Shown piece by piece: positions 1-64,000 of a stretch of DNA of 64,000 nt. This DNA comes from Diadema setosum (taxonomy: Eukaryota; Echinodermata; Echinoidea; Diadematoida; Diadematidae), in contig NC_092696.1 in the NCBI RefSeq assembly GCF_964275005.1, forward strand, positions 30,403,006 through 30,467,005, in the 5' to 3' direction. A model generated the notes under the pieces. It did no database searches and was not told the DNA's origin. It was given only the letters and a program-made list of their open reading frames with translations. Each line of letters begins with the position of its first letter. Position 1 is the first letter of the stretch. Position numbers and translations under genes: made by a program.

Positions 1-690
1 ACATAACGATTATTATGCGAGCGAGCGAAGCGAGCGACCTCGAAAATTTTGACATTTTACTGTCCCAAAACTGCCGGCTGTAGCTATATTTTTTCGCTTT
101 CGAAATTAAGGGGGGGGGGGGGCACCGTATGCAACTTGCTGGCAATTACTGGCAGCAACATTAGGAGAATAACATAAAAATTATAATATGCGAGCGAGCG
201 CAGCGAGTGAGCATGCAAATTTTGACATTTTAAAGTCCCCAAACTGCCGTTTGTGTAGCTTTTTTTTTTTTTTTTTTCCACTTTGGAAATTAAGGGGAGG
301 GGGGGGGGGGCGCACCGGGCGCAACTGCTGGCAATTACTGGTACCAACATCAGCAGAATGGCATAGAGATTAAATGCGAGTGAGCTTGAAAATTTTGATA
401 TTTTACAGTCCCAAAACTGCCGTTTGTGTATCTATACTTTTTTGGCTTTGGAAATTAAGGGGGGGGGGGGTGCAACGGGCGGAACTGCTTTCAATAACTG
501 GCAGTGACATCAGGAGAATAGCATAACAACTAAATGTGAGCGAGTGGAGCGAGTGAGCTTGAAAATTTTGACATTTTTCAGTCTCAAAACTGCCGTTTGT
601 AGCTATACTTTATAATAAGGGGGCGCATCGGGCGCAACTGCTGGCAATTACTGGCAGCAACATCAGGAGAATGGCAACGTTACAGCGACT
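1..690. repeat. Satellite array, left block (about 4 monomers)
   Basis: Four tandem monomers of about 160-180 bp. Each starts with a GCGAGCGAGCGA-type box, then AAAATTTTGACATTTTA, an AAACTGCCGTTTGTAG segment, a run of 7-13 G, and ends CAGCAACATCAGGAGAA. The family is the same as the large array near 22-26 kb but more diverged. Short open frames here only reflect the monomer period. The array begins outside the window. Confidence 0.9.
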
Positions 691-950
691 CTTTTTGCCG
701 TTTGGATGTTCTGAGTACACTGCGCACATCCTGCTTATATTCAGAATGTCAACCAGGAATCACGCTGAATCGCAATATTTTGTCGGCTCCGGACTTTTTG
801 CACAATGTTTCATGTTATCTACCTCTTTAATTATGGTTAAAAGAAATCTTAGAAAAATATCTTATTTCTTGATCCCCCTTTCATGTCGATTTCAAAAGCA
901 GTTTAGTAACCCTTGAATTACCATTTTGGTAAGTTTTTTATTTTATTTTT

Positions 951-1600
951 TTTTTTACTAGCGGATGCGGGGGGGGGGGGAGCTTGGCGCCCCCCCCCCA
1001 CACACACACTTAACAGGGATCGAATGTACCACTCTTATGCATGAAATATAAAGTATATATGAGGGAAGTGGCAGCAAAAATATGAAGACTTTTTGTTTTT
1101 GTTTTTGTTTTGTTTTTTCTTTTGCTTGACAGCCGACTTTTGGCGGAAAATCAGACCTTGAAAGAACGAGGAATTATTGTTGTTGTTTCGCTTATCTTTT
1201 GATTTTCTTTCTTCTTGACTGACAGGTGATTTTGACCCCCCCCCCCCTTTAAAAACGTAGCATAGCCTGAATAATGCCCAAATATATTCAATGAAATGGT
1301 AATATGGGTCTCCATTTCTTTGTATGTAATAATGTACCGGTATTATCTTCCTGTAGGTATTGTATTTTTCTATTTTCTTGATTTAAGTCAAAAAAGCAAT
1401 CATTCCAGAGGCATCGTTCTGTAATGATGGTGGGTGGGGGAGGGACTTGGAGTTGGAATATCTGTGCGAGGAAGTGGAGGGACCGAATGGGGGGGGGAGG
1501 GTGTGGGAGGGGGATACCCCCCTCTCAGACGAGAAAGATTTTTCATTTTCAGACCTGAAATTAAGCGATCTGGTGCACACTTCTGGTGAAACTTTGGATT
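951..1600 (+). repeat. Dispersed G-rich repeat block P, copy 1
   Basis: The block opens with a G run, AGCTTGGCGC, a C run and a CA run, then continues through ATATGAAGACTTTTTG to a second G-rich part ending near TTTTCAGACCTGAAATT. The same order of segments recurs at 21365-21835, and part of it recurs inverted at 27600-27915. No coding signal is seen. Confidence 0.75.
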
Positions 1601-1604
1601 TACA

Positions 1605-2010
1605 TGTTTACAATGTATAGACCTATACTATTTGACATTGTCAACGTCTGGGTCATAGCTTATGTCGATATTACTGTCTTTGCGAGCGCTTGAGAAAATT
1701 ATGTATACATTATCAAGACTATTCAGCTCTGTTACCTGTCTGGAGGCGGGCGTACGAACGTCATGCAATATGCCAAAATTGATGCAATCACATTTCTGCT
1801 TCCTCCATTTTCCCCCTCAAATTTCAAGGGGGGGGGGGGGAATGATTGTACAGGCCACCCCCCCCCCCTCCTCCATTTCAGGGGGGGGGGGATATATCCC
1901 CCCCCCCATCCCCCAGGGATTTACGCCCTTGGTGTGTGCGTGGGGGAGGGGGGGGGGAATGCACGGTGCAATGTGCGTCCCTCAAGAACATGCATGCATC
2001 CCCCAGTAAT
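1605..2010 (+). repeat. Dispersed repeat block Q, copy 1
   Basis: Homologous to 26500-26860: both share the ACTATTTGAC...GTCAACGTCTG start, GAGAAAATTATGTATACAT, a TCCTCCATTTT segment and several long G/C runs. The copy at 26.5 kb has an additional GCGAGCGAGCGA box identical to the satellite box, so the two families share sequence. Confidence 0.7.
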
Positions 2011-2317
2011 ATTGGAGGTGTTAAAAAAGGGGCATTGAATGCAAATAATTTGATATTAAATGATTTTAGACATTAAGTGTAAAATCTAAGTCGATACCTA
2101 GTTGAATCATTACAAAAAATCTTTCATTGCAACAACTTCCCATTTTCGTCTTGCACAGAATGATGCACTGCATTTGCGAATAAAATATTCCCACACCAGA
2201 CACTAGAGAACAGAACTAACTTAGGTCTGCTGATACTGGCACGTAATGACAGGGCTATTAGGAGTGTCGATCGTGGAAAAATTAGGAACTTTTCGTTTTG
2301 TGCGCCTCCGCCCAAAA

Positions 2318-2641
2318 AAAAAAAAAAAAAAAAAAAAAAAAGGAAGAAAAGAAAAAACCCGGATATGAATGGGTCTAATAATTATATTATCAAAACTCAT
2401 TCAAATTATTGCATATCATTTTATCTTCGAAATTTGTGGTCAAATCATGAGACAGAAAACAAGTAGCTTAACTTTGGAGGAATAAAAATTATTCACTTTC
2501 CGGAAATGAAAGTGGCAGCTTAAGGCTTTTGTTTTTATTTTAGTGTTAATAGTCTGGATCCCCCACCACACACACATATTAGCTTAAATTAACTTCAATT
2601 GTTAAGAACAAAAAAAAAAAAAAAAAATCAGAATTTTAGGC
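2318..2641. other. Poly-A tracts, no gene seen
   Basis: Contains A-runs near 2315-2341 and 2611-2627 and otherwise AT-rich unique sequence. Nothing with coding character is visible. Confidence 0.5.
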
Positions 2642-2804
2642 ACTGCATTGTGTAGCGTTTTTTCTCACTTTATTTTGGGAAAATAAGGAAGTTGATAATC
2701 TGGCAAAAAGCCGAAAGGTTCAGCTCCCCTCCCCTGCGCCGGAGAAATTGTGCTCGTATAACCAATGTTACTACTAGTAATAAATGTATGAAGCATCAGT
2801 ATAG

Positions 2805-3099
2805 CAGAGACTCCAACTCTCCCGCTTTCGACGGGAGATCTCCCGCCGAAAGCCCATTTTTGCAAAATCTCCCGTTCTCCCGCTTGAGATTTAAATTCTC
2901 CCGCTTGAAATGATTTCTTACTTAAGTTCATTGTATGTTGAAAAATAAGCCTCAGATAGCGCGAGAGAGCATCTAGAACCCTAGACCGCAAAGGACTTTT
3001 GCGCTCGTGATGTGCGGCGCAAGTTGGAGTGTCCCGTTTGCTAGGGGTTTCAGGCGGGAGAATCTCCGGATCAGAAGGTGCTTGGGGTTGGAGTCTCTG
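2805..3099. mobile_element. 295-bp MITE with 13-bp TIRs and 7-bp target duplication
   Basis: The left end CAGAGACTCCAAC is matched by GTTGGAGTCTCTG at the right end. Both are flanked by an exact AGTATAG (2798-2804 and 3100-3106). The interior has repeated CTCCCGC motifs and no open frame of note. A 7-bp duplication excludes Tc1/mariner (TA) and PIF (3 bp); the superfamily is left open. Confidence 0.85.
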
Positions 3100-3608
3100 A
3101 GTATAGTTAAGACTTAAGACCCCAATTTCATGAATTACTTTTACAAAAGATAATGGAGAGGGGAAGACCGGATAGATCGCCGTTTTTTGATGTAACGCCT
3201 GCCATGCATATGGAAAAGGGCGCAAAACAGCATTGGATAAGTAACCGACGCATTTTGTGTATAAACAAATGGGAGAACCTGACCCAGACCACACTCGTGT
3301 AGCCAGGGGGACGATGGGTGAGGTCGCCCCCAAAACGCAAAAAAAAAAAATGGAAAAGAAAAAACATGAAGAAAAAAAAAGGAGTAAAAAAGACAAAAAG
3401 GTGAAGAAAAGAAAGAAGAGAAGAAGTAGAAACGTCGATGCTTCGATAATACACAAAGCGCGTCACAGAATCGGTAAAGCATGCATTGCACACACATGTT
3501 ATGCATCATACACAATTTATGGTACCGCGTACAAGTTTACGGTATAATACCGGTAAACGGTGAACATTATGCGCAATGTATCTTCGCGATTCGGCCAGAA
3601 AGCAAAGC

Positions 3609-3611
<3 letters not shown>

Positions 3612-3644
<33 letters not shown>

Positions 3645-3645
3645 A
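3612..3645. repeat. (GA)n microsatellite
   Basis: Uninterrupted GA dinucleotides grading into AAAGAAAATG. Lysine/glutamate-rich frames around 3257-3690 are products of this purine-rich stretch. Confidence 0.9.
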
Positions 3646-3739
3646 AATGAACACAAAAGAAAGGAAAGGCGGAATTCAAAACGGAAATAAAAGCGGTAAA
3701 GACAGCTTTTGTTTCATTTTTTAACATCTAAACATTGTT

Positions 3740-3866
3740 GAAGAGGGGTGTTGAACAGCTCAAACACCTCCCTTTTGCCCAAGGGGGGTGTTTGAACACC
3801 TCAAACACCCCCATTTTGGCAAAGGGGGGTGTTTGAACACCCAAAACACCCCCCCCCCTCGCTACG
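3740..3866. repeat. Short tandem, partly palindromic GGGGTGTTTGAACACC repeat
   Basis: Three tandem units of about 48 bp, each with GGGGGGTGTTTGAACACC, a near-perfect hairpin, separated by a CCATTTTGGC-type spacer, and ending in a C run. Confidence 0.7.
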
Positions 3867-4702
3867 CCCTTGATAAGATGAATACATAGATGCAGGCGAA
3901 TATCCTTGATTATAGGGGTGTCATCATCACCTTATTGCCTACTTAAAGTACTTTAGAATACTTTGTTTTGTCAAACAAACTATTTTTATGTATTTTGAGC
4001 TGTCTCAGTGGTAGCCAAAACAAAGAAATACATTAAAATAACACAATCATTCAAAGTTGTGTGATACTGATGGCTGCTACGTACAGATCTAGTACCACGA
4101 CAACATAATAAGAAAACAAATTGTAGCCAAGCAGAGAGGGGGGGGGGGGGGGGTAGAGGAGAAGGGTAGAGGGGGTAGGAAGGAAAAGGGGAGAGGAGGA
4201 GGAAGAGATTTGACACAATAGATCAACATAAACCAGCAGAACTTGTATGGGATTAATACTTCCCATAGACTTGTGTGCATTGAGTGCATTCTCTATATAG
4301 GGCTCACGCGGGTAAATAATTCCCCATAGAAACGTGTGTTAAAATTCAAATTTCAAAAAATTCTGTAAAATAGCTGGGAGAAATGAGGTGTTTCAGCTTC
4401 ACTAACCTTATAAGTGAGATATACCCTTTCATCCATCATATTTTCAGAGTGGCTTCTTCTGCTCAAATTCTGTCCAAAGCCAGACTACGAGTTCTTGTCA
4501 CTCAAAAAATCACCCATTTTCCGTACACGTACCCAATGAAATATAGTCCACTCAAATTCCATCAGAAAAACTTTCATCTTCCTATCAAAATGCAGTGTGT
4601 AGAGGAATTCACACTCAATGTCTACAGCTATTCATTTTTTTGCCAAACTGCATCATTGATTTTTAATCAATTTTTTCTTTGTTTGTCTTGATATCTTTGG
4701 TA
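3867..4702. other. No gene; G-rich tract
   Basis: Contains a run of about 15 G at 4138-4153 followed by a GA/G-rich stretch to about 4205, which could form a quadruplex. The open frames opposite it are proline/serine artefacts. The rest is unremarkable AT-rich sequence. Confidence 0.5.
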
Positions 4703-5490
4703 TGTCACAAATGTACACATTAGTAGTTATGTACATGTATCAAGCCTGTATGCATGGTTGTTTTGATGTGTATGTACACGGGGTGACCAGATTAATGGAG
4801 AACATTCTTTATGATATAGATATAGTACATACAGGGTGACCAGATCAGTGGAGAATTTTCTACGTGGTATAAAATGTAGCTGCAGTACATGTATGCATCT
4901 GACAGGAAATACTTTATAGCTCACTCAATCTAGAATGATTTAACCCATTGCAGAATATTCTGGGAAGTGCTTACATATTTGGCTGAGTGAGGCACTGCCC
5001 TTGTAACCCAATGTGATTGGTAGATAAAGGGATAGCACAGTATTGGTGGATATGAGAATTGGGCTTTTAACTTTTTGCGAGATACCAAGAAAACACTTAC
5101 GAAATAGTACAGAGCATACTTTTAAGAGGAATTCAAAGTTTATTTGATGAAAATCGGGTTTGGAATGACTAAAACATCCAAAAACAAATTAAAACAAAGC
5201 GATCGTAATAAAGTGTGGGTCCCACACTTATTAGAATCACTCTGTTTTGGATATCTCAGCCATTTCAAAACCAATTTTCATCAAATAAACGTTGAATTCC
5301 TCATGGAATTACATGCTCTTTCATATTTCATAAGAGGTTTCTCATTATCTCACCAAAAAATGTTAGAAACCTGAAATTAGGTCTTAACCAAAACTGTACG
5401 ATCCCTTTAATTTTGGCAATGATATTATGCACATAGTTAGGCAGTGAGTCATCCAGGATTCCTGGAACTTGGACTTGCTAGTATGTTCAG
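4703..5490 (+). mobile_element. LTR fragment, 5' part (fossil Ty3/Gypsy-like element)
   Basis: Begins TGTCACAAATGTAC and is homologous to the LTR at 51857-53226. It is interrupted by a MITE at 5025-5409 and by a 10.7-kb element at 5491, after which the same LTR resumes at 16195. It is a broken solo piece with at least three nested insertions and no internal coding region attached. It is clearly older than the elements it hosts. Confidence 0.8.
5025..5409 (+). mobile_element. Fold-back MITE with TA target duplication, copy A
   Basis: Ends are AAGGGATAGCACAGT and ACTGTACGATCCCTT inside flanking TA, and the whole element folds into one hairpin centred on GTGGGTCCCAC near 5220. Comparison with the uninterrupted LTR at 52170 shows the insertion cleanly. 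The TA duplication and end structure fit Tc1/mariner. Copies B (about 11957-12317) and C (59294-59680) are in this window. Confidence 0.88.
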
Positions 5491-5743
5491 GGGTCCGTTT
5501 CATGAAGCTATCACATAAAAGCTATCACATAAATCTTAAAATGGCCAAGCCGCTCTTAAGCTAGGAGAGACTTTCACAGAGAAGTAAAAACCATTTCACG
5601 AAGTCTCTCCTAAGCTATGAGAGACTTTAATTTTTTCAATCGTCATGTTCGAGGGTAATACTAATTAACATATCATTAGCATATTATTAACGTATTCTCC
5701 CTATTGTGTTACATGCGGTGAGCACTCGCTACCTAGACATAGC

Positions 5744-5851
5744 ACGTATACACACAGTGTATACAGCGCAGAGGTAACAGATCTACGACGGAGGCAAGAT
5801 CCTGAAGGCTAAGTTGCATTCTACACCGCTACCAGTACATATTTCTATTAG
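5744..5851 (+). other. Exon-like segment with strong splice donor
   Basis: A stretch of balanced base composition ends at TATTA followed by GTGAGTAT, a strong donor. It could be the first exon of a transcript running into the later exon-like segments of the 10.7-kb element. No reading frame can be assigned. Confidence 0.25.
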
Positions 5852-7272
5852 TGAGTATATTTAAAGCTGTCTGCAATTAAAAAGTAATGCATGTGGATTC
5901 ATAATGTGATATTATTTGGATATATTTTTGTTCGAATCTTCTACAATTCTCCAAGGGCTAGCTAGATGTAGATCTAATCTTAACGGTAGTAGCGTTATCA
6001 CAATAGTCCCACGTAGGCACATCGCCGTTTGTTTGAATGACCAAATGGCCAGCTGAGTTAGGTAGTTTGTTAATGTTAGCATGGTAGGGTCTAGGGCTAC
6101 TACAACTTCTACAAGTAATAGTGGAATGTTTGTGGGTTGATTTTTAGCGTGCAGATATTTCATGAGAGCAATTGCCCGATTTGTTCATGTATGGGTGAAT
6201 TGCAGGTAACTTAAGGCGTGAATAGTGAAGGGATCGAAGAAGAAACCGGAAATTTCATAAGTAAAGAATTGGTCTGCATTTTATTATTAATATTATATTT
6301 TTGAAGACGTGTCTAACATTGAATAATTACACTGTCACTAGCTGTGTGGATAGTATTCAGAAGTGATACAAATTTTCTGTTTTGTGTCAAATCGACAGGA
6401 AAGATCTGGGTTTTTTTTTTTCAGTCTAGAAAATCTCAGGTTATTTTGTCCAACAGAATTATGGGCCTAGCCTAAGCCTAATGTTTTTTAGTTTAGGCCC
6501 TAACGTGAACTTATAGCGTTAGCATTTACACTACAGAGAACCAGCTGTACGTTATCTGTGTCATTGTTACGTTTACAAGTCCTAATGTTACTATCTAACG
6601 TTACTAATATAGGTCTACAACAAAAACTTGTAAAATACTAGGGGTTAGGGGTTATAACTGCGACCAGCCCGAACGCGAAGCACTGTGTACTGGTACAACT
6701 AACAGGGAGTGCCCTGGGGTTAGGGCCGGTAGTACTATCTGGAGAGTCCGACAGTGGTTAGACTAACTAGATCAAGTACGGTAGTAATAGTAGGGCCTAG
6801 TAGTAGTACGTAGATCCAGGTCTACACAGAATATGAATTGGAAACCATGGTTCAGATCTTGGTTCAGACTTGAAAGCTATCTTCAACAATTCTAAGTGCA
6901 TACAGCACTGTAATCGCAATGCATGTGTCACAATAAGATAGAGAATGATGTTTACCTAAATTCATTGGCATGGAACCTCTAGAATTCTACTGCTATACTA
7001 CCAGATGTCTATAGATCTAGAATCAAGTGGTATAGTGATCCTGAGTAGCACCTACTGACGTAGATACTACTTAACCAGTGTATACCAAAAGTATAACCAG
7101 ACTAGACCCTTTGCCTTGATATTCTTAAACATATTATCATTAACATAAGTAGGCCTATCACTCATCAGTAAGGAAGTTAATAGGTCTTCTTAATAGTGCT
7201 ATCTATCTAGGCAGTTAGTAGATTCTATAGGTCCATACTCCGATGCTAATACCGCTTACACAACTTCTTTTA
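5852..7272. other. AT-rich sequence without gene
   Basis: Intron-like or unique sequence with many TAGGCCTA- and CTAGAT-type words. No coding frame or repeat border is visible. Confidence 0.45.
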
Positions 7273-7433
7273 GCAATTTAACTGATGATGATGACATGAC
7301 AACAGTTGATGATCAGAGTCAGACTGTGGCTGCATCTCAGGCTGTAACTGTGATCAACCCCAATGTGAAGCCACAGTACAGCTGGTCCTACCAGATCTTA
7401 GGTAGATGTAGACCTTGCAACATGGATGCCTAG
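7273..7433 (+). other. Exon-like segment, possible acidic coding frame
   Basis: After a TTTTAG acceptor-like site one frame reads NLTDDDDMTTVDDQSQTVAA and continues with VINPNVKPQYSWSYQ before a TAG at 7431. Codon use looks coding-like and unlike the flanks. It might end by splicing rather than at the stop. No family is recognised. Confidence 0.35.
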
Positions 7434-7730
7434 CGACAAGATCTAGAACCTCAAGAAGTCATAATAACCTAAACTATAGGCTTACACATGTTGAATTGAG
7501 ACAACTCAAATACTAGTATTATGTCTTTTAATCATCCCCCCCCCCAAAAAAAATAATAATATAAGATCCTTTATATATTTAAACTGCAAAAACATGTGAA
7601 CTGATTTCAAATTTCATGCAGATTCTAGATATTGTGTGTAAAATCTTGTATAATCAAACAACAGTTTGAAAACACATTTTCTATTTTGTATTCACATTTT
7701 TAATTATAATGTTAGATATGGAACATCAGT

Positions 7731-7905
7731 CAGACTGCTACAATCAGACTTCTTCATCTAATAAAGCCCAGAGTCAGTTGCTGAACTTCACTGAACACAG
7801 AACCAAACTGCTGAACTTCCATCTTCTCCACAGCTAGACTGCTACTGAACTTCGTCGAGACTTACGATGTATCTACCAGCATGGTCACCTTCAACAGAAT
7901 GCAAG
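7731..7905 (+). other. Exon-like segment with repeated CTGCTGAACTTC motif
   Basis: Contains CAGACTGCTACAATCAGACT and three copies of a CTGAACTTC word. The same words recur at 8620, 9950-9990 and 12400-12445, always in stretches richer in GC than their surroundings. This suggests repeated, possibly exonic modules of one transcript. Confidence 0.3.
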
Positions 7906-8782
7906 TATTTTAGCTTATAATACTATTTTAGCAGACATCATATCTGTATATTTTCAAATACTACAATTGCAACATTATTTACATTTGGACATCAAATTGT
8001 CTCTGGATTTTTAGTTGAATAGTGTTAGACAGGAAATATTGAAAACAATGTTTGCTGTAATGTCCATCTTGGTAATTGAAAACAAACATTGTTATCCAGT
8101 GAATAGTGACCCTTCTAGAAACAACTGTTTTTTGCATTTTTTATTTCACTATCTGTAGAATATTACATACTGATCCAATTGAAAAGAGATAATTCATGGA
8201 AGGGGGGGGGTACCTGCATGTCTACATGTATCAAGCTCCTGAAACAAACTTTAGCAGTCACGTTATCTTAATAATGTAGGCCCTACTATGATTGTTTATT
8301 TACCCTCTCCCTTTTCTAGTATCAAAACCGCCTTATGCTCTTACAATGTTTGAAACAAGAATATTCGACATAGCTAATCATTTTAAACTGTGAAAAGTCC
8401 TATTTATAGCTTATGGATCAGTAGATACTAGTGAATTCATTCTTTCAAAATCAATGGTAGGGCTTTTCAATTTGATTGCTATAGCTTGTTATAGCAAAGG
8501 CAAAGCAACCATCTCTAACATACTTTCTAATGTCCCATGTCCTGCACTATTGTTTTGTTTGTAAGATATTAACTGTTCTTGTATATTGAATAAACTCCAA
8601 ACAGCCAAGGACCAGACAACATGTGAACTTCATCCACTTCAGAGTTAAGGACTGGGGGCAAGATGCAAATGGAAAAGTCAAGTGACAGTGTCATGGATAT
8701 TCCACCATCTTCATTTGGTGTGTTAAATGATTATTTTTAGCTATTGAAGCAAGTTGAGAAATCATGTTATCTTGATCATCTA

Positions 8783-9601
8783 CAGTTGGCAGCAAAATTA
8801 TTCAGCCCCTCTCTTGCATGTTGGACACTCTGGCATAATGAATTACATTATAACTGAGATCATTTTTAAATCATACAAGTGGTGATCAGATAGTTTGCTA
8901 CAAGTAAATAACAGATCAGTAGCCTTTGATTTGCATATAGTTACAAACTTTGATCATTCATGTATAAAGAGATATGGTCCAATGAGCACATTTATGGTCA
9001 TTTTCAGTCCTTTCAGTGATCACTGAAATGCTTCGTTGAATATGGTTTGTTCACTCAATGTTTTGATAGGTGACACAATATGATGGAATTTGATGTAGGA
9101 TTCTTAATATTTCAATTGGCATTTTTCGTTGTACAAAAATATCTAAATGAACTCATTTCTAGTGAAAGTTGCCACCATAGAGTTTGTACAGAGGTTTAGC
9201 CGTGATATTAATAATTCAAAGTTTAAGTCATGTCAAAATGAATATAACCCAATGAAATGCTAAGAGTTGTGCATAGAATGGCACGTGCATAGAATGGCAA
9301 GATACTATTTAAAATTCCATAAAAACAAAAGAAATTAATCGTTATCATCAGACCATAACACGTCATGCTTCAGTGATCACAGAAAGGTCTGAAATGACCA
9401 TAATGTGCTCACTGGACCTTATCTCTTCATGCATGAATGATCAAAGTTTCTAACTATATGCAAATCAAAGACTATTGATCAGGTAGGCATTTGTCATAAA
9501 CTATCTGTTCACCACTTGTTTATGATTTAGTAATTGTAATGTTATTTATTTTGCTATAGTGTCCATAATGCAAGGGGGGTGAATAATTCTGCTGCCAACT
9601 G
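8783..9601. mobile_element. Tc1-type fold-back MITE, 819 bp
   Basis: The left end CAGTTGGCAGCAAAATTATT and right end AATAATTCTGCTGCCAACTG are inverted copies. The inverted homology extends about 250 bp inward on both sides (for example the tracts near 8930-9010 and 9400-9490), leaving a spacer of roughly 320 bp. CAGT-starting ends with an AAATTATTC motif are typical of Tc1/mariner. No transposase frame. Confidence 0.8.
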
Positions 9602-9904
9602 AATAAAGTGAATGCTTGTTATTAATTTCCCCTCTCATTCATTACTAAAATTACCTCATACTCTTACAATTTGCTAACAGGGGCTCATTACATAGTGATT
9701 CAAACTTTGAAAACTGGCAATTACAACTTGTTGTTCACATAATATATCTTACAAAATTGATAATCATTAATGAACATTTTGTTATTATTGCTTGTTTTAA
9801 TAAAGATGTACACTCATCTCAAATATTTTCCAACTATCCCATTTGTGCATCCGATGTTTCTGTTTGTATGGTATTTAACTGTTCTTAAATTTGCACACCC
9901 AAAG

Positions 9905-10032
9905 GCCTGAAGAGAGCTGAACCTCACCAAGCCTTGGGACAGACAACTGCAGCTGAACTTCACCCAGGTCAGAGTCAGACTACAATTGGACTACAAACTG
10001 TATAGCAGCATCTTATCTACGACAGAACACAG
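9905..10032 (+). other. Exon-like segment with splice donor
   Basis: Stretch containing GCAGCTGAACTTCACCCAGG and CAGAGTCAGACTACAATTGG ends CACAG before GTATGC, a usable donor. It shares its words with the segments near 7.7 and 12.4 kb. The frame is uncertain. Confidence 0.3.
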
Positions 10033-10948
10033 GTATGCTTTTCTCAAATTAAACTTGAAAGTATAAAGATTTTACAAAATAAACAACTTGAATAACAGTT
10101 GAAAAAGGGCAACCTCTGTTGATGACATATCAGTTACAGGTAATTCGGTCTTTCTTATTTTAGCAATTATTGTAGACTTGGTGGACAAACAATGTCACCT
10201 CTATATGTGAACTGTTCCATACGAGAAATGAAGAAATTAGTGCATTTATACACCCCAGTTGGGAGTTGATTTAATGTTTATGTCTATATCAGCCACAATT
10301 GGGAATTCAGTACGGCTTACATTAGTTGATTAACGCACTGACATAGCAATGCAGCTGATTTATTGCATAACCCATTGAATCATCTTTCTGTTTATTTTGG
10401 AACCCCCAGCTTGCCTGACATAAGTTACAATCCTTTTTAAAAAGTCATGAATGTATAACGTTCTGTCAGACGAGTGTTTAAAGTCACAATCACATTCTCA
10501 TTCTGAGTCTGTGTCACACCTTTTTTGTTATCAGCAAGAATCTGCTACACTAATTCTTGTGTATGACATCCCAGACGATTTTCTTAGTTTTTTTTTCGTA
10601 GATGCTGTTAAACTGTTTCTAATATACTGTATAAGAAATTGCTGAAAAGTAGTTCTGTGTAATGATATGTGTGCCAGTCGTGTGTGTATTCATTCAACTG
10701 TAAGCCCACATATTTAACACTCTGTATAATGTCAGGCAGAGGGGATGAATGGCGTGTCATAAAATTTCAGTATGTAACCAATATTTGTTTTTCCATATTT
10801 GTATTTCTTTTTTCTTTCATATAGATTCTCAAGGCATGGAGCTTGCCGAGGGTGATGAAGACAGGTTGAATGCAACATATGATAGTTTTTACGGCTGTAT
10901 ATATATATATATATATATATGAATTTAATCTTTCAAAATCAATGTATA

Positions 10949-11050
10949 TACAGTGAAACCCCGTTATAACGAGGTCCGTGGGACCGCCAATATTGCCTCG
11001 TTATAACCGGTTCCTCGTTATAACCGTACGCACTAAAAACAAAGAAAACA
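10949..11050 (+). mobile_element. Pogo/Tigger-like terminal repeat, isolated
   Basis: TA followed by CAGTGAAACCCCGTTATAAC and CCTCGTTATAACCG repeats is the style of pogo-group Tc1/mariner ends. The opposite end was not found, although a related TCATTATAACGGACC word lies near 11670. Confidence 0.5.
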
Positions 11051-11189
11051 TAAGCATGGAGTCACATATACCAAGCAATCAAACTTATGAGCAGTCTTTG
11101 TGTTGTTATTACACAAGTAAATGGATCATTATTATTGAGAAAGGATAAAAAGGAATCATTTGTGAGTTGATACCAAAAGAATAAAAAAA

Positions 11190-11800
11190 AAAGAAGGGGT
11201 TGAAAACGCGTTCTTTGTTTTTCTTCTGAAAAATCTCTTCGCGTGTGTTGTGCATGCCTTCTCGAAAAGTGCACGGCAGGGTTGAATACGTAATCCTTTC
11301 TACACGTATCTCTTCCTCGTGTATTGAACCATTCTGAAAGAATGAAAATATCATTTGTGAAACACAGTATAAAATTTTAATAAACAAAATCACATTGTAT
11401 TAAAAACATGTGTTACTTTTTTTCTGAACATGGGTGCAAGCAGAGTAACATGCATTATTAAACTTATTTTACGCTGTGTGCGCCCAGCGGGATCGCGATG
11501 ATTACATTATTAATTATTTAGGCTGTATTCCATGATGTTTGCACCAGCAGGGGTTGAAAATGCATTTTGTATTTTTCTCCCCAAAATCTCTTCGCATATT
11601 GTACATGTGTCCTTGAAAGGTACACGACATGGTTGAATTCGTGATCCTTTTTACGACTATCTCTTCCTCATTATAACGGACCATTCTGAAAGAATGAAAT
11701 TATTCATTTGTAAAATACAGTGTGAAATAATATGAACATCACGATGATTTCATTAATTATTTCGGCTGTAATCTTTTACGTAGTATACAAATCAATGTTT
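11190..11800. repeat. Imperfect tandem duplication, about 350 bp unit
   Basis: GGGGTTGAAAA...CTCTTCGC...GGTTGAAT...ACCATTCTGAAAGAATGAAA at 11194-11350 recurs in order at 11550-11700, followed in both units by an ATGATT...TTAATTATTT..GGCTGTA segment. It lies directly downstream of the pogo-like end and may be its interior. Confidence 0.65.
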
Positions 11801-11956
11801 CACAACCATCAAAACAACTGGAAGTCGGAACTAACATGGAAAGGATTATGATTTTGCAGAGGTTGTGCTTTTCTAATATACAAATAGGTTAGAAGAGTCC
11901 ATCTGAATTGAGTTGTACATCATTTTAAATCTTAGAGTCTGCTCTTTCAGAAAGAG

Positions 11957-12317
11957 GATTGAGCTTTTAACTTTTTGGAAGATACTAAGAAACCACTAAT
12001 GAAGTGCTACAGAGCATACCATTCTCAGAGGAATTCAAAGTTCATTTGATGAAAATCGATTTTTAAATGGCTGAGACATCCGAAAACAAAGTAAAACAAA
12101 GTAAAAGCGATTCTAATGAAAGGTTGGTTCCACCTTTTATTAGGAATCGCTTTATTTTGCATATTTCAGCCATTTCAAAACCAATTTCATCAAGTAAACA
12201 TTGAATTCTTCTTGGAATTATGTGCCCTTTCATATTTCAGAAGAGGTTTCTCATTATATCACACACACAAAAAAAAATCTGAAACCAGGTCTCAACCAAA
12301 ACTACACCATCCCTTTA
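11957..12317 (+). mobile_element. Fold-back MITE, copy B (5' end altered)
   Basis: Homologous to copy A through its whole length from GAGCTTTTAACTTTTTG to CCATCCCTTTA. The first 25 bp are missing or replaced, and a GCTCTTTCAG end of another MITE family abuts at 11946-11956. Confidence 0.75.
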
Positions 12318-13600
12318 ACCAGAAATTCATGTTTGGTGACTTTTTGTGACTTTTGGGGGGTTTTGTGATGCAGAGTCACAATTGCAGTGTTAGATATGAA
12401 GCTACAATCAGACTATTGCAGTTTGACTGCTGAACTTCACTCAGAGTTTTGTCATAGATGAGTCCATTGGTGATGGCATAAGTGCTTTGTCAGGCATTAA
12501 CCAAAACCAGAAATGAGACAAATCCCCCTTAGAAGAAAAGAGAAACAAATGCATTGCAAAACAAAACAGAACAGCTAAGCATGCAAAAAAGTCGGTGAAA
12601 AGCAAACGGGTGAATCGAAGCACACTAAAAAAAATAAATAAATAAATAAAAAAAAGATAAAAAAAAAACCGAAAAGAAGATTTATAGTAAAGTGGAAGAA
12701 ACCATTTTAAAATGGACAAATGCAAATCTCTGTCAGCACATAACAGTCTGATTTCTGATTGCTTTGATGAATAAAAGCTATTGTGTAGCAGACAAGGTCA
12801 TTATTATTAGTACTATTATCATAATTAGTATTCTGATGTAGGGAACCTCAGAGTGCAAAAACAGTGGATTGCAACACATATCATTGTATGCTTACCAAAT
12901 ATTTGCAATGATAGAATTGCTTGAAGTTCAGCTGCTTTCACAATTTGATTGATAAACCATGAAAATATTTCAAATGATTATGAAAGATGTGTTGAGGTAT
13001 AAGTGATCCAAACATAAATACATTGTACATCAGTGAACGTTGCAGTGCATTATTTTTGTTATTGTTTCCAGGCGTGTGACGGCAAACTTTATGTAACCAA
13101 GTTAGAAAATTATATCTATGCGGGCAATTATAATTTGATCAGAAAGATATAATTAAGAATAACTTATTATGTAGAAATGAAGTAGAGTGTAATACCAGAA
13201 AATACTGTGAGTGATAATAATTTCACAAAGACTCTTACCAGTATCATCATTGTGGTTATGATAATTGTGCTGTGATTATGACGATATTGAATAATGAAAT
13301 ACATGTTTTCAAGATCAGATTTTCCAATGAATCAGGCAACCAGAATATGAAAATTTGACAGCAACAACTGTTTCAATTGTTTCTGCAGTTACATAATCTG
13401 TCACATGACATGTAGTTAAATTGTGTAGAACTAATATTAACCGTATAAAGCCCAAGGGGGGGGGGGCACATTGTGCCCCCCCTACCAGATTTTCATTCGC
13501 CACTTCTTCGCCCTTTATCCAATTTTAACCAAATTTGGTGACTTTTCCTAAAATCTTATTCCGAACGTTTTGATATATAATTTAGCTATATTTGATATTG
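12318..13600. other. AT-rich interval of the large element; no gene
   Basis: One more GCTACAATCAGACT...GCTGAACTTCAC module at 12400-12445 and a poly-A/ATAA-rich patch at 12627-12670. Otherwise nothing recognisable. Confidence 0.4.
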
Positions 13601-13603
13601 CTG

Positions 13604-13617
13604 GTTGCCATGGCAAC
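13604..13617. promoter_or_regulatory. Isolated X-box-like palindrome
   Basis: GTTGCCATGGCAAC matches the RFX X-box consensus (GTNRCC, short spacer, RGYAAC). It lies about 1 kb before the tandem X-box array. Confidence 0.5.
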
Positions 13618-14029
13618 CATAAACTGACAACCATCTCAGTCAGATTTTTGCGTATTTTTCTATTCCAATTCAAATTTACAATATTGTAATGTATGAAATG
13701 GGCGTTTCTTGGCTGAAATTTGCTGAAGAAGCAGAATGTGAAGTAATTATGGCCTTGAAATGTTTTTCCTATTATTTCCTTTGTTTTTCTGTGCCAACAG
13801 CATAAAACAATAGATATAATAGAGATGCTTCAAAATAACAGTATTTTCCAAAGATTGACGTTCTATTTTGTGTCATTTTGATTCCTTCACCCAAGTTATA
13901 CCTCTAATATCATTTGTTTATCACATTATCAATCTGCAAACTTAAAATTCCAATATTATGGGAATATGAAATATGATTACTATGCATGTACCTATCCCAA
14001 ACAATACATCATAGGTCTCATAATGTATT

Positions 14030-14290
14030 TCTTTATTTTGTTATGAATAGCGCCCCCATGTGGTGACCTTGAGAAATTTCAACCATAACAAATAATCAGC
14101 TTTGACTTGCATTTGTGGCAAATATGAAAAATATTGGTCTATGATAAGACATATATACTGGGGATAAAGAAATTATACAAAAAAATCATGTTTTTAGCAT
14201 ATTTCCTATGTATTTCTTTATATTTTGATAAATAGCGCCCTCTATGGGTGACCTTGAAACAACTCAAGTATGCGGTCATGTAGAGTATGA
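14030..14290. repeat. Two-copy TAGCGCCC repeat
   Basis: ATTTCTTTAT..TT.ATAAATAGCGCCC..TGTGGTGACCTTGA occurs at about 14028-14085 and again at 14211-14262, a spacing of about 180 bp close to the period of the adjoining X-box array. Confidence 0.55.
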
Positions 14291-14559
14291 GTTGCTCTAC
14301 CCATGTGCTAGATATGACTATGAGACATCAAATAATAACTGGGCCTGGGAAGGGTCAAAATAGCTTGGGCTTAATAGGGTTAATGAGTATGAAATTGATA
14401 GTGGTGAATGAATTAAATAATTGAATCATTATCGGCGCTTATCATTATGCATCTTTAAATGAAATGTGTTTCAATTGTGGCAATTGATGAGTAAAATCAA
14501 ATCCAAGTATGAAACCATGAATACCTGCAGAAACTTGAACTATCACTCATTGTGATTTT

Positions 14560-15830
14560 TACCCCCACCTCCAACTGAGGGAGTTCGTTCAACCAGCACT
14601 AACTTTATACGGTTTTATTTTTTATAAAAAGTTGTTACCATGGGAACGCATTGTTCAACATAGAATAAAGTCATGTTTTGTTTATTAAAAAAAATCTGTT
14701 CGTCATTAAATTATGTGTCATAATTACGTATCGCAAATCAAGTGCTCAAAAACTGAGGGAGTTGGATGAATAAACTGGTAAGTCCTATGATTTTCATTAA
14801 AAAATGATGTTACCTTGGCAACATCACACTGTCCAATATTAATGGAAGAAAATTTGAAAGAAAGGTTTGCACAAATACATATTATGACTGTCACATGTGT
14901 CAAATATCAAGTCAAATGCTCAAAAGCTGAGGAAGTTAGCTGAATCCACAGTATTTTTATATGATTTTCATTCAAAATACTCTGTTACCATGGCAACACA
15001 TTGACAACGATCAACGAAGAAATTCGCACATCAGTCAATGTACTTTAGCAGTCTCATGTGCCAAATTTCAAGTAAAATGCTCAAATACTGAAGGAGTAAA
15101 CTGAATCCACAAATTTTTGTATTATATTCATTGAAAATGCTGTTACCATGGCAACACAATGTTCCATATCTATATATGAAAGATTGAAGTTTGCACAACT
15201 GCATATCATAGTGGTCACATGTGCCAAATTTCAAGCCAAATGCTCAAAAGCTCAAAAGCTGAGGGAGATGGCTGAATCCACAATAGTTTTGTATGCTTTT
15301 TATTCAAAGTCTGTTGTTACCATGGCAACGCATTGTTCAACAATGACGAAAAATGAAGTTTGCACATCTACGTACTATACCGGTCGCATGTGCCAAATTT
15401 CAAGCCATTGCTCAAAGACTGACAAATTTATCTGAATTCACAATATTTTAGATGCTTTTAAGTGAAAAAAATGCTGTTACCATGGCAACGCATTGTTCAA
15501 CATCAACAAAAGATTAGTTTTGCACATCTACATACTGTAGCGGTCACATGTGCCAAAATTTAGGTCAAATGCTAACAAACTATACGAAGTTAGATCAATC
15601 CACATATTTCTTTGTATGATTGGTATAGAAAAAACTGTTGTTGCCATGGCAACAGATTTCTTCACATCCACACAGGGAAAAAAGCGTCTTGCACAACTAC
15701 ACATTACATTGATCTGATTCTATGCTGAATTTCAACTGCATTGCTTTAAAACTGAGTGTAGTAGTGTAATCCACAATAATTTGTATGATTTTTATGAAAA
15801 TATGTCGTTGCCATGGCAAAGCATTACGCG
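14560..15830. repeat. Tandem satellite of about 168 bp carrying RFX X-box palindromes
   Basis: Eight successive X-box-like motifs (consensus GTTACCATGGCAAC) at 14634, 14809, 14984, 15142, 15316, 15476, 15640 and 15807, spaced 158-175 bp. Each unit also has a TTTGCACAACTACATA-like segment, a CATGTGCCAAATTTCAAG segment and GCTCAAAA.CTGA.GGAGTT. The X-box core is better conserved than the rest of the unit. RFX proteins bind such imperfect palindromes; whether they do here is inference. Confidence 0.8.
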
Positions 15831-15944
15831 ATATTAACGAAAAAGATGTCTTGCACATCTACCTTTGACAGTGGTCACACATGCCAAATTTGGGGTCAAT
15901 TACTCCAAAAATGAGAAAAAAAGTTTGATACAATGACTCTCAAA

Positions 15945-16194
15945 AAGCTATCACATAAACTTAGGAGTGCTCCTGACCACTCCTAGATTTATGTGATAGC
16001 TTTGCCAAGTTAGGAGAGACTTTATGTGCTAGCTTCGTTCATGAAATGGTTTGTAGAAAAAGTCTCTCCTAAGTCTGAGTTTATGTGATAGCTTTATGCG
16101 ATAGCTTTTTCATGAAACGGTTTTTAGCAAAGTCTCTCCTAAGTGTGACTTAGGAGAGAGAAAGTCTCTCTTAAGACTTTCATGAAACGGACCC
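15945..16194. repeat. Right subterminal repeats of the 10.7-kb element
   Basis: Multiple copies of CTATCACATAAA / TTTATGTGATAGCTT, AAGTCTCTCCTAAG and TTCATGAAACGG in both orientations. The left counterpart is 5491-5640. Confidence 0.8.
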
Positions 16195-16628
16195 CAGGTA
16201 TGTTGCCCCAGTTTGGAGAAAATTACAGAATGTACTAGAAAGGGGTGAATGGATAGTATATAAGCCGGAGAAATTCTGAGGTAGGCAGAGTACCCAACAC
16301 CTCTGCTCTGAGAGTTACGTCACTTTTGGCTCTGAAGCGACTTGTTATAGTCAGTCCTGTGTTACCTGCTGACCTGCTATACAAACTGTGTTTGTGGAGA
16401 TAAGGCCTGGGAGACATTTTGCCTGCAGAGAATTAATTTGCCTACATTGGAAATAGACTCCATATTTTAGTGTCAACGGACATTATTACGGCAAAGCTGT
16501 GACGGGCTGGATTCCTTGCTGGACATTATAAAGTGAATCATCATTCAACGCATCAACTGGACGTGGTCGTCATAACGTTTGGATTTTGCACATTTCGCCG
16601 TGGACATATATCGTGGACTTTACCCCGG
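16195..16628 (+). mobile_element. LTR fragment, middle part
   Basis: Continuation of the LTR interrupted at 5490, colinear with 52250-52690, including a TATATAA box at 16257-16263 and the GCCGGAGAAATTCTGAGG segment expected near transcription start. It ends at CCCCGGATTTA where the minus-strand LINE begins. Broken fossil. Confidence 0.82.
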
Positions 16629-17051
16629 ATTTATTCAATTCAATTCAATTCAATCTTTATTTCCGATTCAATATATAATATACAAAGTATATGTGAATAT
16701 GAGCAAATTGTACAAAAAGTGAGTTTAAAAACAATGGAAACGACAACAAAAAAAAGCGAGATTATGATAAAGACAAAAGAATAAAAAAAAAAAAAAACAC
16801 ATCGGGAAAACAGATATCACAGGTACACAGAGAACAGAAACTCATTAACATTATGTGTTTGGTTGACCGGAAAATGGTATGCGCGTAGAAAGCCAGAATA
16901 GGCTTGTTATGTTGCACATACCCCGCGTTATAATCATTTGAAAATTACTTAAAAAAAAAAAATCAAATTAATCATAACAAAAAAGAGAAAAACATTAAAC
17001 ACCATAATACAAATAGAAGAAAGACCAATACATCCATACATAATAAGCCAA

Positions 17052-18653
17052 TCAATACTTACTAATCAATAACTTCTTGTACTGCCTTTTGAACATATTA
17101 TTAAACTGTGTATTGAATTTGCTCAGTTCTAACGTATTCCATAAAACGGGACCAGTATGACGTAACGAATATTTAGATTTATCGGTTAAAAAACGCCATC
17201 GATGAAAATGATTTGACGATCTTGTATTGTAATTATGTACATCAGAGTTCACAGAAAACATATTTTGTAAATAAGGTGAAAGAGTTTTAGCATGGAAACG
17301 TTGCATAAAGGAACATATTTGCATTTTATTCAAATCTTGCAATTTAAGAGTGTGTAATGATTTAAAAAGTTTAGATGTTGAAGCTCTATAATCTGACTTT
17401 GTACAAATTCGAATTGCTTTCTTTTGTAGTATAAAAAGTCTTTGAGTATGGCAAGAATACGTGTTTCCCCAAATAGAATTGCAATAAGATAAAACAGATA
17501 AAATATAAGCATTATAAAGAGCAAACAAAATGTAACTTGGCAAGTCATATTTCAGTCGATTCAAAATTCCAATAAAACGAGAAATTTTTTTACAGACAAA
17601 GTCAATATGATCGCTCCAACTCAACTTACTGTTTAATACAACACCTAAAAAATTTACAGATTCATAAAATTTCAAACGTATATCACCAATTTTTAAAATC
17701 ATATCATCAGTATTATACTGCACACCTCCGCGTTTAAAAAGTACACATTGTGTTTTTCTTATATTCAAAGTGAGCATATTGCACTTAAACCAATTTTGTA
17801 CTTGATAAAGATTTTTGTTTAAAAGTTCAATCAACACATTGATATCATTATGAGAGGCAAGAAGTGAGGTGTCGTCTGCATATAAAATAAAATGAGATTC
17901 ATGGCAAGAATTGACAATATCGTTTACATAAATCAAAAACAGTAAAGGTCCAAGAATGGATCCCTGAGGCACACCCGTATTGATATTTCTAAAAGACGAA
18001 TGAAAAGAATCATAAGCAGTGAATTGTTTCCGCCCACATAAATAAGATCTAAACCACTTAAGACAGACACCACGAACACCATAATATTGCAATTTTTGAA
18101 GTAAAATTTCATGAGAAAGACAATCAAATGCTTTAGAAAGATCCATGAATATTGCCAAAACTTCTTTACCATCATTCATTTCTTGAATTATTCTGTCTTG
18201 TATTTCTGTAACTGCCATGTCTGTAGACAGATTTTGCCGGAATCCATACTGACTATCGTATAATAAATCATACTGAAGCAAGAAATCATAAAAACGAGTA
18301 AAAGCTATTTTTTCTAAGATTTTTGAAAAACAAGGCAAAATAGATATTGGACGGTAGTTTGTGAATATTCTAGGATCATTTTTTTTTAAAACTGGAATAA
18401 CTTTTGAAACTTTCATTTTGGATGGTACGATACCAGTACTTAACGAAAGATTACAAACATGCAAAAAAGGTTCAACAATATAAGGTAGAACATATTTAAC
18501 CACAGTTGGATCAATATCATCATAACCACTGCTTTTCCCAGACTTTAATGCCTTTCCAATATCTAAAATTTCATCTACTGTGGCTGGTTTAAAAAACAAA
18601 GTATTAAAAACAGGTTTATTCATAAAAATAGAAAAATCTTTATTATGCGCCAC
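17052..18653 (-). pseudogene. LINE ORF2, reverse transcriptase part
   Basis: This part of ORF2 encodes an RNA-directed DNA polymerase for target-primed reverse transcription. Visible motifs in order: NYRPISILPCFSKILEK (fingers), QYGFR, IFMDLSKAFDCLSHEIL (motif A with catalytic Asp), GVPQGSILGPLLFLIYVND (motif B), LYADDTSL (motif C with the catalytic Asp pair), then FLGVVLNSKLSW and a thumb region ending SILSYCNSIWG...LFILQKKAIR-type sequence. About 530 codons are open without interruption to TAA at 17052. The frame is joined to the upstream linker by a shift near 18675, so it is not a free gene. There is no ATG at its head. Confidence 0.9.
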
Positions 18654-18664
18654 ATTAGTAGCGG

Positions 18665-18937
18665 TTATATGTTTGATCCAATATTAACGAAATATTCATT
18701 AAAATGTTCAGCAATATCAGCGGTATCATGAATATCAGTTCCATTGTGCGAAAAAGTTTGTTCTTTATTAGTAATAATCTTTTCTTTCCCTAAAATTGTA
18801 TTAATGAATTTCCATGTCTCTTTTGAATTGTTTTTGATTAAATCAAACTTTTTTCGAATAAAAACCCTTCTTTGCTCTGCGTAAGCAAAGAGTAACTTTA
18901 TTACGAATTTTCTTATACCGTTCATAATTTGATTCAA
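18665..18937 (-). pseudogene. LINE ORF2, linker between endonuclease and RT
   Basis: About 90 codons with KETWKFINTILGKEK and IAEHFNEYFVNIG, typical of the segment just before the RT in Jockey/CR1-group ORF2 proteins. It is out of frame with both neighbours, which places one frameshift at each edge. Confidence 0.8.
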
Positions 18938-20294
18938 GTTTTAAAAGTTCACTTGTAACCCACGGTTTTCTGATTTCATATTTTTTCTTATTCTTGATTT
19001 CTCTCTTAGGTAAATGCACATCATACAGATTAATGAATATTTCGTAAAACACATTATACGCCCCCTCGGGGTCAGTTTGTTCGTACACTCTTGACCAATC
19101 CGTGTCTGCTAGGTCAGCACAAAAGGTAACGAGATTTTCTTTAGTAATCTTCCTGAATATTTTTGGCTTCTTACTGTTACGTCTCTCCTCTGGATGTAAT
19201 GATATATGAAATATTGGTAGGTGATCAGAAATATCCGTCATCAGGATGCCTGACAGAGTGGAGATGGTGTTATCATTTGTGAATATATTGTCGATAGTCG
19301 TGGCTGACGTTGCGCTGACGCGAGTTGGTCTATCTACCAAGGGGTGAAATCCGGAAGAAGCAGTTACATTTACAAACTCCAGTATTGATGGACTTATGTC
19401 TTTTTTAGTCAAATCGATGTTATAATCTCCCATCAAATATACAAAATTGTGTTTTATATTGAATTCACTGATCAGTTTTTCAAAGAAAGGAGTGAATGTA
19501 GAAATGGAATATTTTGGTTGGCGATATATCACTCCGACTATGATATTTCGAAATGATTTACAATTAATTTCAATGAATAACTGATCAACTCCTTCACATT
19601 GCTCCTTAGACTCATAATTTGTAAAGCTTAGCTCTTCTCGGATGAAGAGGCCAACTCCACCCCCACGACCAGTTGGTCGGTCAACATGGATAAATTTGTA
19701 CCCGTCAAGTGCAAAAGGAACATATATAGCTGAGTTTATCCACGTTTCAGTTATAGCTATCACTGAAAACTTAAATTCAATGCATGAAAGGTAAGTGTGT
19801 ATTCTTTCAAAATTTTGGCACATGCTCCTTGCATTGAAATGAATCATGCTGAAGTTTTTTGTCACTGAGCAATTTTGTATGGCATCATTCAGTTCAGAAG
19901 TCAAAAAATATTTAGTTGGGATGGGATTAAAAATCTTATCTATTTCATGTTCAACTTGATAATCATTACGATCTATATTGGGAGAATTCACAAGATTGCC
20001 TGTGGATTTTTTCATCGGCGTTTTTTGATCAACTAATCCACTCCAATCCATACATTCCTTCGTGAGTTCACTAAATGAGGACGAATGAAAAGGTAAATAC
20101 TGGAAAATGCATTTTGTGCATCTCCAATTGATAAATGAGTAATGAATGTCATCATATTGTTCCTTATTTATTCCCGCACAAGTAATGTGCATCCAGGCAG
20201 AACATGAAGTACATTGTAGTCCTCTCTGATTGTTTTTTACTGCTTTGGCACATGATACACAGGGGTATCTTAGAGTCATGAGAATATCAAACAA
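18843..20294 (-). pseudogene. LINE ORF2, PHD finger plus AP-type endonuclease
   Basis: Starts ATG at 20294. Residues 12-62 form a complete PHD-type zinc finger (Cys12, Cys15, Cys28, Cys31, His36, Cys39, Cys59, Cys62). Residues about 145-375 are the nicking endonuclease: IHFNARS, AITETWIN (catalytic Glu), GRGGGVGLFI, VYLMGDYNIDL and DISDHLPIFH (catalytic Asp-His). The endonuclease opens the target for priming. A chromatin-reader-like PHD in front of it may influence target choice; that role is inference. The frame ends in a run-out at 18843 after RAKKGFYSKKV. Confidence 0.88.
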
Positions 20295-20564
20295 CTTTTA
20301 AAATGAATCAGTGCAATAAGGAAAAAATTCAAATTGCCCGTGTCAAATAGAAATTACCAACGGAAAAGAAAAGAAAAGAAGAACAAAAAAACAGAACAAG
20401 AAACAAAACTTCTTATGAAAAGGTACCAATTCAATAGAAAGAGAATGCATCTTTATAACCATACACACTGATATTACGGTAGTTATATGAAGATTTGACC
20501 AAAAATTGGATTTTCATTTCTTGCATTGGTTGAATAGGCGTCAGCATTATAGGGAAAGTTACTA

Positions 20565-21275
20565 TCATATCAAGTCTAAGTCACTTTCTGAGTTGATGAC
20601 CCGCTTGATTGTCTTTCCTCCAGTAGCAGGAAGAAGAGCGATTATTCTTCCATCCGATGTCCAGGATGAGAGAATTTTACGGCATGCTTTTGTTTTTTGT
20701 AGCAGCGCTGCATTCTGCTTTGTGAGGTCCTCGTCAATTCCCATGTTGGATCCCTTCAGCGCTCGTCGCTTGGAGATGACAAGCTTCCTCATTCGGTATG
20801 ACACAAACTTCACAATGATCGGACGAGGCTTTTCTTTGGTGTTCCGTGATGCGCGAGTATTTCGAGTTCTTTGCTCCGCCTTGTTCACAGAACCGACGCG
20901 ATGCGATCTCTCTATGTCGTTTTTGGTGATCGGAATTTTGAGAACTTCGCTCACTATTCGACACACATGATCGTCAGTGTTCTCTCCGTTGGACTCCTCG
21001 ACGCCATAGAAACGTAGACAATTGCGTCTTGAATATTGTTCTTGTGCGTTGGCGTTCCTTTGCAGGCTCTTTACAACTTCTTGTTCACGTTCAACTGCTT
21101 TCGTGAGTTTAGCGATCTCGGATGATTGGTTTTCAATTTGTTTCTCCAGATCCATTATCCTCGCTTCATTCTTTTCGATCCGCTCCGTGACGATGGACAT
21201 CTCGGCCTTCACTGATTCACGCACAGCTTTACGGATTAGTTGAAGGAAAGAATCGCTTTCAACAAAAGACTGCAA
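20565..21275 (-). pseudogene. LINE ORF1 protein (coiled coil plus RNA-binding fold)
   Basis: 236 open codons without an upstream ATG; a stop lies six codons before the first sense codon, so the true start is missing. Residues 1-75 are a heptad-rich coiled coil, followed by RRNCLRFYGVEE (RRM-like start), IERSHRVG and PRPIIVKFVSYRMR, the layout of L1-ORF1-like nucleic-acid chaperones. About 270 bp separate it from ORF2. The LINE appears to be 5'-truncated within ORF1's first codons. Confidence 0.82.
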
Positions 21276-21287
21276 TGCCTCGTCACT

Positions 21288-21355
21288 TCAGTACAATAGT
21301 GATCAATAGAAACAATTACAAATCGGTCATGGAATCACTTACATGCCAACGGCTT
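21288..21355 (-). mobile_element. Short LTR piece in LINE orientation
   Basis: Read on the minus strand it matches the LTR 3' region (ATGTAAGTGATTCCATGACC through CTATTGATCACTATTGTAC; compare 26993-27056). It lies directly upstream of the LINE and is inverted relative to the LTR piece on the LINE's other side. Fossil fragment. Confidence 0.65.
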
Positions 21356-21364
21356 AAATCCGTA

Positions 21365-21835
21365 CTGAGGAGTGGGGGGGGGGGGATGGTCACCATCACC
21401 ACGATTATAAGCCCATAACCGGACCGGGGGGGGGGGGGAGAAGCTTGGTGCCCCCCCCCCCCCACACACACACACACACACACTTTACAGGGACCGGATG
21501 TCCCACTCTTTTGCATGAAATATAAATTGGGAGGAAAGTGGCAGCAAAAATATGAAGACTTTTTGTTCTTGTTGCTTTTTTTGTGTGCTTGTCAGATGAC
21601 TTTCGGCAGAAAATCAGACCTTAAAAGTATGAAGACACTTTTTTGTTTTTTAAATATCTGTGAGAGGGAGCGGAGCGACCGAACGGGGGGAGGGTGTGCG
21701 GGGGGGGGGGGTATCCCTCTCCCACACGAGGAAGATTTTGCATTTTCAGACCTGAAATTCAGCGATCTGTGGTGCACACTTTTGGTGAAAATTTTCTTTT
21801 CTTTTCTTAAAAGAAAAATAAGAAAATGAAATATT
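21365..21835 (+). repeat. Dispersed G-rich repeat block P, copy 2
   Basis: Same order of segments as 951-1600, including GGGAGAAGCTTGGTGC, (CA)n, AAGTGGCAGCAAAAATATGA and the CATTTTCAGACCTGAAATT end. Confidence 0.75.
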
Positions 21836-21954
21836 CACAATATATTATTGAAAGACTAAATCGTGGCATTTCAGCTCTTGCTCCGCCTGTGCGACATCAC
21901 TGTGAAGGCCTACTAAATAATGGGGCCTATTACCGGCGTAGACAGGATTAAAGA

Positions 21955-24900
21955 CCTATAGGAGGAGCGGTTATGTGAGGGAGCGAAGCAAACGGGGGGG
22001 GGGTATAAATCTTTTTGTATTGAAAATTTTGACATTTTACAGTCCAAAAACTGCCGTTTGTAGCTATATTTTCGCTTTGGAAATTAAGGGGGGCACACCG
22101 GGTGCAACTGCTGTCAACCACAGGCAGCAACATCAGGAGAATAGCATAACGAATAAATGCGAGCGAGCGAAGCGAGAGAGCTCGAAAATTTTGATATTTT
22201 ACAGTCCCCCAAACTGTCCTTTGTGGCTGTATTTTTTTTCGCTTGGGAAATAAAGGGGGCGCACCGGGCGAAAACTGCTGGCAATTACTGGCAGCAACAT
22301 CAGGAGAATGGCATAATGATTAAAATAATGCGAGCGAGCGAAGCGAGAGAGCTTCAAAATTTTCACATTTTACAGTCCAAAAACTACTGTTCGTAGTTAT
22401 ATTTTTCGCTTTGGAAATTAAGGGGGACCACACCGGGCGCAACTGCTGTCAATCACTGGCAGCAACATCAGGAGAATGGCATAGCGATTAAATGCGAGCG
22501 AGCGGAGCGAGCGAGGGTGAAAATTCTGACATTTTAGAGTCTAAAAACTGCCGTTTGTAGATATACTTTTTCGCTTTGAAAATTTAGGGGAGCCGCACCG
22601 GGCGCAACTGCTGGCAATCACTAGCAGCAACATCAGGAGAATGGCATAGCGGTTAAATGCGAGCGAGCGGAGCGAGCGAGCTTGAAAATTTTGACATTTT
22701 ACAGTCCAAAGACTGCCGTTTGTGGCTGTATTTTTCGCTTTGGAAATTAAGGGGGGCGCACCGGGCGCAACTGCTGTCAATTACTGGCAGCAATATCAGG
22801 AAAATGGCATAATGATTAAATGCGAGCGAGCTTCAAAATTTTCACATTTTACAGTCCCGAAACTATCGTTCGTAGCTATATTTTTCGCTTTGGAAATTAA
22901 GGGGGGCGCACTGGGCGCAACTGCTGTCAATCACTGGCAGCAACATCAGGAGAATGGCATAATGATTGAATGCGAGCGAGCTTCAAAATTTTCACATTTT
23001 ACAGTCCGCAAACTGCCGTTCGTAGCTATATTTTTCGCTTTGGAAATTGAGGGGGGCGCACCGGCCGAAAACTGCTGTCAGTCACTGGCAGCAACATCAG
23101 GAGAATGGCATAGCGATTAAATGCGAGCTTGAAAAATCTGACATTTTAGAGTCTAAAAACTGCCGTTTGTAGCTATACTTTTTCGCTTTGAACATTAAGG
23201 GGAGCCGCACCGGGCGCAACTGCTGGCAATCACTGGCAGCAACATCAGGAGAATGGCATAGCGGTTAAATGCGAGCGAGCGGAGCGAGCGAGCTTTAAAA
23301 TTTTGACATTTTACAGTCCAAAGACTGCCGTTTGTCGCTGTATTATTTCACTTTGGAAATTAAGGGGAGCGCACCGGGGAAAAACTGCTGGCAATTACTG
23401 GCAGCAACATCAGGAGAACGGCATAATGATTAAATGCGAGCGAGCGAAGCGAGCGAGCTTCAAATTTTTCACATTTTACAGTCCAAAAACTACCGTTCGT
23501 AGTTATATTTTTCGCTTTGGAAATTAAGGGGGACCGCACCGGGCGCAACTGCTGTCAATCACTGGCAGCAACATCAGGAGAATGGCATAGCGATTAAATG
23601 CGAGCGAGCGGAGCGAGTGAGCTTGAAAATTCTGACATTTTAGAGTCTAAAAACTGCCGTTTGTAGCTATACTTTTTCGCTTTGAAAATTAAGGGGAGCC
23701 GCACCCGGCGCAACTGCTGGCAATCACTGGCAGCAACATCAGGAGAATGGCATAGCGGTTAAATGCGAGCGAGCGGAGCGAGCGAGCTTGAAAATTTTGA
23801 CATTTTACAGTCCCAAAACTGCCGTTCGTAGCTATATTTTTCGCTTTGAAAATTGAGGGGGGCGCACCGGCCGAAAACTGCTGTCAGTCACTGGCAGCAA
23901 CATCAGGAGAATGGCATAGCGATTAAATGCGAGCTTGAAAAATCTGACATTTTAGAGTCTAAAAACTGCCGTTTGTAGCTATACTTGTTCGCTTTGAACA
24001 TTAAGGGGAGCCGCACCGGGCGCAACTGCTGGCAATCACTGGCAGCAACATCAGGAGAATGGCATAGCGGTTAAATGCGAGCGAGCGGAGCGAGCGAGCT
24101 TTAAAATTTTGACATTTTACAGTCCAAAGACTGCCGTTTGTCGCTGTATTATTTCACTTTGGAAATTAAGGGGAGCGCACCGGGGAAAAACTGCTGGCAA
24201 TTACTGGCAGCAACATCAGGAGAATGGCATAATGATTAAATGCGAGCGAGCGAAGCGAGCGAGCTTCAAATTTTTCACATTTTACAGTCCAAAAACTACC
24301 GTTCGTAGTTATATTTTTTGCTTTGGAAATTAAGGGGGACCGCACCGGGCGCAACTGCTGTCAATCACTGGCAGCAACATCAGGAGAATGGCATAGCGAT
24401 TAAATGCGAGCGAGCGGAGCGAGTGAGCTTGAAAATTCTGACATTTTAGAGTCTAAAAACTGCCGTTTGTAGCTATACTTTTTCGCTTTGAAAATTAAGG
24501 GGAGCCGCACCCGGCGCAACTGCTGGCAATCACTGGCAGCAACATCAGGAGAATGGCATAGCGGTTAAATGCGAGCGAGCGGAGCGAGCGAGCTTGAAAA
24601 TTTTGACATTTTACAGTCCCAAAACTGCCGTTCGTAGCTATATTTTTCGGTTTGGAAATTGAGGGGGGCGCACCGGCCGAAAACTGCTGTCAGTCACTGG
24701 CAGCAACATCAGGAGAATGGCATAGCGATTAAATGCGAGCTTGAAAAATCTGACATTTTAGAGTCTAAAAACTGCCGTTTGTAGCTATACTTTTTCGCTT
24801 TGAACATTAAGGGGAGCCGCACCGGGCGCAACTGCTGGCAATCACTGGCAGCAACATCAGGAGAATGGCATAGCGGTTAAAAAATGCGAGCGAGCGGAGC

Positions 24901-25950
24901 GAGCGAGCTTTAAAATTTTGACATTTTACAGTCCAAAGACTGCCGTTTGTCGCTGTATTATTTCACTTTGGAAATAAAGGGGAGCGCACCGGGGAAAAAC
25001 TGCTGGCAATTATTGGCAGCAACATCAGGAGAATGGCATAATGATTAAATGCGAGCGAGCGAAGCGAGCGAGCTTTAAATTTTTCACATTTTACAGTCCA
25101 AAAACTACCGTTCGTAGTTATATTTTTCGCTTTGGAAATTAAGGGGGACCGCACCGGGCGCAACTGCTGTCAATCACTGGCAGCAACATCAGGAGAATGG
25201 CATAGCGATTAAATGCGAGCGAGCGGAGCGAGTGAGCTTGAAAATTCTGACATTTTAGAGTCTAAAAACTGCCGTTTGTAGCTATACTTTTTCGCTTTGA
25301 AAATTAAGGGGAGCCGCACCCGGCGCAACTGCTGGCAATCACTGGCAGCAACATCAGGAGAATGGCATAGCGGTTAAATGCGAGCGAGCGGAGCGAGCGA
25401 GCTTGAAAATTTAGACATTGTACAGTCCAAAGACTGCCGTTTGTGGCTGTATTATTTCACTTTGGAAATAAAGGGGAGCGCACCGGGGGAAAACTGCTGG
25501 CAATTACTGGCAGCAACATCAGGAGAATTGCATAATGATTAAATGCGAGGGAGCGAAGCGAGCGAGCTTCAAAATTTTCACATTTTACAGTCCCAAAACT
25601 ACCGTTCGTAGCTATATTTTTCGCTTTGGAAATTAAGGGGGGTGCACCGGGCGCAACTGCTGTCAATCACTGGCAGCAACATCAGGAGAATGGCATAATG
25701 ATTGAATGCGAGCGAGCTTCAAAATTTTCACATTTTACAGTCCCAAAACTGCCGTTCGTAGCTATATTTTTCGCTTTGGAAATTGAGGGGGGCGCACCGG
25801 CCGAAAACTGCTGTCAGTCACTGGCAGTAACATCAGGAGAATGGCATTATGCGAGCGAACGGAGCGAGCGAGCTTTAAAATTTTGATATTTTACACTCCA
25901 AAAACTGCCGTTTGTAGCTATATTTTTCGCTTTTGTTTGTCCCACTTTTA
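21955..25950. repeat. Large satellite array with 806-bp higher-order repeat
   Basis: About 24 tandem monomers of 147-171 bp. Each has a GCGAGCGAGCGGAGCGAGCG box (sometimes shortened to GCGAGC), a TTTTGACATTTTACAGTCC element, a CTGCCGTTTGTAGCTATA element, a TTCGCTTTGGAAATTAAGG segment with a G run, and GGCAGCAACATCAGGAGAA. Between 23121 and about 25380 the array repeats with an exact 806-bp period made of five distinct monomers (starts at 23121, 23927 and 24733), while neighbouring monomers differ much more. Confidence 0.92.
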
Positions 25951-26417
25951 TGGGAGAACCATCCCCCCCCCCCCATCAACGCCTCTGCATATGAGGGTGC
26001 TTTTGTTAAGTGAAAGATCTGCTGCACATTTTTTGATGAATTAGGGATATATCGTCAATGTCAAAAGTGTACAAAGTTTATCGAAAGGGATCCTGTATAG
26101 CGGAGCTTTTGCATGCTTATGATTGCAATACAACGATCTGGTGCATAGTTCTGGGGATATTTGGACAATTTTCCATTAAGAAAGTTCGAGATTTGTCCTA
26201 ATCTCGGGAATTGCTTGAGGGATAAATGATTTGTCTGCCTAAACACTTCCAAAGGGGCGGGGCAAATGCTCTTTCCCCCCCCCCCCCCCCGCAGATAGAT
26301 TTGACGCTCCTGATCTTCCCTGGGAATGCCCATAGATGTATTCTGACTGAGTCACTGTCGTTTCTCAGGAATGATTCAGGAAATGGAGGGGGTTCAATTA
26401 TGACGATATAGTTTTTG

Positions 26418-26456
26418 TTATTGTTTGTTTGTTTGTTTGTTTGTTTGTTTGTTTTC
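26418..26456. repeat. (GTTT)n microsatellite
   Basis: Nine or so GTTT units. Confidence 0.9.
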
Positions 26457-26499
26457 GTACATATTTTGCAGATGGTCCCCAGTTACTCGCGTCTAGAGC

Positions 26500-26856
26500 A
26501 TGTTTACATGTAGGCCTATACTATTTGACGTTGTCAACGTCTGAGCCATACCTTACAGTGACTGTATGTCGATGTTACTTTCTTCGCGAGCGAGCGAAGC
26601 GAGCGAGCGCTTGAGAAAATTATGTATACATTTTCCTACAAGATAGAATACTGTTCAGCTATATGTTACCTGTCTGAAGGCCGGCGTACAAACGTCATGC
26701 AATAATTATGTCAAAATTGTTACAATCACATTTCTGCTTCCTCCATTTTTTCCCTCAAAATTCAGGGGGGGATGATTGTACAGGCCATCCCCCCCTCCTC
26801 CATTTCAGGGGGGGATATATCCCCCCCCATCCCCCCCGGGATTTACGCCCATGTTA
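26500..26856 (+). repeat. Dispersed repeat block Q, copy 2
   Basis: Homologous to 1605-2010. It contains a satellite-type GCGAGCGAGCGA box at 26586-26610 that copy 1 lacks. Confidence 0.7.
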
Positions 26857-27165
26857 CATGCATTTATAACGTGGATTATTGCAACCAGCGCCTCTGGATT
26901 TACGTCGGAGGAATCATTCATCGGTGCATCGAACATCGTATCTGGACCCTACCAGGGAACTGTAGGGACTTTCTTGTTCTTTAAGATTTGGATGCATGTA
27001 AGTGATTCCATGACCGATTTGCAATTGTTTCTATTGATCACTATTGTACTGAAGTGAAAACCGATTACGAGTCTGTACCCACAATATCACTGCTAATAAA
27101 CCACCTGAACATTAGTTGATTGTTTCTCTTGTGCGATCATTCTCAGAGTGATTGTGATCGTAACA
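26857..27165 (+). mobile_element. LTR fragment, 3' part
   Basis: Colinear with 52685-53226 from ATAACGTGGATTATTGCAAC to the terminal CGTAACA, without the MITE found in the 52.8-kb copy. It has AATAAA at about 27095. What follows does not look like an internal retroelement region. Broken fossil. Confidence 0.8.
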
Positions 27166-27279
27166 GGTACTAATTTGTGAAGGGGTCTGGGACAGTCCAT
27201 TTTATTTACAGGTGTGAGCCCATTATAGTCGCCAACCTTCGGAATGTCTATTGTAGTCTCCTCATCCAGCGGTTCCAAC

Positions 27280-27292
27280 ACACACACACACA
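27280..27292. repeat. (CA)n microsatellite
   Basis: Short CA run; nothing else of note in 27166-27600. Confidence 0.7.
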
Positions 27293-27599
27293 AAGAAAAT
27301 TCATTAAAAAAAGAAAATGCATAACTTTTGCATCGATTGCCAGATTTTCCTCAAACTTGCATTGATGTGTTCAACTAATATTGCTGTTTTCACTAAATCC
27401 ACATTTCTCTTTGAGTTTTTGGCTTCCTTTAAACGGAATGGTGCCCCTGGGAATGATTGCTTTAATTGACTTAAATCAAGAAAATTGAGAGAGACAATAC
27501 CTACACAAGGATTGTTTTACTACATCATTACAGAAAAGGAAATCTACATCCATATCAGCAATTTGCACATTATTAAGGGCGATTCAAAGGATTCAACGA

Positions 27600-27915
27600 T
27601 TTTAAAGGTGTGTGTGTGTGTTGGGGGGGGGGGGGGGCTGTCAAGATCGTCTTCCAAGCTAGAAGAAAACCGAAAGAAAAGAGAAACAACATCAAAAAAA
27701 GTCTTCATATTTTTGAGATGTGATTTTCCGTTGAAAGTCGGCAGACAAGCAAAACCCAAACTAAAACAAGAACAAAGTCCTCATGTTTTTACTGCTACAG
27801 TGTACTCCCCTACAACCTAATTAATGTGCAAATATGAGGGAAGCAAACATTCGATCCATGTAAGGTTTTTGCGTGTGTGTGTGTGGGGGGGGGGGGTGTC
27901 AGCCTTCCACCAAGC
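27600..27915 (-). repeat. Repeat block P, inverted partial copy
   Basis: On the minus strand it reads AGCTTGGTGGAAGG, CA run, GGATCGAATG, ATGAGGACTTTGTTC..., GTCTGCCGACTTTC and GGAAAATCACAT, the same order as 975-1155. Confidence 0.65.
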
Positions 27916-27974
27916 TCCTCTCCTAACCGGTTGAGCCGGTCCGGTCATGGCCTTGTAATCGTGATTGTAGTAAT

Positions 27975-28315
27975 AGTAAACAATTAACAGTTAAAAGAAC
28001 AATCTCGACTCTCGGAGAAAAAGCCTTTGCTTCTGCAGCCCCATCTCTCTGGAACGCTCTTCCACTGAGGATCCGATCAGCAGAGACCATTGAAACATTT
28101 AAAAAGCTTTTGAAATCGCATCTTGTTTCGATTGAATTTTCAACGAATTGTTCATTGGTGTGTATATCTCTACCTATCTCTTTCTTCTTTTTCAACCTTC
28201 TTATGTACAATTATGACTACGATGTATGTTCTTCTTTTCATAATTACGTCCCTCTGCCCCTCAGAATAGGATACTAGATCGAAGGCGCATTACAAATGCT
28301 GTACTTATTATTGTA
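27975..28315 (+). pseudogene. CR1/L2-type LINE 3' fragment
   Basis: In one frame it reads GEKAFASAAPSLWNALPLRI then a FKKLLKSHL motif, the C-terminal end of CR1/L2 reverse transcriptases. It is followed by a 3' UTR with GATCGAAGGCGCATTACAAA and a short TTATTATTG tail. The 5' remainder is absent. Confidence 0.8.
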
Positions 28316-28413
28316 TATGCGATATGGTGATTATCGTTGATCACCCCCCCACACACACACACACTCATTGGTACCTTTCACCATTGACATCAAAATACCT
28401 GAGGCCGCATCCG

Positions 28414-28617
28414 AGCAATTACCCCCAGAGGGCAATTACCCACCCCCCCCCCCACACACACACACCAAATACTGGTTAGTGGTAAGGTTAGAGTAAAGAT
28501 TAGGGTTAGGGTCGAAAGAAATCTGTGGTTAGGGTTATGTTTAGGGTTAGGATTAGGTTCAGGATTAAGATTAGGGACTGGGGAAGGGTCCGGGGAAATT
28601 GCCCAGGGGGTAATTGC
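28414..28617. mobile_element. 204-bp MITE-like element holding telomere-like repeats
   Basis: Inverted ends GCAATTACCCCCAG and the mirrored CCAGGGGGTAATTGC flank a C run, a CA run and about 100 bp of degenerate GGTTAG / TTAGGG repeats (28475-28585). No coding content; the Pro/Asn-rich open frame opposite is an artefact. Confidence 0.7.
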
Positions 28618-28792
28618 CATAGACCCTTCCTGATTGAATAACTTCAGAATAGTGATCAGTAAGATATACGAGGATTTGAGCGTCGAGGATAATTGCTTTT
28701 GAATTAAAAACTGGAAATTCCAAATATTATGTACCAACTATAATTTTATGATAAGTTAATGATAAGCTATGATAAGGGGATGACATGCTCAC

Positions 28793-29100
28793 CTCAATTT
28801 AATTCAATCATAGTTTATTTCCAATCAACGAAAATCAAAACATAATACAAAGTATACGTGTCATGAAATGATATTGTTAAAACATTTGCATCCATAAGAT
28901 CCATGTAATATACAAGATAAGTTACATAACAACAACAATAATTAGGAGAAACAAGGCATATATACTTCGAGGGCATGCGGAAAATAAATTCGATTATGGA
29001 AAATTGTGATCTCCTAAAAAGCAAAGCTTGTGGGACGTGGATCGCTGGATAACTAATAAGTAAACAATGTATCATTCGAAACTATTGTATCTAATATAGA
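28793..29100 (-). mobile_element. LINE 3'-end-like fragment
   Basis: TTTAATTCAATCATAGTTTATTT...ATACAAAGTATACGTG resembles the 3' end of the LINE at 16629-16700 (same orientation), suggesting a truncated relative. No coding part remains. Confidence 0.45.
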
Positions 29101-30395
29101 TTACTTAAATCATCTGTAGAAATATACATATAGTTATTTCAAGATACGCAGGTCGGGAAAAAATATATGTAATAAAGTATCAATGCTAAAATGCCCGGAC
29201 ACTGTTCATTAAACCGCGTGTACCGGGAAAATATGACAAGGACAACACACTCGTACACACATTCAATTATCCACAAACATATAAGACGCGAGACAGTACC
29301 GGGAAGAGAGAAGACGGTAACAATACAAGTCTACGAAGAACAAAGGGCAAGAAAGGAAGAGGAGAGAAGAAAGAAGAGAGAAGACAGGTCTGCAAACAGA
29401 ACTCGCCACTTTGCCGTTTGCATATTCATATTAACTGTTCTAGAACACTATTTCCCCCAAAAAGTCATGAAAAAAGCCGAACTTCAAAATGTCTTAACTT
29501 TCCCTATTGTTCATCCAATTTCGATCAAAATTAACAAATCTTATCAGACTAACTTATTTTTGGACTGGATTTCCCCTTAAACAAGGTATTTAGGGAAACA
29601 ATTAATCTAGCGTCAAGTCATGTCGATCATTGTAGCAGCACTATACATAGTAGGGCCTACGTGTTATTTCTTGTTCACATGTAAATATGATTTGATTTTG
29701 TCCTCGAAGGTTCGTTAGTGTCATGACGGCATGCACACCACTCTGCAGCAGTGTAAACAGGGTGAAAGTGTGATTGTGCTTAAGGGGGCCTGAGGAGACA
29801 TTAAATAGCCATGACATTATGTCACATCATATCAACCAAAGTTGCGGTGCCCAATCTCCTGACAAAAAAGAAACATACAAACACCAAAACAAACAAGCAA
29901 AAAAAAAGTTTCCAGACTTTTTGCTACAAAATTTGGTGCCCAATTCATGGTTTCCAATTGGTTTTTAGAATCGGTTCCCATTCAGCTGATTGTGTTGCCA
30001 AATCGGCTGACGAGCAAGGTTCTCACTTATGGCGCCTAATCCGTTTCTAGATTTGTGGTTCCCAATCACCTGACAAGCAAGCCAAAAAAAAAAAAAAAAA
30101 AAAAAATGTCGTCACTTGCAGCCTGAGAAGCCAAAAAAGGTGGTCAGATTCTGTGCTCCCAATTGTACTGCTCAATCAGCTTTCAAGCAAAACTGAAGAC
30201 ATGTCTTCACAACTTTTTGCTGTTCATTTCATCAGCAATTATTATAGCTGCCAAATAAACAAACAAAAAAAGATACCGCAGTACATAATATGCAGAGTTA
30301 TTTCCATTTTGTAAGCAATTATGCCTAGCATAATGTTAGATGCTGAAGCGTCAAAATTAGCATAATTATGCCAGTTCTACTAATGTAGCTCTGCA
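29101..30395. other. No gene; degenerate repeat
   Basis: 29830-30190 has about four loose repeats of a TGCCCAATC..CTGACAAGCAA word about 100 bp apart with a poly-A tract at 30086. The rest is unremarkable. Confidence 0.4.
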
Positions 30396-30437
30396 GGTGC
30401 TGATCTTCAACTATATGAAGGATGCCCCTGTACAGAA

Positions 30438-30510
30438 GAAGAAGAAGAAGAAGAAGAAGAAGAAGAAGAAGAAGAAGATGATGAAGAAGATGATGATGAT
30501 GATTATTATC
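30438..30510. repeat. (GAA)n / (GAT)n microsatellite
   Basis: Thirteen or so GAA units grading into GATGAT. Confidence 0.92.
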
Positions 30511-31112
30511 ATCGGAATTCGGAACTTGGGTATTTGTTCAAAGTTCACCGTGTCACTGCCGGCAACCATGGATGGCCTGGTGGTACTGTCGCTGTTTGAT
30601 AAGAAATCCTTTTTTCCCTTTATTTCCTTTATGAACTTTTTTAAAACTCTTTCAACATGATCTCAGAGAGAGAAAAGAGACAGTGATTAAAGGGTCTACT
30701 GAAGTGTTTGTTGTCATTGGAGATTTTTCAAACTGCTCGCGCTTGTTGGGACCATGTCACCGATTCCTGAAAGCATGGATACAACCAGCACTACCGACTG
30801 CCGTGGAAAGATTGTGCAGGGTTTTGGCATGACAGAAAGAGAAATTAAACCTCCGAATGACAGGTATAAACTCTAGATAGTCCCGAAGATCAAATTCTTC
30901 GCAGGTATATTTGATAATCACAGGCCTACGAAATGCCGGAAGATATTACGTTTCTGATATATTAAAAAGAAAAAAGACAGAATAAACACGCATGCATTGC
31001 ATTTGAAGAACACAAACACCAAAATGGTCGCAGAAAGAATGATGGGAATAGAATACACACTTTTCAAAACATCTTTCTTCTTGAGGGACAGGTCTGTGGA
31101 TATGTCGCATGT

Positions 31113-31123
31113 GTGTGTTTGTT

Positions 31124-31160
<37 letters not shown>

Positions 31161-31180
31161 AGTGTGTGTGTTTGTGTAAG
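31113..31180. repeat. (GT)n microsatellite
   Basis: GT dinucleotide run. Confidence 0.9.
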
Positions 31181-31289
31181 AGTTGACTTGTTTGTCATTT
31201 ATACTATTAAAAAGTAATCAGTTGAACGTCAATATGTATTGATATTGATATGCATACTGCTATCTCAATGACATCCAGCTGTCTTTGTT

Positions 31290-31291
31290 AA

Positions 31292-31340
<49 letters not shown>

Positions 31341-31342
31341 CC

Positions 31343-31388
<46 letters not shown>
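31290..31388. repeat. (TA)n followed by (TG)n microsatellite
   Basis: About 24 TA units, a 7-bp spacer, then about 21 TG units. Confidence 0.92.
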
Positions 31389-31390
<2 letters not shown>

Positions 31391-31645
31391 ACTGGCGGTT
31401 TGTCTCTCATTAGGTATGCATTGTAGCCCAGTGTATAGTTTTGTATGAGCTAAGATTCCGTGATTATTTTTTCTCCTCCATGATCGCTCTATGACTTTTT
31501 ATAATCAGTATCTCTCGAAATCTTTCCCACTGTCTAACATTTTTTATTCACCGTCATGCTTCGATGTGATAAACTCCCAAGTTTCCAAACTACATGTGTA
31601 ATGTCGCAGGAATGATTTCAATCTGTGTTTTCTTTAAATTCAGGA

Positions 31646-32072
31646 AGAACGAATACATTAGCAGCTGTTTTCATCGAAGTCCTGTATGAAGTTTGGGCAG
31701 CCAGAGACTGCAGCCAAAAGATAGTGATCGAGAAGGATAGAGCCAAACGATTGGGAAAGCTCGATCAAAGAGTGGAAAGGGCTGCTGCAAAATGACAAAA
31801 GGGCTGCGAGATTATGACTGAAAAGGCCGCAGCCAAACTCACCAAAGGGCCGCGGGAAGAGCGCAATGGGGTATAGAATGTAATGCCAACCAAATGCCTA
31901 TAGAATTCGGCATATACAAAATAGGTGGTACAGGTACAATAGATTTCAGACACCCCGACCTGTCCATAGTCAGATCTCCGATCCCATTATTATGTCCGGA
32001 AAGATTGACACTTCCGTGATGGGCACCGTGAATCGATCATTAGCCATTGTCTTTTTCAAAACAAACCTTTTT
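31646..32072 (+). repeat. Dispersed repeat R, copy 1
   Basis: Reverse-complement counterpart of 44397-44832: shares TAGCAGCTGTTT, CATCGAAGTCCT, TGGGCAG.CAGAGACT, AAAGATAGTGAT, AACGATTGGGAAAGCTCGAT, CTATAGAATTCG, ACACCCCGACCTGTCCATAG and TGAATCGATCAT. It lies 150 bp upstream of the BEN-domain gene. No family recognised. Confidence 0.75.
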
Positions 32073-33814
32073 TTGTGATAGCAACGGAGGCTGAAACACT
32101 GCGTGATTGATCAGCTCCGTGGTGCATTTCCAGCAACATGCAGATTAGTTCACAACCTCTATTTAGAAGTATTAAAGCTCAATAAATACCCCCAAAAGTT
32201 TCTTCTCCTCTGTAGTTTAACATACCATCATGGATAGCAACACTTCAAGCGACAGGGGTAGTTTTCACCTGCATCTCGGCGAATCTGAAGCATCTTCGCA
32301 TGATGAGCAGTCGGGACTCGTTGAAGGTCGGGAACGGCATGACTCTGGATTCTGAGCAGAAGAAGACCTTTCCAGTGATGCTGACAGTTTTACAGAAGAT
32401 CGAATCCGAAATCAAGTTGAAGACGAAGAAGATAGCCATCGAGCGACGGTGTCTTCCCTGGCTGCTGAAATCAAAGCACTCCGTCAACAAGTGGACTCAC
32501 AGCAACTACTCCTCAAAGAACTTCACGCTGTAGTCATCGCAAAGTCCCGAACGGCGAAGAGAAACGTCGTAGAAGAATTGCAGGGCAGCAACACGAGCGT
32601 GAGAATCGGTGATGATGAGCTCGGCATTGTGGTCAACAGAAAGAGATTCCTGCATGTGCTTGCAAGAGCAAAGTGCGGTCAATCTCTTCTGTTGAAGACA
32701 ATGAGCTTGGTCTACGAAGGCGATGAGTTGGCCGGTTTCACCTTCAACGGTGATAGCACTGTTCGGCCGTAATCTGGCAGAACTGCGTATCTCCTTTAAC
32801 ACATTACGCCAGAAATCGGGTTTAAAGATTCAATGTTACAGCTTTCTAAACTGAGATACAGTGAGTTGCATTTTTCCTCTTTTCTCGGTCATAATTGGTC
32901 TAAAGAATTTATTTCCAGCAAAAAAATGACAATTTGACCTTTCTAAGTAGTAAAAATTACCAATTTAAAAAACTTACGCAGTTCTGCCAGATTAATCGTC
33001 GCCAAATTTTTGCGATCGTAATCTGGCAGAACTGCGTATCTCTGGTCACGTGCCCGGGTTGATCAGCCAGAACTGCGAAAGTTTTCGGCCATGCGGGGGT
33101 TTTTTCAGGCAGAACTGCGTATCTCTAGGAGTTACGCAGTTCTGCCTGATAAGCACGTGTTTCATCAGGCAGAACTACGTATCTTTTTTCGTGGTCAACC
33201 ACGTGCTTATCAGCCAGAACTACGTACTTAGTATCTCGGTCTATTTTCTGCGGGTTGTCTATCGTATTTTACCATCCATCCCCTCACTATTCAGCGGATG
33301 CAGTGTCAAAACAATGAATATTTTAGATCGAGTACAATTTTGTTGAAATATTTGTATTGTATAAAGTCATTATTATTGATTCACATTCAATTTCATTTTA
33401 TCCATTCATTTGTATGTGGAAAATAACTTGCTTTCCCCAAATGTTGTCAGTCTGTGTTCATGTTTCAGTATTATTTAGCGGCACAAGAAGTACTGCTACA
33501 TCAAAAGCCTGGCTGCTGCTTGGGTTATTGTCGATCTCATGAAGCATTGCATTTGGATTAAGAATATTATTAGACTAGGTTCTAGATGTTAAGCTATATT
33601 GTTCATGAAGACAACAGGTACTACACTGTAGACCGTCTAGACCATAGTCTATTCAGGCCTATAAACGATACACTAGACATCTAGAGACTAGTAGAGCGGT
33701 ACGAATGAATCTGCATACGATAGGCCTACTGATCTCATTATCCTAGTATTCCTACTCTATGCCCAAAGTAAGAGTAAGCCTAGACCCTTTTGGCGGAAGG
33801 CCTAAACTCTATTT

Positions 33815-34575
33815 GTGACCCGCTACAACAAAAAGGTCCTAAAGTCGCGCACTGTCGAAGCCGTGAAAATCGAGTTTGAAGTCAGAGCATTGAAATTGGT
33901 CAAAACTTACGATTTTCTGATTTTGATATATTATTGGAGTCTAACATGTCTTCTATCATCTGTCAAAATTTTGAAGCAAAATGATCAAAGGAAAGATTAA
34001 AAAATAGCGTTTTTCTGAGCCATGTTTTTTGGCGTTTCAACGAAGCAGAAACTGGTTCGAAAATTTGGATTGAGCGCCACAGATAGGTTCCGCCCCTAAC
34101 AACGACCAGAGTGATCTCATTGGTCAGTTTGCTGCTTGCTGCTAACCGAAGCGTGAAGCTCGCACACTGCCCAGTCGACTGGTGCACGTGCGGGCGGGGT
34201 GCGCTATGCTCAGCCGCTTCTCACATCCTGGTCACTGATTGGTTGATGAGGAGACCGCCGATGCTGATGTGCTTGAATGAACTCTTCGGGGGTTGCTAGG
34301 GCTTACCTTCTATTGTCCAGAGGTGAAAACTAACTTGCGTGTCCCTTGATCGTGATTGCGTCGAAAGGAAGACTTTTAGGGCGCTTTTCTCGAAACAGTG
34401 CTTTTCCAGACGTCTCGACATGCTCTCTTTTAAACATCGATATCTCCGCAGCCGATTGTTTTTATAAAATGTGTTATATATCAATTTAAAGCAGAAAGAT
34501 TAGGGGATTATATCATGCAATTTTCAAATAATCGACCTCGCCCGACTTTAGGATCATTTTGTTGTAGCGGGTCAC
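33815..34575. mobile_element. 761-bp MITE nested in the 3.5-kb element
   Basis: Ends GTGACCCGCTACAACAAAA and TTTTGTTGTAGCGGGTCAC are exact inverted copies, continued by a diverged GG(T)CCTAAAGTCG arm. The element is flanked by ATTT on both sides (33811-33814 and 34576-34579). The central 250 bp is GC-richer. Confidence 0.85.
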
Positions 34576-34579
34576 ATTT

Positions 34580-36019
34580 AAACTAAAGAATACTAGGAGC
34601 TAGGCCTGACTAAAAGTTTATTTACAGCTTTATTAGAAAATAAAAAAATAGACCCTAGTTCTCGTTTGTGTGGACTCCTACTGTAGGCCTTATTGTAACT
34701 ACAGTACTAACGTTAGGGTAGTAGTGTTCTAACCATTACTATCTACGCAGGCCTATCAAAAAACGTACGAGAACTCTCGAACTCTGTCTACTCGATAGTC
34801 TAGGTCTATGTAACATCCAGACGTCTATTTTGGGGCGTCATTATAACAGACTAGTAGATCAATAAAAATGAGTTTCTAGATTTTCTAGTCTAGACTCTAG
34901 ATCTCGACTCTATATCCAGGTAGGGGCTAAATCTACAGCTAGACTGTTTATTGGGGATCTAGGCCTAGAAGGTACTAATGTTATAGTAGATCTAAGAACA
35001 ACATAAAGCCTAACCTGCCTATCTATAATGACTATTAACGGTAAGACTATAAAGTCTATAGCCTATAATGTCTAGTAGTACTAGGCCCTAGTAGTAATGT
35101 ATAGAACACGGATCTAAATTTAAGTTTCAGATCTATTTCTAGGGCTAAATGTTTATAATTTAACGTTTAACCTGTAGATTCTAGATTCTTCATATTACAG
35201 ATTTCAAGAATGTCTGGCCGAATCAAATCTAGAAAAATAGAAAACTGAGTAAAGACAGAATAACCGGCGATTCAGCCTAAGTTAAGTAACGGTAGGCCCC
35301 AGTAGCCTAGTAGGCCCCTACTGCACAACTCTACTGAGAGTACCGGTACGGTACCCGTATTAAAAAGTAAACTTTAAAAGTGTTAGTATTGGTCAATTTC
35401 TGACGTCTGTAGGATTGGATCGAAAATGCCATCGTTATGGACGGTATCCCAGATTTCATTAAACTTCTCGAGATCAATCCCATAGATCCAAACCCACTAA
35501 CCGCTTATTACAATGAAAAACAAAATAAGAAGCTATGGTCAATGGATTACAGATATTGTTGTTCGCGTGACCTACGCTACCGCACAGTACATTGATTTCA
35601 CGTACATAAACAATGGACAAGTGCTGCAGCAGTACTAAGTAGGCCTAAAGTTGACTGGAGCGTGATGTCAGACAAGATGCAAACTATAACGTTTGTTAGA
35701 TCTAGAAATGCTCTAGGCTTAAAAAGCATTAGATTGTAGCAAAACTTAATAGTAAGGCATACCGCATATTGACCTGTTTTGAAGCCTGCCAGTCTATGAA
35801 GGGAAAGAAAGTGGCAATTTCCCCCAAGAGTAACGAGGGTTATTGCTTTAGCGCGACTGTCGTCGTGTACAATACACGTAGCCGTACGACGTGTCTAGCT
35901 AGCTAGCTAGGCACTGCTAGCCTGAACGCGCAGCGCGTTCGTCACTACCAAGGTCGCGCACCCGCGTGTTAAGATATACCATGTCCGTGCGGGATGCAGG
36001 AACACCTTGGTCCAAGCGT
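34580..36019. other. Interior of the 3.5-kb element; nothing coding seen
   Basis: Rich in TAGGCCTA, CTAGAT and related words and without long frames. GCTAGCTAGCTAG at 35898-35910 is a short palindrome. Confidence 0.4.
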
Positions 36020-36481
36020 TGTCGTAAGTCGACTTACGCAGTTCTGCCTGATTAACATCGGAAAATTCATTTCGAATCTCGACTTACGCAGTTCTGCCAG
36101 ATTAATCGCCCTCTCTCCTCAGGAATTTTGCCAAAATTACTTTCTAAAAATAACTTTCTGTACCGATTCACAACTTATTTTTTGGCCCACTTGAAAGAGC
36201 ATGAGAAAAAACACACAAAACACTCAAAACCTGAAAATCGACCAAAATCGACTTAGGGAGTTCTGCCAGATTACGGCTGTGTTGACCCACGGCTTTCTGC
36301 CCTCATCGATGACCAGCGTTTCAAGGCTATCAGCAGCCAAGTGGCAAAGTCATATCCCAGATATGACAGTCCTCGCAAAATCCTCATTTTGCGAGACGCG
36401 GTGAACGGCAAATGTCGTAAAATCCGTCGAAAGAGGAGGATTTCAACGGCGTGAATTCGCCCTTCTCTATCGAACCCAAAC

Positions 36482-36497
36482 GGCTCTTTTCAGAGCC
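36482..36497 (+). terminator. Histone mRNA 3' stem-loop
   Basis: GGCTCTTTTCAGAGCC is an exact match to the metazoan histone stem-loop: a 6-bp stem and TTTC loop, preceded by CCAAAC. It is the binding site of SLBP for replication-dependent 3' processing. It lies 28 bp after the BEN-gene stop codon. Confidence 0.93.
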
Positions 36498-36512
36498 ATC
36501 ATAATTGATGAT

Positions 36513-36521
36513 CAAGAAAGA
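36513..36521 (+). promoter_or_regulatory. Histone downstream element (U7 snRNA pairing site)
   Basis: CAAGAAAGA, 15 bp after the stem-loop, is the classical sea-urchin histone downstream element that pairs with U7 snRNA. Spacing and sequence agree with functional histone 3' ends. Confidence 0.88.
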
Positions 36522-37144
36522 ATAATAGTCCTATATGTAACAAGTGCAAATAGAATGCACATAGAACGCTCTCACACATGTCATGTATATAGACGCATCC
36601 CCACGCAAAAACATAATGATTCCATATGTATTTATTGTGTATATATATAGTACATAGTATTATATATGTAATCATGCAACACGCAACTAAAAAACAGCAC
36701 ATACTAAAACAAACAGCACATCACATAAAAAAGATAACAGAGTCTTAATAGTGAGAGAGAGTGAGAAATGGTATATAAGGGTGCATTGTATGCATTCTGC
36801 ATCTGAGTTCAATGTATATTCATTAAATTCTGATTACGAATACTCATATCACTTTGTTGGTATCAAAGGCTCTTAAGATCCACTTCGATGATCAACATTA
36901 ATCCCTTTCAGCGATCTCATCTCTAAAAACTGTGGTCATCTTGTATATCAAGCTGTCTAGCTATGTCTCTACTTTCTATATAACTATAATATATCAATTT
37001 ATCAATCGGTCTTACTTTGTTTACTCATTCACGAGACGTTTGTTATTTGTTGTTTCATACATAGCAATTACGGTATGGAAAAGAGAGTAACAAAAAAAAA
37101 AGTAGTGATAGATAGTGGTAGTAGTTGTTGTAACAGTATAGGCC

Positions 37145-37612
37145 TAAGCAGTATGTGTTGCATAATAATAATAACAATAATAATAATAATAATATATCAA
37201 TTTATAAAGCGCAAAACCTATAGACATATATTCTTCTGCGCTGCAAAAGCTTCTGATGTGCTTGATAATAACGAGCAGTCAAATGAAAAGATGTGTTTTG
37301 AGTCGTGATTTAAAGACTGCTACTATTGGGGATTTCCGGACTTCTAATGGTAGATCATTCCAGAGTTTGGGAGCTGCACAGGCAAATGCTCTGTCTCCCA
37401 ATGTTACTTTTGTTTTATATGTTGGAATTTGTAAAAGGAGAGTGTCCTTAGAACTGCGCAAATTATGAGTATGTCGATGAGATTTAAACCCTAATAATTC
37501 GGATATATAACTGGGGGCTTGACCGATAAGTGGCTTATACACAATCAACAAGATCTTAAACAATATTCGTTTTTAATACGAATCGGAAGCCAGTGTAAAT
37601 CTTTCAGAAGAG
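37145..37612 (-). pseudogene. Older CR1/L2-type LINE, 3' part
   Basis: Minus-strand C-terminal RT sequence: LLKDLHWLPIR, then after a frameshift FKILLIVYKPLIGQAPSYIS and LGDRAFACAAPKLWNDLPLE, ending FKSRLKTHLFI. It is followed by a 3' UTR with GCGCTTTATAAATTGATATA and a (TTA)n tail. It is the second half of the fragment at 40117-40556, split by a younger LINE. Confidence 0.88.
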
Positions 37613-37618
37613 GAGTAA

Positions 37619-40116
37619 TGATAATGATAATGATAATGAATAACATTTATATAGCGCTTAATACTGATGTTTCTAAGCGCATCAAATCGGGGAAAAATAA
37701 TATATATAACGTAAAAACAAAATACAGCATTATGTACATGTTATGATAACGACAGCAACAACAACAACAGCAAAATTAAGGTTGTGTAAACAGATGAGTT
37801 TTCAACAATGACTTAAACCTATCAACATTTTCAGCGTTACGAATATAAAAAGGGAGTTCATTCCAAAGAAGTGGGGAAATAACTGAAAAGGCCCTATCAC
37901 CATAACGTGTACAGGTGCGGGGACCACGTGATAATTGGAGAGCGGAGGAAGAACGAAGAGAACGGGTTGAAGTGGAGGAGCGGAAGGAAATTAAATCTTT
38001 AAGATAAGATGGGGCAAGATTATTACATATCTTGTAAACGATAAGGAGGATTTTAAAAGTGATACGTTGATGGATGGGGAGCCAGTGGAGGGATTGGAAA
38101 ACTGGAGTAATGTGGTCAGATCTTTTTGTAAGGGTCACAAGCCTAGCAGCTGTATTTTGAATTCTTTGAAGTGGTGCAGTACTTGAAGCAGGGAGACCAA
38201 CAAGAAGGGAATTGCAGTAGTCAAGATGAGAGGAAACAAATGCGTGAATGAGACGTTCCGTGGAAGACTGATCCAATAATTTACGTATTTTACCAATTTT
38301 ACAAATACCCCAAGCAGCAGAACGACATGAATTCTTAATATGTTGTTGAAAGTTCAGATGCTTATCTACAATAACTCCGAGATCTCTGACGGACTGAGAG
38401 ATGGGGATAGTACTATCTTCAAAGGAAAATTCTGTTAGAGAGCTACCCTGCCTGAACTGAGAATGAACATATAAAAATTCCGATTTAACACAATTCAATT
38501 TCAAATAATTATCGTGAGACCATTGCTTGATATCATCAACGCATCTACTAAGTTTGCAGAGTGCTTCGACTTGGGTATTTGGTTGTATGATTATGTAGAT
38601 TTGAGTATCGTCGGCATACATAACATGTAAAATATCGTTATGAGAGTTGATTACTGAAGACAGAGGGGCTGTGTATAGAAGAAATAGTAAAGGACCAACC
38701 ACAGACCCCTGGGGGACACCATGTCTAAGAGGGAACGACTGAGAAAATGCACCGTTCACAGTAACCATCTGGTGGCGGTCGTGTAAGTAAGATGCAATCC
38801 ATCTCAAGACTGTTCCCGTTAGACCAAAATTAGTCTCCAATCTGTTAAGGAGAATTTCATGATTGATAGTATCAAACGCAGCAGAATAATCTAAAAGCAG
38901 AAGAGCAACTTCATGGCCTTTGTCTACTGCTAAGAGGAGGTCATTGAGTACCTTCAATAAGGCGGTTTCGGTGGAGTGGAAGTGCCTGTAGGCAGACTGA
39001 TTACTAGGAAACAACTGGTGTTCATCAAGATGATCTCTGAGTTGGCGAGCAACCACTTTCTCAAGAACTTTACCAAGAAAAGACAGATTAGCAATGGGGC
39101 GAACATTATTCAAATCATTACGGTCTAAGCTGGGTTTCTTTAGAAATTGCAATATGAGCGACCTTTTGAAGTGCATAGGAACTACGCCTGATGACAACGA
39201 GAGATTCAGAATGTGAGTTATTGCAGGAAGAAATTCATCTAGACACTCTTTTAGTAGCCATGTGGGGAGAGGATCAAGAGAACAAGACTTGGACGGAAGA
39301 GAATTGATGAGACGTTTCATTTGTGACTCAGTGATTAAACTAAACTCAGAAAATACACACTCAGTGTTTATATTTATGCGAGAGGAATTAGAGAGAGAGA
39401 TTTCAGGAGACACCGGGAATGAGGATGCAATGGTACTAATCTTGTTGTCGAAAAACTCAGCAAACTGATTGGCAAGTGCAGGATTTGAAGTATGGTCAGG
39501 AAGAGAAGAATCTGGATGTGCAATTGTGAGTCTTTTGATGATGTTGAAAAGTTGTTCGGTGTCTGCAGCAGCAATCTCCTCTCTTAGGTGCCTTGACTTG
39601 GCGTCGGCAAGGTGGCTGTAGTAGGACTCACACTCTTGCCGATACAGCAGCTCTCTGTCAATGCAAAGACCAGACTTGATCATGCGACGCTCTGCACGGC
39701 GTCTACGCTTCTTAACCTCCTTCACTTCTGTCGTGTACCAGGGATTATTTGGCCACACTGTTACAGATCTAGTCTTGAGCGGAGCGTACTTATCAAGAAG
39801 TCTTGTTACATGAGAGTTGAGCAGCAGGACAGCCTCGGAGGGACACGCTGGCTCTCTGATCTGGAAAAGTGATACAGCAATGTCATTTTTAAAGGAGCAG
39901 AGGTCCATAGACCGTAGATTTCTGGAGGTAGTCTGCTTCTTGGGGTTCACTGGGCCTTTGAGGTTGAGAGTGGTGATGATGGCGGAGTGGTCAGAGGGCA
40001 GAAATGTGACAAGATTAACATTCGATACAATGTTGTCAACTTTTCTGCTTAGAACTAGGTTTAATGTGTGTCCAGCTTTATGAGTTGCCTCTTTAACATG
40101 CTGTTGAAATCCTAGA
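37619..40116 (-). mobile_element. CR1/L2-type LINE, 5'-truncated, nested insertion
   Basis: Flanked by an exact GAGTAA duplication (37613-37618 and 40117-40122). It starts within the endonuclease C-terminus and ends in a (CATTAT)n tail at 37619-37642. The ORF is open throughout, so the insertion is comparatively young. It split an older LINE of the same broad group. Confidence 0.92.
37776..40116 (-). pseudogene. LINE ORF2 fragment: endonuclease end plus reverse transcriptase
   Basis: The first ATG is at 39950, but the frame is open back to the truncation at 40116 and includes the endonuclease end (HTLNLVLSR, LPSDHSAIITTLNL). RT motifs: NVRPIANLSFLGKVLEKVV, NQSAYRHFHSTETAL, LLLLDYSAAFDTINHEIL (motif A), GVPQGSVVGPLLFLLYTAP (motif B), MYADDTQIY (motif C). 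The C-terminus has the CR1/L2 signature VFQSLHWLPIHQRI and GDRAFSVISPLLWNELP, ending LLKTHLF. No stop or frameshift occurs over more than 770 codons. It lacks ORF1 and most of the endonuclease, so it cannot move by itself. Confidence 0.93.
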
Positions 40117-40556
40117 GAGTAACCCTTGAAAACCTAGGTTTGTTACAAATAAGCCTTGCACAGGAGTTTTGGACTCGCTGCAGGCTCCCAACTTCAGAAT
40201 CAGATAGTCCATATAATAACCCATTACAATAATCCATTTTACTAAGAATACATGCTTGGACAATCATTTTCATACTGTTCTTATCAAAATATTTCCTGAT
40301 ACGTCTAAGGTTATAAATCATATGGTATGATGATTTACACACATTTGTGATGTGTGTTTCCCTGTTCAGATGCGTGTCAAAACACACTCTAAGATTCCTA
40401 ACAATGGAAGATGACTTTATGACAGAACTTCTAACCCATATCCCATCAAAAGAAAGTTTGGATATTTGCTTTGATGTGCCAATCAATGACAGTTCAGTCT
40501 TACTGTCATTTAGCATGAGTTTGTTTAGCAGCATCCATGATCACGTACATAATTGA
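40117..40556 (-). pseudogene. Older CR1/L2-type LINE, RT thumb fragment
   Basis: Minus strand: MLNDSKTELSLIGTSKQ, LSFDGIWV, NLRVCFDTHLNRETHI and KMDYCNGLLYGLSDSEVG, ending CARLICNKPRFSRVT, after which the younger LINE begins and the sequence continues at 37612. The palm region is missing upstream. Confidence 0.88.
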
Positions 40557-41690
40557 CACAATATATTCCATGTGAGTGACGCTTTGCTGCTGAGCATGTG
40601 CGTCAGGTGTGAACGACAAATACATTATGTGTGTCATCTGCGTAGCAGCGACAGGATACACCAGGAAACCTAAAGTACAAAGTAGTCGTGAAGTAGGGAT
40701 GAGAACATGTATTGAAATTTGTTGGTGTAAATGACACAGAGAAAGGTGAATCGCAGCTATGGGGAATATCTTTTACGCGGTTCCTTTCCATTGATTTTCT
40801 TTGAAAGTAAGAACATGCATACAATTATAGTTCCCACCAATGCGCATGAATTTTAATTGAGAAAGAATAGCTAACTAGTTTATGCGAGACTCAACAGGGG
40901 TCGAATAAGCTAATGATATCCACTCTAACCTCGTCCACACAAACAAACAAACAAACATACACTGACGAGAATACACACAGAGACAAAATCCTGCCTGTAA
41001 TTGAAAACAAAAGAAAAATCCGCCTTGCTCTGTACACTGAAAGACGAAAAGTACTAAAACATGGATGTAGAGGTAGCACTTGTAAATCATGGTACAAATT
41101 GAAGTAGGCCTTCGAGTGGTATTATGTATTACATGTAAAGGTATTACAATCTTTCAGCTTAATTGTTATTTCTCCTGAGTTGCTGAAGCACCGTATGATT
41201 ACATACTGTCTTCATTTGTAATATCCCTAATTCATTTTCACGAAGTCATGATTGGCACGACGTACAGCTATTAAAATTAGTATGAAAAGATTGTATTAGA
41301 AGCCGTGCAGTGTGACATGCTCTTCCTAAGCCGTTTTGCTCACGCCATCATGCGTGAACGCCTTCTCTGCTGTTTTATATTGAAAACAGATTGAAAGTAG
41401 CATTTTATCACCTTAATTGTTACGCTAATTTCCACCACCATGGATCTAAATGACGAGATGTGATATATTCAGTTCTACCAAAATCGATTTTTTTCTCTCT
41501 CTCTCTCTCCCTCTCGTCACTGTAATGATGTAATGACGAGTTCTACCAAAAAGTTGCGTGAGTGGCAATCTTGATGCTTTCAATACATTGACACTTTTGT
41601 ACCCAATCGCTTGCCATGGCGTATTGTTCCGTGTCGAGACAAAAGGTATTGATGGAAGATTACGTGTTGTTGCTGATTTGAAAGGCGTTG
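40557..41690. other. No gene seen
   Basis: Unique-looking AT-rich sequence. It includes a (CT)n run at 41494-41511 and a CAAACAAACAAAC run at 40940. Confidence 0.4.
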
Positions 41691-41701
41691 ATCAGCTATA
41701 G

Positions 41702-42764
41702 ATAGTCCATGGGCCAAGACCCGAAAAATGGGTTGTTGGTACCATCTGAGGTGGCACAACCTTTTTGGTGTCATTTTGTTTGTCGGGCATAGATATGCTT
41801 ATCAAGCTATGATAGCATTTCCAAATGAGTAGCTTAGTCATAATAAATGAATTTTTAACCAATTTGGTCTCGTATTTATATCCCTATACTTCTGAATCGA
41901 AACTAAACCGCTATACAAAGAAGAGCACTGCCTTCTGTATGTCCACAGGTGTTCTGTTGTAAACGCGGTGCGCTTAGTCTTTATTCAAGGCAGCGAAGGG
42001 AATATCCAAAGGGTTATGATGTCCACAGCTGCCACGCGGTGCGCTTAGCTCTTTATCATATCTAAAGTTCCTCATAAAAGGGATTATCTATACTGTTTTT
42101 ATACCATCCTATCAACAAATACATCAGTTTTAAACAAAAATCACTCTGTTCATTTACAATGGTATTTATTATAATGTATTGTAGTGTACCGGTACATTGT
42201 TTTTGCATTATCTTTCATTGTTGGAGGGAAATAAAGCACCATTGGCTTGGTATCAGCGTTTTCACCGTAGCGTTTTCGCCGGAAAATGATAAATAATTGA
42301 AAGATACGGTAAAATTCACGAGGAATCGCTTTTATTGTCGTTGTTGTTTTTAGATAAAAGGATTTACACTGTATCGTGTGCTTTGGACATTCCCTTCGCC
42401 GTCTAGAATAAAGACTAAGCGCTGTGGACATCATAACCTTTGGATATTCCCTTCGCTGCTTTGAATAAAGACTAAGCGCACCGCGTTTACAACATACACC
42501 TGTGAACATACCATAGAGCTGCATTTTACAGCTCTATGGAACATACAGAAGACAGTGCTCTTTATGGCGGTTAGTTTCGATTCAGAAGTATAGGGATATA
42601 ACAGCGAGACCGAATTGGTTAAACATTCATTTACTATGACTAAGCTACTCATTTGGAAATGCTATCATAGCTTGATAAGCATATCTATGCCCGACAAACA
42701 AAATGACACCGAAAAGGTTTTGCCACCTCAGATGGTACCAATATCCGGCCTGGCCCATGGACTA
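41702..42764. repeat. Large inverted duplication (arms about 330 bp, spacer about 400 bp)
   Basis: The left arm 41702-42030 (TAGTCCATGGGCC through GTTATGATGTCCACAG) returns reversed at 42425-42764. Internal landmarks in both arms include TAGCTTAGTCATA, CCAATTTGGTCTCG, ATCCCTATACTTCTGAATCG, GCGGTGCGCTTAGTC and GGGAATATCCAAA. A third, single arm lies at 47215-47463. The right arm carries an extra hairpin CATAGAGCTG...CAGCTCTATGG at 42511-42540. Confidence 0.85.
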
Positions 42765-42768
42765 ATAA

Positions 42769-43080
42769 GGAAGTTTTCGCTACACGAAGGACAGACCGAA
42801 AGTACGCGGAAGCAATCAACTGTGAAAGTACCCGTACTCGGACTCCCGTCACCATAGCAGTTTCGCTTTCCTGTACAGGACGAGGCGTGGGGACAAGATC
42901 GCTGATTGGCTGGCTGGCTGACTGGCTCACTCATGCCCAGCGTCGGGACCGAACGCTATTTTGGCTGAATCTCGCGCACCAGTGTTCCCCACGGGACGTT
43001 TCTCGGATTTGATCATGCGCAGATGCAAATTTGCACATGGTATGCTCAAATCCCGGCCGCGTCGTGCTTGCGAAAACTCC
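42769..43080. mobile_element. TTAA-type MITE, copy 1
   Basis: Ends GGAAGTTTTCGC and GCGAAAACTCC; inverted homologue of 51052-51374. It inserted next to the right arm of the inverted duplication. Flanks are degenerate (ATAA and CTAT). A GGCTGGCTGGCTGACTGGCT run lies inside. Confidence 0.8.
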
Positions 43081-44396
43081 CTATTGAATAGGCGGCACGT
43101 ATCTTTGCAAAGTTTAATAGCATAGTTAGAAATCAGTAGCAGATAATGAACTGAAGGGTACGTCTTTTTCAAAGCCAGGAGAAAGGGCTTCAAGGAAAAA
43201 ATTGTCTGTATTGTGGACATGTTTCTCTGAGATCAACGACGTGCCCATAATGAACTACACAACTTCGCCAAACAAGAGAAATTACGAAAGCTGGATGTCA
43301 ATATATGGTTGGTTTTCAGTTGAGTTCAAAACAAATGAAAAATAATATGCATAGGGCCTACCATGGGCAGTATCTTCTAATGCGTCATCACTTTTTAAAC
43401 GTTGAGAAATATGTCACAAAGGAAGTACAATGTACAAGTCAAGACGAAAATGTGGATTTGTAGCAAAATCTATCCTAAGTATTCACAGGATTAAAAAAAA
43501 AAATGAAATGAAGGAATGTCAGGACAATACAGAAACTTTAACGAATGCAAGTTAACATGAAACAAATTATACTTCGAGAGTGTAACGATATATCAAAGAA
43601 TCACAAGCAATGAACACGTCTTAACGATTATCTGGTCACTGAAATACACCCCACATAATCACACAATCTGACAAGGGCAGACTAGGTTGTATTTGGCCTG
43701 GGGAAGGGAATATGATAAAAGTGTAGTTTTTCTAATTCCCTCCCTCTCTCTCTCTCTCTCTCTCTATCTATCTCTCTCTCTCTCTTGTCATGGCATTCAC
43801 GGTATTTTATGTTCATGAAACAATTGTTCTGTCCTGCATTATCACCTCAAAGATTTGCTGCGTCGAATACCCCCCCCCCCCCCCCCCCATGCCGGGAGAA
43901 AGGACAGGAGACTTCGCATCTGCAGCCCAGGGCTGGGTGTATAATAATGTTATCGTACAAAGGAAGTTACGGAGAGTGCATAAATGAGCTAGGTGAATAG
44001 TACCTTTGTTTTGTTTTTTGTTTTGTTTTGTTTTTTGTTTTTTTAAGATTGTAGTGTGTGTTCTTACGCCTTTGGTTTTGTTTTGTCTGGTCTTTGGTAA
44101 TATTTGTTGTTTCCATTGAAGCCTATTTTTTTTTTCTTTTTATTTTTTCCCCCTCGTTTTTCTGTGTATACGATTCTAGAACTATTGGTGTTAACGTGTA
44201 TTAGAGACTATAGTCCAAAAAAGGATCAGACGCCTGGTAGTTTTACTATCATTGAATGCTATCAAACTTTTGTTTTGTGATTTCAAAAATGTATTTGTCA
44301 TATACCCTGTGAAAAAGCACGATGTTCTTCGATCTGATCAATAAAATCCAGAAATACAAAAAAAAAATAAAAGTGTAAAAGTAAAGTAAAGGATAA
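43081..44396. other. No gene; homopolymers
   Basis: (CT)n at 43741-43786, a run of about 20 C at 43870-43888, and T-rich tracts at 44010-44150. Confidence 0.5.
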
Positions 44397-44832
44397 AAGT
44401 GTTTGTTTTGGGAAAGACAATGGGTGATGATCGATTCACGGTGCCCGTCGCGGAAGTGTCCATCTTCTCCGGACATAACAATGGGATCGGAGATCTCACT
44501 ATGGACAGGTCGGGGTGTCTGAAATCTATTCCCTGTACCACCAACTTTATATACGTCGAATTCTATAGGCGTTTGGTTGGCATTACATTTTATTCCCCTT
44601 GGCGCTCTTCCCGAGGCCCTTTGGTGGATTTGGCTGCGGCCTTTTCAGTCATAATCTCGCAGCCCTTTTGATCATTTTGCAGCAGCCCTTTGCACTCTTG
44701 GATCGAGCTTTCCCAATCATTTGGCGGCAGACTTCTCTATCACTATCTTTTGGCTGTAGTCTCTGACTGCCCAAAATATGTTTATATAGGACTTCGATGG
44801 AAACAGCTGCTAATATATTCTTTCTTCCTAGA
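44397..44832 (-). repeat. Dispersed repeat R, copy 2 (inverted)
   Basis: Counterpart of 31646-32072. It has no BEN-domain gene next to it, so repeat R is not simply that gene's promoter. Open frames inside it are not shared between copies. Confidence 0.75.
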
Positions 44833-45111
44833 TAAACGTTTGAATGACTAACTAACTAAATGAATATATTAATGAATAATTTAATGAATAAATAGATAAA
44901 TGAATGAATAAATGAATAAATATATAATTACATTGAATAAATGAATGAATGAATAAAGAGATTAATAAATCATTTAATACTTGACATGTCCAATTTAACA
45001 GTCTTTAATCAGTTCGCTAGCTGACCGAAAGAGTCGGATTCAAATTTTAGGAGATACCATGCGATGCAGCAGCAGCAAAAACAAACAAACAAACAAACAA
45101 ACAAAACAATA

Positions 45112-45364
45112 TATGAAGAGTTTGTTTGCAAAAACCGATAAGTCCATTTCTGAAAATTTTGAATTACGGTCTTTGTCATAAAGTACAAAATAATACCTTT
45201 TAAATGATATATTGGCCATTACATATAAAGGTAAATTTTTGAAGTTTTTGTCAAAAGAAGCAAAAATTTTCTTATTATTCTCTTTATTTTTCTTGACCTT
45301 TAATCGCAAATATCTCCATTCGGCAAATATGGACTTATCGGTTTTTGCAAACAAACTCTTCATA
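45112..45364 (-). mobile_element. 253-bp MITE with open frame, copy 1
   Basis: About 35-bp inverted ends (ATGAAGAGTTTGTTTGCAAA ... ATGGACTTATCGG ...) next to a (TA)n run. Inverted homologue of 52771-53023. On the minus strand the element is open end to end in one frame (MKSLFAKTDKSIFAEW, LRLKVKKNKENNKK, NISFKRYYFVLYDKD, MDLSVFANK). Confidence 0.85.
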
Positions 45365-45970
45365 TATATATATATATATATAGATATACTATATACCGGT
45401 AGTATAACCTGGTTTCTATGTGTAAATGTTTTCGAGGTGAAATTAGTGCCTACGTCCATCACGTCCCATGCATGTATGTTGTTGTTGTTGTTCATTTTCT
45501 ACACCAGTAGTATATCTTTATACTTTTGTAATGATTTCGTACATAATTTTACACAAAGTACAGCCGCTTTGCCATTATAACAGTATAAAAGAGCGATAAA
45601 AAGAAAACGACAGGTAACCGCGTTCTATGGTGTGTATCAATACATTCGTGCGTGATGTGGCTGTGGATGTTTAAACTGCCGTGTTGATATTCAAAGTCGA
45701 ATGATAGTTCGACAGCTGGTATGGACTTCAAATTACTTTTTGACATTGGGTGTTTTAAAACGCGTATGATTGACTTTGGTGTTGGTCAAAGGAAATACTG
45801 ATTGAAACAATTTCAGCGTCATGATACTGTAGCTTGGAGTTTTGAGAATTATTGATGTAGAAGCATGACGGTGGGAAAAAATACGATGTGGATCAAGACG
45901 ACATTTGTGACTCTGCACCTCAAAACAAACAAAAAGTCGCCAGACATGAATTTTTAGTCAAGACCATATT

Positions 45971-46475
45971 CTGAAAGAGCAGACTTTAAGCTTTAAAATG
46001 ATGTATAACTCAAATCAAATGGACTCTCCTACCCTATCTAAATATTGGAAAGAAAGCACAAAAAAGTGTGAACTGAGAAAAGAGGCTCTGAAGTACAGTG
46101 TCTATTCGAGCGCTTAATCTTTACCAAACCGTGCTGGCTGTGCGATGAATGGGACAAAAAAAGGAAGTAAACTACCAGAGTAACAGACATGAAAGGATTA
46201 TCAGATTAAACTGAAATTAAGCATGCCTCATTAACACATTCTGTTTATAATTAATGCCAACTTTCAAAGCAGTAGCACTATCCTTTCAAAAGTTATTAGA
46301 GTTGAAAGTGAAGAGTGTGGACATGGTTTTTCAGAAATGAAAAAGGAATTCTAAAGACACACCTAATCACACTATTCTACCAAAAATGTTCAAGATAAAC
46401 TACTAAAAAACACTTTCCTGCGCTTTTTATGATACCAAATTTTAGCATAATATAAAAGAAGACCCGCTCTTTCAG
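45971..46475. mobile_element. 505-bp MITE with CTGAAAGAGC ends
   Basis: Inverted ends CTGAAAGAGC and GCTCTTTCAG flanked by ATATT and AAAATAT. The left half is homologous to 57490-57697 (reverse), sharing GTGTGAACTGAGAAAAGAGG and GAAAGAAAGCAC. A related end sits at 11947-11956. Confidence 0.75.
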
Positions 46476-47214
46476 AAAATATGAAAAAGTCAAGTTCGGC
46501 TAGGTTGACCCATTTCACTTATTTTCAGTCCTCACGCAAAATCAGTGTGTGCGACTTTATGTTCGTTTTAAGGTGCACTGTCACATTTATTTCACTATTC
46601 ATAGTCTACATAGATTCACTGCAAAGCTGCAGGAGAAGAGGAGAGAGTTTTGTTTTTGGAATGACTCACTCCAATAATGTAAGAGAAAAGGAGAGAAAAG
46701 GCACACACACACACACACACACAAACAAACAAAACACACACACACACACACACAAAAAAAAAAAAAAACTTGCAACTCCATAGATCAAGATGATGGGGAA
46801 GAATGTACAAACCTGTATATGACACAACACAGTAACTAAAAGTCACGAAAATGTTGGATAGAATGCGTATGTTTTGTGTATATTTTGCTTTTATAAAGTT
46901 GTTGAGTTTCCCGGTTGTCAGAGTGGACTGAAGGCGTAGAATAGGTGGACACCATGAGATTAAACAGGTTTTCTGTTCCGAGGTGTCATTCATATTCTAA
47001 CGGAGAGGGCGCTATATTGCTAAAACGAAACGTACGCACTCTGACGCCCAGATTTTGTGAATGGTCAGCTACTTGAAAAAAGCGCCGCACGGGCCAAATG
47101 CTAAAAAAGCCGCGCAGCGGGCTTTTGAATGGGAGGATTTAAAAGAACGTGGCGAAACAATAGAAGACCGCTGAGCGTTTTCCTGCAGCGTGTAATCTGC
47201 CAAGGCGCCTAAGC
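46476..47214. other. No gene; (CA)n tract
   Basis: (CA)n at 46701-46753 followed by an A run. The other sequence is unremarkable. Confidence 0.5.
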
Positions 47215-47463
47215 GCACGGCGTTTACATCAGAACACCCGGGGACAGGGCTCTTCGTTGTATGGGGATTAGTCTCGATTCAAAAGTATAGGGATATAAAA
47301 ACGAGACCAAATTGGTTAAAAGTACTTATATCATGAATAAGCTACTCATGTGGAAATGCTATCATAGCTTAATAAGCATACCATGCCCAACAAACAAAAT
47401 AATACCACATAGGATTTGCCACCTTAGGTAGTACCAATATCTGGCCTGGCCAATGGACTATAA
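47215..47463. repeat. Third arm of the 42-kb inverted duplication
   Basis: Matches the right arm at 42480-42764, from GCGCACGGCGTTTACA through GCTATCATAGCTTAATAAGC to CCTGGCC.ATGGACTA. Confidence 0.8.
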
Positions 47464-47606
47464 GTAAGGGACTTAATTCTTGCATCTGGGACTTCTTGCA
47501 TCTGGGACTTCTTGAATCTAGGGACAGTGTGTTCGTGTCGTGCAGTGTAGACAAGTCCTGTAACAACTCGTGTCGATCATGTGTGTCAACGAAAACCATC
47601 TGCAAA

Positions 47607-48315
47607 TTAACTAGCAGTTTGCCCGGAAATAAGCTCTTCCGATTGAACTCCATGTTGTAACTCTCTCATCTGTTGAAGACTGGGCCACTTCAGCTCTTGC
47701 AGCATGTCACTTACACTTGAGGTGTTGTGGAAGCGATTACAGACACACCGCGCTGCTCGCCTTTGTACCATCTCCAGCTTATTGATGTTTCTAGCTGTAT
47801 AGGGGTCCCAAACAGGAGCACTGTATTCTACCAGTGGACGAACTAGAGTGAAGTAGGCAAGTGTTCTGATTTTAGGAGATTTTACAAGAAGATTTCTTCT
47901 CAAGAAGGCAAGGGTCTTGTTTGCCTTGGTACAGACTTCATCAATGTGTTTGTTCCAACTTAAATCAGAAGAAATAGTCACACCCAGGTATTTGGCAGAA
48001 GAGCAGATCTCCAGATTCTTGCCATATAGAGTGTACTGGTAATTGATATTTTGTCTGCAACGTGTGATTCTCAGTACTTGACATTTCTGTGGATTGAATT
48101 CCATAAGCCACCTCTTCCTCCAGTATGCGATCCTATCAAGGTCTTCTAGAAGTTGCACTGCATCATTTTTGCATTTGCAAATAGGCGAACTTTGGAGGTG
48201 AGTCTGTCGGGAAGATCATTAATGAAAAACAGGAATAAACATGGCCCGAGGACAGATCCTTGAGGAACTCCTGATTTCACCTCTGCTGTGTGGCTTTTGC
48301 AGCATATTAGAAAAA
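47607..48315 (-). pseudogene. LINE reverse-transcriptase fragment
   Basis: Minus strand: SGVPQGSVLGPCLFLFFIND (RT motif B), then after a break near the expected catalytic F-x-DD the frame runs RIAYWRKRWLMEFNPQKCQV, YLGVTISSDLSWNKHIDEV, RRNLLVKSP and YFTLVRPLVEYSAPVWDPY, ending SVSDMLQELKWPSLQQMRE. It differs from the CR1/L2 group elements at 37-40 kb. Both ends are truncated; the segment of motif C is damaged. Confidence 0.88.
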
Positions 48316-49029
48316 GAAGAGGATAAGCTCAATAAGATAAATTGGCAATTGTTTCCCATGACAGTTTAAGAAAAAAAAAAAACAACAACAACAACAAAAA
48401 ACATGATTTTTCTTCCAGTATCCGAGTATCATTTAAATGGCAAAATGTCACGAGCATGAAAAGAGACATTTCCTGTGTCAGGTCCGTCTGGTAAAGAAAA
48501 CAAAATGGAATAGATACCGTCCCTTCTCTTCCACCTGCCCCTCCCTCATACTATAATATTTCTATAGGAAACTCAAACCGAAATAGAAAATAATGAGGAT
48601 TGAGTGAAAGCAGCAATATTAGTATGAAACATCAGTGAAAGTTTCAGGACAATCGAACAATTGATGAGAAAGTTATGAATTTTTAAAGTTTTGGTGTTGG
48701 AACCTCTGCATGAGGACACTACTAGAGGTTATGACGTCATTTGTGAAGAAAATAGGAAGGAAAACTCCCCAAAAATTCACTTTTCTAGCATAATGAAAGA
48801 GTTCTTGATCAATCGCTTTCAGAAAGCAAGGGGAATAATTAATACCCTGAACATAATATTATGTCAGTATCACGTCCGTTGATGGAATGTGTAATTTCAA
48901 TGAAAACTGAATTGTTACTTACATTCTTTATTCGATTTAAACAAAGTAATGAAATGTCAAATTGTTTTGAAGTTGTTGTTTCTTTTTTTCAATTTCTGTT
49001 GAAACTTGTCTGAGACAAGACACAGTATC

Positions 49030-49070
<41 letters not shown>

Positions 49071-49440
49071 AATATTTATATTTATGTATGATCAAGAGAC
49101 ACATAGCAAATTATTATATTGAAACATGTCTTTATAAAGTGTCAATATTATTGGTCCTCCCTCGCCCCCCCCCCCCCCCCCCCCCCCACAGAACTTGGTG
49201 GTGAATATAGTCTCTGGAGCCGGAAAGGACCGATGATATTGAGGCATTCACACGCATAACATACAATGTCCAGACTCGGGGAAAATTCTAAATATCGTCA
49301 CAAAATGTGTGTGTGTGTGTGTGGGGGGGGGGGGGGGACAGACAAACAAACAGCTCAAAGCCCTCAAAAACATAACCTCTTCGACGGAGGCAGCAATACT
49401 GCGTATCCCGGCATTGAGAGAGCCACTTTGGTAAATTGCT
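48316..49440. other. No gene; microsatellites
   Basis: (TA)n at 49035-49068, a C run of about 22 at 49166-49187, (GT)n plus a G run at 49305-49338. Confidence 0.55.
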
Positions 49441-49449
49441 CAACGATAG

Positions 49450-49845
49450 ACCATGAGCTTATGCATTCTCATAAGCATCAAAATCAACCAATGGGATGCC
49501 ACTGCCACAATCATTGTAGCCTATTTACCTTGGTGTGATAAATGTATTGGGCGTGGCTTGTACTTCTCAATGCATTGTTTTCTGTTATCCAATCAGCTTT
49601 AACCAATGGGATGGCACTGCCCCTATGATGTGATCCTCTCTACCTTCGCGTTTGAAAGGCAGTCGGCGTGGATTGTACTTCCCAGAGCGTCGTTGACGGT
49701 TACCCAGTTAGCTTTGACCAACGAAATACCGCTGCCTCTGTCATTGGATCCTCTATACATTCGAGTGTTAAAAGCATTTGGCGTAGCTTCTTAGTGCATC
49801 GTTTACCATCTTTACGGTCATCCAATCAGCTTTAACGATATCTTA
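49450..49845. repeat. Tandem repeat of about 115 bp with paired CCAAT motifs
   Basis: Three to four units starting at about 49485, 49600, 49715 and 49825. Each has CCAATCAGCTTTAACCAATG or a variant, then GG.GGCACTGCC, a GGCGTGGCTTGTACTTC segment and a CATCGTT.AC segment. Each complete unit has two CCAAT-type motifs, the NF-Y recognition core. Confidence 0.7.
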
Positions 49846-49979
49846 CTCTGCATTTTGAAAGAACTTCTAGACAACCAGATTTTTGTTTGACAGATATCTT
49901 AGGAGTTGAGTTTCAAGTTCGGATGACAGTTCCATAATAGGGATATTGTTCTGTGTTCTTTGCCATCAGGAGAAACACG

Positions 49980-50012
49980 ATGGAGAAAAAACGAGGACTG
50001 GAGGTCAAAAGG
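49980..50012 (+). CDS. Candidate first coding exon
   Basis: ATG at 49980 in good context (AACACGATGG) opens MEKKRGLEVKR and meets a strong donor (AGG then GTGAGTAT) in phase 0 at 50013. It lies 135 bp after the CCAAT tandem repeat, which would fit a promoter. No downstream exon could be identified. It may be chance. Confidence 0.3.
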
Positions 50013-50281
50013 GTGAGTATAGAATTTATTTCTTGGTACAAATATTGTTTCTATCTAAAAAAAATACTTGAACATTTCATCATTATCGAGTATGTGGATT
50101 TGTAACTACATGTAACATATTAACATGTGTGCATTGTGTATGCCATTTTTTTGCGATTTCTTCTTATTGTACGTTAATTCTCAACTTCTTCGCGTAGATT
50201 CCACATAAGATTTCAAATCCATATCCGTTGTTCTTGTTGTTCATTCATTAGTTACGATCAGACGGTGATCCCTTTTGGGAT

Positions 50282-50505
50282 AAACTAACTTCAAGGATTA
50301 GCTACCTTCAAAAATAAGCTCGCAGTTAAGGATGGGTCGCCAAGTGTCGCTGTTGACAAGTGAAACGTCAATTTTGTCTACGAAATGACAATAACGTCGA
50401 CGAAATACAGATTCGTCATGGAATTATCATTTCGTGACAAAAGAGACTATGCGGCACTTGCCTCCCCATACTGAACTACGAGCTTATCCTTGAAGTCAAG
50501 GGTGA
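50282..50505. mobile_element. Possible MITE with imperfect inverted ends
   Basis: ATAAGCTCGCAGTTAAGGATGG near 50321 is mirrored by ATACTGAACTACGAGCTTAT near 50488, and the inverted similarity continues inward (GGCAAGTG.CGC). No clear target duplication. Confidence 0.45.
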
Positions 50506-50579
50506 CAGGCTGAACGAAACTATTGTCAGTATTGATGCATGTACCTTAGTGTATTCGGCCAGTTTCCACAAGAACCTCC

Positions 50580-50612
50580 TATAGTAAATGAAATGAAATG
50601 AAATGAAATGAA
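50580..50612. repeat. (GAAAT)n microsatellite
   Basis: Five GAAAT units. Confidence 0.85.
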
Positions 50613-51051
50613 AAGTAGCGGAGTATTGATTTCTGGAATTTTGTATTTTTGCTTTTAACTGCTCAAATGTGATAGATCTTACCTCATATACTCCTAGTTT
50701 CTTCATTATAATTGAAGATGCTGTGGTGCCGGGATTTGTAAAAACGTCGGAAAAATGAAAACACCGTGAAATGGCACCAACGGAAAATGTACAGACCTCT
50801 CTCCGATATTTAAAATGCAAACATATTCAATTTTGCCGGGAAATGTTAAAACGCTGCCAAGAAAGGTAAAGATCATGTAGGCCCTACTTCAAGGGAATGA
50901 CGTACTGATGACATAAAGATGAACTTGATGTCTAAACCTGGGTGTATGGTTTGATTCTCGTTTAAACATGGAAAAGCATAATATCGACCACATGCAGGTC
51001 ACCTTTTTTGTATGTTGCATAACTTGCGTCACATTCGTAGATATTAATTAA

Positions 51052-51374
51052 GGAGTTTTCGCAAGCACGACGCGGCCGGGATTTGAGCGTTCCGTGTGCA
51101 AGATTTGCTTCTGCGCATGAACAAATTCGAGAAACGTCCCGTCCTGGGGAAAACGACTACGGTATTTGGCTAAAATAGCGTTCGGTCCCGATGCTGGGCA
51201 GGAGTGAGCCAGCCAGCCAGCCAGCCAGCCAATCAGCGATCCTATCCCCACGCCTCCGTCCTGTACAGGAAGGCGAAACTGCTTTTATTGGGACGGCAGT
51301 CCGCGTACGGGGACTGTCACAGCTGATTGCTTCCGTGTATTCTCGGTCTTCCCGTCGTGTGTAGCGAAAACTCC
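51052..51374. mobile_element. TTAA-type MITE, copy 2
   Basis: Ends GGAGTTTTCGC and GCGAAAACTCC with exact TTAA on both sides (51048-51051, 51375-51378). This is the target choice of piggyBac and Kolobok. Inverted homologue of 42769-43080. No coding capacity. Confidence 0.87.
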
Positions 51375-51399
51375 TTAATTGAGCCGAGAAGACGCAGTA

Positions 51400-51856
51400 A
51401 CTGTCGTTCACGCATTCATTACAATAATCTTGATTATTGTATTGAGCTAATGTTTGACTTGCTAGATTCACAGATATTCAAGCTTCAGCGTGTTCAGAAT
51501 GCATGTGCGAGATTTGTGTCCAGTTCTTCAAAATTTTCACAAATCACACCCGATTTGATGAAGTGACATTGGTTACCTGTAAGGCAGAGAATTGTATTTA
51601 AGATTTTGTTACTTATTTATAAAGTACTGCATGGTCAAGCACCTCATTATTTATCAGAATTAATATTACTAAAATCATATCCATATTCGCATAATTTACG
51701 AAACACATAGGACAAGTTGCTTCTAAAGCAACCTCTCTTCAAAGCAAAAGTAATTTTGGGGAATTGTGCCGTCAGTTGTGCTGCTCCAAAACTACGGAAT
51801 GAATTACCTCAGAAAATGAGGAAGGCCCCATCACTTGCTGTCTTCAAATATCTATC
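51400..51856 (+). pseudogene. CR1/L2-type LINE fragment, RT C-terminus
   Basis: Plus strand: LDYCIELMFDLLDSQIFKLQ, RVQNACARFVSSSSKFSQIT, HWLPVRQRIVFKILLLIYK, VLHGQAPHYLSELILL and CAAPKLRNELPQKMRKAPS. It is cut at 51856 by the LTR. In-frame stops are present, so it is an old copy. Confidence 0.85.
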
Positions 51857-53226
51857 ACAAATGTACACACAAGTAGTTTCAATGTACATGTATCAAGGCT
51901 GTATGCATGGTTGTTTTAATGTGTATGTACACAGGTGGACCACATTAATGGAGAACATTCTATATGATATAGATATAGTACATACAGGTTGACCAGATCA
52001 GTGGAGAATTTTCTAGGTGGTATACAGTGTAACTACAGTACATGCATGTGACAGGAAACGCATTATAGCTCACTCAATCTAGAATGATTTAACCCATTCC
52101 AGAATATTCTAGGAAGTGCTTACATATTTTGCTGAGTGAGGCACTGTCCCTGTAGCCCAATGTGATTGGTAGTTAATTTTTGGCAGTGATGTTATGCACA
52201 TAGTTAGGCAGTGAGTCATCCAGGATTCCTGGAACTTGGACTTGCTAGAATATTCAAGTATGTAGCCCCAGGTTGGAGAAAATTACAGATTGTACTAGAA
52301 AGGGGTGAATGGCTAGTATATAAGCCGGAGAAATTCTGAGGTAGGCAGAGTACCCAACACCTCTGCTCTGAGAGTTACGTCACTTCTGGCTCTGAAGCGA
52401 CTTGTTATAGTCAGTCCTGTGTAACCTGCTGACCTGCTATACAAACTGCGTTTGTGGAGGTAAGGCCTGGGAGACATTTTGCCTGCAGAGAATTAATTTG
52501 CCTACATTGGAGATAGACTCCATATTTTAGTGTCAACGGACATTATTACGGCAAAGCTGTGACGGGCTGGATTCCTTGCTGGACATTATACACGTTATAA
52601 AGTGAATCAGCATTCAACGCATCGACTGGACGTGGTCGTCATAACGTTGGATTCTGCACATTTCGCTGTGGACCTATACCCTGGATTTATAACGTGGATT
52701 ATTGCAACCAGTGCCTCTGGATCATTCATTTGTGCATCAAACATCGTAGTTGGACATCACCAGGGGACTATATGAAGAGTTTGTTTGCAAAAACCGATAA
52801 GTCCATATTTGCCAAATGGGGATATTTGCGATTAAAGGTCAAGAAAAATAAGGAGAATAATAAAAAAAAAATTGCTTCATTTGACCATAACTTAAAAAAT
52901 ATACCTTTATATGTAGTGACCAATATATCATTTAAAAGGTATTGTTTTGTTCTTTATGACAGAGATTGTACTTCAAAATCTTCAAAAATGGACTTATCGG
53001 TTTTTGCAAACAAATCCTTCATATGGACCTTGTGAGTTAAGATGTGGATGTAATACGTGTAAGTGATTCCACTACCGATTTATAATTGTGTCTATTGATC
53101 ATTATTGTACTGATGTGAAAACCGATTACGAGTCTGTACCCACAATATCAGTGTTCATAAACCGCCTGAACATTACTTGATTGTTTCTTTTGTGCGATCA
53201 TTCTCAGATTGATTTTGGTCGTAACA
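51857..53226 (+). mobile_element. LTR of a fossil Ty3/Gypsy-like element
   Basis: Colinear with the LTR pieces at 4703-5490, 16195-16628 and 26857-27165. It runs from TCACAAATGTACAC to a terminal GTAACA. A TATATAA box lies at 52317-52323. A 253-bp MITE is inserted at 52771-53023; without it the LTR is about 1.1 kb. TGGGGGCTTGTGTCCGGGAA at 53231 resembles a tRNA primer-binding site. The copy is incomplete: no second LTR and no pol region follows. Confidence 0.85.
52771..53023 (+). mobile_element. 253-bp MITE with open frame, copy 2 (inside the LTR)
   Basis: Inverted ends TATGAAGAGTTTGTTTGCAA and the mirrored sequence ending CTTCATA. Its absence from 26857-27165 at the equivalent site shows the insertion. 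One plus-strand frame is open across the whole element and matches copy 1 (LRLKVKKNKENNKKK, NISFKRYCFVLYDRD, MDLSVFANK). Confidence 0.87.
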
Positions 53227-53349
53227 AAATTGGGGGCTTGTGTCCGGGAAGTGAATTTAAAGCCAAAACTTAGAATTTGGAACGTTCCGGAATCCAGAAT
53301 ATTGGTACAGACAAAATACCAGTGAGTTGATTGTTCAATTGTACATTGT

Positions 53350-54381
53350 GTGCAGTACATTGTGACAATGTCAATCAGTACAATGGATGTTCAGGCATTT
53401 GTTCAGAGGACAGATTTGTCCCTCAAAGATTTGCAAAGGTTACGCAAATGTGATTTGACTGCCATTGCACAGCATTTAAACGTAGATGTTCCAGAAGGTG
53501 TAAGAAAGGCAGAGATTCTTGACTTAGTAGCTGGTCACATGGAGCTCAAAGAAGAAATTGACACTTCAGATCAATCTCAAATGTCAGATCAAACACGGCT
53601 TGAGCTTGCTAAATTGGAAATGAAGGAGAGAGAAAGAGCAAGGGAAGTAGAACTGGAAAAAGAGATGATGAGATTAGAAATAGAAAGAGAGAGGGAAAGA
53701 GAACAAAGGGAAATGGAAATGAAGGAAAGGGAAAGAGAAAGAGCATTGGAAATGAAGAAATTTGAAATTGAGCAACAAGTGAAATTGCGTGAGATGGAAT
53801 TGACTCATGCACAGACTGTTGGAAATCGTGAAAGGGCTCCCTCTGAATTTAATTTGGCCAAGAATATTCGACTGGTGCCAAAGTTTGAAGAAAACAGAGT
53901 TGATGCATATTTTGTGTCATTTGAGAAGGTGGCTGACAGTTTGAATTGGCCACAGGAATTTTGGCCCATGCTCCTTCAAAGTGTGTTTGTTGGCAAAGCA
54001 GCTGATGTGTACTCATCTCTCTCAAAAGAGCAATCACGTGACTGTGCTACAGTCAAGAAAGCAGTGTTGAATGCTTGTGAGTTGGTGCCAGAGGCGTACA
54101 GACATACGTTCAGAAATTCGTACCGCAAACCAGGCCAGACACATGTTGAGTTTCCTCGTGAAAAAGAAATGATGTTTGATAGGTGGTACAGATCCCTGAA
54201 AGTAGATCAGGATTTTGATAACCTACGTGAGGTTGTTCCCTTGGAAGAATTCAAAAAGATTGTTGCTTTCAGTGTGAGGTCGCATTTGGATGATCACAAA
54301 GTGACAAGTTTGCATAAAGCAGCCTTGATGGCTGATGAGTATGAGCTAACCCACAGAAATATGGAGTTTTCGATTGGGTGA
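53350..54381 (+). mobile_element. Gag-like frame of the fossil LTR element
   Basis: About 340 codons. An N-terminal SAP-like helix pair (LKDLQRLRKCDLTAIAQHL), a long Glu/Arg/Met-rich coiled coil (residues about 85-155), then a capsid-type helical region (FEKVADSLNWPQEFWPMLL) as in Ty3/Gypsy Gag proteins. The frame is well preserved but the element is cut off at its 3' side; no zinc knuckle, protease, RT or integrase follows. Part of a broken, 3'-truncated copy. Confidence 0.82.
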
Positions 54382-54491
54382 ACGAGAAGGACGTGCCGCC
54401 GAGCGCAACCGTACGTCAAGGCGTCACGTCTGTACGCTGAGCCGCTGCTAAAACACATTTCGATTTCGGGCGTCACGTCTGGTCAACGTGA

Positions 54492-54499
54492 TGACGTCA
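54492..54499. promoter_or_regulatory. CRE palindrome upstream of the transposase
   Basis: TGACGTCA, with two upstream GCGTCACGTCTG direct repeats (about 54420 and 54470) and a CG dinucleotide run at 54517-54530. The layout suits a short CpG-rich promoter 100 bp before the ATG at 54599. Confidence 0.45.
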
Positions 54500-54598
54500 T
54501 GCACCCTTGAATCCCGCGCGCGCGCGCGCCAGCAGCATGTAATGGGGGAAAAATGTCGTCTGCTAATGCCGAGTAAGATAGGGTCTACTTTTATCGTC

Positions 54599-54783
54599 AT
54601 GGCGAATCTCCACAGATTTCGAGAAATGGTCCTCCTTGGTTACGCAAACGGAGTAATTGATGACGAGGAGTTTGTACTCTTGTATGACGCCAATAGGCCA
54701 GCAAACCTCGATTTCAATTACTCCACTTATGAGGAATTTGATCTCGGGCTTTACAACGATGACGAGTGTAAAGCATATTTCAG
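54599..54783 (+). CDS. PIF/Harbinger transposase, exon 1
   Basis: ATG at 54599 (TCATGG context) is chosen because sequence from here, MANLHRFREMVLLGYANGVI through NDDECKAYF, matches the acidic HARBI1-type N-terminus. An upstream in-frame ATG at 54488 would add 37 unrelated residues. The exon ends CAG before GTAAGC, leaving two bases of an Arg codon. Joined to exon 2 the coding length is 1083 nt, 360 residues, near the usual HARBI1-like length of about 350. A (GAATT)n microsatellite lies in the 789-bp intron at 54915-54950. Confidence 0.82.
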
Positions 54784-55572
54784 GTAAGCAAACAGGTTAC
54801 TCTCGCGAGGGACATACAGTGCAGCTGTAGTAGGCTATTTTCTACTACACCCTAGCTTATATCAGGGAGGTGAGTCGACGTCCCTGCTTATATATTGTGC
54901 TACCATACCGTTTTGAATTGAATTGAATTGAATTGAATTGAATTGAATCGGAATAGGTTTATACTTCGCAGCCCATCTTAATTGCAGTAGTGTGCTAGTG
55001 TCTAGGTCCTATAAAATATGTATTACAGGTGCTGTGGTGGTGCACTGCACTATAGCTAGACATTTCTAACGGGAGTGTAAATAATGTGTAGCTGTGCACA
55101 AGTGTACATATAAATGAAAGGTCCTAAATGTAACTATTTGTCTATTTGAAGTCTACATTCTGGCTGTTCTCACTTTGTAACGTTAAAGATATGATTAATA
55201 AACATGAGTTTCAGCTTTTATCTTATATACAGAATTACACAATAATTTCAAGTAACTTCATGGCTTAGTTTTTATCTGACCGTTACTATCAACTCAGTCT
55301 ATACATAATTCTATGTGGAGTACAATAGTTTATAATCATTGGAATACAGGAAATTCAACATATTGAAATTTTGATCAAAGTCCAAAAAGAAATGAAATGT
55401 GATATTTGCTTGATAACAAAACGTCTTGATATTTGAACTAGATTCTAACCTGTTTGATTGAATATCAAACCCTGCAGAAAATACATCGATAACACTTTTT
55501 CCCAATATGAAAACATGAATACACCTGGAATTAGTTGTCTAGACACAAGCTTTCAAATTATCATTTTATTAG
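54784..55572 (+). other. Transposase intron
   Basis: GTAAGC at the 5' end and TTTTATTAG at the 3' end; AT-rich, with a (GAATT)n run and no other recognisable content. Confidence 0.75.
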
Positions 55573-56470
55573 ATTCAAAAGGGACGGCATTTTGCACCTG
55601 AAAAAAGTCCTGCAGATTCCCGAAAGCATCCAGTGTAGGAATGGCACAAGGGTCAATGGGCTGGAGGCACTTTGCGTCTTGCTGGCACGATTCGCCTACC
55701 CTTGCAGATATGGAGATCTGGTCAAGATGTTTGGCCGGAGTGTACCGCAGTTGTGTTTGATCACAAAATACATGATCGATTTTGTGTACAACAACTACGC
55801 ATATTTGTTGGGGACACTCAATCAGCCATGGTTGTCCCCAGCAAACCTGACCCAGTTTGCTGCTGATGTAACTGAAACGGGTGGAGCTCTGCACAATTGC
55901 TGGGGATTCGTGGACGGGACAGTGAGACCGATCTGTCGCCCAAATGAAAACCAACGTGTCGTCTATAATGGGCACAAACGCGTGCATGCAATGAAATACC
56001 AGAATGTATCAGCAGCAAACGGCATGATCGCCAACTTGTTTGGACCCATAGAAGGACGGAGGCATGGCAGCTACATGCTCCGTGAGTCTGGTCTCCTCCA
56101 TGAACTGGAACAGTACTCTCATGATGTGGACGACAACACTTTATGTATCTACGGGGATCCGGCATATCCCATCCGAGTCCATCTACAAAGTCCCTTCAAA
56201 GGGAATGCCATCACACCAGAACAGGAAACCTACAATCGGTCGATGAGCAGTGTGCGAATAAGCGTGGAATGGTTGTTTGGGGACATTGTAAATAACTTCA
56301 AATTCACAGACTTCAAGAAAAATCAGAAAATCGGTTTGTCAGCAATCGGCAAAATGTACCTAGTATCTGGACTTTTAACCAATGCGCACACTTGTCTTTA
56401 CGGGAACATAATCTCTAGATTCTTTGGACTGGATCCACCAACACTAATGCAATATTTTCATGGCATGTGA
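55573..56470 (+). CDS. PIF/Harbinger transposase, exon 2 (DDE nuclease)
   Basis: Starts FKRDGILHLKKVLQIP in phase with exon 1. LEALCVLLARFAYPCRYGDL and VKMFGRS form the helix-turn-helix. The DDE_Tnp_4 nuclease core shows catalytic residues in NCWGFVDGT (Asp), CIYGDPAYP (Asp) and VRISVEWLFGD (Glu), with KRVHAMKYQNVSAANGMIAN between. It cuts and rejoins transposon ends at a 3-bp target in this superfamily. No stop or frameshift interrupts it, so the transposase could be intact. It sits after the fossil LTR and converges with the second transposon gene. Confidence 0.9.
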
Positions 56471-57035
56471 AACATCAGAAACAAGTATTATCAACCGGCT
56501 GTAAATGAAGGGAATGTAAATAACTTCTCATTTGTAGTCAATAAGTTGGGAAAGAAAGTTGCTAAGTACAGTAGGCCTCCAACACTGATTACATTGTTTG
56601 GTAATAATATGGTGTATAGTGCATAGATAAGGCAAGTACATTGTACGAAATACTAGTCTTCATATTGTTTCTGTGTCATTTTATTTGGTTATTTCTTTGA
56701 AGTTTAAAATCCTGGCACTATAACTCGGTTTTGTGAACATCAAAATGAAAATGACTGAGTAATATATGATAATTGCTACTTTTTTGTACTTCATAACATT
56801 TTTCTGAGATTTATGGAGATAAAGTATACATGTATCTCTCATCGACAAGCATGTATCGACATGCATGTCGATGGAAATTTGTGAGGGTGTGACATGGTTA
56901 GCTCACTCATTTGCATATTCATACACATTGTACAAGAACTGCTTTTTAGAAATGACAAAAACTTTTGAAATTTTGCTCCCTGTTCTGATTCTTCAACAAT
57001 GTCATGATAACTTCATTCTACTGGAGTAACTGTTG
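56471..57035. other. Intergenic between the two convergent transposon genes
   Basis: AT-rich; no repeat border or further exon recognised. Confidence 0.5.
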
Positions 57036-57393
57036 TTAGAGCAGGTCCATTCTTCTGTCCCTCTCTTCGTCTTCTCTTATCCTCCTCTCCTCCTCTCTTT
57101 TCTTCCTCTCCTTTTCTCTTTCCTCCTTCTCCTTTCTTCTTTCTTCATCTCGCCTCCTCCTTTCTTCCTCTCTTTCCTCTCTTTCGCGCCATCTTTCTTC
57201 ATCTTGTCTCCTCCTTTCTTCTTCTCTTTCTTCTCGCTCCAGCTTTCATTGCTCTTCTTGTCGTTTACTTTCCATTTCCTCTCTTCTCAGCTGCAACTCT
57301 CTGTCTTTCAGATCTCTCTCCATTTCAAGCTTCTTCATTAGGTATTCAGTGGTATCACTGCCTGTATTCCTCCTTTTCCTTGCTCCCTTTGTC
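57036..57393 (-). pseudogene. Harbinger second gene, last exon (charged coiled coil)
   Basis: Minus strand: an acceptor (AATATTTCAG) at 57394-57403, then TKGARKRRNTGSDTTEYLMK, KKLEMERDLKDRELQLRREE and a long Glu/Arg coiled coil ending RMDLL and TAA at 57036. PIF/Harbinger elements encode a Myb/SANT-like DNA-binding partner of the transposase whose C-terminus is just such a coiled coil; the DNA-binding exon would lie above 57404 but is not seen. One in-frame TGA interrupts the exon. Assignment rests on position and style, not on the missing domain. Confidence 0.6.
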
Positions 57394-57489
57394 CTGAAAT
57401 ATTAAAGAACACAAATTATGCTTTGGTGAAAAATTTAGTAATCCTATTCCAAATTTACATAACCAAGGAAACATTTATTTAAGAACACA

Positions 57490-57697
57490 TGACTGTGCAT
57501 CACATCATTCGTTGCACAGCTAGCACGGCTTGGGAAGCTTAAGTTCTTGAATAGACCCTACACTTCTGAGCCTCTTTTCTCAGTTCACACTTTGCCAGAG
57601 TGTGTGCTTTCTTTCTGATATTTAGATAGGTTTTATAGGAGAATTCATTTCAGTTGAGTTCAGACTTCATTTTGAAGCTCAAGATCTGCTCTTTCAG
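57490..57697 (-). mobile_element. Half copy of the CTGAAAGAGC MITE
   Basis: Reverse homologue of 45971-46165, ending GATCTGCTCTTTCAG. It lies where the missing upstream exon of the Harbinger second gene should be. Confidence 0.72.
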
Positions 57698-57825
57698 AAT
57701 TCAGCCTAAAAAAAAAAAAAAAATTATATCTGATGTCTTTTTATTGGTTTTGTGATGCAGGGTCACATAGTTATGCACACAAATGGAAATTTAGCTGGGG
57801 GGGGGGGGGTGCTGTGACATAGGGC

Positions 57826-58180
57826 GGACTCACACTGTGAGATTTTTACTGCGATTCACCCTTTGCGATGTCGCACGACGAGAAATCGCACAGTGTGAGG
57901 TTTTCTGCGATACGACAACCGGCGATTTTTGAGCTATCGCAGCCCCTTGCAGAAACTTCAACATGTTCACAATTTATCGCAGGATCAGCGAGATTCTTTG
58001 CGATGATGATCGAAAACTTTCAGTGGAGCAAGGCGGTAGAAAAAATACTGGTCAAGATTTGAGTGGATATAATTCATTCATTCCACATTTGCTTACCGAT
58101 CTATCTCAACATGACGACGAAGATGAGATGGGGAGGGAGTTCTACAAGGACTTAGAATGCAATCGTGAGTAATTCTACGA
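57826..58180 (+). other. Possible element end plus exon-like frame
   Basis: GGGCGGACTCACACTGTGAG at 57826 looks like a DNA-transposon end, followed by several TCGCA/GCGAT words. A 69-codon frame (57963-58172, MFTIYRRISEILCDDDRKLS ... DEDEMGREFYKDLECN) reaches a strong donor CGTGAGTAA at 58164. No partner end was found, and the product is not recognised. Confidence 0.35.
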
Positions 58181-58319
58181 TGAATATGGGCTTGTCGCGT
58201 CCATCGCAGCCATTTTGTCCATACGTAGTCCCATGTATAGAGTTTGACCGAGGGCAGATTAAACAGTCTGTGTGAGGTGGGATGAAACTACCATTTACAA
58301 CAGATGCCTATTAAACGTT

Positions 58320-58620
58320 ACCCTTTTTATGCCTCCGCCACGAAGTGGTGCCGGATGCATTATGTTTTCGGGTTGTCCGTCCGTCCGTACATACGTCCGG
58401 ACGTACGTCCGTCCGCATTCGTTTACGCGATAACTTGAGAAATATTGACTGGAATTTTACCAAACTTGATCCAAGTATGAACTTTGACGGGGCAATTATT
58501 TGATTAGATTTTGGGTGAAATCGGCCAAAGGTCAAAGGTCAAGGTCAAATCATGAAATTGTATCCGTTTACGCGATAACTCAAGACTGGATCGAGTAAAT
58601 CGTCGGCGACCATCCGAACC
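58320..58620 (+). repeat. Dispersed repeat with GCCTCCGCCACGAAGTGG head
   Basis: ATGCCTCCGCCACGAAGTGG, GTCCGTCCGTCCG repeats, TTACGCGATAACTTGAGAAA and a second TTACGCGATAACTCAAGA. This short interspersed sequence is familiar from marine invertebrate genomes; its class is not settled. AGGTCAAAGGTCAAGGTCA at 58526-58544 is a nuclear-receptor half-site cluster. Confidence 0.7.
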
Positions 58621-59290
58621 GTCGTATATGTCAAAATTCGGTAAATTTTTCGAATTTCAGATTTTGCCGTTTTAAGAAAGCCCAGCACACACTCTTTCTA
58701 CTCACAAAATTTGGAAACCGGATTTTGTGTTTTTAAAGGTAGGGAATCCCATTTGCATGCCTTAAATGAAGAGTTGTATAAATACAGTGGTATGTTGAAG
58801 AGAGTATCATTTTAAAAACTCCCATAAAGTATTGAAAGTGGAGGGTTACATTTAGTACATTTTTATTGACTGTTAGATTTTGAATTGAATTTTTTTCGGG
58901 GCTCACCGTAAATTCCAGCACATTGCTAGGCTACCTTTGCAGACCCATGCACTTCATGTGTGTCCATCATGTATATTTTGTTAAGAAAGTTCATCAAAAC
59001 TTACAAACATTTCTATATACATTCTTGCCACACACTCTATATGTTATTACATCAGCTCTCATACTTTTAGATTTGTGTTTATAGATAAAAAGATACAGAA
59101 GACTGCAACAAAAAGGCTTAAGTGTGGCTGACACACAGAACTACTGAATAGTTGAGTTTTGTGCATTATTCAAATTGTAGATAACTGTTGACTACCAAAT
59201 TTCTCAGCAGTGGCCTATAAACAAGTCCCCTGTAGGTTCATATCTAATGTTTTGCTGCATTTTGGGAGGTCTGTAAAAGGTATCCCCTGC
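58621..59290. other. No gene seen
   Basis: AT-rich sequence between two repeats. Confidence 0.4.
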
Positions 59291-59293
59291 CTT

Positions 59294-59680
59294 TAAAGGG
59301 ATCGTACAGTTATGGTTGAGACCTAATTTCAGGTTTCTAACATCTTTTGGTGAGATAATGAGAAATCTCTTTTAAAATGTGAAAGAGCATGTAATTCTAT
59401 GAGGAATTCAACGTTTATTTGTTGAAAATTGGTTTTGAAATGGCTGAGATATCAAAAACGAGCGATTCTAATAAAATGTGGGACCCACACTTTATTACGA
59501 TCGCTTTGTTTTACTTTGTTTTTGGATGTTTCAGTCATTCAAAACCCAATTTTCTTCAAATAAACTTTGAATTCCTCTTAAAAGGGTATGTTCTGTACTA
59601 TATCGTAAGTGTTTTCTTTGTATCTCGCAAAAAGTTAAAAACCCAATTCTCATCTCCACCAAAACTGTACTATCCCTTTA
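59294..59680 (-). mobile_element. Fold-back MITE, copy C
   Basis: Inverted relative to copy A: TAAAGGGATCGTACAGTTAT at the left and ACTGTACTATCCCTTTA at the right, TA on both sides, with a central GTGGGACCCAC hairpin tip. This is the most complete copy. Confidence 0.9.
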
Positions 59681-59696
59681 ATAGAGAAATTTGATA

Positions 59697-59996
59697 TACT
59701 CTCTAAAAAAAAATCGAGTGAAAATTTTCACTCTTGAAGGAGTGAATACAAAAAAGGGTGAATTTAGAGTGACATTGGAGTGAATTTGGAGTGAAAATGT
59801 TCATTTTCACTCGTTTTAGAGTGACGTCAGGGATCACTCCAAAATCTTCGAGTGATCCCTGAGGTCACTCCAAAATGAGTGAAAATGAACATTTTCACTC
59901 GAAATTCACTCCAATTTCACTCGAAATTCACTCTTTTTTATATTCACTCCTTCAAGAGTGAATATTTTCACTCGATTTTTTTTTTTTTAGAGAGTA
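59697..59996. mobile_element. 300-bp near-perfect palindromic MITE
   Basis: CTCTCTAAAAAAAAATCGAG and its mirror at the right end, flanked by TA. Both arms consist of repeated GAGTGAAAAT / TTCACTC modules, symmetric about 59850. It lies 17 bp from MITE copy C. Confidence 0.9.
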
Positions 59997-59999
59997 CGT

Positions 60000-60168
60000 C
60001 ATTTTGCCTGAACGCGAATTGGCTGAAGGCGTTCATCCGAACCGACGTATCGCTATACGTCGGTTCGGGTGGGCGCGAATCTTCGAGTCGCGTTCAGAGA
60101 AGGTGTCGTATAGCAGCCAGAACTGGCAGAAGCAGACGATGGAGCGTCAACCGGACCTTCCCCAGAAC
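60000..60168 (+). CDS. Candidate CpG-rich first exon
   Basis: CpG-rich stretch with ACCGACGTATCG...CGATACGTCGGT hairpin-like symmetry at 60040-60070. ATG at 60139 opens MERQPDLPQNR and reaches a donor (AACCG then GTGAGT). In phase it would join the exon at 61412. Composition differs sharply from the flanks. The product is unknown. Confidence 0.35.
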
Positions 60169-60430
60169 CGGTGAGTTTTATAATGAGTAGCTATGAAATC
60201 ACGCAATTTCAAATAAAATGAACAGACCCAAGCAAGTTCTATCCGTAAGATTGTCACTTGTCAAGATAGATACGCAGATTGTCGTGGGTTTTCCAAAATA
60301 TATCGTTGTGTTGTTAGGTGTAGTCCTGTGTATAGACAAATATGTGGGTACAAAGGGATCCTTTAGTATCCGTATTTAAGTAGTGTTTAAATCATAGACC
60401 CTAACGTTAGTCTACAAAACAACGTTTACA

Positions 60431-60525
60431 ATGATCTCGTTGAGTTGGCTTTATGTGCTTATGGTTCTTATATGGACCTCATACGTAGTGGGTGTGGGCA
60501 ATGCCAAACTGTTAACACTTCAGGG
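60431..60525 (+). CDS. Candidate exon encoding a signal peptide
   Basis: ATG at 60431 opens MISLSWLYVLMVLIWTSYVV then GVGNAKLLTLQ, a hydrophobic stretch with an Ala cleavage-like site, and meets a strong donor (CTTCAGG then GTGAGTTG). It could be an alternative first exon of the same locus. No downstream family is recognised. Confidence 0.3.
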
Positions 60526-61411
60526 TGAGTTGTTTGGGAATTACCAAAAAAAGTACGAGATTACAAAGCTAAGTATAAGACTAAGAGTAGACGAGCCTAA
60601 CAAGTTTTACGTAGTCACCAGCCAACAATTTAGAGAAATGCGCTAATCGCTGGTTCATCATTGAGTGTAGGGCCCTACAGTTCTGATGCGATGATAGGTT
60701 CTACTATGGCCGATTGAGCCCCAAGCTTGCAAACAGTACACACACAAAGAAAAACACCCAAATCTGAGTGTAACTTGATGTATCTCATGTGAATTTGCCA
60801 ATGTAAGCCAAGGATCTAGTAGTACGTCTGTAAATTTATCTGATACTAGGATTCCTAGGACTCTAGGAGTAGGATTAAATTATGCTGGCCCATAAATACA
60901 TGTGTGCTGTTCAGAGATCTAGCCAACTGCAAATGCTTTGTACGGTACCGGTACTGAGTATGTTTAAATTATCGCATGCATTGTCACTGTGACTGTGAGT
61001 GCCAAGTCTCCGTAATATCAAAATCACTGCAATGAAGGCTTTAGTGTGTTAACAGGCCAGAGGGCAGTACTCGAGTAAGCCCCTCCTGTGATATCTAATA
61101 GTAATACGCTGATGTTCCACTACAATTAAAATATAAGTTATGAGGTCTAAATGCAATGTTCCAATTGTCAGATCTAGCGTAGCTAGGCTATAGTGCCCAC
61201 ACACTCTAGAGAGTAGTTTTGCAGTACCATAAGCACAGGGAATCTTCGCCCTCTATCCATTTATAAAATGAGTTGAATTGTGCTTTTTGCATTTTTATGA
61301 TCAATGTAAAAATAGACCACTAGATAGGCTTGAGGTAAAGCATTTCTGCTAAAATATAAAATATTGTTTTAATAAACTTGTAGTGAATGTTTTTGTTTTT
61401 GTTTGTTACAG

Positions 61412-61713
61412 GTCTTTGTCCTCAGGGAAACCAACAGATGTTGAAGTCCTTTAGGACAAAGATGGTACAAGAAATACCGTAGCTGTTGATCAGCTGAAAT
61501 TCAGGAAGGGCATGCTTCCCACGACTTCCCACTTGGAGTTCGTGTGTCAATGCGATGGCACAGGAAACTGTGGAAAGGCACAGTTACTGCTGTGTATGGG
61601 GGAGAGAATTCTGAAAGCAGTAGCGATGATGGAAACACAAGCACCGCAGACAGCAGTGATGAAGATGATACTTCTGATTATGACGATGATGACAACACTT
61701 ACCTGGCGAAATT
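61412..61713 (+). pseudogene. Exon with Tudor/SH3-like and acidic segments, frame broken
   Basis: A good acceptor (TTTTTGTTTGTTACAG) precedes it and a good donor (TTAG then GTAAGATT) follows. From the 60139 exon the frame reads RSLSSGKPTDVEVL, a TAG, then DKDGTRNTVAVDQLKFRKG. A second frame carries LGVRVSMRWHRKLWKGTVTA and an Asp/Glu/Ser-rich tail (SSDEDDTSDYDDDDNTYLAK). The two parts look like one protein with a stop and a frameshift, hence a decayed gene; the family is not certain. Confidence 0.45.
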
Positions 61714-61793
61714 AGGTAAGATTGTGCGCACACAAATGAATACATACTTGTAGTAAAAGTATGGACAGTATACAGTGTGTGTGTTTATTCGGT

Positions 61794-62185
61794 GCCAGGT
61801 AAAAATGGCAGAGGTAAAAATGGCAGGGGTAAAAATGGCAGAGGTAAAAATGGCAGGGGTAAAAATGGCAGGGGTAAAAATGGCAGAGGTAAAAATAGCA
61901 GAGGTAAAAATGGCAGAGGTAAAAATGGCAGGGGTAAAAATGGCAGAGGTAAAAATGGCACGGGTAAAAATGGCAGGGGTAAAAATGGCAGGGGTAAAAA
62001 TGGCAGAGGTAAAAATGGCAGAGGCAAAAATGGCAGGGGTAAAAATGGCAGAGGTAAAAATGGCAGAGGTAATAATGCCAGAGGCAAAAATGGCAGCGGT
62101 AAAAATGGCAGGGGTAAAAATGGCAGAGGTAATAATGGCAGAGGTAAAAATGGCAGAGGTAAAAATGGCAGAAGTAAAATGTCAG
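61794..62185 (+). repeat. 15-bp minisatellite, left arm of a TU-like element
   Basis: About 26 tandem copies of GGTAAAAATGGCAGA with GAGG/GGGG variants. All frames are open because 15 is a multiple of 3 and the unit lacks stops, giving KNGRG-, VKMAE- and LPLPF-type repeats that are not proteins. The reverse complement of the same unit returns at 63850-64000. Confidence 0.93.
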
Positions 62186-62446
62186 AAGTAATGAGAGCGA
62201 TTTCGTCAGATATGAACGTATGAAGAGGTTTTGAATGATAACCTAGCCAGAGCAAACTGTGTTTATCGAATTATCAAATCCAAATTGCAGATTTGAAGAA
62301 TATTGATAGAATTATGTTTTAAAAAGGTTAGAGCACTCTCATTATTCTGAGTTTGATTCAAGTGCAGTGGCGTAATCTGCCTGTTTGCAGAGAAATAATA
62401 AATCAACTAAGAGCCTAGTAGGCCTATGGGAAATTATTTTTATTAT

Positions 62447-62498
<52 letters not shown>

Positions 62499-62884
62499 CA
62501 ATATTATTATCATTATCTATCACTATAAGGGGGTTCCAACAAAGCTGCAAAGCCCTTAAACAGTATAATCCTACGTTGTTTCGCCCAATGAAGTTATCAC
62601 ACACACATACACACATACGAACCCACTTTTGGTATAAACATATATGCAGATATACATACTCTCACATACACACTCTTACACAAACGAATTCCGCTCACGT
62701 CCAGGCAAGTATATTGTCATTATTTTTCATTTTCTGAACTGTTTAGTGTAAAGAAGTGAAGGAGACATAGTCGAAGCAAATTACTAATTTTTCACCTGTT
62801 CAATATTATATTCTCCATCAGGTTTCGTAGGGGCCTATTTATCTCACAAGGCCTGATCACGATATAATGTAGAAGTTACAAAAC

Positions 62885-62935
<51 letters not shown>

Positions 62936-63309
62936 ACAGCAGATGTATCGGCAGACATAAGTAAGTTCTTGCAAAATATTTTATTACATTGTTCAAGTAT
63001 CACATGGCGCAAAAAGAAATATCTCAAAGTTTAATGAACACTTTGTGGTCACTTTACAAACTTATGCCTATTAAAACTGGAGACGAACTTTAGCAATAAA
63101 CTGTTCTAATGAGAGAAAAAAACGATAGTTTGCCATGGGATATCTTTCAATCATTGTTGAACGAATCTGCAGGCGAAAAATTGTAAATGTTTGATGCCTT
63201 TCAAACTTAGCTGTTGCTTCAAAGTCAATGTTATCAACATGGTGTGTTGCTAGAGATTGGTAGATTCAGCCACCGAAAATGACGTTGTTCCCTCGTTATA
63301 CAACAACAG
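62186..63309. other. Interior of the TU-like element; microsatellites
   Basis: (ATT)n at 62447-62505, CACACATACACACA-type repeats at 62600-62690, a run of about 48 A at 62886-62934. No gene. Confidence 0.6.
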
Positions 63310-63561
63310 TAAGAAAATCAAATCAAATCCCATCCAGGTAGATTGAAATCACCGCCTATGACTACCATTATGATCGCGATTCAATTCACACAGGGATCGC
63401 TGAAGCTCTGCAAGTCTCTCTTTACATGTGCCGCGGGGAGAAATGTAACACTGCCCTATTAAATTTTCCCCAGTGGTAACAGAAACGGTAAAAGATCCCT
63501 GCCAATTCTTCATACCTGCATGTCTGTTATCAAGCAATTTCATTTTCAGAAGTTTGCACAA
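63310..63561 (-). pseudogene. LINE-type endonuclease fragment
   Basis: Minus strand: NWQGSFTVSVTTGENLIGQC, CYISPRGTCKERLAELQRSL, then after a one-base shift MVVIGGDFNLPGWDL. GDFN is the catalytic motif of the exonuclease-endonuclease-phosphatase fold of LINE ORF2 proteins. The fragment is short and out of frame. Confidence 0.65.
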
Positions 63562-63849
63562 TTTTTAAAATACAGTGTACTTTATATCAGCATAGTATAG
63601 GACCTACCCGATCTAAAGTAAGTTTGATATTTTACTGACAAGATACCTGTAGAGCTGTATAGTGGTTAATATGTCCATTTTCAGGTGTACCGAGGCTCAT
63701 CTTTTTAATGATGTAATTGGATTGTTGACTGGCCGAGCATTTTTCAAGTTACATGAGTGTCCCATATTTCTCCCTGTGTCACATTTCTCCCCGGTCTCCC
63801 CCGTGCTTTATTTCAGGAGAAGGCACGAAAAGCGCGTATTGCGACCACT

Positions 63850-64000
63850 GACAACTGACAACTTTACCTCTGACATTTTTACCTCATAACCATTTACCTC
63901 TGCCATATTTACCGCTGCCATTTTTACCTAGCCGTTTTTACCTCTGCCATTTTTACCTCTGCTATTTTTACCTCTGCCATTTTAACCCCTGCCATTTTTA
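63850..64000 (-). repeat. 15-bp minisatellite, right arm (runs off the window)
   Basis: TTTTTACCTCTGCCA units, the reverse complement of the left-arm unit, more diverged at the inner edge (CTCTGACATTTTTACCTCAT) and continuing past 64000. Confidence 0.9.

Follow-up and report, generated by a model that had tools for sequence, protein, structure and literature searches.

What does a histone-type 3' end do behind a gene that is not a histone gene, and is the broken gene that carries it here a remnant of something that works? In animals, the complete histone-type mRNA end signal has been thought to be reserved for histone mRNAs, as far as the available part of the source goes (PMC2642717), and, by title and abstract opening, the literature matches listed included no case of a histone stem-loop in a gene other than a histone gene. 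In the 64-kb stretch of DNA analysed here (the window) lies an inactivated copy of a BEN-like gene that has no introns and exists in many copies. Searching the 912.7-Mb genome from which the window comes, whose histone genes look like those of a sea urchin, we found relatives of this copy, some of them intact. We consider it likely that this coiled-coil-like plus BEN-like gene, a distant BEN-like lineage and a transposase-like partner gene (gene 2) use histone-type 3' processing.

A broken copy and its 3' end

The window copy lies in a dispersed repeat unit (30840..43725, + strand) that has been split by later insertions. It was delimited by blastn against sibling loci (L023:3268-8859 and others), which match it in blocks, mostly at 90-96% identity. 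On its upstream, promoter side is a repeat, R1 (31638..32210, +), detected by a DNA search with L023:3866-4439 and by alignment of the 5' regions. R1 is present in at least 40 genomic places (40 of 69 candidates scored), clustered near gene copies and in both orientations. The 5' part of the BEN-like ORF (32230..32763, +), defined by the sequence, the ORF list and the siblings, starts with the ATG at 32230. Its 3' part (36280..36454, +), recognized by translation and sibling matches, contains the stop codon and encodes the domain's second half (...AVNGKCRK...). Between the two sits a 3.5-kb element (32764..36275, strand not assigned) with inverted ends C[GA]GCCGTAATCTGGCAGAACT and flanking TGTT at 32760-32763 and 36276-36279; the siblings align up to 32763 and again from 36280. 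The initial annotation had described this copy as broken, and this is confirmed by the 3.5-kb element together with an in-frame TGA at 32353-32355. A further insertion in the repeat unit, seen as a gap in the sibling alignments, bears a reverse transcriptase (37620..40113, -; Pfam RVT_1, E 4.6e-33).

The frame ends, as had been annotated, at 36454 (TGA at 36452-36454). It is followed by the exact histone-type stem-loop GGCTCTTTTCAGAGCC (36482-36497, +), recovered both by pattern match and by Rfam, although the distance from the stop is 27 nt and not the 28 bp originally given. The histone downstream element (U7-type) CAAGAAAGA lies at 36513-36521 (+), the previously reported 15 nt past the stem-loop. 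At 36477-36523, Rfam RF00032 (Histone3) scored 34.7 bits against a cut-off of 34 (E 2.5e-6); no other Rfam match in the window reached gathering score. In a pattern search allowing up to 2 mismatches, GGCTCTTTTCAGAGCC was the sole match across the 64 kb, and 0 of 100 shuffles contained one. The 6-bp stem, 4-base loop, consensus sequence and position shortly after the stop are common to the window copy, most of its siblings, the 332-aa gene and gene 2.

Intact relatives in two BEN-like branches and a partner gene

The BEN-like gene of the window has 12 loci in the genome, mostly within a dispersed repeat of ~13 kb. The exact stem-loop is present in 10 of them and CAAGAAAGA in 11, and the alignment places the stem-loop after the same stop codon and in the same sequence context across sibling loci. 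Rfam matched 9 of the 11 siblings (L029 and L030 were missed) and 0/4 flank pieces. After all 11 siblings had been oriented, frame scanning left two of the 12 loci, L010 and L011, with an intact and uninterrupted frame of 234 aa, both followed by the stem-loop and CAAGAAAGA; this 234-aa gene lies at C3:6.11 and 31.74 Mb. The spacer between these two signals is 10 nt in six siblings, 11 nt in three and 19 nt in L017; insertions were found in L012, L017, L019, L021 and the window copy. Because 10 nt is the spacing in six siblings, in the 332-aa gene, in gene 2 and in the early histone repeat L038, the 15 nt of the window copy reflect a 5-nt insertion. The copies are not retrocopies of a mature histone-type mRNA, as they have in common long flanks and the element beyond the point where cleavage would be expected.

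A distant BEN-like lineage (L053, L054 and L055) carries intact 332-aa frames with the same 3' end, in which the signal lies 21 nt past the stop, the spacer is 10 nt and Rfam matched all three loci; the gene is found at C3:15.836 Mb and on C5 and C6. The signal sits on two separate BEN-like branches. The initial annotation had predicted a parent gene with this architecture and proposed looking for intact paralogues with the stem-loop and CAAGAAAGA near their stops. Such genes were found at L010, L011 and L053-L055, and the interpretation is supported since the broken window copy has intact relatives built in the same way. A histone-type 3' end is not, however, family-wide among BEN-like genes, because the stem-loop is missing from nine other BEN-like loci that were read, a set that includes fragments. 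The signal goes with single-frame genes, while related gene pairs without it look split.

Gene 2, a transposase-like frame with D-D-E motifs, lies 4.4-4.9 kb downstream of the 332-aa gene. In L059 its signal is found 31 nt past the stop, and the C5 and C6 copies have it at the corresponding position; the spacer is 10 nt. The initial annotation had noted neither the dispersed repeat nor this gene with its shared 3' end. The C5 copy alone is open throughout (582 codons), and the C3 and C6 copies each have a stop. In the genomic sequence, the 234-aa, 332-aa and 582-codon genes are all single open frames without introns.

The motifs SADNK, VDGGPD and NPVEHLW of gene 2, read by eye, are shared in form with L065. 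L059 and L065 are 33% identical with the D-D-E motifs kept, in what is a two-sequence alignment only. The best Pfam match of L065, DDE_Tnp_ISAZ013 (E 0.017), is below the cut-off, and neither gene 2 nor this relative passed the cut-off of any Pfam transposase family. By eye, the C-terminus of gene 2 is C2H2-like. Gene 2 resembles DDE-type DNA transposases in its motifs, and differs from them in passing no family cut-off, in its C-terminus, in its BEN-like partner and in its histone-type 3' end.

The BEN label given to the window frame is supported by a family profile and not called by Pfam. No protein scanned passed the cut-off of PF10523 (L058, with E 1.7e-4, fell short by 1.1 bits), and Pfam does not call BEN in the window copy or its intact sibling. 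The family profile, in turn, matched six PDB entries up to E 10 and all six are BEN proteins, only one of them under E 0.01 (best E 0.0069, others 0.66-1.5); hhalign of this profile against L058 gave 96.8%. As in BEND3, BEND6, BANP and Bsg25A, the domain is C-terminal and has ~110 residues, although it is too divergent for the Pfam cut-off. As the evidence comes from profiles and motifs and stays below the Pfam cut-offs, we speak of BEN-like and transposase-like proteins, for which DNA binding and transposase activity are predicted. The Pfam matches of these proteins include no histone family, so by protein they are not histone genes.

Mobile pair, passenger signal or mimic

Since the histone-type 3' end is found both in the intact genes of a distant BEN-like lineage and in the neighbouring gene 2, histone-type processing has probably been adopted by a gene pair resembling a mobile element or by host genes that were amplified. 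The bolder form of this proposal is a family of eukaryotic DNA transposons in which both the transposase-like and the BEN-like gene would be made via the histone mRNA 3' pathway, giving S-phase proteins from non-polyadenylated mRNAs; we hold it tentatively, at somewhat less than an even chance. Alternatively, the 3' ends could be real while segmental duplication, and not a mobile element, multiplied what are ordinary host genes; this is quite possible although clearly short of even. The units have no demonstrated target-site duplication or inverted ends, their copy number is low and they cluster on few chromosomes; of the 13-kb unit, the left edge falls in a microsatellite. Its right edge, however, is the same in both extended copies, near-identical units are found on C3, C5 and C6, and the linked gene has D-D-E motifs and a relative that weakly matches a transposase family.

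A second alternative, which we regard as unlikely, is that a histone 3' end became joined to ancestral gene copies and was carried along as a passenger, with transcripts polyadenylated or not made. In its favour are poly(A) hexamers within about 300 nt downstream: in L053-L055, AATAAA/ATTAAA follows the stop at about 280 nt; in L010 and the window, a hexamer lies about 300 nt past CAAGAAAGA; and across L010, L011 and L053-L055 the hexamers lie about 280-306 nt downstream, so that these genes may use the poly(A) route. As to intact paralogues with ordinary poly-A ends, named in the initial annotation as evidence against its reading, the nine loci above lack the stem-loop, but the five intact genes have it, with hexamers downstream too. 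In addition, ten of the 12 window-family loci are broken. Conservation of the signal does not significantly exceed that of the coding part (P 0.12), nor does conservation of the coding part exceed that of the 5' flank (P 0.17). Against a passenger, the 38-nt signal departs from the majority in 3/440 cells, while the 3' flank does so in 71/1584 (P 4e-5 by Fisher's test, for copies that are related; the count covers columns of at least 8 rows and ignores insertions). The signal also occurs on both BEN-like branches and in the second gene, at histone-like distances, and accompanies single-frame genes rather than split ones. Values of dN/dS ranged from 0.11 to 2.43 between window-family copies (pairs of >60 codons) and from 0.28 to 1.80 for the window copy; L053-L055 differ too little for a judgement.

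Histone-type processing of these genes is also a better account than a palindromic repeat (GGTCCTTTTCAGGACC, GGCCCTTTTCAGGGCC) that merely mimics the stem-loop, a reading we find very improbable. Such repeats do exist: when the bare pattern was matched to the genome, seven of the first 8 sites lacked an early-histone match in the surrounding 1.5 kb, six of those seven fall in two repeat families, and the reversed bare pattern matches 4 times. Yet CAAGAAAGA at 10 nt is absent in the 84 bases past those repeat stem-loops, whereas it occurs at histone spacing at the sites of the BEN-like genes and gene 2. Two strict composite patterns (stem-loop plus downstream element) gave 22 sites, 15 of them at BEN-like genes and gene 2. 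These patterns required a 10-nt spacer and left out TT at spacer positions 7-8; the early H3/H4 spacer was excluded. Four of the 22 (C9:18855287, C8:28429847, C9:23006796 and C10:4695494) were counted without reading their surroundings, and pattern matches adjoining known hits account for two of the three tandem sites on C15 and for the 3' ends of gene 2 on C5 and C6. A chance palindrome is ruled out by the shuffles and by the reversed composite patterns, which had 0 matches. The suggestion that the stem-loop is a histone gene remnant lying beside the BEN fragment, also named in the initial annotation as a finding that would overturn its reading, is hardly credible and is refuted by the sibling loci, which have it after the same stop in the same sequence, by its recurrence in the intact L053-L055 genes and gene 2, and by tblastn, in which no early-histone match was obtained in the window, L010 or L023 (E 0.01).

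Proposed histone-type expression outside the histone genes

Among the closest known counterparts is the early histone repeat L038, which we take to represent the replication-dependent early histone genes of sea urchins and which has a 10-nt spacer at all five of its stem-loop sites. Both sets of genes are intronless and have a stem-loop and C[AC]AGAAAGA with this spacing shortly past the stop. They differ in that the present proteins are not histones, and in that their genes are dispersed, in repeats or beside a transposase-like gene, outside the histone array. To our knowledge, a 3' end of this type has not been described for any BEN gene. According to the available part of the source (PMC5043383), the Drosophila BEN protein Elba2 is able to take the place of linker histone H1 in vivo, which offers a suggestive parallel only.

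Judging from these signals, the mRNA of the BEN-like gene would end like a replication-dependent histone mRNA, with a stem-loop and no poly(A) tail, after cleavage a few bases past the stem-loop guided by SLBP and by the U7 snRNP on CAAGAAAGA. A search of the genome for U7 snRNA gave no match over the Rfam cut-off, and a U7 sequence pattern gave 0 matches; weaker Rfam matches mean nothing, because the same model matched 12 of 14 bacterial and archaeal control genomes below the cut-off. The presumed outcome would be expression in S phase and early cleavage, when the histone 3' machinery is abundant.

If intact genes other than histone genes carry the complete signal, the histone-only rule for this 3' end would no longer hold, and these genes would be natural test substrates for SLBP/U7 processing. 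They are also a warning that genes of this kind may go undetected in RNA data based on poly(A) selection. Through histone-type ends, selfish or chromatin genes could couple their expression in embryos to DNA replication and, if the transposon reading is true, a mobile element would have taken over replication-coupled histone expression.

The window copy and its 3' end

The BEN-like frame of the window lies on the forward strand in two parts, the first from an ATG at 32230 to 32763, with a stop inside it at 32353-32355, and the second resuming at 36280 and ending at a TGA at 36452-36454. Sibling copies can be aligned to 32763 and then again from 36280. The 3.5-kb element in between (32764-36275) has inverted ends CRGCCGTAATCTGGCAGAACT and TGTT on both flanks, and is therefore a later insertion. 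Its segment 33814-34576 is also present in L029, another locus of the genome. On the minus strand, the window carries at 37620-40113 an insertion bearing reverse transcriptase (785-aa frame, RVT_1).

The initial annotation had described a frame stop followed by an exact stem-loop and a U7-type element. These positions were confirmed, with the correction that the stem-loop GGCTCTTTTCAGAGCC (36482-36497, forward strand) begins after 27 nt rather than 28; the downstream element CAAGAAAGA follows 3' of it on the same strand at 36513-36521. GGCTCTTTTCAGAGCC is the sole occurrence in the window at up to two mismatches (none in 100 shuffles), and the stem-loop is the only gathering-score hit there (Rfam Histone3, 34.7 bits, cut-off 34). 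The alternative that it belongs to the remnant of a neighboring histone gene finds no backing, as a comparison of the window with early histone proteins at E 0.01 brought up nothing.

A dispersed family carrying the signal

Searched in translation with a 138-aa piece, the 912.7-Mb genome yielded 14 hits, which fall at 12 loci. The exact 16-mer stem-loop is present in ten of them (altered in L019 and L021) and CAAGAAAGA in 11, L016 being truncated at that point. The 234-aa frame runs uninterrupted from ATG to stop in L010 and L011 and is broken in the remaining ten. Both intact copies have the stem-loop and CAAGAAAGA, and the broken copy thus has intact relatives of the predicted architecture. 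The spacer between the two elements is 10 nt in L010, L011, L013, L014, L015 and L018, 11 nt in L012, L019 and L021, longer by 9 in L017, and 15 nt in the window copy.

Most copies match the locus L023 in long blocks of about 90-98.5% identity; L029 and L032 have only pieces in common with it. A right edge common to both extended copies (L035:3388 and L037:3323) indicates a unit of about 13 kb, the left edge of which falls in a microsatellite. Neither inverted ends nor target duplications were seen for the unit. The upstream repeat R1 (574 nt) occurs at at least 40 places (40 of 69 candidates were scored, all matching), which group near copies of the gene and lie in either orientation.

Among the copies, with insertions excluded, alignment cells off the majority numbered 3/440 in the 38-nt signal, 120/7010 in the coding part, 71/1584 in the 3' flank and 35/1579 in the 5' flank. 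Fisher values were 4e-5 for signal versus 3' flank, 6e-10 for coding versus 3' flank, 0.17 for coding versus 5' flank and 0.12 for signal versus coding, the small ones being too small because the copies are related. Pairwise dN/dS ranged from 0.11 (L010-L014) to 2.43 (L012-L016), and from 0.28 to 1.80 in pairs with the window copy. Together, these values are consistent with the window copy being dead and with a degree of constraint in the past, and are no strong proof of coding constraint.

Distant paralogues and protein identity

Pfam BEN stayed below its cut-off in every protein scanned. With E values up to 10 admitted, a profile of eight C-terminal domains matched six PDB sequences, and every one is a BEN protein (BEND6, Bsg25A, BEND3 and three of BANP), the first at E 0.0069 and the others at 0.66-1.5. 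The same profile aligned with the paralogue L058 (hhalign, 96.8%). L058 itself matches Pfam BEN at E 1.7e-4, falling 1.1 bits short of the cut-off, and BEND3 at E 4.4e-4. On these similarities we call the window-family protein BEN-like.

Searching more permissively, with the C-terminal 114 aa and E values up to 10, brought up 30 hits, and twelve loci outside the window family were read. In three of them, on C6 (L053), C3 (L054) and C5 (L055), a 332-aa frame is intact, with a stem-loop 21 nt past the stop, on which Rfam agrees, and then ACCACAAAGC and CAAGAAAGAATA. The link from the window family to this gene is weak (28% identity, E 0.105), and the reverse search is better (E 8.4e-5). The stem-loop is absent from the other nine loci (L047-L052, L056-L058), among which L048, L049 and L052 have short frames. 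At L048, the BEN-like frame overlaps an opposite-strand remnant of the C-terminus of gene 2, a transposase-like gene. In a tree of 11 domains, where L010 and L058 are long branches of unsure placement, L010 grouped with L047 and L049 (99/98) and L054 fell elsewhere, which puts the signal on two branches. It may either have been gained twice or lost several times.

Signal specificity, gene 2 and proposed processing

The bare pattern GGYYCTTTTCAGRRCC occurs at 544 places in the genome (reversed control, 0 and 4), some of the matches listed being close pairs in opposite orientation. Only one of the first eight with context is a histone gene (L004, a dispersed H2B with SPKK-like repeats). The other seven (L001, L002, L003, L005-L008) are exact stem-loop-like palindromes, and early histones found no match in the 1.5 kb around them; six belong to two repeat families, GGTCCTTTTCAGGACC and GGCCCTTTTCAGGGCC. 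As a marker, the bare palindrome is therefore weak. The stem-loop with CAAGAAAGA is a strong one, because reversed composite patterns gave no matches. In one stretch of the C3 histone array (L038), with frames of H2B, H3, H2A, H1 and H4, C[AC]AGAAAGA follows each of five stem-loop sites after 10 nt. Arrays of this kind, like the dispersed H2B of L004, indicate an echinoid genome.

Two strict composite patterns, omitting the early H3/H4 spacer, found 22 sites (13 and 9), of which 18 were assigned. Fifteen lie at the genes considered here: six in the window family, three at the 332-aa gene, three at gene 2 and three in a C15 tandem. Two are histone genes (L061, H2A; L062, H3), and one (L063, C15:16727474) follows a broken Tc1-like transposase (Pfam DDE_3, E 1.6e-11), with CAAGAAAGA 10 nt from a stem-loop about 105 nt past the transposase frames.

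Gene 2 proper has its three sites on C3, C5 and C6, 4.4-4.9 kb downstream of the 332-aa gene; of the three in the C15 tandem, the one read (L060) is a truncated gene 2. From stop to stem-loop there are 31 nt at L059. On C5 the frame reads through 582 codons without interruption; the C3 copy contains an in-frame stop and the C6 copy a single TAG. The gene shares D-D-E-like motifs with L065, a relative on C14 at 33% identity; the top Pfam match of L065, at E 0.017 and below the cut-off, is to a transposase family. Neither the window nor the 13-kb-unit loci compared with gene 2 contained it. Tandem pieces at C3:19669808-19675989 place parts of the 332-aa gene directly before gene-2 pieces, and C22:14923293-14933673 holds eight hits to the C-terminal half of gene 2, most of them spaced by about 1.1 kb and none free of stops.

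On C1, C2 and C19 as well, a relative of gene 2 is located about 7-13 kb away from a BEN-like paralogue, so that with the 332-aa lineage there are four lineages in which the pair is linked. On these three chromosomes a break near query residue 85 divides gene 2, as an intron would, and the BEN-like gene is divided on C2 and C19 and undivided on C1; the stem-loop lineage, by contrast, is continuous. No GGYYCTTTTCAGRRCC lies near the C1 and C2 pairs among the matches listed, which span both chromosomes, and C19 has no composite site by either strict pattern.

A literature search by title and start of abstract, with most subscription journals outside its coverage, returned no non-histone case; as evidence of absence this is weak. 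Downstream, at about 280-306 nt, poly(A) hexamers leave room for a second, polyadenylated route. Most likely, the mRNAs of these genes would be cut by the histone machinery and left without poly(A). Production of the BEN-like chromatin protein, and of the transposase-like one with it, would thereby be coupled to S phase and to the rapid cell cycles of early embryos.
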